This document shows positions 1 through 45,837 of a stretch of DNA of 45,837 nucleotides, piece by piece. Both the position numbers and the translations under genes were made by a program. The DNA lies in NCBI GenBank assembly GCA_018302125.1, contig JAGWAC010000008.1:1-45837 (forward strand), written 5' to 3'. Below the pieces are notes generated by a model. It had not been told where the DNA came from. It ran no database searches and saw only the letters and a list, made by a program, of their open reading frames with translations. Source of the DNA: Candidatus Woesearchaeota archaeon. Its GTDB lineage: Archaea > Nanobdellota > Nanobdellia > SCGC-AAA011-G17 > JACPIM01. Position 1 is the first letter of the stretch. Each line of letters opens with the position of its first letter.

Positions 1-1603
1 CATTGTCATCTTTTGTCTTTAGGTAATTCACTCTAGCAAATACAGCATCTGAAGCTATAACATTATACAAATTTGTTGATATATTTACACCTTCATTAAT
101 TCCACCAATCTCTTGAGATACTGACAAATTAGTTACAGATAAGTTACCTAAGTAAACTATGTTTGGATTTGCATTTTCATCTTTATAAAATAATGCAAAA
201 CCTCCTCCTGCATCAACATCTTCTGTTTGCAACCATAATTCATTTGTTTTAATGTCATTATCATTCTTAGTGCCATTTGATATAAAGCTTTTTATTCCGT
301 TTGGAACAATAAATCTATCTGTTCCAGGTGCAGAAATATGTATTGTTCTTGCACTTGTACTTGCCTTGTCATATTTTGACTTTGCTGTGTCAGTGCTACT
401 TGAATATTCTAAAGTCACAGTTAAATAATCTGTGTCAGGCACTGTTAAGCTGTCTAAACATACTTGTGCATAGTTATTAGGTAATGAATAACATTCTCCA
501 ATACCTGCTGGATTGTCTGTGTCATCATCTTTTGTATAATCATTCTGAATTCCAATAAATGGACCTGTAGGATCAGTACTTCCGCTAGATACAGTTGTAG
601 TCTGTTTTAAACCCAAGTTTCCTAACTTCCATGTCCAGTCAGGATTATTCTTGTTTTCTCCTACATAAGCATCTCCATCTGCAAAAGTATCTTGTGCATT
701 CTTGCCAATAATTAATGCTGCACTTCTTTCAGATTTTGAAGTTGCATAGAAAGTGTCATCATTTTTAACTTCAATATTATTTACTGTTTTACTTGCATCT
801 GCATCTACTGTGTCTACTTTACCATCAACATCTATTAAAACAGCTCCACTGCTTCCTACATTTTGTAGAGTTACCTTTTTACCTTCAACAGTAACAGAAT
901 CTCCTACTTTCATAAAGTATTCTGTACCGACTGTTGCTGTAAACTTGCTTTGTGAACTGTCTACAGTTGTAATCTTTAAGGTCTTTCCCAAAAATTTAAC
1001 TTCCAATGGATCTGCATTTGTTGCTTTAGATACATTTAATGCATCATCAAAAACATAGTAATATTTCATAGCTCCCTTTGTAGTTTCTAAAAATACATTG
1101 CTTTCATAGTCATCATCAGCACTTGTTAAACTTGTCTCTATTGATGGAGATGTCTTTGTAAATATAAGTTCATCGTGTGCTTCAATATCTTCATCTTGGA
1201 AATTAATTGTTCCATCAAAAAAACTTGTAATATCAGATTTTTCTAATGAGAAATCCAAAGCTACTGTTGTTGAGTTAGCTATACCAAGACCAATGGGAAC
1301 ATCTTCTGTAACTCCACCACTTACAGTAACTGTACCTGAAGTACTTACTGCTTGTTTGGATAAGAACTGCAATTTCGCAGCTACATCACTAACACCTAAA
1401 GTATCAGATACATCTGCTTTGCTTCCTACAACTAAAGCTGTATCATCATTATAAACTCCCTCGCCAGAAACAAACGGCTCTGGAAGATTAGCCAAATCTA
1501 AACTTGCTGCTTGTGCTACCGCACCTGTAACTGTTGCTCCTAACATAGCAACACCAACACCTAAAGCGGCCACTCTTCTAATGGCTTGTTTTAGTCTTTG
1601 CAT
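1..1603 (-). CDS. S-layer protein, N-terminal 534 residues (3' end off the window)
   Basis: The frame is open from the ATG at 1603 to the left edge, so the C-terminus is missing; the ORF track omits it because no stop lies inside. The start MQRLKQAIRRVAALGVGVAM is a classical Sec signal peptide ending near AVAQA. The mature N-terminus (SLDLANLPEPFVSGEGVYND, followed by TALVVGSKADVSDTLGVSDV) matches the conserved opening of archaeal S-layer proteins of the Methanococcus/DPANN type. The rest is Thr/Ser/Asp-rich, beta-strand-like and nearly Cys-free, as expected for a surface lattice protein. A strong Shine-Dalgarno site GGAGGTG lies 5 bases before the ATG. The protein is predicted to form the cell envelope. 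It is transcribed in the same direction as the prepilin-like genes upstream but has its own promoter. Confidence 0.85.
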   Translation of the reverse strand, partial: MQRLKQAIRRVAALGVGVAMLGATVTGAVAQAASLDLANLPEPFVSGEGVYNDDTALVVGSKADVSDTLGVSDVAAKLQFLSKQAVSTSGTVTVSGGVTEDVPIGLGIANSTTVALDFSLEKSDITSFFDGTINFQDEDIEAHDELIFTKTSPSIETSLTSADDDYESNVFLETTKGAMKYYYVFDDALNVSKATNADPLEVKFLGKTLKITTVDSSQSKFTATVGTEYFMKVGDSVTVEGKKVTLQNVGSSGAVLIDVDGKVDTVDADASKTVNNIEVKNDDTFYATSKSERSAALIIGKNAQDTFADGDAYVGENKNNPDWTWKLGNLGLKQTTTVSSGSTDPTGPFIGIQNDYTKDDDTDNPAGIGECYSLPNNYAQVCLDSLTVPDTDYLTVTLEYSSSTDTAKSKYDKASTSARTIHISAPGTDRFIVPNGIKSFISNGTKNDNDIKTNELWLQTEDVDAGGGFALFYKDENANPNIVYLGNLSVTNLSVSQEIGGINEGVNISTNLYNVIASDAVFARVNYLKTKDDN

Positions 1604-1802
1604 TTAAACACCTCCGTGTAACACTCTCCTGGTAATCAGGAATATTTTTTATTTATTTTTTTAATTAGTTTTTTATAATCTTCTCTCAGATTATTTAACT
1701 ATAGAAAAATAAAAGAAATTCTTCATTTATAAACATTTATACACTCGAGAAGATAGTTTTACCTAAATTTTGTATTTTATTCAACATATAAACCTTATAA
1801 CC
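1604..1802 (-). promoter_or_regulatory. S-layer gene promoter and long 5' leader
   Basis: On the minus strand GTTTATAAAT (1725-1734) and GTTTATATG (1785-1793) are good archaeal TATA boxes. Transcription from the nearer one would start around 1700 and give a leader of roughly 95 bases. The leader contains a small hairpin (TCCTG-ATTAC-CAGGA, 1627-1641) and the Shine-Dalgarno site GGAGGTG (1609-1615). Most other genes here look nearly leaderless, so a leader with hairpin and strong ribosome site fits a very highly expressed gene. No coding frame is seen in this 260-base gap. Confidence 0.5.
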
Positions 1803-1863
1803 TTTAATCTTAATTTCAAATATTTTAAAATTGTAAAACTTATGTTACCTCTTAAAGATAGTA

Positions 1864-2310
1864 TTAACAGATCCTTAAATTTGCTATAAATAAGATTCCT
1901 TCTTCCTTAAATCTATATGTGGTGCTTTCTATGCCTTTATCACAATTACCTTCAGAAAAAAATTCTAATTCTTCTGTTCTTAATTTTATGAAATAATCTC
2001 TGTTAATTAAGATTGTTGAAAATACATTATTTAATTCTTTTTTAAGATTTAAACACCCAAGTCCATTATTTACATTTCTTCTTTTCTCAATATAGCAGTC
2101 ATTAATTAATTCCCTTATATTTACATTTCCCTGCTGCTTAATTAAAGCATTCAGCAGATTATTGGCAACTAAGCTTTTCCTCAAGTCAGATTTATTGTCA
2201 GTGGTTTTAAAATTAAAATTCAAGGCAATAACTAAAATAACAACAAGAATAACAACCAATATAGCCAGCCCTATTATTTCAACTTGTCCTTTTTTGTTTT
2301 TTGTTTCCAT
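1864..2310 (-). CDS. Prepilin-like protein with class III signal (KKGQVEIIG), 148 aa
   Basis: The protein opens with METKNKKGQVEIIGL and then a single 20-residue hydrophobic helix. This is the architecture of archaeal class III signal peptides (charged leader, K-G-Q cleavage site, hydrophobic spine). The remainder is a small soluble domain with four or five Cys (for example NDCYIEK, GLGCLN, GNCDKG and the C-terminal RIC), suggesting extracellular disulfides. It is the last of three tandem minus-strand prepilin-like genes and follows the 2362-2952 gene by about 50 bases, with a degenerate copy of the dispersed hairpin repeat between them. The exact pilin family is not recognised. The function (minor pilin or surface adhesin) is inferred from the signal and neighbours. 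Confidence 0.7.
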   Translation of the reverse strand: METKNKKGQVEIIGLAILVVILVVILVIALNFNFKTTDNKSDLRKSLVANNLLNALIKQQGNVNIRELINDCYIEKRRNVNNGLGCLNLKKELNNVFSTILINRDYFIKLRTEELEFFSEGNCDKGIESTTYRFKEEGILFIANLRIC

Positions 2311-2362
2311 TAAGTGCTTTTCTAACCAGTTCTGAGCGAACTTTTTCTAAAAGTTTGGTTCT
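2311..2362 (-). repeat. Degenerate copy of the dispersed hairpin repeat
   Basis: Directly after the TAA of the 2362-2952 gene the minus strand reads ATAAGAACC, then AACTTTT-AGA-AAAAGTT (a 7-base-pair hairpin), then a GAAC/GGTT-like remnant. These are the parts of the better copies at 2889-2944 and 19632-19686, but shortened and shuffled. Confidence 0.4.
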
Positions 2363-2952
2363 TATATTTGTACCCTTAATATTCCTATCCTGTATTCATT
2401 TCCGTAATTTAATGAAACAGGCAAGCTAACGCTTAAAACTCCCTTTTTATTTTGTAAATTATCATAAGCTATAATAAATCCGCAATTATTTGGAAAAGTG
2501 CTTTGTTGATATTTCTCCAAAGTGCATTCTGTTTTTTGCATATTTTCATTTAATTCAGGATAAATACTTTCTACAATTATTTTTCTTTTTCCAAACCTTT
2601 CAGCATAATATCCTTTGTTTTCTTTAACCAGCTCCTTAAAAGCAAATAACTTTGCAATATCTACACAATCCTCATCCTCGCACTTTATTTCCGGAGATTG
2701 TCCCAATATATATACTAATATTAAATTCTCAAAATCAGTCTTTTCACTGCCAATGCCTCCCAGATTTCTGTAAAAAAACAAATAATAAACAAAAATTCCG
2801 GCAATAATCAAAAAAACAACAACTAATAAAACCAATAAAGTCTCTGTTAATTCAGCCTGCCCTTTCTTATCTGGTTTTTTTCCCAGAAGTTGATAAGAAC
2901 CTAGGTTCTTATTTTTAGTAAATCTTTTTTCTAAAAAGGTTTTAGAAGACAC
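2362..2952 (-). CDS. Prepilin-like protein (KKGQAELTE), repeat-encoded N-terminus, 196 aa
   Basis: A class III-type segment PDKKGQAELTETLLVL is followed by a hydrophobic helix (to about residue 60) and an extracellular domain with Cys at KCEDEDC, ECTLEK and NNCGF. The only start in frame is the GTG at 2952, overlapping the upstream gene by 11 bases. It gives a 28-residue leader before KKGQ, whereas the sister genes have 1-5 residues there. That leader (KTFLEKRFTKNKN and on) is encoded by a full copy of the dispersed hairpin repeat. Either the repeat inserted at the junction and its frame was adopted, or initiation differs from what the frame suggests. It probably acts with the adjacent prepilin-like proteins. 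Confidence 0.65.
   Translation of the reverse strand: MSSKTFLEKRFTKNKNLGSYQLLGKKPDKKGQAELTETLLVLLVVVFLIIAGIFVYYLFFYRNLGGIGSEKTDFENLILVYILGQSPEIKCEDEDCVDIAKLFAFKELVKENKGYYAERFGKRKIIVESIYPELNENMQKTECTLEKYQQSTFPNNCGFIIAYDNLQNKKGVLSVSLPVSLNYGNEYRIGILRVQI
2889..2944 (-). repeat. Dispersed double-hairpin repeat, copy A
   Basis: It contains a perfect 20-base palindrome ATAAGAACCTAGGTTCTTAT (2893-2912) followed by a second T/A-rich inverted repeat (AAATCTTTTTT-CT-AAAAAGGTTT). The segment TAAATCTTTTTTCTAAAAAGG plus the next six bases is identical to copy B at 19661-19687. This copy lies inside the predicted coding frame of the 2362-2952 gene. Confidence 0.8.
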
Positions 2953-3811
2953 TTGTACACCCGCTCCTCTTTATATTGTCATTTTGCTCTTTCATTACTT
3001 CTTTATATTTCAGTGGCTCTCTTTTAAATAAATCCAGGGTTTTTTCCATTTCATTATATAAAAAATTGCATTTTGAATTTAATTTTAATAAACCAGCTTT
3101 CTTTTTATACAAATTAGAAATTATTTCTAATCTTTCTAAAGCCTTTTTCTTTAAGCAGCTATATTCTTCATAACTGGAAAACATAGCTCCATAAATCATT
3201 TCTTCCCCATAAAACTCCTCTTTTTTATTTTCAGGGTAAAAAGTTATCATATTTCTTGAATTATCTATAACTAATACTTTATTCTCCCTGAATCTTGCCT
3301 GCAGATTAGAATTTCCAAAATCAATTATAATATCATTTTTTTTAATTTCTTGATTTAAAGAATTTGATTTTGGAAATTTATCAGGTATATTAAAGAAAAA
3401 ATTTTCATTTCCAATAATATAAAATTTATTGTTTAAGTTAGTAGCATAATATAAATTATCAATTTTAAAAGGAAAGATCCATGCATTTGTCCATAAATTA
3501 AACTTCTCTCTAAAATTGCCGTCAGCATAAATCAGGTGCAATGTATCTTTTCTAGCCCCCTTAAATAATACTTCTCCGCATTTAAATTCTATATCAACTC
3601 CTTTTGGAAGTTCAACAACTTTATTCAAAGAAATTCCTATTGAAAAAGAGTCTATTTCATTGTTTAAAGTAGAAACAACTTCATTTATGCCCAATTTATT
3701 AAATAAGCCTATTTGTTTCCATGCAAAAAATAAGAAAAACATTAGCAGTACACTTCCAGCAATAATAACAAATATCCAATTAAAGGTAATTTCAATCCCT
3801 TTTTTATCCAT
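2942..3811 (-). CDS. Prepilin-like membrane-anchored protein (MDKKGIEITFNW), 289 aa
   Basis: The ORF runs to 3850, but the ATG at 3811 gives MDKKGIEITFNWIFVIIAGS, a short charged leader followed at once by a hydrophobic helix, as in the sister genes; the longer form would add a Phe/Tyr-rich stretch. The remaining 250 residues form a soluble extracellular domain with Cys near the C-terminus (EEYSCLKKK, NSKCNFLY, RSGCTSV). A TATA-like TTTATATTA lies about 25 bases upstream. It is divergent from the hydrolase at 3862 and is the first of three prepilin-like genes in a row. The precise family is not recognised. Confidence 0.65.
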   Translation of the reverse strand: MDKKGIEITFNWIFVIIAGSVLLMFFLFFAWKQIGLFNKLGINEVVSTLNNEIDSFSIGISLNKVVELPKGVDIEFKCGEVLFKGARKDTLHLIYADGNFREKFNLWTNAWIFPFKIDNLYYATNLNNKFYIIGNENFFFNIPDKFPKSNSLNQEIKKNDIIIDFGNSNLQARFRENKVLVIDNSRNMITFYPENKKEEFYGEEMIYGAMFSSYEEYSCLKKKALERLEIISNLYKKKAGLLKLNSKCNFLYNEMEKTLDLFKREPLKYKEVMKEQNDNIKRSGCTSVF

Positions 3812-3861
3812 AATATTAAATAAAAGAAAATAATATAAATACCTTTGCAAAATAAGAAAAA

Positions 3862-4722
3862 ATGTTTAATTTGAAAAAATATAAATTTAGGAGGGTTTAT
3901 ATTTTAGTCATGTTAATTATTTTAATCTTATTAATTTTTCTATATAAAAATAAAAGTCCACAAGAAGATAAAAATGAAGAAGAGCTTGTTTTTTTCTCTG
4001 TAAATGCTTTTACTGCTGTTAATGAATATGCTGAACAAAATAAGCCAATTTATGATGTTTCTGATATAAAATCTAAAAGACAAAAAGAAAAATTTGATAA
4101 AAATTTTGGAAAAGAGCTCTTAAAATTATTAAATTCTCCATTATTGCCAGTTTCTGTGAATGAAATGGTTATCTGGCGTAGTGATCCAATAGATAAAGAA
4201 ACTTATATAGAAAATAAACTAACTATTTTAACATCTAATTCATCTGCTGCTTTTGCTTATTTATTAGTCCCAAAAAATATTTCATTTCCAGCTCCTTTAG
4301 TTTTAGCCATGCATGCCCATGGAAATACAAAATATGGCGCTGCAGAAACAATAGGAAATAAAGGGAATCCGGAACTTTTTTATGGGAAAGAACTGGCAGA
4401 AAGAGGTTATGTTGTTTTTGCTATGGATGCCTCTTCTTTTGGAGAAAGACTGGATTTCTCGCAAGATTCCGTTGAAGTGCAGGAAAAGAAGTATGCTCAA
4501 GACTTGTTTGAGTTAGGATATTCTCCATTAGGAATAACTATTCAGGAAGATATTAGAATCTTAGATTTTTTGACTTCTTTCTCATCTATAGACAAAGACA
4601 ATATTGGTTGTATTGGGCATTCTTTTGGCGGAGTAAGATGCATGTACTTATCTGCTTTAGATGAAAGAATTAAAGTAACTGTTCTTTCAAATTCGGAGGC
4701 ACCCAGACATGGTTATCCATAG
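3862..4722 (+). CDS. Membrane-anchored alpha/beta hydrolase, N-terminal part (frameshifted)
   Basis: An N-terminal anchor (YKFRRVYILVMLIILILLIF) is followed by an alpha/beta hydrolase of the dienelactone-hydrolase/abhydrolase-7 type. It shows the oxyanion strand LVLAMHAHGN, DASSFGER and the nucleophile elbow GHSFGG (Ser about residue 253). The frame then runs into a stop just after LDERIKVTVLSNS. The rest of the fold, with the acid and His of the triad, continues in another frame at 4692-4991. The complete enzyme would be about 375 residues and is likely extracytoplasmic. It is the only plus-strand gene inside the surface cluster. Substrate unknown. Confidence 0.75.
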   Translation: MFNLKKYKFRRVYILVMLIILILLIFLYKNKSPQEDKNEEELVFFSVNAFTAVNEYAEQNKPIYDVSDIKSKRQKEKFDKNFGKELLKLLNSPLLPVSVNEMVIWRSDPIDKETYIENKLTILTSNSSAAFAYLLVPKNISFPAPLVLAMHAHGNTKYGAAETIGNKGNPELFYGKELAERGYVVFAMDASSFGERLDFSQDSVEVQEKKYAQDLFELGYSPLGITIQEDIRILDFLTSFSSIDKDNIGCIGHSFGGVRCMYLSALDERIKVTVLSNSEAPRHGYP

Positions 4723-4757
4723 TTCCGGATATAGCAAAATACACAGGCGGAAATGGT

Positions 4758-4991
4758 ATGCTGGCATTAATTTCACCAAGGCCCTTAATGGTTTTATATA
4801 GTGAAAATGATCCAATTTTTCCAGCTGAGTATTTAAAACTATTAATACCACCTATAAAAAATATATACAAAATGCTTGAACAAGAAAAAAACCTCGCAAT
4901 TATTGAAATTCCAAATAAAATACATGAATTTCCTAAAGAGTACAGAGAGCAGGCTTATGAATTTTTAGACAAGCACTTGAAAAATAATTAA
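4758..4991 (+). pseudogene. C-terminal part of the 3862 hydrolase, out of frame
   Basis: Reading frame 3 is open from about 4692 (FGGTQTWLSIVPDIAKYTGG) and contains the family's LISPRPLMVLYSENDPIFP strand-loop with the triad Asp and the IHEFP motif with the triad His, ending in a normal terminal helix. An ATG at 4758 is only incidental. A one-base change between about 4692 and 4722 would join the two halves. It overlaps the stop of the convergent prepilin-like gene by 4 bases. Confidence 0.7.
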
Positions 4992-5467
4992 CTTATTTGA
5001 ATATATTCTCCCTTATTTTCTAAATTTAATTTTATAGTTCCTGTATTCAAAATACAAACAGGATTTTCAGCAGGTTTCAGATTTTTAACACTAAATAATC
5101 CCTTTGTACAGTAATTTAAAGGCAGAAAAATCACATTATAATCCAGGTTATTTACAGCCTCAAATAATCCCTTGTCAATTTTGTCAAACTCTGCCTTATT
5201 TATGTAGTTTTCTTTTGTATAAAAACAAACATGCTTAATATTCCTTGGCAGTTTTAAACTAATATCAGTACTGCTCCCGATATCAAAATTATAATACCTT
5301 TCAACCTCATTTTTTAAGTCATTTACAAACAATCCTAATTGTCCGCAATTGCTTGTTTTCATTAAATTATTAATAAGATAAAATCCAAAAATAAATATCA
5401 AAGCACCAACTACAACTGTAAATATAAAAATAAACGGCTTCTCTAATAATTGTCCTTTCTTATTCAT
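4988..5467 (-). CDS. Prepilin-like protein (MNKKGQLLEKPFIF), 159 aa
   Basis: A very short leader MNKKGQ precedes a hydrophobic helix (FIFIFTVVVGALIFIFGFYL, about residues 12-32) and a soluble domain with Cys pairs (NCGQLG, HVCFYT, LNYCTKG, NPVCILN). Length and layout match the neighbouring class III proteins. Its start overlaps the 3' end of the VapC gene by 8 bases, so it may be cotranscribed with vapBC. The role is inferred to be surface or pilus-like; no family name can be given. Confidence 0.65.
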   Translation of the reverse strand: MNKKGQLLEKPFIFIFTVVVGALIFIFGFYLINNLMKTSNCGQLGLFVNDLKNEVERYYNFDIGSSTDISLKLPRNIKHVCFYTKENYINKAEFDKIDKGLFEAVNNLDYNVIFLPLNYCTKGLFSVKNLKPAENPVCILNTGTIKLNLENKGEYIQIS

Positions 5468-5855
5468 TTTCAGTTTTAATTAATTTAAGTTCTTTAATAT
5501 TTTCAAAATGTTTATTATTGAAAGTCATTAATTCGCAATTATTAACTATACAAATTGCAGCTATAAAAATATCTCTAAATTCAATTAACTTGCCTTTTTT
5601 CTTTAATTCCTTAAAAACCTCACTAGCTTTTCTTGAAGATGTCTCGTCAAAATAAAGAAGATTAACATTGTTTCTAAAAATCTCTATTTGTTCTAAATTA
5701 GTTTCTCTTAATAAAAGTTCAAATAAAGTTATAATAGTAATAAAAACATCTAAATTTATTATTTTCTCTATTAACTTCCCAGCTCTTTCTTCTTTATTTA
5801 AAATACTAATAACAATATCAGTATCTAAGCATATCTTTTGCTCCAAGTTTTCCAT
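5460..5855 (-). CDS. vapC: VapC-type PIN-domain toxin, 131 aa
   Basis: The PIN fold is visible from its acidic residues: ICLDTDIVISILN (first Asp pair), FELLLRE (Glu), EFRDIFIAA (Asp) and a degraded final MTFNNKHF strand where DxDF is often found. VapC toxins are Mg2+-dependent RNases that cleave tRNA or rRNA. It overlaps the antitoxin gene 5825-6055 by about 31 bases, the usual order and coupling for vapBC. Lying between surface genes, it may be an addiction module stabilising this region. Confidence 0.85.
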   Translation of the reverse strand: MENLEQKICLDTDIVISILNKEERAGKLIEKIINLDVFITIITLFELLLRETNLEQIEIFRNNVNLLYFDETSSRKASEVFKELKKKGKLIEFRDIFIAAICIVNNCELMTFNNKHFENIKELKLIKTENE

Positions 5856-6055
5856 CCAATCTTAAGATCTTTATCTATTTCTTCCCACTCCTTATCCTTC
5901 TTAAGTATGCCAAAACAATTTAATAAATCAGAACCTTTCTTTATTTTTTGTGTTCTATCTAAAAGATCCTTTATAACTTCTGTAAAACTATTTTCCTTTT
6001 TAATTTTCTTTAATTCCTTGTAAAGCTCATTTGAAATCATAATTGTTTTTGCCAT
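5825..6055 (-). CDS. vapB: VapB-type antitoxin, 76 aa
   Basis: The start chosen is the ATG at 6055 (MAKTIMISNELYKELKKIKK), seven codons inside the listed ORF. It gives a typical ribbon-helix-helix antitoxin N-terminus. An alternating-charge linker (ENSFTEVIKDLLDRTQK) and a C-terminal toxin-binding tail ending in WKTWSKRYA follow. A TATA-like TTTATATATATG lies about 25 bases upstream, so the transcript is probably leaderless. It is expected to neutralise the VapC at 5460-5855 and autorepress the operon. Confidence 0.8.
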   Translation of the reverse strand: MAKTIMISNELYKELKKIKKENSFTEVIKDLLDRTQKIKKGSDLLNCFGILKKDKEWEEIDKDLKIGWKTWSKRYA

Positions 6056-6090
6056 AAGTATGAATATGATATACATATATATAAATATTT

Positions 6091-6170
6091 CTATTAAGAA
6101 TTTGGACTCTTGTTTTTGATTAAACTTTTATTAAAAGTTTGTTTTGCTTAAGCTTTTTGGGAAAAAGCTT
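6091..6170 (-). repeat. Dispersed double-hairpin repeat, copy E, plus an extra hairpin at the stop codon
   Basis: The minus strand from 6142 reads AAACTTTTAATAAAAGTTTA, then ATCAAAAACAAGAG and AAATTCTT, matching the order of parts in copies A-D. An additional perfect 9-base-pair hairpin AAGCTTTTT-CCC-AAAAAGCTT (6150-6170) abuts the TAA of the giant surface gene. Its position between the surface gene and vapB suits a terminator or processing site, but it lacks a long U tract directly after the stem. Confidence 0.6.
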
Positions 6171-6171
6171 A

Positions 6172-9100
6172 TTATGGATAAACAGTTATGCTTTCCTCAT
6201 TATTAAATGCGTCCTTGCACAAAACAAAGTAAGACCTTACAGGTAAAACAGCCTCATGTTTCTTTGAATTAGCATCTGTCATAGGAATTCCCTCTCCAAA
6301 ATTAAACTGCTTATTATCATAATAACAAGTTGAATCCTCATTAGTTCCTATAATTAAAATATTATTTCTAGTGTCTTTGTAAACATTGCTTATTACATTT
6401 TGGCTTACATCAGCAGCCACTTCAAAGCTTGCAGAATCTTTTGCAGTATTTCCAGCAACATCAACACAAGTCACATAAAAAGTGTATCTCCCTTTTCTTA
6501 AATTTCTTAATTGTTGTTCATGAGTGCTTGAATTTGTTTTTGCAAATTGTGGTATGCTTGAAAGTTCAGCATTTCTTTCATTAGAATAACCGCAAAAACT
6601 TACCCCATTTTCTGCTCCTAATGCTGTCTTTACAATAATTTTTGGATTTGTTCTGAATACCTTGTCTTTGGGCTCTATGCTTGTTATTCCTAATTTTTCT
6701 GTTCTTATTAAACTAAATTGATAACTTTCTTTATTTACATTTCTTCCTTCTGTTTTTTGCGGCTGGTCTTTGCATCTAAAGTAGAAATTATTCTTTCCTT
6801 TTTTAATGTCATTCAATAATCCAGAACATCTGTATAATCCTTGTCTTAAAGGGCTTTGATCTAATCCAGATCTTGCACAAATAAAGCTGTTTTTCATTGA
6901 ATCATAATCTATGTCGTTTCTGTCCCATCTGCACTCGCTTGGCTCATTTACAAATACATCTAATCCAGCATCCAAAATATTGTCTGCAACAAAGCCATTA
7001 TTCTTTATTGAAGTTAACTCAATCTTGGGAGCAGTTAAGTCAGGCCCTTTGTTAATTTCAAATTTAATATAATAATCTTTGTTGTTTGCATTCTCATTTG
7101 CATCTATGCACCTTATATACAAAGAATATCTTCCGCCATTTGTTAATCTGATTGCTTCTTCCTCAACTAATTCACTTGGCAGAGAAAATAACATTTCATG
7201 TTCTGTCCTGAATAAATTATCTCCAAAATTAAATTTCATGTTTTCATATTTTATACTTACATTAGTATCAAACTTGCATTTGCTAGGTTCATCTGTTGCT
7301 ATTTTTAATTCAACAGGTGTAAATGGTTTTATTAAAGTCTTGATTGTAAATCCTTGATTCTTTACTTCTTCTATTACTAAATTTTTGGGCTTGACAGCAC
7401 TTATTTTCGGACTTGACACATCAATTGGAGTTTGAGCAACACATTTTTCTTCATCTGTTCCTTCATTTATTAATCTGCATAATTTTCCTAAGCTTCTGCA
7501 TCTGTATTCACTGCAGTCTTTTCCCTTTTCATTGCATTTCTCGCATTCATCTCCTCCTTTAGGAGGTTCCCATGCATTGCATGAAACTGAAAAAGTTTCT
7601 TTCTTGTCTTCCTTCCCTGCAAGGTCTATTACTTGATAAATCAAATAAATCCAGGAAATTACATTAATTATTTCCAAAGCAGCTATCAAAACAGTATTTC
7701 CTCCTGAAAAACTAGCTTCTGTTGCTGCAGTTACTTGTGCTTCTGTTGCCTTTTTTATTACTGTCCCTTTATCATTAAGAAAAACCCAATTTGTTCCTTC
7801 TTCACTTGTTTGAAAAATCATCTTAACAGCATTATCTGGTTTTTCAAGTATAGCATTCCAAGCTGCCAAATCAGAAGATGTAATCCCTTGTCTAAAAGCT
7901 TCAAGATAAGTTTGTTCTATAGTTGCTTCTCCAAATTGTAAAAAAGTTTTAGGACCTAAAACTAAACCAGATCCAAAAGCACTTACAAAAGTTCCAGATA
8001 CAGCACCAGGAATAAGAGCGCTAACAGTTCCTGCTGCAAGTCCAGTCCCAAAAATCACAAGAACAGCAGGCCAGCTTCTTTCCCAAAAACCACCTAAATT
8101 AGTTGAATCATCTCTTCTTGTATTTTGTCTTGATAATGTGTTCCAGTTTTCAAAATCTTTTTGAGTTAATACAAATTCAGTATCTTCACTAAATCCACCA
8201 GAAGTAAATCTTCCTTTAATATTATATTTTGCACCGCAGTCTCCTCTTGCAGAACATTGAGCAGCAGCAGCCTTAACCCAGTCTTTTTCCAGACAATGAC
8301 AATTTTTTACACATTCCCATTCATTTCCAGTTGAGCTTAATCCTTCAACACCAATTCCAAATCTTCCAGCTCCGCCCCTTACAAATTTAACTTCACAAGT
8401 TACAGAAGCTTCATTGCAAACAGAATTTGCTCCTGTTTGTGTTCCATCTTTGCTTCCTCCTCCAGAACTTCCTCCTTCCCAAAATAACAATCCAGGAGGA
8501 ACCAAAGGAACACACATTCCACCAAAATCACTTACTCCTCCAGCCATAAAAAAACAATCCTTATTTCCAATATCATTGCAGCATTGTTGCCTGCAGCAAG
8601 CTACCCTTGCTAGTCCAGATAAATCATTGCACTCTCCACCGCAACTTCCGCCAATTTCATTACAACTTTGGCATTCTTTATACCTATTTGCTCTGCAAGC
8701 ACTTTCTAAAAATCCCTCTCCAATATTAAACACTTGTCCTAAATTTAATTTTAAAGAATCAGAAGTTCCCTGTGCACATAACTCTTCTCTATAATCTTTG
8801 CAAGGTTCAATTACTTCTTCCCCATTCAAGCATAAAGCCCTGTAATGTCTTGATCCAACTACATCTTGTCCAAAGCCAACTCTTGCATCATATAAGCACC
8901 ATGATTCACCTGTTTCTTTTTTACCGCCAGAATCAGGGCTTGCAATATTCTCAGTAATTGTTTTGCAGCTTAAATCATTGCAACTAAATTCACCAAAAGC
9001 CATATCAACATTGTCAGGAGCTTTTCCGCATAAAGTTCCCTGACTATAATCACACATTCCGCAATTAGGATCATTAGGCCCCTTTAAATTACAAGAACTT

Positions 9101-9456
9101 CCTTTCAAGATAAATCCCTTATTGTAAGATCTGTCTTTGTTTGCATCAAAAACATTTTCAGGATTTCCACAAGAATCAAGCCAGAAAACTTTTTCTTCAA
9201 AACACCCTGTCTTTTGTTGTCTTGCACAATTAGTTCCTAATAAAGAATTACTGCACAAAACATTGGGATGAAATCCTGTTTTCAAATTTGTATTTTGAGT
9301 ATTATCAGCTACTGAAGAGCTTTCTTGATTGCAGTTAGCTCTTGTTGTAAAAGTACAGCTTCCATCTAAAGAAACGCAAGCCCCTTTCTCATCGCTTCTG
9401 CACTTGTCTACGCAAGCAGCTTCATTCTCAATATTCTTGTCAAAAATCATGTTCAA
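6172..9456 (-). CDS. Giant Cys-rich surface protein B, main part (frameshifted from its N-terminus)
   Basis: This 1,094-residue frame is the body of a secreted Cys-rich protein paralogous to the 12625-15768 gene. In order it has many CC/CxxC knots (about 1-410), a hydrophobic middle (AVLVIFGTGLAAGTVSALIP and NTVLIAALEIINVISWIYLI), and a shared Cys module (ECEKCNEKGKDCSEYRCRSL). Three to four Ig-like repeats with the signature EPS-KC/RW...Y..M...Y.LYIRC follow. The frame is open about 100 bases upstream of its ATG (QCQKGCCQLSNECSF). The true start is in the 9558-9851 ORF, and a one-base shift near 9575 would join them. It is predicted to be extracytoplasmic. Specific function unknown. Confidence 0.75.
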   Translation of the reverse strand: MNMIFDKNIENEAACVDKCRSDEKGACVSLDGSCTFTTRANCNQESSSVADNTQNTNLKTGFHPNVLCSNSLLGTNCARQQKTGCFEEKVFWLDSCGNPENVFDANKDRSYNKGFILKGSSCNLKGPNDPNCGMCDYSQGTLCGKAPDNVDMAFGEFSCNDLSCKTITENIASPDSGGKKETGESWCLYDARVGFGQDVVGSRHYRALCLNGEEVIEPCKDYREELCAQGTSDSLKLNLGQVFNIGEGFLESACRANRYKECQSCNEIGGSCGGECNDLSGLARVACCRQQCCNDIGNKDCFFMAGGVSDFGGMCVPLVPPGLLFWEGGSSGGGSKDGTQTGANSVCNEASVTCEVKFVRGGAGRFGIGVEGLSSTGNEWECVKNCHCLEKDWVKAAAAQCSARGDCGAKYNIKGRFTSGGFSEDTEFVLTQKDFENWNTLSRQNTRRDDSTNLGGFWERSWPAVLVIFGTGLAAGTVSALIPGAVSGTFVSAFGSGLVLGPKTFLQFGEATIEQTYLEAFRQGITSSDLAAWNAILEKPDNAVKMIFQTSEEGTNWVFLNDKGTVIKKATEAQVTAATEASFSGGNTVLIAALEIINVISWIYLIYQVIDLAGKEDKKETFSVSCNAWEPPKGGDECEKCNEKGKDCSEYRCRSLGKLCRLINEGTDEEKCVAQTPIDVSSPKISAVKPKNLVIEEVKNQGFTIKTLIKPFTPVELKIATDEPSKCKFDTNVSIKYENMKFNFGDNLFRTEHEMLFSLPSELVEEEAIRLTNGGRYSLYIRCIDANENANNKDYYIKFEINKGPDLTAPKIELTSIKNNGFVADNILDAGLDVFVNEPSECRWDRNDIDYDSMKNSFICARSGLDQSPLRQGLYRCSGLLNDIKKGKNNFYFRCKDQPQKTEGRNVNKESYQFSLIRTEKLGITSIEPKDKVFRTNPKIIVKTALGAENGVSFCGYSNERNAELSSIPQFAKTNSSTHEQQLRNLRKGRYTFYVTCVDVAGNTAKDSASFEVAADVSQNVISNVYKDTRNNILIIGTNEDSTCYYDNKQFNFGEGIPMTDANSKKHEAVLPVRSYFVLCKDAFNNEESITVYP

Positions 9457-9557
9457 ATCAGGAAATTGTGAAACAATAGATTTGCATTTATTTTGTGTTA
9501 CAAAACTACATTCATTGCTTAATTGGCAGCATCCTTTCTGGCATTGTGAAATTTGTT

Positions 9558-9851
9558 CTATAGGTTCACTTCTTTATCATAAATGCAGGTGCCGACAGAA
9601 CAATAATTTGTATTTTCACAAGTTGTTAAAGAACTTCTTGAATTTCTATCGCATTCATTTTTATCTGTATAAACACAAAAATCTCCTGATTTAGTTTTTT
9701 CACAGCAAGCTTGTTGTGTACTTAAACTTCTACTAGGACTTCTTTGTGCTTCAACATCAATAGTAGACAAGCCAAAATAAAAAACAGAACAAATTATCAA
9801 AAAAGCCATAAATATTGCTTTCTGCTTAACACCATCAATTTTTTTTAACAT
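9558..9851 (-). CDS. N-terminus and signal peptide of giant Cys-rich surface protein B (frameshifted)
   Basis: A signal peptide (KAIFMAFLIICSVFYFGLST, ending near VEAQ) is followed by QQACCEKTKSGDFCVYTDKN. This is almost identical to QQACCEKTKTGESCVYTDRN at the start of the paralogue at 12625-15768. The frame stops at CIYDKEVNL, where the 6172-9456 frame takes over. The two ORFs are therefore halves of one gene of about 1,220 codons. Whether the break is real or a sequencing indel cannot be told from the sequence. Confidence 0.75.
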   Translation of the reverse strand: MLKKIDGVKQKAIFMAFLIICSVFYFGLSTIDVEAQRSPSRSLSTQQACCEKTKSGDFCVYTDKNECDRNSRSSLTTCENTNYCSVGTCIYDKEVNL

Positions 9852-9943
9852 TCTCTTCTTAGTTAAGTTTTTTATGCAAAATTATTTTGCTTCAACTAAA
9901 TTACATTGTCACAAACTAGGACATTTTTTCATTTTTAACTTTC

Positions 9944-10282
9944 TTACTTCTCTAATTCTATAACTATTTTATTTCCTATTTTAGTTATTCCTATCTCTGT
10001 ATTTTCATCTAATTTAAGTTGTTTTTCTAAATCACTCGGAATTCTAAAAACTAAACCACCACCGCTTCTTGAAAGGTGTCTATAAAGCTTCATTGGTTCT
10101 GGCCAGACTCCCAGTTTCTTTGATGTTTCTATTGCCTTGTGAGTTTCTTCTTCATAAGGAAATTCTTCATTACAGTAGCTGCATCTTTCTCCTTTAAGTA
10201 TAAATACATAATTCTCAACTTCAAAGATTATGTCTTCTACTTTTATGAGATTACCTTTTTCACAAATCAAACATTTTCTCAT
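9944..10282 (-). CDS. YgiT-type zinc-finger antitoxin with AbrB-like C-terminus, 112 aa
   Basis: Residues 1-45 hold the CxxC...CxxC zinc finger (KCLICEKG...RCSYCNEEFP) of YgiT/MqsA-type antitoxins. The C-terminal half (GGGLVFRIPSDLEKQLKLDE...IGNKIVIELEK) looks like an AbrB/SpoVT DNA-binding hairpin instead of the HTH of MqsA. Its 5' end overlaps the toxin remnant at 10279 by four bases, the normal order for this toxin-antitoxin class. Expected role: neutraliser and autorepressor. Its toxin partner appears truncated, so it may be an orphan. Confidence 0.75.
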   Translation of the reverse strand: MRKCLICEKGNLIKVEDIIFEVENYVFILKGERCSYCNEEFPYEEETHKAIETSKKLGVWPEPMKLYRHLSRSGGGLVFRIPSDLEKQLKLDENTEIGITKIGNKIVIELEK

Positions 10283-10470
10283 TTTCCTTCAGCTCTTGTT
10301 ATAACGAAAATATCCTTATACTCTTCATCCTTTATGTATATCAATTTTATAGTTTTCCCTTTCATCTTTGTATAAGATTCAAATTTATATTTTCCAACCT
10401 TGTCAATTTTATAAGCCTCTATCCTGTATAAAAAACTGGAACACAAACTCTTTCTCTTTTCTAGGCACAT
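10279..10470 (-). pseudogene. N-terminally truncated DUF4258-type toxin
   Basis: The C-terminal half (KVGKYKFESYTKMKGKTIKL, then a strand ending DIFVITRAEGK) matches the last strands of DUF4258/RelE-like toxins that pair with YgiT antitoxins. The N-terminal helix with the usual HALERM/ERGI-type motif is missing. The reading frame instead runs back into the 3' end of the 10409-11194 gene, on a different frame. The ATG at 10470 is therefore incidental. I read this as a toxin gene cut by a deletion whose junction is near 10410-10440. Confidence 0.6.
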
Positions 10471-11194
10471 CTTTTATCTTCAAAATAAATAATTCATCAG
10501 GATAAGGTTGTAATTTCTGTACAACATATAGCTTTCCAGTTAATTTTGTCTTTAAAACTGAGTATGTCAAAGTATCAATATCTCCATAAACAGCCTCGCT
10601 ATCAACAATATCCTTAGCACTATTATATAATCTTCCTAATGGATACTCTAATTCAGCTGAAAAACTATTTCTCTGTGTCTCTGTATCTCCCTTGCTTATT
10701 TTTATAGGCAAGTTGGCATTTAAAATTACAGTATCTTCACCTATGTCAACATTTAATTTCAAAGTTCCCCTCTCAGCATTTAATCCAATTTTGTCAAATT
10801 GATCAATGTCTAAACAGGAATTTACCTCATCTAGCATTCCCCTTTCTAAGCTAGTTTTAATGTCAAATAATCTTAAACCCCTGTTGCTGCATTCTGGTTT
10901 TCCTTCAATATTATAACAAAGATAATTGATTCCAACACCTTGGTTCTGCCTAAAAGTCCCAGGATTAGTTGTTAAATATCCGCCTTGCTTTCCAATTAAA
11001 ACAATATATTTTTCTCCAACTTCTTTTAAACAATCATCAATATGCCCCTGAATCTGTGGAAATTCCTTTTCCAAATCCTCAATATTAGCTCCACCAATAT
11101 AAATCTGGTTTCTAATTACTAAGAACAAAACAACTAAAGCAGCAATTATAACTCCAACTATTGCAAAAACAGTAACTTGTCCTCTTTTTTTCAT
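10409..11194 (-). CDS. Prepilin-like surface protein (MKKRGQVTVFAIVG), 261 aa
   Basis: The N-terminus MKKRGQVTVFAIVGVIIAAL is a class III-like signal with an uninterrupted hydrophobic helix. A roughly 230-residue extracellular domain follows with widely spaced Cys (DDCLKEV, NYLCYN, PECSNR, NSCLDI). Proteins of this size and opening recur with Cys-rich surface proteins in DPANN genomes (from memory, not searched). The C-terminal 20 residues overlap the toxin remnant, so its native tail may have been replaced at the deletion junction. A hydrophobic strand-rich end (EFVFQFFIQDRGL) is seen. Confidence 0.65.
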   Translation of the reverse strand: MKKRGQVTVFAIVGVIIAALVVLFLVIRNQIYIGGANIEDLEKEFPQIQGHIDDCLKEVGEKYIVLIGKQGGYLTTNPGTFRQNQGVGINYLCYNIEGKPECSNRGLRLFDIKTSLERGMLDEVNSCLDIDQFDKIGLNAERGTLKLNVDIGEDTVILNANLPIKISKGDTETQRNSFSAELEYPLGRLYNSAKDIVDSEAVYGDIDTLTYSVLKTKLTGKLYVVQKLQPYPDELFILKIKDVPRKEKEFVFQFFIQDRGL

Positions 11195-11269
11195 CTCTTA
11201 TTCTTCCTCTTTTTTAAAATATATAAATATTCTCATCTGATTTTCCTGTCTATAGTATCCTATAAGAAA

Positions 11270-12511
11270 CTAATCTAATAGCCATTTCCATAAAGGAATA
11301 AATCTAATTTTTAATTTTTTATCAATATTTTCCTCATTTTCATAATCATCTGTTATAATTAAAAGATTATCACATTTCAACTCTTTGCTTCCTTTAACCA
11401 ATGCTTTAATTTCTCTGTTTTTGGTTTTCTGATTCTTAATATTAAAACATACTTGTACAAGCTGTTTAATTTTTATCCCTTCTTTAATTACAAAATCAAT
11501 TTCTTCCTGCTTCTCATTTTTCCAATAATAAATATTTATTTGATTATTTAATTCTCTTCTTTTTAATTCAACTGCAACTAAATTCTCATAAAGTTTTCCT
11601 ATATCAGGGCTTAATTTAAAAGCTTTGCTTTGTATAAATCCATTATCTAAACAATAAATTTTTTTATTAAATCTTAATTGTTCCTTTAATTTATACGAAA
11701 ACCTGTTCACATTAAAAAAAATAAAAGATTCTTCTAAATAATTAATATATTTTTTAACAGTGTGCGAACTTTTTATTTTTATATTTTTTGTCAGAGATAA
11801 ATAAGAATATTCCTTAGTAATATTTGATAAAAGAAATAAAGCCAAATCATCAATCTCATTAGTTGCTCTTATGCTATATCTTTTTATTATATCCTTATAT
11901 ATTATTGAATTAAATAAAGTTCGTAAATATTCAACATAATCTAAATTTTTTATATAAGGTTCCGGATATCCCCCAACTATTAAAAAGTTTGTTAATTTTT
12001 CTTTTATTTCTAAAGTTGTAAGCTCTTTATTATCTAATTTTATATATTCTTTAAAAGAAAAAGGAAAAATATAAATTTGAAAATGTCTTCCTGTTAAATG
12101 TGTAGCTAACTCTTTGCTTAAAAGTTTAGAATTGCTTCCAGTAATAATTAAATTATAACCTTGCCTTTGTAATCTATTAACAAAAAGTTCCCAGTTTTCT
12201 AAATTTTGAATTTCATCAAAAAGAAGAATTTTTGGATTATTATAAACTAAATTTATTGCACTAATCAATTCATCATAATTATTTAAATTAATTAATTTCT
12301 CATCATCAAAATTTATATAACCGAAATTACTATTTCTCAAATAATGAATAGAAAAAAAAGATTTTCCTGCCCTTCTAGGCCCCATTATAATCTTTATTAA
12401 ATCACTTTCCAAGCCTTTAATTTTAGATTCTCTTGAGATATATTTCTCATTAAATCTTTTCTCTAGTTCTCGTTTTTGTAATATTAAAATATCTTTTAAT
12501 TCTTGTAGCAT
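11270..12511 (-). CDS. AAA ATPase with DUF4143 domain, 413 aa
   Basis: Walker A GPRRAGKS (residues 44-51), Walker B KILLFDE (94-100), sensor LIITGSNS (121-128) and the GRHF arginine (142) place it in the archaeal AAA_14/DUF4143 family. The C-terminal half (ENLVAVELKRRE...YYWKNEKQEEIDFVIKEG) is the DUF4143 nuclease-like domain with the E...D..V pattern. These ATPases are often multicopy and mobile-like in archaea, and their function is not settled. The start at 12511 lies about 27 bases after a TATA box (CTTTATAAAC), so it is leaderless. Two near-identical palindromes sit just upstream. Confidence 0.85.
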   Translation of the reverse strand: MLQELKDILILQKRELEKRFNEKYISRESKIKGLESDLIKIIMGPRRAGKSFFSIHYLRNSNFGYINFDDEKLINLNNYDELISAINLVYNNPKILLFDEIQNLENWELFVNRLQRQGYNLIITGSNSKLLSKELATHLTGRHFQIYIFPFSFKEYIKLDNKELTTLEIKEKLTNFLIVGGYPEPYIKNLDYVEYLRTLFNSIIYKDIIKRYSIRATNEIDDLALFLLSNITKEYSYLSLTKNIKIKSSHTVKKYINYLEESFIFFNVNRFSYKLKEQLRFNKKIYCLDNGFIQSKAFKLSPDIGKLYENLVAVELKRRELNNQINIYYWKNEKQEEIDFVIKEGIKIKQLVQVCFNIKNQKTKNREIKALVKGSKELKCDNLLIITDDYENEENIDKKLKIRFIPLWKWLLD

Positions 12512-12543
12512 ATAAATATATATAAATAACTAGTTTATAAAGG

Positions 12544-12593
12544 TTTGTATTATAATACAAATAATTTACTATTTTTTTGCATTATGATGCAAT
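12544..12593. promoter_or_regulatory. Twin palindromic operator candidate upstream of the AAA ATPase
   Basis: TTTGTATTATAATACAAA (12544-12561) is a perfect 18-base palindrome. TTTGCATTATGATGCAAT (12576-12593) is a second, near-identical half-matched copy, 32 bases away start to start (three helical turns). The first abuts the TATA box of the 11270-12511 gene. Paired, helically phased palindromes next to a promoter are typical of regulator binding sites. The regulator is unknown. On the plus strand the second copy is followed by T5 and could look like a terminator, but no gene ends there. Confidence 0.5.
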
Positions 12594-12624
12594 TTTTCTT
12601 TAATTATGCTTTTTTCAAAAAAAA

Positions 12625-15600
12625 TCATACATTTATTTCAACGCCTTTTATTTCATTTCCCTGATCATCCCTGCATTTAACATAGTATTGATTAAATTCC
12701 AATGGTGCTGTATGAACTGTTGTATCCTCCCCCATCTTATTTCCAGTTCCAAATACAAAATCCTTATCTTTATATTCGCAGTTTGCTGCAACATTTAAAA
12801 CTACATATAATGTTGAAGAATCTTTATAAGTGTAAACTATTTCATTGCCTTTTTTATCTAATATTATCTTAAAATTAGTGTTTTCTTTAGCCTCATTTCC
12901 ACTACTGTCTCTGCATTTAACATAATAATTATAAGTTCCTCTTCTCAAATCAGTTTGTGATTGCAAGTGGTTATTAGAATCTGTAACCTTAAATTCAGTC
13001 ATTTGTTCATAAGCTAAATCTTCCAAACTATATCTGCAAATGCTTTTTCCATTTTCACTTCCGCCAATAGTATTTACATTTAAAGTTATATCATTAACAT
13101 AAATTAAATCATTTTTCTTAGGCTCTATTTTATTAATAACTAAAGGATTGCTTCTAACTAAAGTAAAAGGAGAAGATTGGGTATTGTTGTTTCCTTTAAT
13201 ATCACTGCATCTAATATAGAAATTATTGTTTCCTATCTTTAATTTATCAATAGCTAAATTACAATTGTAATGCATAGGTATTGAACTTGGCTCATCAGTG
13301 CATATTCCTTGGTTAGTCATCTTGTCATAACTATTGTCTCTTACATCAAATCTGCAATAGCCAGGTTCAGTAATTTCAACACCTAATAATACCTTATCTA
13401 TATTATTGGCTATATTAGCATTATTTTTTAAAGTTGTGCTTAAAATTTTTGGAGCAGTTCTGTCTTGTCCAGGCTTAGTTTTAAATCTTATTTCATAATC
13501 AGCATCATTAGTATTGTCTTTGTTGTCTGTACATCTTACATAATACTTAAATTCCTTATTCCCAACTAAACTTAAACTTAAATTATGTTCTTTCTTGAAA
13601 GAAGAATCACTTAAGTCATATCCCATATCTTCATATTTGATTCCTACTTTTAGATCATATTTGCATAAAGCAAACTCATCTGTTATCACACCAACAGTAA
13701 ATTGTTTGTAAGGTTCAATATCTTCAACAATTTTATAGCCCAATCTTACTTTTTTAACAGTAAGTTTTTGTTTCCCAAAATCAATAGGTTCTAACTTAGG
13801 AGCCTTAATATCATTTGGATTTCCATCAACACATTTTACACTAGTAGTACCTTCATTAATTAATTCGCAGCCTGCTCCTAAACCTCTGCATCTATATTCT
13901 GTGCATTCTTTAAAAGGATCATCAGTGCATTTCTCGCAATTAGCTCCACCCAAAGGAGCTTTCCAAGGCTTGCATTCTATATTAATTGTTTTTTCCCTTA
14001 CACTTCCACCACCTAGAATAATAGATGAAACAGCAGCAGCAATAAGAGCAATAGCAGCCAATATCCACCCAGCTACAGGAACAGCTGCAAACACTCCAGC
14101 AGCTGCTATAAGAGAGCCTTCAAGAGCAGCAGAAGCACCAATTGTAGCAACAGAAGTTAGAAGAATATACGAACCAGCTAAAATTGGTAGCCCATTAAAA
14201 ACAGTAAGAGTGACTGTAGAATAAAACAAAGCTTCACTAGCAGTTTCAGAAGCCTCAAAAACTTTGCTCGCATCCTCAGAAAAAGAAATTATTTTTTCTG
14301 TTTCAGAATTTAAAAATTCCATTCCTCCAAAAATTCCTTTCTTATTTAAATCATCTAAATAACTCTGGCTAAGCTCTGTAGGTCTATCACCTAGACTAGA
14401 ACCAGTCCAGAAAATACTTAATCCTGCACTTCCTTTTTCTTCAGCAATATTATAACTAAAACCACAATCTCCAAAACTTCTGCAATAAGTATTTGCTTGA
14501 TCTATAAATTCTTGAGATTCACACTCACAATTTCCTTCACAATCCCAATCTGATAGCTCGTTTTCCTTTACATAAACAACAGTGCATCTTGTTGTTCCTT
14601 TATTGCATTGTTCTTTATTTTCTTCATTATCTTCCCAAAATTCAAAACCTTTTGCAACAGTTGATATGTTGCTATTTACAGGAGAGTTATAAATATTGTT
14701 TCTCACAGGATTAGCTCTTGAAAAACCATCTTTATCAACAGCCTGCAAGCATATCTCTTCTCTAAAATCTCTGCCACTTTCAGAAATTTCCTCTCCATTT
14801 TCACATTTAAATCTATAATGAATGCTCCCAGGTTTATCTCTAAAATTTCCAGTTTGCCCCTCATAAACACACCAGCTTTCTCCATGTTCTCTGGGCCCAC
14901 CAGTATAATCTAACCCATCATACTTTTTTGTAGTGGGACAATTTATATCCTTGCAAAAAGCATTTTTATTATCTTCAACACACAATTTGCTTTCATCATA
15001 ATTGCATTGCTCTATTAATTCACCAGTACTTCCGCAAGAATCAAACCAATAAAGATCTCCATCTTTACAACCCTTATGATCTCTATCTTTACATAGATTT
15101 ATACAATCACCTACTTGACTGCACGATTTTCTAAAATTAAATTCTCCACCGCAATCAGATTTTTTTCCATAATTGCACAAATTATTGTCAACACAGCAGC
15201 CTTCTTCATCTTTTAAACTTAAATCTAAACATTCTAGCTCATTATTTGCTGACTTGAAAACCTCATTGAAATCATAATTACTTCTTCCATAAACCTTGTC
15301 AGCTAAATTTTTGCATTCAAGTTCAGAATTAAAATTGTAATTTCCACCCAGAATACAGCATCCAGTTTTGCATCCGCTTACACTATTACAACTTGCATCA
15401 CTAAAAACTTGTGAACCTTGTAAATTCTCACAAATACTTTTTGGAGTATTTGGTGAGCAGCTATTTCCACTAACACAACAAACATTTGTGCAATAAGCTA
15501 CTGCTTCACATCTATCATAATTTGTTTTAAGATTATTAGAATTATCACAATTATTTCTATCTGTATAAACGCAAGACTCGCCAGTTTTAGTTTTTTCACA

Positions 15601-15768
15601 GCAAGCCTGCTGTTGACTAGACTGAGCATAAGTTTCTTTTGGTATTTGTACAAAAAAACTCAAAGAAATCATCAAATAAATTAGTAAAACACACTTCTCT
15701 CTGATATACTTTTTGATGAAACTTTTTAAGAAAAAGTTTCTCCTCTTTTTTTCAGCCATATATAACAT
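12625..15768 (-). CDS. Giant Cys-rich surface protein A, 1,047 aa
   Basis: A basic N-terminus and signal helix (CVLLIYLMISLSFFVQIP) end near TYAQ. A dense Cys region (QQACCEKTKTGESCVYTDRN, CCVSGNSC, GCKTGCCILGG, EGCCVDNNLC) fills residues 50-440. A strongly hydrophobic Ala-rich block (about 510-600) is followed by the Cys module CEKCTDDPFKECTEYRCRGL and Ig-like repeats (EPGYCRFDV...YDKM..., YNYYVKCRDSSGNE) to the end. It is intact, unlike its paralogue at 6172-9851. TTTATATAATC lies about 25 bases before the start. The export signal and knots indicate an extracellular, disulfide-stabilised protein. A role as adhesin, host-contact factor or appendage tip is inference. Confidence 0.8.
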   Translation of the reverse strand: MLYMAEKKRRNFFLKSFIKKYIREKCVLLIYLMISLSFFVQIPKETYAQSSQQQACCEKTKTGESCVYTDRNNCDNSNNLKTNYDRCEAVAYCTNVCCVSGNSCSPNTPKSICENLQGSQVFSDASCNSVSGCKTGCCILGGNYNFNSELECKNLADKVYGRSNYDFNEVFKSANNELECLDLSLKDEEGCCVDNNLCNYGKKSDCGGEFNFRKSCSQVGDCINLCKDRDHKGCKDGDLYWFDSCGSTGELIEQCNYDESKLCVEDNKNAFCKDINCPTTKKYDGLDYTGGPREHGESWCVYEGQTGNFRDKPGSIHYRFKCENGEEISESGRDFREEICLQAVDKDGFSRANPVRNNIYNSPVNSNISTVAKGFEFWEDNEENKEQCNKGTTRCTVVYVKENELSDWDCEGNCECESQEFIDQANTYCRSFGDCGFSYNIAEEKGSAGLSIFWTGSSLGDRPTELSQSYLDDLNKKGIFGGMEFLNSETEKIISFSEDASKVFEASETASEALFYSTVTLTVFNGLPILAGSYILLTSVATIGASAALEGSLIAAAGVFAAVPVAGWILAAIALIAAAVSSIILGGGSVREKTINIECKPWKAPLGGANCEKCTDDPFKECTEYRCRGLGAGCELINEGTTSVKCVDGNPNDIKAPKLEPIDFGKQKLTVKKVRLGYKIVEDIEPYKQFTVGVITDEFALCKYDLKVGIKYEDMGYDLSDSSFKKEHNLSLSLVGNKEFKYYVRCTDNKDNTNDADYEIRFKTKPGQDRTAPKILSTTLKNNANIANNIDKVLLGVEITEPGYCRFDVRDNSYDKMTNQGICTDEPSSIPMHYNCNLAIDKLKIGNNNFYIRCSDIKGNNNTQSSPFTLVRSNPLVINKIEPKKNDLIYVNDITLNVNTIGGSENGKSICRYSLEDLAYEQMTEFKVTDSNNHLQSQTDLRRGTYNYYVKCRDSSGNEAKENTNFKIILDKKGNEIVYTYKDSSTLYVVLNVAANCEYKDKDFVFGTGNKMGEDTTVHTAPLEFNQYYVKCRDDQGNEIKGVEINV

Positions 15769-15892
15769 TAATTAAAAATACAGATTATATAAATATTATC
15801 AAAAGAGATTCTGTAAAGTTAATTAATGGTTTATAAATAAAAGTTCATTTGAAAAAAATGAGATTAGCTTAAAACGACAAAATTTCACACTT

Positions 15893-16390
15893 TTGAGAGA
15901 AAGAAAACCTTTTTTTGAAGACTGCTATAGAAGGTATTCTGTTAGGGAATATGCTAGAAGTTTTAAGATAAGTCCGCCAACAGCATCAAAAATATTAAAG
16001 AAATTTAATAAAGAAGGTTTGTTAAAAGTAACGAAAGAAAATAATTACTTATTCTTTTGGGCAGATAAAGAAAACAAATTATTCATAAATCTATCGAGAT
16101 TATACTGGATGTATGAATTAGAAGATTTTACAAAATATATAAATAATATTTTCATAGATCCGACTGTGATTTTATTTGGTTCTCTTTCTAAGGCAGAAAC
16201 AAAAATAGACTCTGATATTGATATAGCAATATTTGCAAATAAAAAGGAATTAAATATTCAAGAATTTGAAGAAAAATTAAAAAGAGAAATCCAGATTTTT
16301 ATTTTTAAATCTCCTAAAGATATAAGTAATAAAGAATTATTAAATAATATATTAAATGGATTTATATTGGAAGGAAAGGTAAGACTATAA
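15893..16390 (+). CDS. HTH + minimal nucleotidyltransferase (MntA-like antitoxin), 165 aa
   Basis: An N-terminal winged helix-turn-helix (SVREYARSFKISPPTASKIL) is fused to a minimal nucleotidyltransferase with the motif FGSLSKAETKIDSDIDIAIF (G-S...D-x-D). In MNT-HEPN systems this protein AMPylates and silences the HEPN RNase. The start is the TTG at 15893 by default. The frame is open further upstream (KNEISLKRQNFTLL) back to a likely transcription start about 25 bases after TTTATAAATAA, so an unusual start codon such as ATT is possible. It overlaps the HEPN gene by one base (TAATG). Confidence 0.8.
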   Translation: MRERKPFFEDCYRRYSVREYARSFKISPPTASKILKKFNKEGLLKVTKENNYLFFWADKENKLFINLSRLYWMYELEDFTKYINNIFIDPTVILFGSLSKAETKIDSDIDIAIFANKKELNIQEFEEKLKREIQIFIFKSPKDISNKELLNNILNGFILEGKVRL

Positions 16391-16797
16391 TGGATTTACT
16401 TGAATGTAGGAAAAAAAGATTTGTAAAAGAAGTCTCAATAGATGAAAATAAAATTAATTCTATTTTAAAAAATAGTGAAAATAAATTAAAATCAGCAGAT
16501 TTGTTGCCTTTAGAAGGATTTTCAACAAATTCAAAAATATCTTTAGCATATGATTGCTTAAGAGAACTACTTGAAGCTTTAGCATTAAAAAATAAATTAA
16601 AAATTTATAATCAAGAATGTTATACTGCTTTTCTTAAAGAAATTATTAAAGACTCATTATTAGGAGATGAATTTGATTCTGTCAGAATAATAAGAAATTC
16701 AGCAGATTTTTATGGGAAAAAAATTTCAATAGAAGATTGTAAAGATACTTTAATTAAAATAAAAGATTTAATAAGAAAAATAAAAGAGGAATTATGA
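16390..16797 (+). CDS. HEPN-domain protein, toxin partner of the nucleotidyltransferase, 135 aa
   Basis: An all-helical protein of HEPN size. Helix 2-3 (AYDCLRELLEALALKN) and the active-site region RIIRNSADFYGKKIS match the R-N-x(4)-H loop of HEPN RNases, but Tyr stands where His is usual. This variant (RN...FYG) is common in archaeal MNT-partner HEPN proteins as I recall them. It starts on the last base of the MNT stop and ends overlapping the permease start (ATGA). The three genes are therefore translationally coupled. Confidence 0.75.
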   Translation: MDLLECRKKRFVKEVSIDENKINSILKNSENKLKSADLLPLEGFSTNSKISLAYDCLRELLEALALKNKLKIYNQECYTAFLKEIIKDSLLGDEFDSVRIIRNSADFYGKKISIEDCKDTLIKIKDLIRKIKEEL

Positions 16798-18080
16798 AAC
16801 ATGGTCACCATAAAAAATTAACTTTAAGAAAAGACCTAAGTTTATTTCAAGCAATAGCCTGTGGCGTAGGTATTATAGTAGGAGCAGGAATTTACGTTTT
16901 ATTAGGGCCAGCATCAAGTCTAGCAGGAAATGCTGTCTGGATTTCATTTGTAATCACAGCTTTTGCAGCTTTATTTACAGGTTTTAGTTATGCAGAATTA
17001 TCTTCTTTATTTTCAAAAGACAGCTCAGAATATATTTATGTAAAAGAAACATTCAATAAAAAATTAGCCTTTTTAATAGGATATTCTATTTTACTAGGTA
17101 GTTCAATATCAGCAGCAGCAGTTTCTTTAGGATTCGCAGGATATTTTAGTGCTTTATTAAACACAAACAACCTTGTACTGACAGCAATAATCATTTTGTT
17201 TTTAATGTCCTTAGTAAATTTATTAGGAATAAAAGAATCAGCAAACCTAAACATAGTTTTAACATCAATAGAAATCTTAGGTTTAATATTTGTAATCTTG
17301 GTTTCAATAAAATATTTTGGTTCTGTAAATTATTTTGAAGCACCTAAAGGGATAACAGGAATTCTATCAGCTTCTTCATTAATATTCTTCGCATATATTG
17401 GTTTCGAGAGTTTGGTAAAATTATCAGAAGAAACTAAAAATGCAAAAAAAATAATACCCTTGGCTTTAATCTCTTCAATAATAATAGCTACTATATTATA
17501 TATCCTAGTTTCCTTGTCAGCTGTTTCTGTTTTAGGTCATGAAAAATTATCAGTTTCAAAAGCACCTTTGGTAGATGTAGTAAAACAGGCATTAGGAAAA
17601 GACATCTCTATAATATTAGTCATAATTGCTTTATTGTCAACAGCAACCACAACATTATTAATTATATTATCAGCATCAAGAATTTTATATGGCCTAGGAG
17701 AAGAAATAAAGCAGTTAAGAATTTTCACAAAAGTCTCTAAAAAAACAAGATCCCCTTATCTGGCTATTTTAACAGTTTTTTTCTTATCTCTACTTTTTGT
17801 CTTAATAGGTAAAATAGAACTAGTAGCTAGCATAACTAATTTCACAATATATTTAACATTTTTTTTCGTTAATTTGGTTTTGCTAGTATTAAGATATGAA
17901 AAACCAAAATTAAAAAGAAAATTCAAAGCCCCATTAAATATTGGAAATTTTTCAGTAACAGCTTTTCTAGGCTTGCTATCCTCAATATTCTTTATTCTAA
18001 ATTTAGAATTAAAAGTTGTTCTTAGTGGGATTGGTTTAGTTATTCTTGGTCTGATATTTGGAAAATTCATAAAAACATAG
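16794..18080 (+). CDS. APC-family amino acid permease, 428 aa
   Basis: The protein has about 12 hydrophobic segments. The start of TM1 shows the APC superfamily substrate motif GVGIIVGAGIYVLLG, and FAYIGFESLVKLSEETKNAK is the hallmark TM6 region with the downstream cytosolic E-E-x-K-N loop. It is a secondary transporter that imports amino acids or polyamines across the cytoplasmic membrane. The 4-base overlap with the HEPN gene suggests one transcript, although no functional link to the toxin-antitoxin pair is obvious. An importer suits an organism with reduced biosynthesis. Confidence 0.9.
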   Translation: MKHGHHKKLTLRKDLSLFQAIACGVGIIVGAGIYVLLGPASSLAGNAVWISFVITAFAALFTGFSYAELSSLFSKDSSEYIYVKETFNKKLAFLIGYSILLGSSISAAAVSLGFAGYFSALLNTNNLVLTAIIILFLMSLVNLLGIKESANLNIVLTSIEILGLIFVILVSIKYFGSVNYFEAPKGITGILSASSLIFFAYIGFESLVKLSEETKNAKKIIPLALISSIIIATILYILVSLSAVSVLGHEKLSVSKAPLVDVVKQALGKDISIILVIIALLSTATTTLLIILSASRILYGLGEEIKQLRIFTKVSKKTRSPYLAILTVFFLSLLFVLIGKIELVASITNFTIYLTFFFVNLVLLVLRYEKPKLKRKFKAPLNIGNFSVTAFLGLLSSIFFILNLELKVVLSGIGLVILGLIFGKFIKT

Positions 18081-18174
18081 ATTATTATCCTAATTAAGTT
18101 ACATTTTGAAGTTTGTTTTTTTATATAATAAAACTTAAATACTTTAGTTTGGTACAATAAAAATTTAATGGGTA

Positions 18175-18312
18175 GTGCTAAGAGTTCCTCCAAGCGAAAC
18201 AGATTTAGCAAGTAGACAAATAGAAAAAATAACAGTATCTTTTTTTGAACATTCCAAGAAAATTATAGATAGAAGTAAAAGAGCAGAAAACTTGGAAACC
18301 ATAGTAAAATAA
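18175..18312 (+). CDS. Small unrecognised ORF, 45 aa (GTG start)
   Basis: Too short for the ORF track, but the translation (LRVPPSETDLASRQIEKITV...EHSKKIIDRSKRAENLETIV) has a protein-like composition and an amphipathic helix. An AAACTTAAATACTTTAG box lies about 30 bases upstream. A nearby ATG at 18169 is in another frame and gives only 15 residues. A small real protein or the end of a decayed gene are both possible. Confidence 0.4.
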   Translation: MLRVPPSETDLASRQIEKITVSFFEHSKKIIDRSKRAENLETIVK

Positions 18313-18325
18313 ATTTATTTTTTAA

Positions 18326-19081
18326 CTATTCTTCACTTACTCTCGGAGCTAATATAAACACTAAATCTAATTTGTCCTTTGCCTTAAATTCTGCTTTCAA
18401 AGGATAATCATTTGAAAATTGTAACAAAACATTGTCAGCTAATTTGCTTGCTTTTGATATTTTCTTCAAATACTCAATAGAATACTTTGATTTTACATTT
18501 TCTTCCCCTGTTTCTCCCCAGTTAATTTTTGTTTCTCCATCATTTAAAATTTCAACTTTCGCATTATTAATTCTGCTTTCACTTTCAACAATCAATCTTT
18601 CTTTGTTTACAGTAAAAACAACAGAATCAGCAAATAAGCTCATGTCCTCAATAGCTTCATCAAAAACATAAGTGCTTGTATTTATGTTAACTGGATAAAT
18701 TAATTTAGGGACCTTGTGTTGTCTCTCACCTAAATCTAAAAGCCCTAAGGAAAAAGTTCTTGTGCTATCCCCCTTAATTTTAATATTTAATTTGTTTTTT
18801 TCTTCATCTAGTTCAATTATCAAATGATCGCTTGGTTTAGCTCTTCTTAAAATTTGTTTAAAAGAGTCTAAATTTAATGCTATCTCAACAGGCTTATCAA
18901 CTTTATATTCAGTAAAAGCTGAACTTAATAATTGAAAAACAACCATAGCCACATTCGCCGGATCCATTGCTATTAATTCTAATTTTTCAGAATCAATCTT
19001 AAATTTAGCATCTGAAACTAATTCAGATATTACAGAAATACTATCACTTAATAATTTTGGATCATTTAAAGCTAATCTCAT
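18326..19081 (-). CDS. pcn: PCNA, DNA polymerase sliding clamp
   Basis: At 251 residues it has the normal PCNA length and recognisable two-domain layout. The opening is the typical LALNDPKLLSDSISVISELV, followed by ELIAMDPANVAMVVFQL (helix and DP motif of domain 1), the interdomain connector around LGLLDLGERQHKVPKL, and the C-terminal YPLKAEF...LDLVFILAPRVSEE. It forms a trimeric ring around DNA and tethers polymerase, ligase and FEN1. CTATATAAATC on the minus strand lies about 30 bases before the ATG. Next upstream on the same strand is tfs. Confidence 0.95.
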   Translation of the reverse strand: MRLALNDPKLLSDSISVISELVSDAKFKIDSEKLELIAMDPANVAMVVFQLLSSAFTEYKVDKPVEIALNLDSFKQILRRAKPSDHLIIELDEEKNKLNIKIKGDSTRTFSLGLLDLGERQHKVPKLIYPVNINTSTYVFDEAIEDMSLFADSVVFTVNKERLIVESESRINNAKVEILNDGETKINWGETGEENVKSKYSIEYLKKISKASKLADNVLLQFSNDYPLKAEFKAKDKLDLVFILAPRVSEE

Positions 19082-19163
19082 TTCCCATTTCTACTACTTA
19101 AATTTGATTTATATAGATTTAGGTTCAGTAAAAAATATATTTAGGAAAATCTTTTTAATTTAA

Positions 19164-19215
19164 TTGAATGTGAACTACTCAGCCTGTAAAGGAGTGAGGT
19201 TACTTGCCTATTCAA
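19164..19215. other. 52-base imperfect hairpin, possible IS200/IS605-type end remnant
   Basis: TTGAAT (19164) pairs with ATTCAA (19210). Inside, GTGAACTACTC pairs imperfectly with GAGTGAGGTTAC around the loop AGCCTGTAAAG. The TGAACTACTC...GAGTGAGGTTAC outline recalls the subterminal hairpins and guide-RNA-like right ends of IS200/IS605 elements, and TTAC and TCAA tetranucleotides are present. No transposase or tnpB is in the window. It lies between pcn and the tfs stop. It could equally be a structured 3'UTR. Confidence 0.35.
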
Positions 19216-19224
19216 TCTTAAAAT

Positions 19225-19528
19225 TTAATACGCTCTCCAGGTATGCATGCATTTAACACATTTAAAAAATCTTGTTGCAGCTTCGTCAGCAGCCCTTGTC
19301 TGGACTAACCAATTGCTTGCACTTTGGACATTCTTCATTTGTTTTTGGTAAAATCTCAACTCTTTTATCTATAATTTCAATTTCATCCTTCTTATTCAGC
19401 TTAACTTGTTCTTTTAAAATTAAATCAGGCTTCTTTTTAGGACTAAAACCGCATTTGCAGGTTATATCAACCCTTTTGCCTTCTTTTCTAGGCACTAATA
19501 ACATGCTGCATTTTTCACAAAACATCAT
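19225..19528 (-). pseudogene. tfs: Transcription factor S (TFS), frameshifted in the C-terminal zinc ribbon
   Basis: The N-terminal ribbon (MMFCEKCSMLL...CKCGF), the linker and the first Cys pair of the C-ribbon (ECPKCK) are read in the 19286-19528 ORF, which then stops at VSPDKGC. The next frame continues as [20 protein letters not shown], then KCMHTW to a TAA at 19225. This carries the diagnostic acidic D-E pair for transcript cleavage and the last CxxC. The spacing between the Cys pairs is about 4-5 residues short of the family norm. The lesion is therefore a deletion of roughly 13-14 bases, not a simple one-base slip. TFS rescues backtracked RNA polymerase. Confidence 0.85.
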
Positions 19529-19588
19529 TTTATTTTCCTCTTTGTTTTAATTAATTATAAAATTTTGCTTTTTCTAACATATCTTTTA

Positions 19589-19686
19589 GTTAATAGAATC
19601 TCGATTCTTATTTTTGATTGAATTTTTAGGGGATTATAAGAACCTGGATTCTTATTTTGGTAAATCTTTTTTCTAAAAAGGTTTTA
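19589..19686 (-). repeat. Dispersed double-hairpin repeat, tandem copies B and D
   Basis: Copy B (19632-19686) begins exactly at the TAA of the signal peptidase gene and shares 27 identical bases with copy A at 2918-2944, including the hairpin AAACCTTTTT-AGA-AAAAAGATTT and the palindrome ATAAGAATCCAGGTTCTTAT. Copy D (19589-19630) follows in the same orientation and keeps AATCAAAAATAAGAATC-GAGATTCT. Together they fill the gap between signal peptidase and tfs. Confidence 0.8.
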
Positions 19687-20244
19687 GCATTTAATTATTC
19701 CTTGTCCAATTAATCCATTAAAAGCAATTTTTATCCATCCTAAATAAGGAATTCTAAAAACAGCTTTTCCAATAAGACTATTTGTAATTTCAATGTCAGA
19801 AACTGGATTATTATCCCCTTTAGTTCTGAATCCTTGTTCATTTTCTTCAATTACTCTGTGAATTATAGGGTTTCCTCTCCCATTAAAAACAATTACATCT
19901 CCAGCTCCTATATTATCATTGTTTTTCAAGACCATTATATCTCCCTGATTAATTCCATTTTTAAAGGAAAATTCACTAAACTCTTTTTTTGTTATTCCAG
20001 AATCTTCATACCACTTTCCATTAGCTTGCCACCAGTTTTCAAAATCAGCATTATGATCCATAGAACAGCTTACAACTGCAACTAATGGATGGCTTGTTCC
20101 TAAAATTAATCCAATTCCAGGGTAAATTATAAATTTCACCAAAATAAAAGCAATTATTACATTAAGAAACCATGATAATAAAGAATCATCATACCAAATA
20201 AAATACCAAGCCTTTTTCAAAAAATTCTTAAAATCTCTCTTCAT
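19684..20244 (-). CDS. Archaeal-type signal peptidase I, 186 aa
   Basis: An N-terminal transmembrane helix (LNVIIAFILVKFIIYPGIGL) precedes the serine motif VVSCSM (catalytic Ser about 61), the His motif GNPIIHRV (His about 129, replacing the bacterial Lys) and the Asp motif RTKGDNN (about 144). This Ser-His-Asp set is the Sec11/archaeal type. The enzyme removes Sec signal peptides outside the membrane, as needed for the S-layer and Cys-rich proteins here. Class III prepilin-like proteins would need a different peptidase (PibD/FlaK), which is not in the window. The repeat copy B starts at its stop codon. Confidence 0.88.
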   Translation of the reverse strand: MKRDFKNFLKKAWYFIWYDDSLLSWFLNVIIAFILVKFIIYPGIGLILGTSHPLVAVVSCSMDHNADFENWWQANGKWYEDSGITKKEFSEFSFKNGINQGDIMVLKNNDNIGAGDVIVFNGRGNPIIHRVIEENEQGFRTKGDNNPVSDIEITNSLIGKAVFRIPYLGWIKIAFNGLIGQGIIKC

Positions 20245-20286
20245 TATTAATAACTCTTTTCTAAATTTTTATTTTTTTAAAAAGTT

Positions 20287-20559
20287 TTAAAATAGTTTTT
20301 TCAAGTTAGTTAAAAGATTCTCATTTAATTTTTTTAATCTTTGTATAGCTTTCTCCATTACATCCTTGGCGTCTTTTCCATCTGTCTCTAAAACAAAATT
20401 AGGTGCAGTGATCAAAGAATGTTCTAAATTATAGCCAGCTAATTTAGTGTTTTTGTCTTGCCATAACTCTTTTCTTAATATATTGGCAAATGTGTGATCT
20501 TCCCCCAAAATCTGGAATTTCAGCTTTTTTCCAGTATATTCTAAAACTCTTAATTCCAT
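20287..20559 (-). CDS. rpoL: DNA-directed RNA polymerase subunit L
   Basis: From the ATG at 20559 the protein is 90 residues (MELRVLEYTGKKLKFQILGE and on), the usual RpoL size, with the alpha-like core GEDHTFANILRKELW and the terminal helix. The 22 extra codons of the listed ORF (to 20625) are unlike RpoL. CTTTAAAAAG, a TATA-like box, lies about 25-30 bases before the chosen start, giving a leaderless transcript. RpoL pairs with RpoD in the RNAP assembly platform. Two 16-base direct repeats lie 70-130 bases upstream. Confidence 0.9.
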   Translation of the reverse strand: MELRVLEYTGKKLKFQILGEDHTFANILRKELWQDKNTKLAGYNLEHSLITAPNFVLETDGKDAKDVMEKAIQRLKKLNENLLTNLKKLF

Positions 20560-20630
20560 GTAAAATTTAATCCAGATTCCTCTTTTTAAAGTTTTTCTTT
20601 TAAAGGGCTTTGCATATAAATTCAATTTCT

Positions 20631-20686
20631 GGAAATCTTCCGAAAAATCAGTAAATTTTTCATCAAAATCGGAAATCTTCCGAAAA
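20631..20686. repeat. Direct repeat with internal palindrome upstream of rpoL
   Basis: GGAAATCTTCCGAAAA occurs at 20631-20646 and again at 20671-20686, 40 bases apart. Each carries the inverted repeat (C)GGAA-ATC-TTCC(G). The second copy is a perfect 13-base CGGAAATCTTCCG. It is GC-richer than its surroundings and lies between pth2 and the rpoL promoter. A pair of activator or operator sites for rpoL is plausible. Confidence 0.55.
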
Positions 20687-20767
20687 TAACTCCAGACTAC
20701 TTTAAAGTTAAAATGAATATTTAAAATAAATATTATCTTATTATTATAAAAAAAGAAATGAAAAATC

Positions 20768-21109
20768 CTAATTAATAAGTTTTAATTTTCCAGTTACTTT
20801 ATCTATTTTTTCTTCTTTATCTGGACCTATTGCTAGGCATGTTTTTGTTGGTTCTTTGAAAAAGGTTTTTCCCGCATCTGTTATCATTGCTGTAATTAAA
20901 CCAGAATCTTTTGCCTGCTGATTATATTTTAGCAACTCTTTTTCATTATCAACTTTTAGAACGACTTTCATCATACCATCTTTTTTCCACTCATTTATTT
21001 TTTCTTTGTCTGATTTTAAAACTGCTTCTACAGAAGCATGTGAAGATTGTGCTGACATTTTTCCTTTCGGCATTTTTAAGTCATTTCTCACTAAAATCGC
21101 TTGTTTCAT
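20768..21109 (-). CDS. pth2: Peptidyl-tRNA hydrolase, archaeal type (Pth2)
   Basis: At 113 residues it is of normal Pth2 length, with the family signatures KQAILVRNDLKMPKGKMSAQ, SSHASVEAVL, the KVVLKVDNEKEL strand, GLITAMITDAGKT and TKTCLAIGPDKEEKID. The enzyme frees tRNA from peptides released prematurely by the ribosome. The minus strand has TTTAAATAAAG about 28 bases before the ATG. It is divergent from the membrane protein at 21187. Confidence 0.95.
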   Translation of the reverse strand: MKQAILVRNDLKMPKGKMSAQSSHASVEAVLKSDKEKINEWKKDGMMKVVLKVDNEKELLKYNQQAKDSGLITAMITDAGKTFFKEPTKTCLAIGPDKEEKIDKVTGKLKLIN

Positions 21110-21186
21110 GAGTATTAAGTGAGAAATTCTTTATTTAAATTTATTGAAAACTTTTAAATAATATTTAGAACCTATATAAATATAAA

Positions 21187-21693
21187 ATGAAGCAATATTT
21201 ACTATTTTTAGTTATATTAATTTTTTTAATTTTACCTGTTAATGCAGCGAGAGTTAATTTGATTGAGGGAGAGAATTATTACACAGACGGCAGAAATATA
21301 ACTGTACTTGGAATTGACAATAAGAGGGACAAGGTTTTGGTTTGTATTAATAATGAAAGAGCTATTTTATCTAAAGAGAGGCAAAAAACAGTTAATGACG
21401 TAAGTCTCCTTGTAAAAACAGTTTCAGACGAAAAAATAAGAATTGACATAAAAGTTTATTGTGAAGACTGCGAATGTAATGAAAATTGCTTAAATACTGA
21501 ATGCATAAAAGCTGGAGAAAATGTAGAAGAGGAGATTGAGAAAGAAATTTTAGGGGAAATTGAATTACTTGAATCTTTTGAAACAAATGAAGAAATAATT
21601 GAGAATCCTGGACTAAGTGCTGCTAATATTACTTTAGCCTTAATTATTCTGGTTTTATTTACTGCTGGATTATATTATTTGATTAAGCGATAA
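21187..21693 (+). CDS. Secreted, C-terminally membrane-anchored protein of unknown function, 168 aa
   Basis: A signal peptide (YLLFLVILIFLILPVNAA), a beta-rich extracellular domain, a tight Cys cluster (YCEDCECNENCLNTEC), an acidic stretch and a C-terminal helix (ANITLALIILVLFTAGLYYL) with a basic tail IKR are visible. The outline is that of a surface protein anchored by its C-terminus. It converges on the phosphoesterase gene at 21709. I do not recognise the family. Confidence 0.65.
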   Translation: MKQYLLFLVILIFLILPVNAARVNLIEGENYYTDGRNITVLGIDNKRDKVLVCINNERAILSKERQKTVNDVSLLVKTVSDEKIRIDIKVYCEDCECNENCLNTECIKAGENVEEEIEKEILGEIELLESFETNEEIIENPGLSAANITLALIILVLFTAGLYYLIKR

Positions 21694-21708
21694 TTTTTTA
21701 GAAATGAA

Positions 21709-22416
21709 TTAACTCTTTACATTTTTTAATTTCCCAAAATTATAAATTTTATCTGCAACTACATAAATTTCAAAATCATCTAAATTAGATTTTTTTAAAA
21801 AAGGGCTTAATAATTTTTCTTTTAGAATATTTGAGCCTTCAATTAGAATATTAAAACTAGGCATAACAATTAGATTTTTATTTTTATATTTGCCAATTAA
21901 AAAACACTTGAAAGTTTCTGACCTTGAATTTTTTGATATTGATATTGCTGGGTGCTCGTGCCCAATTATAATTGTATTTGAATTGAAGAAATCCAAATTT
22001 TCCATAAGCCTATCACCATGACAAATGAAAAAATTATTTATTTTATAATACTGTTTTAATTCTATATCCCTTTTTTGAACAATATAAGTTAAAATTGTAT
22101 CATGATTACCCTTTATTATAGTTACTTTGTATTTTTTTAATAAGAAATCCAAAAACTGCAAAGTATCTCTTGACTCTGTATACAAGATTTTACCAAATTC
22201 GTGTTTAAGATCACCTGTAATTACGACTTCTTTTATTTTTAATTTTTTCAATATTTTTTCTAATCTTTTTATTGTCTCTTCTAGCTGAAATCTTGGAACT
22301 AAGACCCCTTGCTGAGACAATGATTCCTCATAACCTAGATGAATATCCCCTATTATCAAAATTTGTTCCTTTTTTAAATATAAAGCTAGATCCATTAATT
22401 GAATATTTTTATCCAT
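21709..22416 (-). CDS. Metallophosphoesterase, archaeal SbcD-related type, 235 aa
   Basis: All five calcineurin-type motifs are present: IGDIHLG (Asp, His), VVITGDLKHE, IIKGNHD, FICHGD and IIIGHEHP. The length and sequence order match the archaeal SbcD-related phosphoesterases (TIGR00024-like), which are commonly found near Lhr helicases. The lhr gene follows upstream on the same strand after one secreted protein. A role in processing DNA or RNA ends with Lhr is inference from family and context. Confidence 0.85.
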   Translation of the reverse strand: MDKNIQLMDLALYLKKEQILIIGDIHLGYEESLSQQGVLVPRFQLEETIKRLEKILKKLKIKEVVITGDLKHEFGKILYTESRDTLQFLDFLLKKYKVTIIKGNHDTILTYIVQKRDIELKQYYKINNFFICHGDRLMENLDFFNSNTIIIGHEHPAISISKNSRSETFKCFLIGKYKNKNLIVMPSFNILIEGSNILKEKLLSPFLKKSNLDDFEIYVVADKIYNFGKLKNVKS

Positions 22417-22477
22417 CTTATGAAATTAATATGATTTAAGACAAATAAGCAGATAATAATCAAAAAACTTTCGAAAT

Positions 22478-22999
22478 TTAATAAACCAACAAATTCCTTA
22501 TATTCAGAACCTCTTCAATATCCTTTAATTTTTCCATAGCTATTGGTAAAAATGACTGGGGCAATGTTCCTTCTATTGTTCCACTTTTATAACATATTAC
22601 TGTTTCAGCTCCTTCTTTTACGAATGTTGTATAAACCCATAATTTATTAAACTTAAATTTTAAGTGCTTATTTCCAACTTCATCAATTTCGTAAATTGTA
22701 TCTTCAGCAGAATCTATTTTTGGTGTATTTCTTATTATTAGATTATCTGGATCTTTAAGAACTTTGATCTGAACTCTTTTTGAATCTCTTATTACTTCTA
22801 CTTCTATTTTATTATTAAAAATATAATATATTTTTGTTATTTTATTTGCCCCTTCTGATTTTTCCTCTAAGATCTGTCTCCTTGAATAAAATGAGTCTAT
22901 TTCTTTTTCTAATGATTTATGTGTAGCTGTACAAGGGGCTATTGAAGTCAATGTAATAATCAGTGCTGCTAAATTAAGTTTCCTTGAAAGTCTTTGCAT
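22478..22999 (-). CDS. Predicted secreted protein of unknown function, 173 aa
   Basis: A signal-like N-terminus (MQRLSRKLNLAALIITLTSI) is followed by a Lys/Glu-rich, beta-strand-containing domain (KIYYIFNNKIEVEVIRDSKR...KFKFNKLWVYTTFVKEGAET) without further membrane segments. The opening MQRL-basic resembles the S-layer signal peptide start. It lies between lhr and the phosphoesterase on the same strand, possibly cotranscribed. No family recognised. Confidence 0.55.
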   Translation of the reverse strand: MQRLSRKLNLAALIITLTSIAPCTATHKSLEKEIDSFYSRRQILEEKSEGANKITKIYYIFNNKIEVEVIRDSKRVQIKVLKDPDNLIIRNTPKIDSAEDTIYEIDEVGNKHLKFKFNKLWVYTTFVKEGAETVICYKSGTIEGTLPQSFLPIAMEKLKDIEEVLNIRNLLVY

Positions 23000-23033
23000 A
23001 ATTCTTTTATTTTTAATTGTTTTATAATAATTA

Positions 23034-26000
23034 TTATGTTAGAGTTTTATTTTTTAGTCCTATTTTGACTAAAACTAATTTATGTATTCTTTTCAAAAAC
23101 TCAATTCTATCTTCCATTTTTAAAATGTCTGAATAACCTTGAACTATTAAATTAAATGCAAATGGAGATGGTATTAGGGTGCTAGTTTCCTTAATTTCTA
23201 GAGTCCCTTTTTCCCTTTCTTCCAATATTTTAATTGCATTTTCTATATCCATTAAATCTTCCATAATTTCCCTTCTTGCTTCTTTTAAAATTATAAAATC
23301 ATTACTTATTCTTTTTACTGCACTCATTAAAATCATTGCACTAACTTGCTGTCTTCCAACTCTTTTTCTTCTCCCCTTGTATTCCCTTAAAATCATTAAA
23401 GACCTTAAAGCACAATGCCTAAACCTTCTTTTCAGAATTTCACTTTTATCTATTGATAATTCCAATATTCTTCTTAAATCTTTAGATTTTATTTGATTGA
23501 ATGCCTTAATTACATTAACATTTTTTTCGTAACTTAAATAAAAACCATTATCATTAAAACTTATTTCCACATCTCTATGCTGGGTAAGACCAATTACATA
23601 TGCCAAAGCTCTGCTTAAAACATCATTTACCCTTCTGCCATATAATGTATGGAAAATAACGTATTTTTTTCCTTTTTCATCTTGATAATTTTCTATCAAT
23701 ATTTTTTTTGAGTGGGGAATTTCAAGAAAATCGTATTGTTCTTTGAAATAATTGTATATTGCTTCTGCTGCGTTTTTGTCTATGTATAGGTATGAATTTA
23801 TGAAATCTATTACTTCTTGTCTTGAATAATTTCTAATTTTTTGGTCTAACAAAAACCTGAATTTTTGTATTTCTTGAGCAAGATCAAAGCTTAAAGGGAG
23901 CATTTCTGAGAACCATGAAGGGACTGTTGGCCTTTTGCCTTCTGCACTTCGGACTTGAGCTACTGTCCCTCTTGAGAATTGAAATTCATAAGTGTTTCCC
24001 CCAAGAACAAATATATCCCCTTTTTTCAGTTTTTCTAAGAATTCTTCTTCTATTGTTCCTATTAAATTGTCTCCTATTTTTACTTTTACAGAACTTTCAT
24101 CTGGTATTGTTCCTATATTAGTCATGTAAATTACTCTTGCTAACCTGCCTCTTTTACCTATTTTGTTATCATTGAACCAGATTTTTGCATAAACATTCCT
24201 GTCTTCCAAAGAACTGAATTCACCGCTCAGATATTTTATAACATTCATGAAATCTGCTTTGCTTAAATCCTTGTAAGAATAACTTTTAGTTACTAAATTA
24301 TATAATTCATCTATGTCAATTACTTCTTCTAATGCTATTCCAAAAATATGCTGACAGAGAACATCTAGGCAATTTTTAGGAATATGGACTTTGTCTATTT
24401 TATGTTCAATTGCATTTTTCAACATTACAGAGCATTCTACTAAATCATCCCTATCTAGAACTATTATTCTTCCCTTTGTAGTTGCATGAAGCTGGTGCCC
24501 ACTCCTTCCACAATTATGAGTTAAAATACTTTCAACAAAATAATTATTGGGCTCTTTTTCTAGGGTAATATTATAAGTGAAATCAAAATTATCCTTTTCC
24601 TCTATATTTATTATCTTGGTCCAACAAATATTTTTCTCTATATCTTTATCTTTAATTAAAAAATGTATTTTTTTATCTCTTAAGAACCTTGCTTTTTTGC
24701 CTTTGAATATACAATATTTTAAAAATTCTTTAACATGATTCATTCTTCTTATATGTAGCCAATAAGAAAATTCATAATTTATTTTTGGAATTAATTCTGA
24801 TATTTTAGCTTCTTCTTCAGTAAAATAATTCTGAATTCCACATTTATTTAATAAATTATGTAGACCAATTGCAAACTTTTTGCTGGCTGAAAATATTCTT
24901 ATATTACTATTTTTATTTCCATCTCCTTCTAATATCCCTTCTATATATGGTATTATGAGATTTTTAGGAAGTTTATACATTAAACTGGAAACTTCAATAT
25001 TTGGACTTTTTTCCTTTCCTTTTTTGATTCCAAAAGCTAAAAAAATCTGTGCAAGTAACTTTGAACCGCAATCTATCGCATAGAAATTTTTCCCCTTTCT
25101 TTTAAAAATTTTAGGATAAAAACCAAATTTATTAAATATTTTTTGACATTCTTCTAAAAGTTTTATGTCTTTATTTCCAATTTTTATTTTTAGTTCTTTT
25201 GTTTTTTTATTTTCTATTAGAGATCCATCAGAAGCTACCATACCAGCAAGCCACATTAAATCAGAATTTAATTTCAAAGGCAATGGGAGCCTATGATGCG
25301 ATTTACTTTTTAATTCTGTTAAAAAATTGAGATATTCCTTTTTTTGAGTTTTACATAAAGCTATTATTCTTGAAAACAAATCAAGACGAATACTTTTTCT
25401 TCTTCCTTTTTGCCTCATATAGTTTTGCAAATGATTTTGTTTTATTCCTATATTTTTAGCAAAAGCTGAATAAGAAATCTTATTTTTTTTAACATACTCA
25501 TTAACAATTTTTCTTATAAAATCTTTTCGATTTTCAACATAAAAATCTTCTTGATTTATTATTTCATATATAAAGGGAGAATTATCTTGTAATTCTAAAT
25601 TAAATAGTTCTGCTATTTCTTCTCCTTGGCTTAAATCCTTTGCCTTTTTCCAACCTTCTCTAGTTAATATTGGATGTTCGTTAGTACATTCTAAGGATAA
25701 ACCAGAATGTAAATTTAATTTTAATAATTTATTACTTTTATTTTTATGAGATTCTTTAATTTTATTTTTAATAAAACCTTTTTTTTCATCGAATGATAAA
25801 ATCTTAATATTTTGTTTATTTTCAACAATTTTGCCTATTTTTTCATAGGTACCATCAGCTAACAATATTCGGGAATTAAAAGGCAAACATCTTTGCTTTA
25901 GACGTGCAATACTTTTTGGTGAACCTAAACAAACTACTAAATCAATATAACCTATATCAATTCCGAGTTCGAGTGAAGTAGAACAGCAAACTGCACGTAA

Positions 26001-27032
26001 TTTTCCTTTTCTTAAAGCATCTTCTATTTCAAACCTGTGTTCTTTGCTTAAACTTCCGTGATGTGCTCCAATTAAGCTTTCTATTTTTACTGGCGGTCCC
26101 TCTTCTATTTTTTTATACTTATGCGGGAATTTTGTCTTTAAATTATGTACAACTCTTTCAGTTCCTGATCTAGTATTTGTAAAAACCAAAGTTGTTTTAT
26201 GTTCTTGGATTAATTTGTCCAATAAATTATAAGTTTCCTTATTTAAAGATGTAAAATTCATATCAATTAAATCTGGCAAAGGACTTAGAACTTTTAGATC
26301 TAACTGCTTAATAAATTGAACATCAATTATTTTACAAGGCCGATTATTACCTACTAAAAATTGTGCAATTTTTTCTAATGGTGAAATGGTGGCCGATAAT
26401 CCGATTCTGCAAATTCCAGGATTTAGTCTTTGTAATCTTTCTAAGCTTAAACTTAAATGAGTACCTCTTTTATTCTCACTAAGTGAGTGAATTTCATCAA
26501 TAATACACCAGTCAACATTTTTTAAGTTTTCACGGAATTTTATAGATGATAATAATAGAGCTACTGATTCTGGAGTTGTAATTAAAATATGTGGGACATT
26601 TTTTAACATCAAGGCTCTTTCTGCTTGTGTAGTATCTCCTGTTCTTACTGCTACTCTAATAGGAAATTTTTTTCCTGCTGTTTTTTCTATTTCTTGTAAA
26701 GGTTCTATTAAATTGGTGTGAATATCTCGATTCAATGCTTTAAGTGGACTTATATAAACGCAATAAATTCGATTTTCTAGCAAATTCTTTTCGCTTAAAT
26801 CAACAAGTTCATTTAATATAGATAAAAAAGCTGTTAATGTCTTTCCAGAACCTGTTGGGGCTGAAACCAGAACATTTTGCCTTGAGTGAACTTCTAAAAC
26901 AGCATATTTTTGTGGCAGTGCAAATTCCTTGAATTTAGAAGTAAACCACTTTTTTACTGTAGGATTGAGCAATTTAAGTAAATCTTCTTCTTTATCAGGT
27001 TCTTTCTTGAAAGTTATTAGTTCTTTAATCAT
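23034..27032 (-). CDS. lhr: Lhr-type superfamily 2 DNA helicase containing an intein, 1,332 aa precursor
   Basis: The helicase motifs are in order: Walker A SAPTGSGKT (57-65), IIDEIHSL (DEIH, 179-182), SAT (213-215), LVFTNTRSG (282-290), STSLELGIDIG (351-361) and motif VI. Motif VI is split as QR / CGRSGH by residues 382-840. Removing the insert leaves about 873 residues, the normal size of archaeal Lhr-core, with its winged-helix and C-terminal region (RGTVAQVRSAEGKRPTVPSW). Lhr enzymes unwind DNA and DNA:RNA hybrids in repair. Function depends on splicing because motif VI contains the arginine finger. Confidence 0.93.
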   Translation of the reverse strand: MIKELITFKKEPDKEEDLLKLLNPTVKKWFTSKFKEFALPQKYAVLEVHSRQNVLVSAPTGSGKTLTAFLSILNELVDLSEKNLLENRIYCVYISPLKALNRDIHTNLIEPLQEIEKTAGKKFPIRVAVRTGDTTQAERALMLKNVPHILITTPESVALLLSSIKFRENLKNVDWCIIDEIHSLSENKRGTHLSLSLERLQRLNPGICRIGLSATISPLEKIAQFLVGNNRPCKIIDVQFIKQLDLKVLSPLPDLIDMNFTSLNKETYNLLDKLIQEHKTTLVFTNTRSGTERVVHNLKTKFPHKYKKIEEGPPVKIESLIGAHHGSLSKEHRFEIEDALRKGKLRAVCCSTSLELGIDIGYIDLVVCLGSPKSIARLKQRCLPFNSRILLADGTYEKIGKIVENKQNIKILSFDEKKGFIKNKIKESHKNKSNKLLKLNLHSGLSLECTNEHPILTREGWKKAKDLSQGEEIAELFNLELQDNSPFIYEIINQEDFYVENRKDFIRKIVNEYVKKNKISYSAFAKNIGIKQNHLQNYMRQKGRRKSIRLDLFSRIIALCKTQKKEYLNFLTELKSKSHHRLPLPLKLNSDLMWLAGMVASDGSLIENKKTKELKIKIGNKDIKLLEECQKIFNKFGFYPKIFKRKGKNFYAIDCGSKLLAQIFLAFGIKKGKEKSPNIEVSSLMYKLPKNLIIPYIEGILEGDGNKNSNIRIFSASKKFAIGLHNLLNKCGIQNYFTEEEAKISELIPKINYEFSYWLHIRRMNHVKEFLKYCIFKGKKARFLRDKKIHFLIKDKDIEKNICWTKIINIEEKDNFDFTYNITLEKEPNNYFVESILTHNCGRSGHQLHATTKGRIIVLDRDDLVECSVMLKNAIEHKIDKVHIPKNCLDVLCQHIFGIALEEVIDIDELYNLVTKSYSYKDLSKADFMNVIKYLSGEFSSLEDRNVYAKIWFNDNKIGKRGRLARVIYMTNIGTIPDESSVKVKIGDNLIGTIEEEFLEKLKKGDIFVLGGNTYEFQFSRGTVAQVRSAEGKRPTVPSWFSEMLPLSFDLAQEIQKFRFLLDQKIRNYSRQEVIDFINSYLYIDKNAAEAIYNYFKEQYDFLEIPHSKKILIENYQDEKGKKYVIFHTLYGRRVNDVLSRALAYVIGLTQHRDVEISFNDNGFYLSYEKNVNVIKAFNQIKSKDLRRILELSIDKSEILKRRFRHCALRSLMILREYKGRRKRVGRQQVSAMILMSAVKRISNDFIILKEARREIMEDLMDIENAIKILEEREKGTLEIKETSTLIPSPFAFNLIVQGYSDILKMEDRIEFLKRIHKLVLVKIGLKNKTLT
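24513..25889 (-). mobile_element. Intein with LAGLIDADG homing endonuclease and HTH, 459 residues, in Lhr motif VI
   Basis: The insert runs from Cys382 (CLPFNSRILLADGTYEKIGK, block A) to Asn840 (FVESILTHN, block G), with Cys841 as the +1 nucleophile. Block B is CTNEHPILTREGW, with the conserved T..H. Two dodecapeptides LAGMVASDGSL (about 595) and IEGILEGDGN (about 697) keep their acidic residues, so the endonuclease may be active. A helix-turn-helix-like stretch (SYSAFAKNIGIKQNHLQNYM) precedes them. All splice-junction residues (Cys1, penultimate His, Asn, +1 Cys) are present. Confidence 0.92.
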
Positions 27033-27205
27033 TTTTCTAAAAGTTTATAGATTTTAAGAATAAGGATAATTAGATTTAAAAAGCTTGGGCAGGTATCTAA
27101 AATGTCCAGTTGATTTGTCCAGTTGTATTTATAAAGGGAAAAGGTTCTAATTAAAAAGTAATAAAGACTGGAAAATTTTCAGAGAAAAAAAGGAAGAGAA
27201 TATCT

Positions 27206-27961
27206 ATGGTTAATGAAGGAGTTTTGATTTATTCTTTAATTAGTGTTATTTTGGTAAGCTTGATTTCTTTTATTGGATTAGTGACTTTGTCTATAAATAT
27301 TAAGAGATTAAAAAAAATTCTTTTGCTTCTTGTAAGTTTTTCTGCAGGGGCTTTGTTAGGAGATGCATTTATTCATTTATTGCCTGAAATAATTGAAGAA
27401 TATGGTTTTACTCTTAATGTCTCACTATACACAATAGTAGGTCTTCTTATGTTCTTTGTGATAGAAAAATTTATTTATTGGCGACATTGTCATGTTCCAA
27501 CATCTAAAGAACACCCGCATCCTTTTGCTATTGTAAATTTAATAGGAGATGGTCTTCATAATTTTATAGATGGCTTGGTTATTGGGGCTAGTTATTTAAT
27601 TAGCATTCCAGTTGGAATTGCAACTACATTAGCAGTGATACTCCACGAAATACCGCAGGAAATAGGTGACTTTGGTGTTTTAGTGCATGGGGGATTTTCA
27701 ATAAATAAGGCCTTGTTTTACAATTTTTTGTCAGCTATTATAGCTATTCTAGGTACTATATTTTCTTTATATTTTAGTTCTTTTTTTGAAAACTACAATT
27801 TATTTTTAATACCATTAACAGCAGGTGGCTTTATCTATATAGCTGCCTCTGATTTAATCCCAGAATTGCACAAGGAAGTAAAGATTAGTAAATCAGTTAT
27901 GCAATTATTAGGGCTAATTTGTGGTGTTATTATTATGATAAGTCTTCTTTTTTTAGAATAA
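27206..27961 (+). CDS. ZIP-family divalent metal transporter, 251 aa
   Basis: Eight hydrophobic segments are visible, with the ZIP metal-site motifs in TM4 and TM5: GDGLHNFIDGLVIGAS and LAVILHEIPQEIGDFG, both His/Glu/Asp-rich. TM2 has GALLGDAFIHLLPE. A short His-rich loop (RHCHVPTSKEHPHP) lies between TM3 and TM4. It imports Zn2+, Fe2+ or Mn2+ into the cytoplasm and could supply the superoxide dismutase and zinc proteins in the window. The Shine-Dalgarno-like GGAAG precedes the ATG. Divergent from lhr. Confidence 0.9.
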   Translation: MVNEGVLIYSLISVILVSLISFIGLVTLSINIKRLKKILLLLVSFSAGALLGDAFIHLLPEIIEEYGFTLNVSLYTIVGLLMFFVIEKFIYWRHCHVPTSKEHPHPFAIVNLIGDGLHNFIDGLVIGASYLISIPVGIATTLAVILHEIPQEIGDFGVLVHGGFSINKALFYNFLSAIIAILGTIFSLYFSSFFENYNLFLIPLTAGGFIYIAASDLIPELHKEVKISKSVMQLLGLICGVIIMISLLFLE

Positions 27962-27993
27962 ATTTATAAATTAAGATTTTTAAAAAAATAAAA

Positions 27994-28345
27994 TGGCAAA
28001 TCTCGAATATAAATTAGGTAAAATAGAAATTGATATGGAAAAATTTAGATATTTTGATATATTGCTCCAGTTGGTCATGTTAAAATTGTTAAAAATAATA
28101 GCCTGGAAAATGGGAGAGTATTGGGTGGAGGAAGCATTTATGTTAATAGAGAAGGAGATTTAGTCTTAAATCATTTGTCATATATATACGGGGCAGTTCC
28201 AAAGAATATAGCTTGCAAATTTGCTAAACTGATTCAAAAAGAATTAAAGAAATTGGGTTTAAAAGGAATAAAAGTTATAGTGAATCCAAAAAAAGATTTA
28301 AGTTCTAGATGGTCTGAATATGGCTACCAAGATAAATCAAAGTAA
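27994..28345 (+). pseudogene. Small conserved-looking gene split by a frameshift, about 117 aa
   Basis: Frame 1 from the ATG at 27994 reads MANLEYKLGKIEIDMEKFRY. The listed ORF at 28121 is open upstream in frame 2 as APVGHVKIVKNNSLENGRVL and ends DLSSRWSEYGYQDKSK. Removing one base near 28057-28063 (gatatattgc) joins them seamlessly into one protein. The family is not recognised. The second half has a basic helix (KLIQKELKKLGLKGIKVIV). This is a broken gene or a sequencing indel. Confidence 0.55.
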
Positions 28346-28393
28346 ATTTTTTTAAAAGTAAAACTATTTATAATATTTTAATTTCTTAATTTC

Positions 28394-29269
28394 ATGCCAA
28401 TTAACGCTGGAATTGCATATGGATTAGCTCTTGAGGAATATAATCGAGCTAAAACACCAAAGGAAAAATTGAAAGCTTTACAGAAAGTTTTAGCTGCTTC
28501 GCCAAATCATAAGGGTTCTGAACGTTTAAGATCTGGAATAAAACAGAAAATGGCAAAATTAAGAGAACAGATAGAAACCCAAGGAAAGAAAAAAGGAGGG
28601 GGAAAATCTTTATCTATAAAAAAAGAAGGTGCTGCACAAATTTGTTTAGTTGGAACTACGCAATCTGGAAAGAGTACTTTTTTGAATAATGTTACTAATG
28701 TAAAAACTGAAATAGGTACTCATCCATTTACAACAATTAAACCTGAAATTGGAACTCTTGATTATAAAGGGATAAAAATTCAAATAGTAGAAATTCCAGC
28801 TATTACAAAAGATTTTATAATGCAGGAAAAAGGAGGAATTTATTTGGGGATAATAAAGCAATGTGATTTAATTGTTTTATTTGGGAGAGACAAAAATGAA
28901 GTTAATCTAGTTTTAAATGAATTAAAAGATAATGAAGTTAAAGTTTTTTATATTATTTTTGATAAAAATGAAAACGTAGTTGAGAAGATATGGAATAATC
29001 TAAGATTAATAAAGGTCTACACAAAGCAGCCTGGAAAAGAAAAAGATTTCCCACCAATAGCTTTCAAAAAAGGATCTACAATAAAAAATCTTGCAGAAAT
29101 ACTTCATAAAGATTTTGTTAAAAAATTTAATGAAAAGCATAAATTTAATGATAAAGTTATAATGCCTTATGCTAGAGTATGGGGTACTTCAGTTAAATTT
29201 CCAGGTCAAAGAGTAGGTTTTGAGCATGTTCTAGAAGATGAAGATGTTGTAGAGATACATAATAAATAA
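28394..29269 (+). CDS. TGS-domain GTPase-like protein (Drg/Obg-related), 291 aa
   Basis: A basic helical N-terminus (about 1-80) is followed by a P-loop GTTQSGKST (about 87-95), a switch region (IGTHPFTTIKPEIGTL, as in Drg proteins) and a C-terminal TGS domain (MPYARVWGTSVKFPGQRVGF...EDEDVVEIH). The DxPG of Walker B is changed to VEIPAI and no NKxD motif is evident where base recognition should be. At 291 residues it is shorter than Drg (about 365). It is probably a translation- or ribosome-associated NTPase with altered nucleotide specificity. Confidence 0.8.
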   Translation: MPINAGIAYGLALEEYNRAKTPKEKLKALQKVLAASPNHKGSERLRSGIKQKMAKLREQIETQGKKKGGGKSLSIKKEGAAQICLVGTTQSGKSTFLNNVTNVKTEIGTHPFTTIKPEIGTLDYKGIKIQIVEIPAITKDFIMQEKGGIYLGIIKQCDLIVLFGRDKNEVNLVLNELKDNEVKVFYIIFDKNENVVEKIWNNLRLIKVYTKQPGKEKDFPPIAFKKGSTIKNLAEILHKDFVKKFNEKHKFNDKVIMPYARVWGTSVKFPGQRVGFEHVLEDEDVVEIHNK

Positions 29270-29359
29270 AATTACTTCTTCTTTAAAGCATTTGCAATAA
29301 AGTCTACAGATTTGCTAAATCCGAAAAACTTCGTTAAATCGCGATGTTATAGGTGACGT

Positions 29360-29385
29360 TTACTTTACAGCTCAATTTAAAGTAA
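29360..29385. promoter_or_regulatory. Inverted repeat upstream of the 29419 gene
   Basis: TTACTTTA (29360-29367) and TAAAGTAA (29378-29385) form an 8-base inverted repeat around a 10-base loop, 35-60 bases before the start of the 29419 gene and just upstream of a TATA-like TTTATTAATATAA. An operator is possible. The rest of the gap 29270-29418 holds only a short minus-strand frame ending FFGFSKSVDFIANALKKK that may be the tail of a lost gene. Confidence 0.3.
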
Positions 29386-29418
29386 GCTTTATTAATATAA
29401 AAAACATGTAGGTATTTT

Positions 29419-29760
29419 ATGGCTCTCAATTTTGTTGGTCTTAATTCCTTAGATGAAAGCGAAATAAGCAAACTAACTATGTATAGTGAGAGATTCTATC
29501 AAAAGATCTGCAGAACTGCTAATGATCCTTTGGTTGTTTTGCATGTTAAAAAAATGAAAAGTTCTGGGAAGAGGTGCAAATATTCAATTCACGGCAGAGT
29601 TGAAGCACCTAGTTTACTGGCTTCTGTTGAATATAGTGACTGGGACTTCATACGAACTTTGAATAAAACATTTTCAAGAATAGAAAACGAGATAGGGCAT
29701 AAATTTAAAACAGAAGGGAAAAATCAAAGAGTTAGTTTTAAGAAGAGTTCCAGAGAATAA
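29419..29760 (+). CDS. Possible HPF/RaiA-like ribosome-associated protein, 113 aa
   Basis: The pattern of a basic strand (PLVVLHVKKMKSSGKRCKYS), then IHGRVEAPSLLASVEYSDWD, then a long helix (RTLNKTFSRIENEIGHKFK) resembles the beta-alpha-beta-beta-beta-alpha fold of S30AE hibernation factors. In those factors the last helix carries basic residues for 30S binding. The match is structural and by motif feel only. The product is basic and cytosolic. The neighbours are a TGS GTPase-like gene upstream and the convergent ABC permease downstream. Alternative: another small RNA-binding protein of DPANN archaea. Confidence 0.5.
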   Translation: MALNFVGLNSLDESEISKLTMYSERFYQKICRTANDPLVVLHVKKMKSSGKRCKYSIHGRVEAPSLLASVEYSDWDFIRTLNKTFSRIENEIGHKFKTEGKNQRVSFKKSSRE

Positions 29761-29800
29761 ATTTTTTTTAATTTTTATTTCTATTTTTTAATTTAAAAAT

Positions 29801-30985
29801 TTATTCATATCTTAGTGCATCTACTGGTTTTAATTTTGAAGCTTGGATTGCTGGCAATATTCCAGATATTACGCCTACAAAAAAAGCAAATAACAATCCA
29901 AACAACAAAACTAAAGGCTCTATTTTAATTGTTATTAAAAAACCTGAATTTTTTGAAAAGATTCCAATTATCAAAGCCATTGCAGTTCCCAGAATACTAC
30001 CAATAATTCCACCGACTAAACCAATTAATCCTGATTCTATCAAAAATATTTTTAGAATATCGGAATTTCTTGCACCAATAGCTTTCATTATTCCAATATC
30101 TTTTGTTCTTTCCAAAACGCTGGTGTACATTGAATTCATTATACCAATTGCCCCAACAATTAATGAGATTGCTGCTATTCCAACCAGGAAAATTTGAATT
30201 ACTCCAAGAACTTGATTTATTTGTTCCAATATCTGAGATGCTGTCAAAACCTGAAAGTTTGTATCATCCCTTTTTCTTTCCAATTCTTTTTCTATTTTTT
30301 TCTGCAATATTGAAATATCATTAGTTGACTTAACTTGGGCAATAATTGTATCTACTCTTATTGGTTCATCAAAAACTTTTCTTGCAGATTCCAAAGGAAT
30401 ATTTATCTGATTATCATCTTGTTGATTTCCTATTTCTTTAAAAATACCAACAATTTTGAATTCAATTTTATTAACTTCAATTTTATCTCCGATTCTCAGC
30501 TCCTTAGAAAACATATCTTTTGAAATTCCTGATCCTATTACAGCCACATTTTTTTCTTTATCTTTCATTGTTCTTCCTTCTTGAATTTCTACACCTGCAT
30601 CTTTAAAGAAAGTCTCAAAATCTTCTGCTGGCAATCCGCCGACTAATGTAAAACCTTTTTCTTTATTGTGCTTTGTTTCAGCTGTCCTGAATAACCCTGG
30701 AGTTACATACTTAAAACCAGGAATATTTTCTATTGTTTTTACATCTTCTTGTGTTAAACCTTGGGATAAGGAGCCTGGGCCATGAAATCCTTTGGCAGAA
30801 ATTAAAATTCTATTTGCTCCAAATTGTTCAAATTGAGTTTCGATTGTATTTTCCAAGCTTCTTGATGCTGTGATTAAAGAAATTATTGCTGCCACACCTA
30901 TAATTATACCGATTACAGTTAACCAAGACCTTAGTTTTCTATGGCTAATGCTATTAACAGCCATTAAAAAATAATCAAGCATCAT
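29801..30985 (-). CDS. MacB/FtsX-type ABC transporter permease
   Basis: The start MMLDYFLMAVNSISHRKLRS at 30985 is preferred to the ORF's 31009. It gives the usual MacB opening (short amphipathic helix, RSWLTVIGIIIGVAAIISLI as TM1). A large extracytoplasmic MacB periplasmic-core-like domain follows, then three C-terminal helices with the FtsX signature (TSVLERTKDIGIMKAIGARN before TM3) ending PVDALRYE. It works with the ATPase at 31798 and the membrane-anchored protein between them, probably in lipoprotein or peptide export across the membrane. Confidence 0.9.
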   Translation of the reverse strand: MMLDYFLMAVNSISHRKLRSWLTVIGIIIGVAAIISLITASRSLENTIETQFEQFGANRILISAKGFHGPGSLSQGLTQEDVKTIENIPGFKYVTPGLFRTAETKHNKEKGFTLVGGLPAEDFETFFKDAGVEIQEGRTMKDKEKNVAVIGSGISKDMFSKELRIGDKIEVNKIEFKIVGIFKEIGNQQDDNQINIPLESARKVFDEPIRVDTIIAQVKSTNDISILQKKIEKELERKRDDTNFQVLTASQILEQINQVLGVIQIFLVGIAAISLIVGAIGIMNSMYTSVLERTKDIGIMKAIGARNSDILKIFLIESGLIGLVGGIIGSILGTAMALIIGIFSKNSGFLITIKIEPLVLLFGLLFAFFVGVISGILPAIQASKLKPVDALRYE

Positions 30986-31796
30986 GTTTCTTTCTTCTTC
31001 TATATACAAAGAATAAAACCAATACTAATGCAATTAAAACAATAAAAATCCAGTTAATATTTTGATTTACTAAACCTAGTCCCTTAGCTTCATCTTCTGT
31101 ATAAACATTTAGATTTACAACTTTGTTTTCTGTAAAAGCATTATTGTTTATGTCCCTATATTCTAGGAGGAATTTTAATTCTGGGTTTTTTGTTTTTGGT
31201 ATAATTGTAAATTCTTCCGATTCAAAGTCATCTACGTCAACTTCACCAATATAAATTGAATTTGCTGACAAGATTTCATAATTAGGATCTTGCTGCAAAA
31301 TAACTTTCAAGAATTTTATTTGCGCCAAACCTTTATTTACAAATTTTAGACTTACTTTTCCTTTATCATTTACTTTTACTATCTCAGTTGTATCTAAGAT
31401 TAAATCTAAATTTGCTTTTGCATTTACTTCTAAACTAATTAAAGAAGTTTTTTTAGTTTCATTATAAATTATTTCTACAGGTACTTTATATATTTGTGAT
31501 TCTGCATTTGGCAATGCGACTAGAGCAAAATTTACAGATTTTGTATTATCTTTTCTAATTTCATCAATTACCCGCTCTGTTGAAGATGATAATGGAGCAA
31601 ATGGTATTTGAGATAAGTCTAATTTAACTATAATATTTTTGATCTTTTCTTCTCCGACATTTTCCAATGTTAATCTTAATCTTAATGTCTCCCCTGGCAA
31701 AACTTTATCTGGGTTAGAAAAAAATGATTCTATTGTAATTTGTGCACTAACCAACTGAATTGTTAACAATAAAATTAAAAAAATTAATTTTTTCAC
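30975..31796 (-). CDS. Membrane-anchored CARDB/COG1361-like partner protein of the ABC exporter, 273 aa
   Basis: A signal peptide (LIFLILLLTIQLVSAQ) is followed by two Ig-like domains of the COG1361/CARDB type (GETLRLRLTLENVGEEKIKN; VNDKGKVSLKFVNKGLAQIK) and a C-terminal helix (NWIFIVLIALVLVLFFVYRR) with a basic stop-transfer tail. The start is GTG at 31796, set by a strong Shine-Dalgarno (GGAGGATAAAGTG) that overlaps the end of the ATPase gene. Such genes are regularly sandwiched between archaeal MacB-like ATPase and permease genes and may act as an external adaptor. Confidence 0.8.
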   Translation of the reverse strand: MKKLIFLILLLTIQLVSAQITIESFFSNPDKVLPGETLRLRLTLENVGEEKIKNIIVKLDLSQIPFAPLSSSTERVIDEIRKDNTKSVNFALVALPNAESQIYKVPVEIIYNETKKTSLISLEVNAKANLDLILDTTEIVKVNDKGKVSLKFVNKGLAQIKFLKVILQQDPNYEILSANSIYIGEVDVDDFESEEFTIIPKTKNPELKFLLEYRDINNNAFTENKVVNLNVYTEDEAKGLGLVNQNINWIFIVLIALVLVLFFVYRRRKKHDA

Positions 31797-31797
31797 T

Positions 31798-32472
31798 TTA
31801 TCCTCCGATTATTTTTCCATCTTTTAATATAATCTTTTTATTAGCTAATTTTGTAAGTTCAGGATTATGAGTAACTAAGATTATTGTTTTTCCTTTTTTA
31901 TTGAAATCTTTTAAAATCTGCATTATTTCATTACCTGTTTTTATGTCCAAATTTCCAGTTGGCTCGTCTGCCAAAATAATTTCAGGATTGTTAATTAAAG
32001 AACGAGCAATTGCAACTCTTTGCTTTTGCCCTCCAGATAATTCACTAGGCAAATGTTTTAATCTATTGCTTAGGCCTACTTGATTTAACAATTCTTGTGC
32101 TCTTTTTAGCCTCATATATCTAGGAATATTCTGAAATGTCATTGGCAAAGCAACATTTTCTAAAGCTGTCAAACTTGGAATTAAATTAAATATCTGAAAT
32201 ATAAATCCAATTTTCTTTCCCCTTATTTGGGCTAAATCTGATTCTGGCAAGTGGGCTATGTTGTGTTTTTCAAGATATATTTCACCTTTAGACGGGGTAT
32301 CCAGACATCCTATCATATTTACTATAGTACTTTTTCCTGATCCAGACGGACCTTGAATAGAAACAAAATCTTCTGGATAGATTTCCAAATTAATTTTGTC
32401 TAGAGCTGTAACTTTTTGATCTCCCATTTTGTAAGTTTTTTCTACATTTTCCAATTTGATTAAAGGCTGCAT
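31798..32472 (-). CDS. MacB/LolD-type ABC transporter ATPase, 224 aa
   Basis: Walker A GPSGSGKST, Q-loop IFQIFNLIPSLTALENVALP, signature LSGGQKQRVAIARSL, Walker B ILADEPTGNLD and the H-loop ILVTHN are all intact. Length and the DEPTGNLD version of Walker B are typical of LolD/MacB ATPases. It is the first gene of a three-gene minus-strand operon with the CARDB-like protein and the permease. It energises mechanotransmission to the extracytoplasmic side rather than classical substrate translocation, by analogy with MacB. Confidence 0.93.
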   Translation of the reverse strand: MQPLIKLENVEKTYKMGDQKVTALDKINLEIYPEDFVSIQGPSGSGKSTIVNMIGCLDTPSKGEIYLEKHNIAHLPESDLAQIRGKKIGFIFQIFNLIPSLTALENVALPMTFQNIPRYMRLKRAQELLNQVGLSNRLKHLPSELSGGQKQRVAIARSLINNPEIILADEPTGNLDIKTGNEIMQILKDFNKKGKTIILVTHNPELTKLANKKIILKDGKIIGG

Positions 32473-32532
32473 TTTTTATTCTTTTTAAAAAATTTTAATT
32501 TAAAAAGTAGTATTATAAAAATTTACTCGGTT

Positions 32533-33066
32533 TTAGGGGTTAATTTTATTAGAAATTATCATTAGCCCTTTTCCAATATTTAATTCCTGATAATATAAAT
32601 TAGAGTTTTTTAAATATCTGAAAAGATCTTCCATAGATTCTTTATGAGAGATTGTATTGTCTGCAAAGATCAAACTATTTTTATTTAACAAATTTAATGA
32701 CAATTCTAAGTATTTTTTATATTCTGATTTTTTAGCATCTATAAGAATTAAATCGAATTTTTCCTTTAAAGTTTTTAGAATCTCCAATGCACCACCCTGA
32801 ATTAAATTTATATTATCTGCTTCAGCTTTCTTGAAGTTTTTTCCTGCTTCTTTTACTGCATTTTCATCTATTTCTATTGTTGTTACTTTTTCAGTTACTA
32901 ATGAGAAATTTAGGGCTGAATAACCATGGAAGGCACCTATTTCCAAGACCTTTTTTGGCTTTAAAATTTTACAGATAATTGAAATAAAATCCATAGCTTC
33001 CTTTGATAAATAAGGCTGCAACCTGTTTTTTTCCAATTCTTCTATAATCTCCAAGACTTTTTTCAT
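32533..33066 (-). CDS. SAM-dependent O-methyltransferase (COG4122-like), 177 aa
   Basis: The Rossmann methyltransferase motifs are VLEIGAFHGYSALNFS (motif I), VTTIEIDENAVKEAGK (motif II), FDLILIDAKKSEYKKYLEL (the O-methyltransferase Asp-Lys/Tyr region) and LIFADNT. The arrangement of D-A-x-K and ADN matches the catechol/caffeoyl-CoA O-methyltransferase-like group, where these residues bind a divalent metal and substrate. The substrate is unknown; some members modify RNA. It is separately transcribed, divergent from the gene at 33121. Confidence 0.85.
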   Translation of the reverse strand: MKKVLEIIEELEKNRLQPYLSKEAMDFISIICKILKPKKVLEIGAFHGYSALNFSLVTEKVTTIEIDENAVKEAGKNFKKAEADNINLIQGGALEILKTLKEKFDLILIDAKKSEYKKYLELSLNLLNKNSLIFADNTISHKESMEDLFRYLKNSNLYYQELNIGKGLMIISNKINP

Positions 33067-33120
33067 GATTTCAAAGTGATTTAATAAACTTTATAAACCA
33101 TTATTTTTTGTTTTTTATAT

Positions 33121-33405
33121 ATGGGGAACAATGGAAACTATGGAAATGGAAACTGGCATAAACCCTTACATAGCTATAGCGGGAGAGTAAGAAAGGTAAC
33201 TGGCGAAAAAATTGTAGCAAGGCTTCCGGATCCAAGTGGATTAGAGAGAGATGTTGTTATGGTTATTGATGAAATTGAATCAAGAAGACCTATTAAAGTA
33301 GGAGATTTAATCTGCGTTGATGTTCTTAGAGCAAATGGAAATCTTGATCCAAAAATAGTAAAACTTGGAAATTTTGTTGAAGAAAAGAAATATATAGTTG
33401 ACTAA
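33121..33405 (+). CDS. Small beta-barrel-like protein of unknown function, 94 aa
   Basis: A Gly/Asn-rich N-terminus (MGNNGNYGNGNWH) leads into a strand-rich body (GRVRKVTGEKIVARLPDPSG, DVVMVIDEIES, IKVGDLICVDVLRANGNL) that looks like a small OB- or SH3-like barrel. TTTTTATAT lies immediately before the ATG with a TATA-like TTTATAAACC about 30 bases up, so the transcript is leaderless. Two short frames follow it at 33420 and 33523. No family recognised. Confidence 0.6.
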   Translation: MGNNGNYGNGNWHKPLHSYSGRVRKVTGEKIVARLPDPSGLERDVVMVIDEIESRRPIKVGDLICVDVLRANGNLDPKIVKLGNFVEEKKYIVD

Positions 33406-33419
33406 AATCGAATTCTAAC

Positions 33420-33536
33420 ATGAAAATAATTGTAACTTCATATGAGATAAACGATTAAGGTGTGCTACCCCTGGCTAAGCAGGTAGTTTTCTTGGGTACG
33501 GCTGTCATAAAAGACGTAATTTATGGGGGAGAATAA
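33420..33536 (+). pseudogene. Short frame interrupted by an in-frame TAA
   Basis: ATG at 33420 reads MKIIVTSYEIND, then TAA, then in the same frame GVLPLAKQVVFLGTAVIKDV and a further IYGGE to a second TAA. The part after the stop is locally GC-rich for this genome and looks coding. Its end overlaps the ATG of the next small frame (33523). I first took this GC-rich patch for a structured RNA. The protein-like translation makes a decayed or interrupted small gene more likely. Confidence 0.35.
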
Positions 33537-33693
33537 TCTAGAAAAAACAAGAATTGAATATCAAATTCAATTTTACAGAAAAAAACAAAAGAATTTAGCA
33601 CTACAATACTTGAAATATGAGCACTATAAAGCCCAAGTTATTAATTTATTTGATTTGGTTCCCACTTTCACACTTTCCGATCTACTTGGATAG
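33523..33693 (+). CDS. Small unrecognised ORF, 56 aa
   Basis: Too short for the ORF track. It reads MGENNLEKTRIEYQIQFYRK and ends ALQYLKYEHYKAQVINLFDL...LSDLLG. The composition is protein-like, with a charged helical first half. The ATG overlaps the end of the upstream frame in the ATGGGGGAGAATAA arrangement typical of coupled genes. No family recognised. The 42 bases between its stop and the tRNA hold nothing obvious. Confidence 0.35.
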   Translation: MGENNLEKTRIEYQIQFYRKKQKNLALQYLKYEHYKAQVINLFDLVPTFTLSDLLG

Positions 33694-33735
33694 AGAAAAG
33701 ATTTTAAAAGGTTTAATTGATCCATATTCTATTGT

Positions 33736-33881
33736 GCAGGGGTGCCGGAGCGGTCAAATGGCTTTTCTTAGAAAGAAAATCTAGGAAAAGAGAGACCAGA
33801 CGGGACAGAAATTCTTAGAATTGTCCAACCTCAAAAGCTGTTGGCTCAGTGCCTACCAAGGTTCAAATCCTTGCCCCTGCA
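33736..33881 (+). tRNA. tRNA-Leu(UAG) with a 59-base intron
   Basis: The acceptor GCAGGGG pairs with CCCCTGC plus A73. The D arm is TGCCGGAGCGGTCAAATGG and the T arm is CAAGG-TTCAAAT-CCTTG. The long variable arm GTTGGC-TCAGT-GCCTAC marks class II, and A73 points to Leu rather than Ser. The anticodon stem CTTTT (33762-33766) pairs with AAAAG (33833-33837) around loop CU-UAG-A. The sequence 33773-33831 is then an intron at canonical position 37/38 (boundaries plus or minus 2), with an internal hairpin AATTC-TTA-GAATT. CCA is not encoded. Confidence 0.88.
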
Positions 33882-33885
33882 GACA

Positions 33886-34503
33886 TTATTTCTTTTTTAA
33901 CCACCTAAATTGGATAAAAATAAAATAATATATTGATAAAAAAGAAAAGTAAGTATTTATTATTAAAAGGATTAATTCAAAATAATTAATTTTAAAGAAA
34001 ACAAATAAAAATAATGATAAATAAACTAGTGCGTTGAAATGACCTATTAATGGCGCTGGCTTAATAATCCAGTCTGTTTTTGTAAATTCTTGGTTTTTAA
34101 TTGTAGATAAAATTACTGTTATTGGGAAAATAAACAGGTGATAAATCAAAAAGTTTTTATTAAAAAAATCAAGAAATATTAAACTTAAGATAACTGTTAA
34201 ATAAACTGTGAAGTCACCGAAAATATCTATGAATTTTCCCTTATCTGATTGTTTTTTTTGAAATCTTGCCAAGGGTCCATCAAAAATATCTATTAACAGA
34301 GACAAGAATAAAAATAAAAAAGCCAATTTAGGATTTTTTGAAATAAGGAAAATATAGGGAATAAAAACAATTAATTTAAAATTACTTAAATAGTTCGCTG
34401 TTAAATTCAAATTAGTTAAAAATCTTGAAACTGGCTTGAACATCAAGTCTCTTATACTTTGATTTTTATCTAAAAATTTCTCATTAATGTTTTTTTTCAC
34501 CAT
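33886..34503 (-). CDS. CDP-alcohol phosphatidyltransferase family protein, 205 aa
   Basis: A multi-pass membrane protein with the signature DGPLARFQKKQSDKGKFIDI, i.e. D-G-x2-A-R-x7-D/S-x-G-x3-D with a further Asp in IFGD. This is the metal-binding active site that transfers a head-group alcohol onto CDP-lipid. The N-terminus (FMFKPVSRFLTNLNLTANYL in outline) is typical. Its start overlaps the end of the CDP-archaeol synthase gene by 7 bases, so the two should act in sequence on archaeal polar lipid. The head group (serine, inositol phosphate or glycerol phosphate) cannot be told. Confidence 0.88.
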   Translation of the reverse strand: MVKKNINEKFLDKNQSIRDLMFKPVSRFLTNLNLTANYLSNFKLIVFIPYIFLISKNPKLAFLFLFLSLLIDIFDGPLARFQKKQSDKGKFIDIFGDFTVYLTVILSLIFLDFFNKNFLIYHLFIFPITVILSTIKNQEFTKTDWIIKPAPLIGHFNALVYLSLFLFVFFKINYFELILLIINTYFSFLSIYYFIFIQFRWLKKK

Positions 34504-35012
34504 TTTGTTTCTCTTATTTTTAAAAAATAACCTATGTGATTAGTTAATACGTGCAAAAAAGGAGTTAATAATAACAAAATTGTAATGCTTTGAAAGGTTA
34601 ATCTTACAAAATAATATAATAACAATAATGCGCCAACCATGAAATCCAACTGATCAAATGGAACCCATTTATGCCCTGATTTAATCCCTCTTTTTCTTTT
34701 AAAAAAGCTTTTAATTAAGTCTCCCAAGATAGCTCCAAATCCTGACAAAAAACCTAGCAAAAAAATATTTTCTTGATTGTAGTTAATTAAGCTGATTTTT
34801 CTGAAAAAAGAAATATCATATAAATATAATTGGATGTACATTATAATTATAGCTGCCAAAATAGCGCTAATAAAACCGCGAGCTGTTTTGTGGGAACCAA
34901 ATAATTTTTTATTAATTGGGTAATTTAATAGATTAATTTTTCTAACAAAAAGAGGAGTCATATTGCTAATATATATTGGCAATGCAAAATATAATTCTTC
35001 AATTATTACCAT
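34497..35012 (-). CDS. carS: CDP-archaeol synthase (CarS)
   Basis: The family's cytidylyltransferase-like motif is clear: GFGAILGDLIKSFFKRKRGI followed by KSGHKWVPFDQLDFMVGALL. Five or so hydrophobic segments and a GSHKTARGF loop are also seen. CarS activates digeranylgeranylglyceryl phosphate with CTP to give CDP-archaeol for head-group transfer. At 171 residues it is the normal size. It overlaps the PHP gene by 14 bases and the phosphatidyltransferase by 7, so the three form one operon. Confidence 0.88.
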   Translation of the reverse strand: MVIIEELYFALPIYISNMTPLFVRKINLLNYPINKKLFGSHKTARGFISAILAAIIIMYIQLYLYDISFFRKISLINYNQENIFLLGFLSGFGAILGDLIKSFFKRKRGIKSGHKWVPFDQLDFMVGALLLLYYFVRLTFQSITILLLLTPFLHVLTNHIGYFLKIRETKW

Positions 35013-35850
35013 TTTTTGAGTTAATTTTGAACTTTTTCTCTTTAATTTTGAATTTCAAAGCATTTTTGAAAATAATTAATTGAACCCAGGATCTATGTCC
35101 AAAACCCATTTCTTCCCCCATTACAATATTCTGATGTTTTTTAATATAGTCTAAAAATCCTTCTATGTCTGTATTTTCTGTTATTGTTATTACTTCGCCT
35201 AACTGGAATAAAGTATGACCATCACTTCCACCAGTATATGCTTTTTTCAATTTTTTATTTAATTTAATTGCATTCAAATTTCTTTCTCTGTGTAACGTAC
35301 CATTTAGAACTTCCAATGAATCAATGTTCCTGAGTAATTTTTTATTTTCTTTTAATAAAAAAGGATCTGTATTTTGCGGGTAAGCCGCGTAAGGATGCGG
35401 CAAATTTATTAGACATCTATATTTCCTTAATTTATTTAAAATTTCTTCAAATTTCCAAGTTACTCTATTGAAATTAAATCCTAGGTTAGGCCTAATATAA
35501 TGCTTAATATATTTATTATAAAATTCTCTTAAATCATTTGGATTATAAAAATAAGGAATAACATCTAATAATTCTGATGATGTAATTTCTATTGATGGTA
35601 TGACCATACATTTTTTCTTTTTAGCTAATTCAAATGAACCTTTTATTTCATTATGATCTGTAATTACAACTCCACAGCCGAGCATTTTTGCTCTTTTCGC
35701 AATAAAAGTTACTCTTGTTGATGAGTCCATAGAATAATTTGTATGAAAATGCATGTCAACATAAGTGAGCCCCTGTTTCCTCAATTTTCTGAATTTTGGT
35801 TTTTGAAAAATTACATCCATTGGAACCTTTTTAGCAAAAAGCTTCACCAA
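34999..35850 (-). CDS. PHP-domain metal-dependent phosphoesterase, 283 aa
   Basis: PHP motifs are present: YVDMHFHTNYSMDS (motif I, H-x-H), VVITDHNEIKGS (motif II), VIPSIEITSSE (Glu ligand), CLINLPHPYA (His) and YTGGSDGHTL (motif IV). These coordinate two or three metal ions for phosphate monoester or diester hydrolysis. It is the first gene of the polar-lipid operon, so a phosphatase or head-group processing role in lipid metabolism is possible. Related PHP proteins also act on small phosphorylated metabolites or nucleotides. Confidence 0.85.
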   Translation of the reverse strand: MVKLFAKKVPMDVIFQKPKFRKLRKQGLTYVDMHFHTNYSMDSSTRVTFIAKRAKMLGCGVVITDHNEIKGSFELAKKKKCMVIPSIEITSSELLDVIPYFYNPNDLREFYNKYIKHYIRPNLGFNFNRVTWKFEEILNKLRKYRCLINLPHPYAAYPQNTDPFLLKENKKLLRNIDSLEVLNGTLHRERNLNAIKLNKKLKKAYTGGSDGHTLFQLGEVITITENTDIEGFLDYIKKHQNIVMGEEMGFGHRSWVQLIIFKNALKFKIKEKKFKINSKNGNN

Positions 35851-35880
35851 AACATAAGAACCAAAGCCCTTAGTTTAAAG

Positions 35881-36366
35881 CTATCTCACAAAAATGAGTA
35901 ATTGTTTAATATTTATATGCTTAACTCCTTTTGATGTATCAATTACTATTACATTATGTTTATTTTGCAAAGCTTCACTTAAGCAGACATTAAAAATCTC
36001 TGATTCCAAATTTTCTTTTATTTTTAAGTTATTATATTTTCTTTTATTTAGCCTTGATTTTAATACTTTTAAATTACATTTTGTGATTATACAAAGATTT
36101 ACATATTTTTTTGGGAGGAAATGAGACAAGTGAGAATCTAATATCAAGTTAAACTTTGGTTTTTTTATAAAATTTATTAATAATTTATTTAATTTCTTTG
36201 TATCAACAATATAGCATTTTCTTTTTTTATCATAAGAATCAAAAATTTTATTTGTTTTTATTAACTTGTTTACATCTATGTATATATAGCTGGAATTTTT
36301 TGAAATTAATTTTGCTATTCTTGTTTTTCCAGTTCCGGGAGTTCCTGATACTATTATTACTTTCAT
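35881..36366 (-). CDS. Fap7/AK6-like adenylate kinase-related NTPase, 161 aa
   Basis: The opening MKVIIVSGTPGTGKTRIAKL is the P-loop of the COG1936/AK6 family. Next come LILDSHLSHFLPKKYVNLCI, the family's D-S-H-(L/F)-xx-(L/F) segment, and LKVLKSRLNKRKYNNLKIKE, matching the lid and R-x6-R-x-Y-x3-K region. AK6/Fap7 proteins are dual adenylate kinase/ATPases needed for the last step of small ribosomal subunit maturation. It lies 30 bases upstream of the PHP gene on the same strand. Confidence 0.85.
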   Translation of the reverse strand: MKVIIVSGTPGTGKTRIAKLISKNSSYIYIDVNKLIKTNKIFDSYDKKRKCYIVDTKKLNKLLINFIKKPKFNLILDSHLSHFLPKKYVNLCIITKCNLKVLKSRLNKRKYNNLKIKENLESEIFNVCLSEALQNKHNVIVIDTSKGVKHINIKQLLIFVR

Positions 36367-36401
36367 TAATAAACATAGAACATATATTTTATTTTAAATA
36401 T

Positions 36402-37046
36402 TTATTGATATCTGTAAATTCTATTTACTGGCTTTACTGGACCGGAAAGCATTTCACGAACTTGCTTTGCTTCTGATATTAATTGGTTTAATAAAACAGC
36501 TGATTCCAAATTTCCTTCAACACTTCCTTTTTTTGGAATAATTCTTGAAATTGAATATTCGTGCCAAGCTAAATATATAAATCCATATAGTACACGCATC
36601 CCGAATTCAAAAATATCTTTTAAATCGCTTAAATCATCATTATATTCTTGTGCGCCAAATCTCTTTTTCAAAGCTTTCCCATATAAATCTATAGTTTCTT
36701 TTAATTCATTAAATTGTTTTTTATTTAGACCTATTTGTTCATTTTCATAATCTCTAGTTTCATCCTCTCGTAAAAATTTGTCTAATGAAAAGCTACTTAT
36801 ATTTGCATTTAAAACATCAAAAGGAAAAGGGAGAGAAATACTTCTTTTTTCTATTCCTCTTATTGCAACCAAAACCTCTGATTCAACTATTACTGATAAC
36901 GCATCTTGGGCAGTTTTAATAATCAACAATTTAGGGTCTTTTTTATTATTTTCTTCTGCTATTTTTTCCAATTTTTTATATAAAGATAATTCACTAGGAT
37001 TTATGTATAATATTCTTTCATCTAAAAATTGAAATTCTTCATCCAT
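36402..37046 (-). CDS. Unrecognised, mostly helical protein, 214 aa
   Basis: An N-terminal alpha/beta-looking third (RILYINPSELSLYKKLEKIA, KLLIIKTAQDALSVIVESEV) is followed by long helices (KKQFNELKETIDLYGKALKK; DIFEFGMRVLYGFIYLAWHE) and a basic tail VNRIYRYQ. There is no signal peptide and no catalytic motif I can name. It is cytosolic by composition. It is followed upstream by a repeat copy and the DUF357 gene on the same strand. No family recognised. Confidence 0.55.
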   Translation of the reverse strand: MDEEFQFLDERILYINPSELSLYKKLEKIAEENNKKDPKLLIIKTAQDALSVIVESEVLVAIRGIEKRSISLPFPFDVLNANISSFSLDKFLREDETRDYENEQIGLNKKQFNELKETIDLYGKALKKRFGAQEYNDDLSDLKDIFEFGMRVLYGFIYLAWHEYSISRIIPKKGSVEGNLESAVLLNQLISEAKQVREMLSGPVKPVNRIYRYQ

Positions 37047-37154
37047 AAAAAAACCTTAAAGTTATTACTATTTAATATTTGTGACATAAGAACATTATTT
37101 CTCAAAAAAATGACCTAAATAAGTCAAGAAACCATTTAAGAAAAGAGTTTACGG

Positions 37155-37210
37155 AAAAATTCTTTTAGAAAAATTTAATCAAAAAAATAAGAACCAATGT
37201 TCTTATCAAC
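37155..37210 (+). repeat. Dispersed double-hairpin repeat, copy C
   Basis: In plus orientation AAAATTCTTTTAGAAAAATT, then TAATCAAAAAAATAAGAACCAATG (quoted in part) and TTCTTATCAAC align base by base with the reverse strand of copy A. Both hairpins remain, the palindrome as AAGAACCAATGTTCTT. It is the only good copy on this strand and ends 4 bases from the 3' end of the DUF357 gene. The rest of the gap 37047-37154 holds no gene. Confidence 0.75.
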
Positions 37211-37214
37211 CCTA

Positions 37215-37499
37215 TTAATCAACAATAAATAAATTAGAATCATGTGCATCAAAAATACCTAATAAAGCTCCAGCATCCAATAAACCATGAGCGTAACTCA
37301 GGGCTGATATTGCTGTAACTATATCTCCTTTTTTCTTAAAATAGTGGGCATCATCAATATATCTTTTTGCCATATCAAGAATTTTTTCTCTAGCTTTATC
37401 TAATTTTACCTTTTCTTTAGATTCAACAGCTTTTTTATAAGCTTCTTCAGTTAACCTGAAGTAAGTTTCAAGGCGTTCTTCTGTTACTTTGTTTTGCAT
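37215..37499 (-). CDS. DUF357 family protein, 94 aa
   Basis: The conserved pattern of this archaeal family is clear: VTEERLETYFRLTEEAYKKA, KILDMAKRYIDDAHYFKKKG, then DIVTAISALSYAHGLLDAGA and a final LGIFDAHDSNLF. It is a small three-helix protein of unknown biochemical role, conserved across archaea and often near tRNA or translation genes. Its 5' end overlaps the upstream part of the divergent 37494 frame. Confidence 0.88.
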   Translation of the reverse strand: MQNKVTEERLETYFRLTEEAYKKAVESKEKVKLDKAREKILDMAKRYIDDAHYFKKKGDIVTAISALSYAHGLLDAGALLGIFDAHDSNLFIVD

Positions 37500-37589
37500 A
37501 TATTTTTGAGAAATAGCTGGTTTAAAAATTTTGTTTATTTAATTAATAAAAAAGAAAGCATTTTAAAAGAATATGGGGGATTTCTAGGA

Positions 37590-38411
37590 ATGATAAACAG
37601 TAAAAATTTAGAAAAACTTTTAAGAAAACTCTTGAAAAAAGAGTTTAAAAGAGTAAGTTATTTTGCAAAATATTTTATTGAAAATAATCCTAGTGCTAAA
37701 TCTTCTTTAATACTTGGTTCTTATCATTTTTTAAAAAGAAAAGGCGCCTTGAATAAGGATATTGCTAAAAACGCTTCTTTACTAAGAATGGGAAGAATTT
37801 TTTTAGAAGCGAATTATAGATTATTAAGAAAAAAGGGTTTAGAAAAGGAAGATGTAATTACAAATATTAATTTATTAGGAAGAGATCCTGAAAAATTAAA
37901 TTATAATTTTAATAATTTAAGAAAAAAGGGATTTAGCAAGGTGAAAATTGCTTCTAGATCTGGCTTAATTGAGAGAAATAAAGAAACTATTAACAGAAGA
38001 TTCAAGAAATATCCTGGGTTAATGGAAAAATTAAGTGATATAGAGGACGGAAAAAAAGTTATTTTAAAACAACCACAACTTTTAGAGATTTCAGAAGATA
38101 CTCTCGAAGCAAATATAATGTATCTTTCTCATTTTAAAATAAAAACTTTAAATGGAATTTTATTGGGAACTACACCACAAAACAAAAGAAAGAAGATTGC
38201 TTATTTATTAAGAGAATTATTTGATTATAGAAATTTGAATGAAGAGAAGAAAAAAGAGGCTATTAAACAAGCTTATGCTTTTGTAAGAGAAAGTCCAACT
38301 TTATTGGCTGAAAGTTATAAAGTTTTAGACAAAAGAATGAGTAAACTGAGAAGAGAAGTTAAAGTTATAGCTGATTTAGAATACACTGTTGATTTAGAAA
38401 TCTTAAATTAA
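37590..38411 (+). CDS. mTERF-like helical-repeat protein, 273 aa
   Basis: The ATG at 37590 (MINSKNLEKLLRKLLKKEF) is preferred to 37494 because GGGGGA lies just upstream and the longer form would overlap the DUF357 start. The body consists of helical repeats of about 32-35 residues: YHFLKRKGALNKDIAKN..., YRLLRKKGLEKEDVITN..., NNLRKKGFSKVKIAS..., with INLLGRDPEKLNYNFNNLRK and ILKQPQLLEISEDTLEANI resembling the L..P..L......L...I..L...G..-- register of mTERF. The protein is very basic, as expected for nucleic-acid binding. No signal or membrane segment. Homology is suggested by pattern only. Confidence 0.55.
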   Translation: MINSKNLEKLLRKLLKKEFKRVSYFAKYFIENNPSAKSSLILGSYHFLKRKGALNKDIAKNASLLRMGRIFLEANYRLLRKKGLEKEDVITNINLLGRDPEKLNYNFNNLRKKGFSKVKIASRSGLIERNKETINRRFKKYPGLMEKLSDIEDGKKVILKQPQLLEISEDTLEANIMYLSHFKIKTLNGILLGTTPQNKRKKIAYLLRELFDYRNLNEEKKKEAIKQAYAFVRESPTLLAESYKVLDKRMSKLRREVKVIADLEYTVDLEILN

Positions 38412-39194
38412 CAAAACTACTAAGTAGCCTAAGAAACAACCTACTGATAAGAAAGGCATTGCAGGATAAAAATGATTTTTCTTTCCAAAGAAGAACAAAG
38501 CTAAAAGCAAGATGCTTGTTGTAATTGGAACAATTAAAGCTTTAAGACCAAATGATTTTAGAACTGCTGATGCAAACAATAATGGAAATCCTATATCGCC
38601 ACCACCCAAAATAACTGTCTTGGTTTCTTTTTTATTTTTATATGGAATTAATAATCCTGCGAATAATTTTAATTTTGTCTGAAATTTTGCCAACTTAATC
38701 ATATGTTTTGTTTTCCATACAGCTATCATATCATAAATTGAAATTAATATTAATAAAATTGAAACTGAAAAAACACTTAATGAACTTGAAAAAATTGCTG
38801 CTAGGCCACCATAAATAAACAATTCGGCTGCATTATGAATAAAAATATTCGGCCTCAGCACTTTGAATATTGTTACTATTAATGCTAATATTATTGCTAA
38901 TTCCTGTCTTATGAAAACTGAAAATGAAATCAATAAAGCAAACCACACTGACAAGAAAAACCATATGCGCCATAATTTTTCAGCCTGCATTTTTATTAAC
39001 ATTACTGCAAGAAAAGTTACTATTAATATAGATAGAAAAATTCCTACATAAGATGTTTCTTCTTCAAACTGTGGTTTCTCTATATTATATGGTAATTCTC
39101 TGTCGAAATATTTATAACTTATGAAAAGCCCGATATATTGAGCAGAGAGAAATAATAAAATTAAAAGAGCTATAATTTTAAAATTGTGTTTCAT
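38403..39194 (-). CDS. Presenilin-like intramembrane aspartyl protease (GxGD type), 263 aa
   Basis: Nine hydrophobic segments are visible. The catalytic pairs are ISIYDMIAVW (Asp155 in the YD motif of TM6) and LGGGDIGFP (Asp200 in the GxGD motif of TM7). The PAL motif of TM9 is present as YPAMPFLS (PAM). This is the archaeal presenilin/signal peptide peptidase homologue (PSH, DUF1119). It cleaves type II-like transmembrane helices and may clear signal peptides left by the signal peptidase. It overlaps the 3' end of the mTERF-like gene by 9 bases and is divergent from sod. Confidence 0.88.
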   Translation of the reverse strand: MKHNFKIIALLILLFLSAQYIGLFISYKYFDRELPYNIEKPQFEEETSYVGIFLSILIVTFLAVMLIKMQAEKLWRIWFFLSVWFALLISFSVFIRQELAIILALIVTIFKVLRPNIFIHNAAELFIYGGLAAIFSSSLSVFSVSILLILISIYDMIAVWKTKHMIKLAKFQTKLKLFAGLLIPYKNKKETKTVILGGGDIGFPLLFASAVLKSFGLKALIVPITTSILLLALFFFGKKNHFYPAMPFLSVGCFLGYLVVLLI

Positions 39195-39266
39195 TTATTT
39201 AAAAAACAAAGTTTTATATTTTATAATGTTTACTAATTGAACAAATTTTAATATTTGGGGGTAAAA

Positions 39267-39872
39267 ATGGTATATGTTTTGGAGCCTTTGCCTTATGCAT
39301 ACAATGCTTTGGAGCCTTACTTTGATGAGCAGACAATGAAGCTTCATCATGATAAGCATCACCAGACTTATGTTGATAAATTAAATGCAGCCTTGGAAGT
39401 CCATAAAGATCTGCAAAATAAAAAAGTAGAAGATCTTTTAAAAGATTTAAATAAAATTCCAGAAAGTAGCAAAACAGCTGTAAAAAATCATGGTGGAGGC
39501 CACTTCAACCATTCATTCTGGTGGCCAATGCTGAAAAAAGACGTGCAAATTTCAGGAGATATCCAAAAAAATATTAATGCTTCTTTTGGAAACTTTGAAG
39601 ATTTCAAGAAAAAATTTACAGATTCTGCCTTGGGATTATTTGGTAGCGGATGGACGTGGCTGGTTTTCAGCAATGGAAAATTGGAAATTATAAATACTCC
39701 AAATCAAGATTGCCCAATTACTTTGGGAAAAGTTCCAGTTTTAGGAGTTGATATGTGGGAGCATAGTATGTATTTGCGCTATAACAATAGAAAAGGCGAA
39801 TATCTTGGGGCTTTTTTCAAGGTAATAAACTGGGATAAAGTTAATGAGCATTTAAAACATGCAATGAAATAG
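39267..39872 (+). CDS. sod: Iron/manganese superoxide dismutase
   Basis: The start is the ATG at 39267 with GGGGGTAAAA before it, four codons inside the listed ORF. All landmarks are present: LPYAYNALEPYFDEQTMKLH (first His ligand), HHQTYV, the second ligand in GGHFNHSFWW, GLFGSGWTWLV, and the Asp/His ligands in GVDMWEHSMYLRY. It dismutates superoxide in the cytoplasm. Presence in a small archaeon suggests exposure to oxygen or to an oxygen-exposed host. Fe versus Mn preference cannot be decided. Confidence 0.95.
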   Translation: MVYVLEPLPYAYNALEPYFDEQTMKLHHDKHHQTYVDKLNAALEVHKDLQNKKVEDLLKDLNKIPESSKTAVKNHGGGHFNHSFWWPMLKKDVQISGDIQKNINASFGNFEDFKKKFTDSALGLFGSGWTWLVFSNGKLEIINTPNQDCPITLGKVPVLGVDMWEHSMYLRYNNRKGEYLGAFFKVINWDKVNEHLKHAMK

Positions 39873-39931
39873 AGTTTTTTTACCTTTTTTGTATAATAAT
39901 ATTTAAATATCAGGACATATAATCTAGGGAT

Positions 39932-40246
39932 ATGTTTGATGATTTAATGATAATATGCAGGAAATGCGAAAAAAAAGTGCATCCTTCTGAATTAAGAAAG
40001 GAAAACCATAATTCCGATACAATGATATGCAGTTCTTGCTATAACAAAGCGAAAGATATTAGTGAAACTATGGAGCAAATAAAAACAGTTAAACTGGGAA
40101 ATATTAATGGAATTTTTCAATATGTTTGTGAAGCTTGTGGATTTAAATTTACAAGGAATAAAGAAGTTTTTAATAAGTCATGCCCTTATTGCAGCCAAGA
40201 AAAAATAAAACAGTTTAATGTCAATATAGTAAAGGAAATCAAATAA
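39932..40246 (+). CDS. Double zinc-ribbon protein, 104 aa
   Basis: Two zinc sites are visible: MIICRKCEKKVHPSELRK with MICSSCYN, and YVCEACGFKFTRNK with KSCPYCSQ. The two ribbons are joined by a charged helix (AKDISETMEQIKTVKL). The protein has no other domain. Small multi-ribbon proteins are common in DPANN archaea and are usually assumed to bind nucleic acid or partner proteins. It follows sod by 60 bases on the same strand with its own TATA-like AATATTTAAATATC. Confidence 0.7.
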   Translation: MFDDLMIICRKCEKKVHPSELRKENHNSDTMICSSCYNKAKDISETMEQIKTVKLGNINGIFQYVCEACGFKFTRNKEVFNKSCPYCSQEKIKQFNVNIVKEIK

Positions 40247-40270
40247 GCTTTTCTTTAAAAAAGAAATAAA

Positions 40271-40684
40271 TTATTTTGATTCTAAATAAATTCTGTAGAT
40301 TATTTTTAATGAAACCATTACAACTGCCAAACTTAAGAATATTGCCGTATTTAATAGAGCTGCTCTTAAATAAATTCCAATATTTAAAAACCCAATAACA
40401 TGAACAGGAGCAGCGCTTGCAATAATTAATCCCAGGGCAGCTAATAAAAAATAAGGTGATTCTTTTTTTTCTACATCCAAAAATCCAACAACTGCACCAA
40501 GAACTAACAAGAAAGCTCCTTTGCTTCCATTTAAATGATTAGGATCTGCTATTGTAAATAAGATTACCAGTAAAATACCTAAACTAAAAAAGAAATGACC
40601 AATATTTAATTTTTTGGGCTGGTTTATTTGTGTTTGAACAGTAACTTTTCTGTTAACAGTTTTTTTTCTTCTTTTTTTAACCAT
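40271..40684 (-). CDS. Small membrane protein with four helices, 137 aa
   Basis: A Lys/Arg-rich cytosolic N-terminus (VKKRRKKTVNRKV) is followed by four transmembrane segments (FFFSLGILLVILFTIA, AFLLVLGAVVGFL, YFLLAALGLIIASAAPV, NTAIFLSLAVVMVSLKII). It converges on the zinc-ribbon gene and is divergent from tRNA-Gly. No motif points to a function. Confidence 0.65.
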   Translation of the reverse strand: MVKKRRKKTVNRKVTVQTQINQPKKLNIGHFFFSLGILLVILFTIADPNHLNGSKGAFLLVLGAVVGFLDVEKKESPYFLLAALGLIIASAAPVHVIGFLNIGIYLRAALLNTAIFLSLAVVMVSLKIIYRIYLESK

Positions 40685-40754
40685 TAGTAAATATAAAAAA
40701 GTAATTAATATATAAAAGTTTATAACTATTTTGTAATGATTATTTTATAAGAAA

Positions 40755-40826
40755 GCAGTAGTAGTATAGTGGTTAGTATCTGAGCTTCCCAAGCTTAGGA
40801 TCCGGGTTCAATTCCCGGCTACTGCA
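40755..40826 (+). tRNA. tRNA-Gly(CCC)
   Basis: The acceptor GCAGTAG pairs with CTACTGC plus A73. The D arm is TAGTATAGTGGTTAGTA, the anticodon arm TGAGC-TTCCCAA-GCTTA with anticodon CCC, and the T arm CGGG-TTCAATTC-CCG. All 72 bases fold without an intron, and CCA is not encoded. An AATATATAAAAG TATA-like box lies about 45 bases upstream. Confidence 0.95.
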
Positions 40827-40870
40827 TAGAAAAACTTAAAAATATAAAGAAAACCAAATTCAAAGAATAA

Positions 40871-41254
40871 ATGGCATTAAGAGAAAAAGATCAAAAAAAT
40901 TTAGAAGCTCTCTTAGCATTTTTAGAAACTAGAAAAATGAGAGCAGAATTAATGGGAAGTGCTGCATCTGGAAATCCAAACTATCGTGATCTTGATTTAA
41001 ATGTATGGGATGCTCAAGAAAAAGGTCCAGGTTATAAATTAGGAAGAGGAGCAATGGACAATTTTCTGAAAGATTTAGGAATTAAAAATGTACATTTTAC
41101 GCCCCCTGTTGGAGCTACTTGGTGTGAAGGAAGATGGTATTTTAATTATAATGGTACAAAATTTGATTTAATTTATACACCTTGGGGTCAAAGTTGTTTA
41201 GGTTATGCTGCTACTGAAACTCCAGAAGATGCAAAAAAGAAATCTGAAAAATAA
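40871..41254 (+). CDS. Stand-alone nucleotidyltransferase-fold protein, 127 aa
   Basis: The motif AELMGSAASGNPNYRDLDLNVW has the G-S-x(n)-D-L-D signature of the DNA polymerase beta-like nucleotidyltransferase fold, and GTKFDLIYTPWG could supply the third acidic residue. There is no HTH, and no HEPN gene is adjacent, unlike the pair at 15893-16797. It may be a solitary regulator or a diverged MNT. It follows tRNA-Gly by 45 bases. Confidence 0.6.
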   Translation: MALREKDQKNLEALLAFLETRKMRAELMGSAASGNPNYRDLDLNVWDAQEKGPGYKLGRGAMDNFLKDLGIKNVHFTPPVGATWCEGRWYFNYNGTKFDLIYTPWGQSCLGYAATETPEDAKKKSEK

Positions 41255-41295
41255 CAACAATAGTTTTATAAATTCTCAATTTAAGAATTTTCTTC

Positions 41296-43350
41296 ATGTT
41301 AAACACAATGCTTGTATGGATAATAGGCATCTTGTCTTTAATCTTTGCAGCTTTTTTATGCAGAAGTATTCTAATGCAGGAAACTGGTACTCCTAAAATG
41401 CAGGAAATATCAAATGCAATTCGCCAAGGCGCAAATGCCTTTTTAAAAAGGCAATATAAAACAATAGCAATCTTATCTATATTGCTAGCAGTTATTATAT
41501 TAGTAGTTTATTCAGTTCTTGGAAAATCAACTGAAGGATGGATAATTGCGCTTTCATTTTTATTTGGTGCATTTTGTTCTGCTTTGTCTGGTTTTATTGG
41601 GATGTGGATAGCAGTTCGTTCAAATATAAGGTCTGCTGCAGCTGCAAATAAAAGTTTGAATAGTGCTCTTCAAGTTGCATTAAGAGGTGGTGCAGTCTCT
41701 GGTATTGTAATTGTTGCTCTTTCTTTGCTTGGTGTTGCATTTATGTATTACTTGCTTGGTGCTTATGGTTATGATATAAAAGAAATTCCTTTTCTAATAG
41801 TTGGGTTTGGATTTGGTGCATCATTTGTTGCCTTGTTTGCTCAGTTAGGTGGAGGTATTTACACAAAAGCAGCAGATGTTGGAGCAGATCTTGTTGGAAA
41901 AATAGAAAAAAATATTCCAGAAGATGATCCTAGAAACCCTGCAGTTATTGCTGATTTAGTTGGGGATAATGTTGGTGATTGTGCAGGAAGAGGAGCAGAT
42001 TTATTTGAAAGCACAGCAGCTGAAAATATAGGTGCAATGATTATTGGTGTTGCCTTGTTTCCTGTTTTCGGAATAAACGGGATTCTTTTTCCCTTGGTTG
42101 TGAGAGCCTTTGGATTAATAGCATCAATTGTTGGTGTTATGTCAGTTAAGTGTCGTGAAGATGAAAACCCCATGAGAGCATTGTCAAAAGGTTATTTTGT
42201 AACAAGTGTCCTTGCAGCAATTGCATTTTATTTTGTGACAATGTACATGTTAAATAACATATGGTTCTTCTATGCTGGTTTAGTTGGCATCGTAACAAGC
42301 ATAATAATTGTATTGATAACAATTTATTATACAGAAAGTCAGTACAGACCTGTGAAACGTATTGCAAAAGCATCTGAAACAGGTCATGCAACAAATATTA
42401 TAGAAGGGTTAGCAGTTGGCTTTGAATGTACAGCACTTCCAGTAATAGTTCTTTCTGCAGCATTAATTTTGTCATATAAATTTGGAGTTCTTTCAGGAAT
42501 AGAAAATGGCGGCATTTATGGAACAGCAATAGCAACAATGGGCATGCTAGCAACAGCAGCTTATGTTCTAGCAATGGACACTTTTGGTCCTATTGTCGAC
42601 AATGCAGGCGGTATAGTTGAAATGTCAAATGCTCCTATCCAAATTAGAAAAAGAACAGATCTATTGGATGCAGTTGGAAATACAACAAAAGCACTTACAA
42701 AAGGTTATGCAATTGGTTCAGCAGCTTTAGCAGCCTTCCTTTTATTTTCAGCATACATGGATGAGGTTGCAAAATACAGTGGTAGTCCTTTTACAGGAGT
42801 TGACATCTCAAAAATACCTGTCTTTGTTGGCGGATTTATAGGAGCTATGTTAATCTTTTTATTTAGCGGTTTAGCAATTCGAGCTGTAAGTGATACTGCT
42901 TGTGTTATAGTTGAAGAAGTAAGAAGGCAGTTTAAGTTAATGCCAGGCATCATGACTAATAAGCAAAAGCCAGACTACGCAAAATGTGTTGATATTTGTA
43001 CTAAGTCAGCATTAAAAGAAATGATTGTTCCTGGTTTGCTTGTTGTTATAGTTACTGTACTTGTAGGTACTATTTTGAAGGCAGAAGCAGCAGCATCCTT
43101 TTTAATGGTTGGTACAATAGCAGGAATATTAATGGCACTTTTTCTTAATACATCTGGCGGTGCTTGGGATAATGCAAAAAAACACATAGAAAGAGGACAT
43201 CATGGTGGAAAAGGTTCTGAAGCTCATCATGCAGCAGTTACAGGAGATACTGTGGGGGATCCATTTAAGGATGTTTGTGGACCGACAACTCATGTTTTGA
43301 TTAAGTTAATAGGAACTCTTACTTTAGTTTTAGCACCTTTATTTATTTAA
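41296..43350 (+). CDS. hppA: Membrane-bound ion-translocating pyrophosphatase, K+-independent type
   Basis: At 684 residues with about 15-16 transmembrane helices it is full length. The pyrophosphate/Mg site reads DVGADLVGKIEKNIPEDDPR and VIADLVGDNVGDCAGRGADL, and the C-terminal metal site is VTGDTVGDPFKDVCGPTTH. The determinant GNTTKALTKGYAIG carries Lys where K+-dependent enzymes have Ala, which marks the K+-independent H+-pumping group. It hydrolyses pyrophosphate and builds an H+ gradient across the cytoplasmic membrane, saving ATP. The 3' end overlaps the convergent Fic gene by 8 bases. Confidence 0.95.
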   Translation: MLNTMLVWIIGILSLIFAAFLCRSILMQETGTPKMQEISNAIRQGANAFLKRQYKTIAILSILLAVIILVVYSVLGKSTEGWIIALSFLFGAFCSALSGFIGMWIAVRSNIRSAAAANKSLNSALQVALRGGAVSGIVIVALSLLGVAFMYYLLGAYGYDIKEIPFLIVGFGFGASFVALFAQLGGGIYTKAADVGADLVGKIEKNIPEDDPRNPAVIADLVGDNVGDCAGRGADLFESTAAENIGAMIIGVALFPVFGINGILFPLVVRAFGLIASIVGVMSVKCREDENPMRALSKGYFVTSVLAAIAFYFVTMYMLNNIWFFYAGLVGIVTSIIIVLITIYYTESQYRPVKRIAKASETGHATNIIEGLAVGFECTALPVIVLSAALILSYKFGVLSGIENGGIYGTAIATMGMLATAAYVLAMDTFGPIVDNAGGIVEMSNAPIQIRKRTDLLDAVGNTTKALTKGYAIGSAALAAFLLFSAYMDEVAKYSGSPFTGVDISKIPVFVGGFIGAMLIFLFSGLAIRAVSDTACVIVEEVRRQFKLMPGIMTNKQKPDYAKCVDICTKSALKEMIVPGLLVVIVTVLVGTILKAEAAASFLMVGTIAGILMALFLNTSGGAWDNAKKHIERGHHGGKGSEAHHAAVTGDTVGDPFKDVCGPTTHVLIKLIGTLTLVLAPLFI

Positions 43351-44227
43351 GAGACTTTTTATTTTCTCTCAGATAATTTTTAAAAAACCAATTCAAAAAG
43401 ATTGTTTCATCTTTTTTTATTTGGGATCTTTCTAATGAATTATAGTAACTATTTCTATTTTCATATGAAATATCTAGCATAGGGAATTTATTTTTAAATA
43501 GTATAAAATTCATAATTAATCTTGAAATTCTCCCGTTTCCATCTGTGAACGGATGAATTGTTACAAATTTTAGATGTATTAATGCTGCTAAAATAACTGG
43601 ATGCACTTTGTCTCTATTTTTTTTGTACCAATTAAAAAATTCTTTTAAGAATATTTCTAATTTCTGTGGAGTTGGGGGAATAAATTTGCTGCCAGAAATT
43701 AAAACTTGGTGCTCTCTTATTTTGCCTGCTATATCCTCTTTTGTTTCCAAGAATAGTTGTTTGTGCCAGTATAATATTATTTGAAGAGATAAGTCCTTAT
43801 CAAATTTTAACATATTATAAAAAACTTTTTTATGACTTTCTGCTTCTTTTATATCTCTTAAAGGTTTTTTTGGGGTAATACCCTTTTCTAGTAAATTTGC
43901 AGTATCTTTTAGACTTAATTTTGAGCCCTCAATTCTCTGAGTATTATAAGTAAATTTAATCATAAAATTCTCTGTTTCTTTTTCTTTTACAGAAAATGTT
44001 GCTTTCTTTTGTTCTTTTGAATAATTTTCCTTTATTTTATCAAATTGCCTTAACCAGTTTTCATTATAAATACTAAAAAGAAAGCCTTTTTTTATTTTAT
44101 CAATATCTTTTGGAATTTTTTTTCCTAAATATAATTCTTTTTTCTCTACTTTTCCATTTTTTCTATAACTATACTCTAAATAATAATAAAAATTTTCTTT
44201 AATTAATTTTTTTCTTATACTAACCAT
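43343..44227 (-). CDS. Fic-domain protein with N-terminal inhibitory helix (class II), 294 aa
   Basis: The Fic active site HPFTDGNGRISR (residues 225-236) is intact. Upstream, TQRIEG (96-101) fits the (S/T)xxxE(G/N) inhibitory motif of class II Fic proteins, and LISGSKFIPPTP is the usual flap region. Fic enzymes transfer AMP (or another nucleotide moiety) from a nucleotide to a protein hydroxyl. The target is unknown; bacterial and archaeal examples act in toxin-like or self-regulatory roles. It has an extra lysine-rich N-terminal domain (1-80). Confidence 0.9.
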   Translation of the reverse strand: MVSIRKKLIKENFYYYLEYSYRKNGKVEKKELYLGKKIPKDIDKIKKGFLFSIYNENWLRQFDKIKENYSKEQKKATFSVKEKETENFMIKFTYNTQRIEGSKLSLKDTANLLEKGITPKKPLRDIKEAESHKKVFYNMLKFDKDLSLQIILYWHKQLFLETKEDIAGKIREHQVLISGSKFIPPTPQKLEIFLKEFFNWYKKNRDKVHPVILAALIHLKFVTIHPFTDGNGRISRLIMNFILFKNKFPMLDISYENRNSYYNSLERSQIKKDETIFLNWFFKNYLRENKKSLK

Positions 44228-44321
44228 AATCTAAGTTACCTCTACAAATTTATAAATGTTTCTATTTTCTCTTAACTGTAGGGGTAAAGATAATTTAGAA
44301 AGAGAAATATAAATTAGGTAT

Positions 44322-44732
44322 TTAAAGGTCTTTGATAAAATAAACATAGTTCTTCATTTTAAAGAATCCGTTTTTCTCATAAAAATTCAAAGTTTTCTTG
44401 TTCCACTTAGGAGCAAATAAATATATCTCTTTAAGACCAATTTTCTTAGAGTTTTCACAAAACTTGTTTAATAATAATTTTCCTATGCCCTTGCCCCTAT
44501 ATTTTTTATCTACTGCCATTAAATTTAATGAAGATAAACCTGCTTTTTCTTTCTCTCCAAGTATATATCCAATAACTTCATCCCCTTCTTCTGAAACTAA
44601 AAATAATGGGCCCAAGAATTCTCTAAAGTATTTTTTATCAGGATATTTTCTAGTGTCTAACTGTAATTCATTAATTCTACTTAGTATTTCACAATACTTT
44701 AAGTCTTTTTCTTTAGCTTTTCTTATTTTCAT
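44322..44732 (-). CDS. GNAT-family N-acetyltransferase, 136 aa
   Basis: The acetyl-CoA binding motif is LNLMAVDKKYRGKGIGKLLL (Q/R-x-x-G-x-G form), preceded by VIGYILGEKE (strand 4) and followed by LKEIYLFAPKWNKKTLNFYE, then NGFFKM (motif B with N-x-x-A/L-x-x-F-Y). This is a single-domain GNAT of normal size. The substrate is unknown; RimI-like protein N-terminal acetylation is one option. Confidence 0.88.
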   Translation of the reverse strand: MKIRKAKEKDLKYCEILSRINELQLDTRKYPDKKYFREFLGPLFLVSEEGDEVIGYILGEKEKAGLSSLNLMAVDKKYRGKGIGKLLLNKFCENSKKIGLKEIYLFAPKWNKKTLNFYEKNGFFKMKNYVYFIKDL

Positions 44733-44812
44733 ATTCTCTTAAAATTATTAGAGGTTATATAAATAAGTTATTATTTATAAGTAATTAAACAAAATATTTA
44801 TAAATAAGCTTT

Positions 44813-45184
44813 TTGTTTAGAGCAAGCATAATAAAAGAAAAAGTAGATATCCAAGAGAAATGGAAATATAATTTTAATGGAAGAGAGTTAGAATTTCATG
44901 TTTCTGATGGCTTGTATAGATTATCTGTTTATAGAGATCTTATTTTATTAAGTTTTTCTGGAGAGATAAATGGGGAGAATTATATTGAGGAAGTAGAATT
45001 AGTTAGAGGAGAGTTAACAACAAGAGTTACTAAATATGGCAATAAAGGAACAAAAGTAAAGTAAAGGGTTCCTGTTCCTAGAATTTTAGCTAAAAAACCA
45101 GTTTTAGATGCTGCAGAAGGAATGTCACCAAAGTATAAGGGCTTATTGGGATTATTATTAAGAGCATTAGATGAAGAGTTTTGA
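44813..45184 (+). pseudogene. Small protein gene interrupted by an in-frame TAA, 123 codons
   Basis: The TTG-started ORF (MFRASIIKEKVDIQEKWKYN...) stops at TAA 45062, but the same frame continues without shift as RVPVPRILAKKPVLDAAEGM, then SPKYKGLLGLLL to a second stop at 45184. The downstream part has a clear protein-like composition. The stop lies in a short tandem GTAAAGTAAAG, so a local duplication or base error may have created it. TTTATAAATAAGC, a TATA-like box, lies just upstream. No family recognised. Confidence 0.45.
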
Positions 45185-45192
45185 CTTTATTT

Positions 45193-45837
45193 CTAGACTT
45201 TTAAAGCAATTACATAACTTCCTTCTTTGTGCCTGTAAACTCTCTTAAAACCAGCTTTTTTTAATCTTGATATTATCTCAGAAGCAAAATCTCTACCCCT
45301 TTTAATTTGATGTTTAGGCAAGTAATGATATAATTTTCCTCTGTTTTTTAAAACCCTAAATGCCTCTTTGTAATTATTCAAAGAAAAGAATTCTTCTGAA
45401 CCTTTTACAGTTCCTGCATCAAAAATAATATTGCCAAATTCCTTGTCATTGAATTTTTTGATTTGTTCCACAATGTTTCCTATAATTAATTTCATGTTCT
45501 TATTTGTAAATAACTCTTGGGAATATGGGTTTAATTTAGCAATCTCAATTACATTCCTGTCTATTTCAACAGTTATTATATCCTCAGCAGTTCTAGAAGT
45601 TATAATAGAAGAATAGCCAAGGCCAGTTCCTGAATCAAGGACTTTTCCATGTAATTTATCTCTTCCAAGATTATCTAAGAATTCTTTTTTATGCATCGAT
45701 GTGCCTGAGATTTTTAAGATTGGCCTGTAATTAGTTGGAATTAATTTATATAGCCTGTTGTCCACAAAATATTGCACTTTTTCTAAAGAACCATTATTTA
45801 TTATATAACAGCTCTTGTCAGTTTCCTTTATTTTCTT
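45193..45837 (-). CDS. SAM-dependent methyltransferase, COG2521-like (5' end off the window)
   Basis: The frame is open to the right edge (KIKETDKSCYIINNGSLEKV before the listed GTG at 45777), so the true start lies outside the window. Motif I is HGKVLDSGTGLGYSSIITS, motif II IITVEIDRNVIEIAKLNPYS, and RVLKNRGKLYHYLPKHQIKR with GRDFASEIISRLKKAGF closes the fold. The T-G-L-G-Y and E-I-D-x-N-V pattern with L-N-P-x-S matches the archaeal COG2521 methyltransferases. The substrate is unknown. It converges on the interrupted gene at 44813. Confidence 0.82.
   Translation of the reverse strand, partial: KKIKETDKSCYIINNGSLEKVQYFVDNRLYKLIPTNYRPILKISGTSMHKKEFLDNLGRDKLHGKVLDSGTGLGYSSIITSRTAEDIITVEIDRNVIEIAKLNPYSQELFTNKNMKLIIGNIVEQIKKFNDKEFGNIIFDAGTVKGSEEFFSLNNYKEAFRVLKNRGKLYHYLPKHQIKRGRDFASEIISRLKKAGFKRVYRHKEGSYVIALKV

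Follow-up and report, generated by a model that had tools for sequence, protein, structure and literature searches.

A tandem-repeat protein with a predicted mTERF fold in DPANN archaea

Mitochondria and chloroplasts contain proteins of the mTERF family, which grip DNA or RNA and were long regarded as an invention of eukaryotic organelles; some of them act on RNA or as part of protein complexes, as in the case of MTERF4-NSUN4 in the mitoribosome and of plant intron splicing. Hu et al. 2024 (PMC11417379) describe bacterial proteins, the pTERFs, that were found in metagenome-assembled genomes (MAGs) and consist of 3–11 tandem mTERF-like units, with annotated mTERF motifs and, according to AlphaFold, three helices per unit. 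In that study, the bacterial pTERFs, the nearest proteins to have been tested, bind dsDNA (Kd 1.87 nM), the motif being different for two of the members, and all the published pTERFs are classified as Bacteria, mostly Bacillota (PMC11417379). Thus, tandem mTERF-like repeats are already known in prokaryotes, and the view of the initial annotation, in which the mTERF fold is mainly organellar, is no longer current. The archaeal member described here appears to be new: no description of archaeal members was found in the searchable literature on mTERF with archaea or DPANN (titles and abstracts, with subscription papers mostly outside). Compared with the pTERFs by description rather than by repeat sequence, the archaeal protein is likewise prokaryotic and built of tandem mTERF-like repeats, its 3–4 units falling within the pTERF range, and differs in coming from an archaeon rather than a bacterium.

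The gene was analysed in its context within the window, the entire stretch of 45,837 nucleotides from a Candidatus Woesearchaeota genome, where it lies between two genes on the opposite strand:

37590..38411, plus strand: mTERF-like repeat protein gene, 273 amino acids plus stop, recognized with the family profile, AlphaFold and Foldseek
37215..37499, minus strand: DUF357 protein gene, divergent neighbour (PF04010, E = 1.2e-23)
38403..39194, minus strand: presenilin/SPP-type protease gene, convergent, with a 9-bp overlap (PF06550, E = 1.9e-15)

The two Pfam matches bear out the previously proposed identities of the neighbours. The frame is intact from the ATG at 37590 to the stop at 38411; upstream of this ATG, it stays open back to a TTG at 37494, and the ATG was taken as the start, the first residues of the protein aligning with the starts of its relatives. 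The protein is strongly basic, as had been noted before, with a computed net charge of +27 and a pI of 9.99. No obvious partner had been apparent in the window, and a search for a partner gene or operon conserved across the family loci found none. The genes around the repeat gene in the window are ordinary chromosomal ones, as are those around the other family loci, for example, MCM, ArgRS, NMD3 and DUF2070; contamination was rejected on these grounds. A presenilin/SPP protease gene adjoins the repeat gene, or sits one gene off, in the window and in two other loci from different phyla, L080 (976–1806) and L082 (9012–9971); this proximity may be due to chance, given a rough expectation of about 0.3 in the other loci. 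Upstream of the DUF357 gene, the window encodes a 214-aa protein (36402–37046, minus strand) to which no Pfam family could be matched at E 0.001.

The repeat protein itself is organized as follows:

aa 1–51, 37590..37742, plus strand: N-terminal helical segment, partly a degenerate repeat, placed by alignment with the starts of relatives (helices 4–21, 24–31 and 38–50)
aa 52–82, 37743..37835, plus strand: repeat 1, located with the repeat matrix and profile
aa 83–113, 37836..37928, plus strand: repeat 2, located with the repeat matrix and profile
aa 114–144, 37929..38021, plus strand: repeat 3, located with the repeat matrix and profile
aa 152–182, 38043..38135, plus strand: repeat 4, with the mTERF-like Pro signature ILKQPQLL
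aa 183–262, 38136..38375, plus strand: conserved C-terminal domain with invariant alignment columns, ILLGTTPQNKRKKIAYLLRELFDY (AlphaFold helices 189–193, 196–210, 218–234, 236–240 and 243–248)

The internal period is exactly 31 residues: three consecutive sequence windows score 114 at this period, compared to a maximum of 51 among 2,000 shuffled sequences, with periods from 20 to 45 scanned. The helical repeats reported in the initial annotation are thus real, but the period of 32–35 residues given there is not. The units start at aa 52, 83, 114 and 152, the fourth following after a step of 38 residues instead of 31, and the second half of repeat 3 is altered, a change that most relatives show in their final tandem unit. 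The P-x-x-L signature that had been proposed for the repeats is complete in the last unit only and incomplete in the others; the best Pfam mTERF match within the protein (aa 151–186) corresponds to this same repeat 4 stretch. The repeats of the window protein are degenerate, with N, N, R and Q in position 10 and S, N, G and Q in position 12, and score 20–34 versus 60–87 in the clean arrays of its relatives.

AlphaFold predicts an alpha-solenoid with three helices per repeat for the window protein (pLDDT 87.9) and, similarly, a helical solenoid with three helices per repeat for a relative from Micrarchaeota (pLDDT 87.8); within a repeat, the helices span positions ~4–9, 11–15 and 18–30. In the Foldseek comparison of the window protein with PDB, ranks 1–17 are all occupied by mTERF chains (MTERF1, MTERF3, MTERF4 and mitoribosomal mS93), and the same 17 chains lead the matches of the Micrarchaeota relative. 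The best TM score of the window model, 0.60, was obtained with DNA-bound MTERF1 (3mva/5co0), at sequence identities to the MTERF structures of 12–17%. The mTERF reading proposed from the sequence alone is therefore supported by the AlphaFold folds of two proteins together with the PF02536 scores of the relatives, and the predicted mTERF fold of the window protein is well supported by these models.

Profile searches bring the same family to the fore, with a clear difference between the window protein and its relatives. PF02536 (mTERF) is the top Pfam match of the window protein, but at 14.8 bits (E = 0.013) it stays below the gathering cut-off of 23.1 bits; ten relatives pass this cut-off with 25.0–71.8 bits (best E = 6e-20), and four reversed sequences searched against Pfam produced no mTERF match. 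The profile comparison thus speaks for the mTERF assignment in the relatives and falls short of it in the window protein. By sequence, most of the archaeal members also have mTERF as their best-matching general family. A profile of the archaeal family aligns with MTERF3 in a single alignment of 197 positions with 34.9 bits, compared to 34.3 bits for human MTERF3 against MTERF4 in phmmer, a profile being more sensitive than a single sequence. With the same family profile, however, a de novo designed 31-residue toroid reaches 36.4 bits (E = 3e-8), so that scores of this order can be attained by period-31 helical repeats without common descent. Common descent with the organellar mTERFs appears likely, although it is not proven against convergence.

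The archaeal and organellar proteins have in common repeats of three short helices, the solenoid, basic character and, in some of the archaeal units, PxLL. They differ in that the organellar repeats are irregular and about 33 residues long whereas those of the archaeal family are exactly 31 residues long and arranged head to tail; the C-terminal domain of the archaeal proteins is distinct as well, being built around GTTPxxKRxKIAxLLRE. Furthermore, the archaeal family mostly has Ala in place of the Pro: among 113 family repeats, position 11 is Ala in 98 and Pro in 6. The hydrophobic positions 13, 14, 21 and 28 are kept across the family repeats.

A direct search for relatives gave five candidates among 99 genomes, of which two (L002 and L003) are clear members besides the window's own; L004 and L005 were weak and were judged to be non-members upon inspection. 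Scanning the phylum with Pfam mTERF added L006/L023 and L018, two longer proteins whose repeats are clean, the other matches at E≤0.01 (such as L007–L017, L019, L020 and L022) being unrelated proteins. The family profile, built from the relatives and these two clean-repeat proteins, detects the family in 7 of the 371 genomes sampled from the phylum of the window, its own genome included, and in 21 of the 301 genomes from the phylum of the Micrarchaeota MAG, a patchy distribution among small symbiotic archaea. An alignment scan of GTDB contigs located six loci, on contigs titled as Pacearchaeota, Woesearchaeota, Nanoarchaeota and Micrarchaeota MAGs; an earlier protein scan of genome contigs yielded no family loci, and no relatives were found in two genomes of the same family as the window genome. 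Judged by sequence, the window protein is a real but divergent member: a leave-one-out family profile scores it at 188 bits (E = 6e-57), and a repeat matrix trained without it puts its four repeats in the first ranks, far above shuffles. Its C-terminal domain is 43% identical to that of the nearest relative; in a tree of the C-terminal region, it lies nearest to Nanoarchaeota members without support.

All the members longer than 150 aa are basic, and the number of repeat units rises from 3–4 in the window protein to 7–8 in relatives. Among the 26 Micrarchaeota copies, 13 stop no more than 150 bp from the end of a contig, compared to about 2 expected; given this excess, the assemblies are probably broken by near-identical repeats, which leaves the family under-counted. 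In one Micrarchaeota genome (G439), at least five repeat-protein loci (L062–L066, on C32, C8, C26, C24 and C17), several of them cut by contig ends, suggest recent amplification. The paralogues of another Micrarchaeota genome, G414 (L026/L090 and L068), have end domains in common and differ in the number of repeats and in the variable residues. Genome G326 contains a small remnant (L087, 6230–6475) with mTERF-like units (KNPQLLGLAIDTVDAKYDFL), stop codons nearby and the Pro signature kept, probably a decayed copy. The 487-aa member L024/L088 (1643–3103) has an extra N-terminal region of ~200 residues, the 376-aa Micrarchaeota member at L070 is a clean array, and two Micrarchaeota arrays (L067 and L081) consist of 32-residue units, with one residue more (FLRDEMRLTPEKIA), making up a sub-family with its own period.

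Searches beyond the archaeal chromosomes found no relatives of the repeat family in viral contigs and phages, and none in plasmids, which gave only weak avrBs3 and NACHT-protein matches; the window protein had no match in PHROG and none below E 0.1 in a viral fold library. A virus or plasmid origin was rejected on these results.

Members other than the window protein carry near-identical 31-residue repeats, and variation within these arrays is concentrated in a few positions. When repeats of the same protein were compared, with the last, capping unit left out, mismatches within 18 arrays concentrated at positions 10 (0.72), 16 (0.68) and 12 (0.63), followed by 15, 9 and 17, and positions 7, 13, 14 and 24 were invariant within these arrays. 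Position 10 is mainly occupied by Q, N, R, H, L or Y, and position 12 by Q, A, H, E, S or D. These two positions are coupled: Glu or Asp in position 12 accompanies Arg10 in 14 of 17 cases, as opposed to 1 of 75 without Arg10 (Fisher test, 8e-13), an excess that is seen in ten loci and is reached in none of 20,000 within-protein permutations. An arginine supported by an acidic residue suits guanine readout, as in zinc fingers, and by analogy Arg10 with the acidic residue 12 would suit this role in the archaeal repeats.

The conserved Pro of the individual MTERF1 motifs lines the major groove of the DNA, and the bases are read by R162, R202, R251, R350 and R387 (PMC4705650). For comparison with the archaeal repeats, the MTERF1 sequence was taken from PDB alignments, its Pro was set to repeat position 11, and the register of the Pro-less motifs was set by eye. 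In this mapping, which is made by alignment through the Pro, R202, R350 and F243 fall on Pro+1 (position 12), R162 on Pro−2 (position 9) and F322 on Pro+4 (position 15); R251, R387 and Y288 fall on position 20, which is a conserved Thr/Ser in the archaeal family. Accordingly, five of the eight base-reading, -stacking or -flipping residues of MTERF1 map onto the six hypervariable archaeal positions, and the equivalent of the groove-lining Pro has positions 10 and 12 on either side of it. Scored with the archaeal repeat matrix, none of the MTERF1 motifs rose above shuffles, so that this partial match is based on the register given by the Pro and on the ungapped windows that ranked best.

From this coincidence and the predicted fold, we infer DNA as the probable ligand. 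The reading that we favour, with moderate confidence, is a sequence-specific dsDNA-binding superhelix of the mTERF fold whose function would be to regulate transcription or to form a roadblock/terminator. The 3–4 units of 31 residues, each with three short helices, would form by stacking a basic superhelix that the conserved C-terminal domain closes; this superhelix would follow the major groove of dsDNA and bind it in a manner that depends on sequence, like MTERF1 and the bacterial pTERFs, acting at a single site or a few sites of the chromosome. In the better-preserved relatives, the readout would fall to positions 10 and 12 in every repeat, together with 9 and 15–17.

The same fold could be put to other uses or have other origins. 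Binding of RNA by an mTERF-like solenoid, with rRNA, tRNA or a transcript containing an intron as the ligand and a role in processing or ribosome assembly like those of MTERF4-NSUN4 and numerous plant mTERFs, would agree with the basic character of the window protein, and the fold matches MTERF4 in mitoribosome assembly intermediates and mS93 of the Tetrahymena mitoribosome equally well. We nevertheless consider it unlikely: the patchy presence in 7 of 371 genomes argues against a core RNA-processing role, and the hypervariable, Arg-acid-coupled positions coincide with the DNA readout positions of MTERF1. Moreover, dsDNA is the ligand bound by bacterial pTERFs (PMC11417379). Independent arrival at the mTERF fold, by a helical-repeat family that would have grown from HTH-like helix pairs, is rather doubtful in our estimate but has several observations on its side: the identity to MTERF structures is only 12–17%, HTH families also score in the relatives (HTH_38 up to 41 bits), and the significance attained by the designed toroids requires no common descent. 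Yet the HTH matches in the relatives are mostly summed scores with no single stretch passing alone, whereas mTERF aligns across several repeats; both AlphaFold models pick every mTERF chain ahead of other helical repeats; and several members share the Pro signature PxLL at position 11. The window protein has no Pfam match to HTH families, and an array of HTH domains was rejected given this lack of a passing single domain and the precedence of mTERF solenoids among the model matches.

A relationship to TAL effectors, with 31-residue units related to TALE repeats and each reading one base, is hardly credible, notwithstanding several points of resemblance. Both kinds of protein consist of head-to-tail repeats of 31–34 residues with a similar rhythm (GLTPEKIA... 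in the archaeal family, GLTPEQVVAIA... in TALEs) and with variation confined to a few positions; the family profile collects 66.5 bits in sum on TALE repeats of solved structures, and tblastn with one Micrarchaeota member retrieves Xanthomonas avrBs3 at E = 4e-4. This sum, however, is made up of stretches of 14–19 bits, no better than the 18–21 bits of de novo toroids, and the TAL effector family PF03377 does not match the window protein, one relative reaching 18.4 bits against a cut-off of 28. The variable archaeal positions are 9, 10, 12 and 15–17, whereas the TALE RVD (positions 12–13 of the 34-residue repeat) aligns with positions 13–14, an invariant Leu-Leu; there is no TALE structure among the Foldseek matches listed, the top ones all being mTERF, and the genes are archaeal chromosomal. 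Membership among the TALEs was rejected on the predicted mTERF fold together with the invariance of the RVD-equivalent positions. As for the window gene in particular, decay, with both repeat regularity and function lost, would account for the low repeat scores (20–34) and for the lack of a relative in the two same-family genomes searched; this is highly unlikely because the 273-codon frame is open, the C-terminal domain is conserved and the structural repeat positions are kept.

Under the favoured interpretation as a dsDNA-binding mTERF-type superhelix, the degeneration of the window repeats means that features of the clean arrays need not apply to this protein; given these degenerate repeats on a preserved scaffold with its C-terminal domain, the predicted binding site is probably fixed and short. 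A more far-reaching possibility, which we put forward tentatively, is that DPANN archaea use the mTERF scaffold for a natural, modular system of DNA recognition in which near-identical 31-residue repeats would specify the sequence through residues 10, 12 and 16 (with, for example, Arg10-Glu/Asp12 denoting guanine) and would be amplified and shuffled to give new arrays, the window protein being an old, fixed member. With members in two DPANN lineages, an ancient presence of the fold in prokaryotes can be tested against more than one origin. The clean arrays of Micrarchaeota, with their Arg-acid coupling and their variation at a few putatively groove-facing positions, provide a natural data set from which a recognition code for the mTERF scaffold might be read and tested; this scaffold might represent a second modular DNA-binding platform beside the TALEs.
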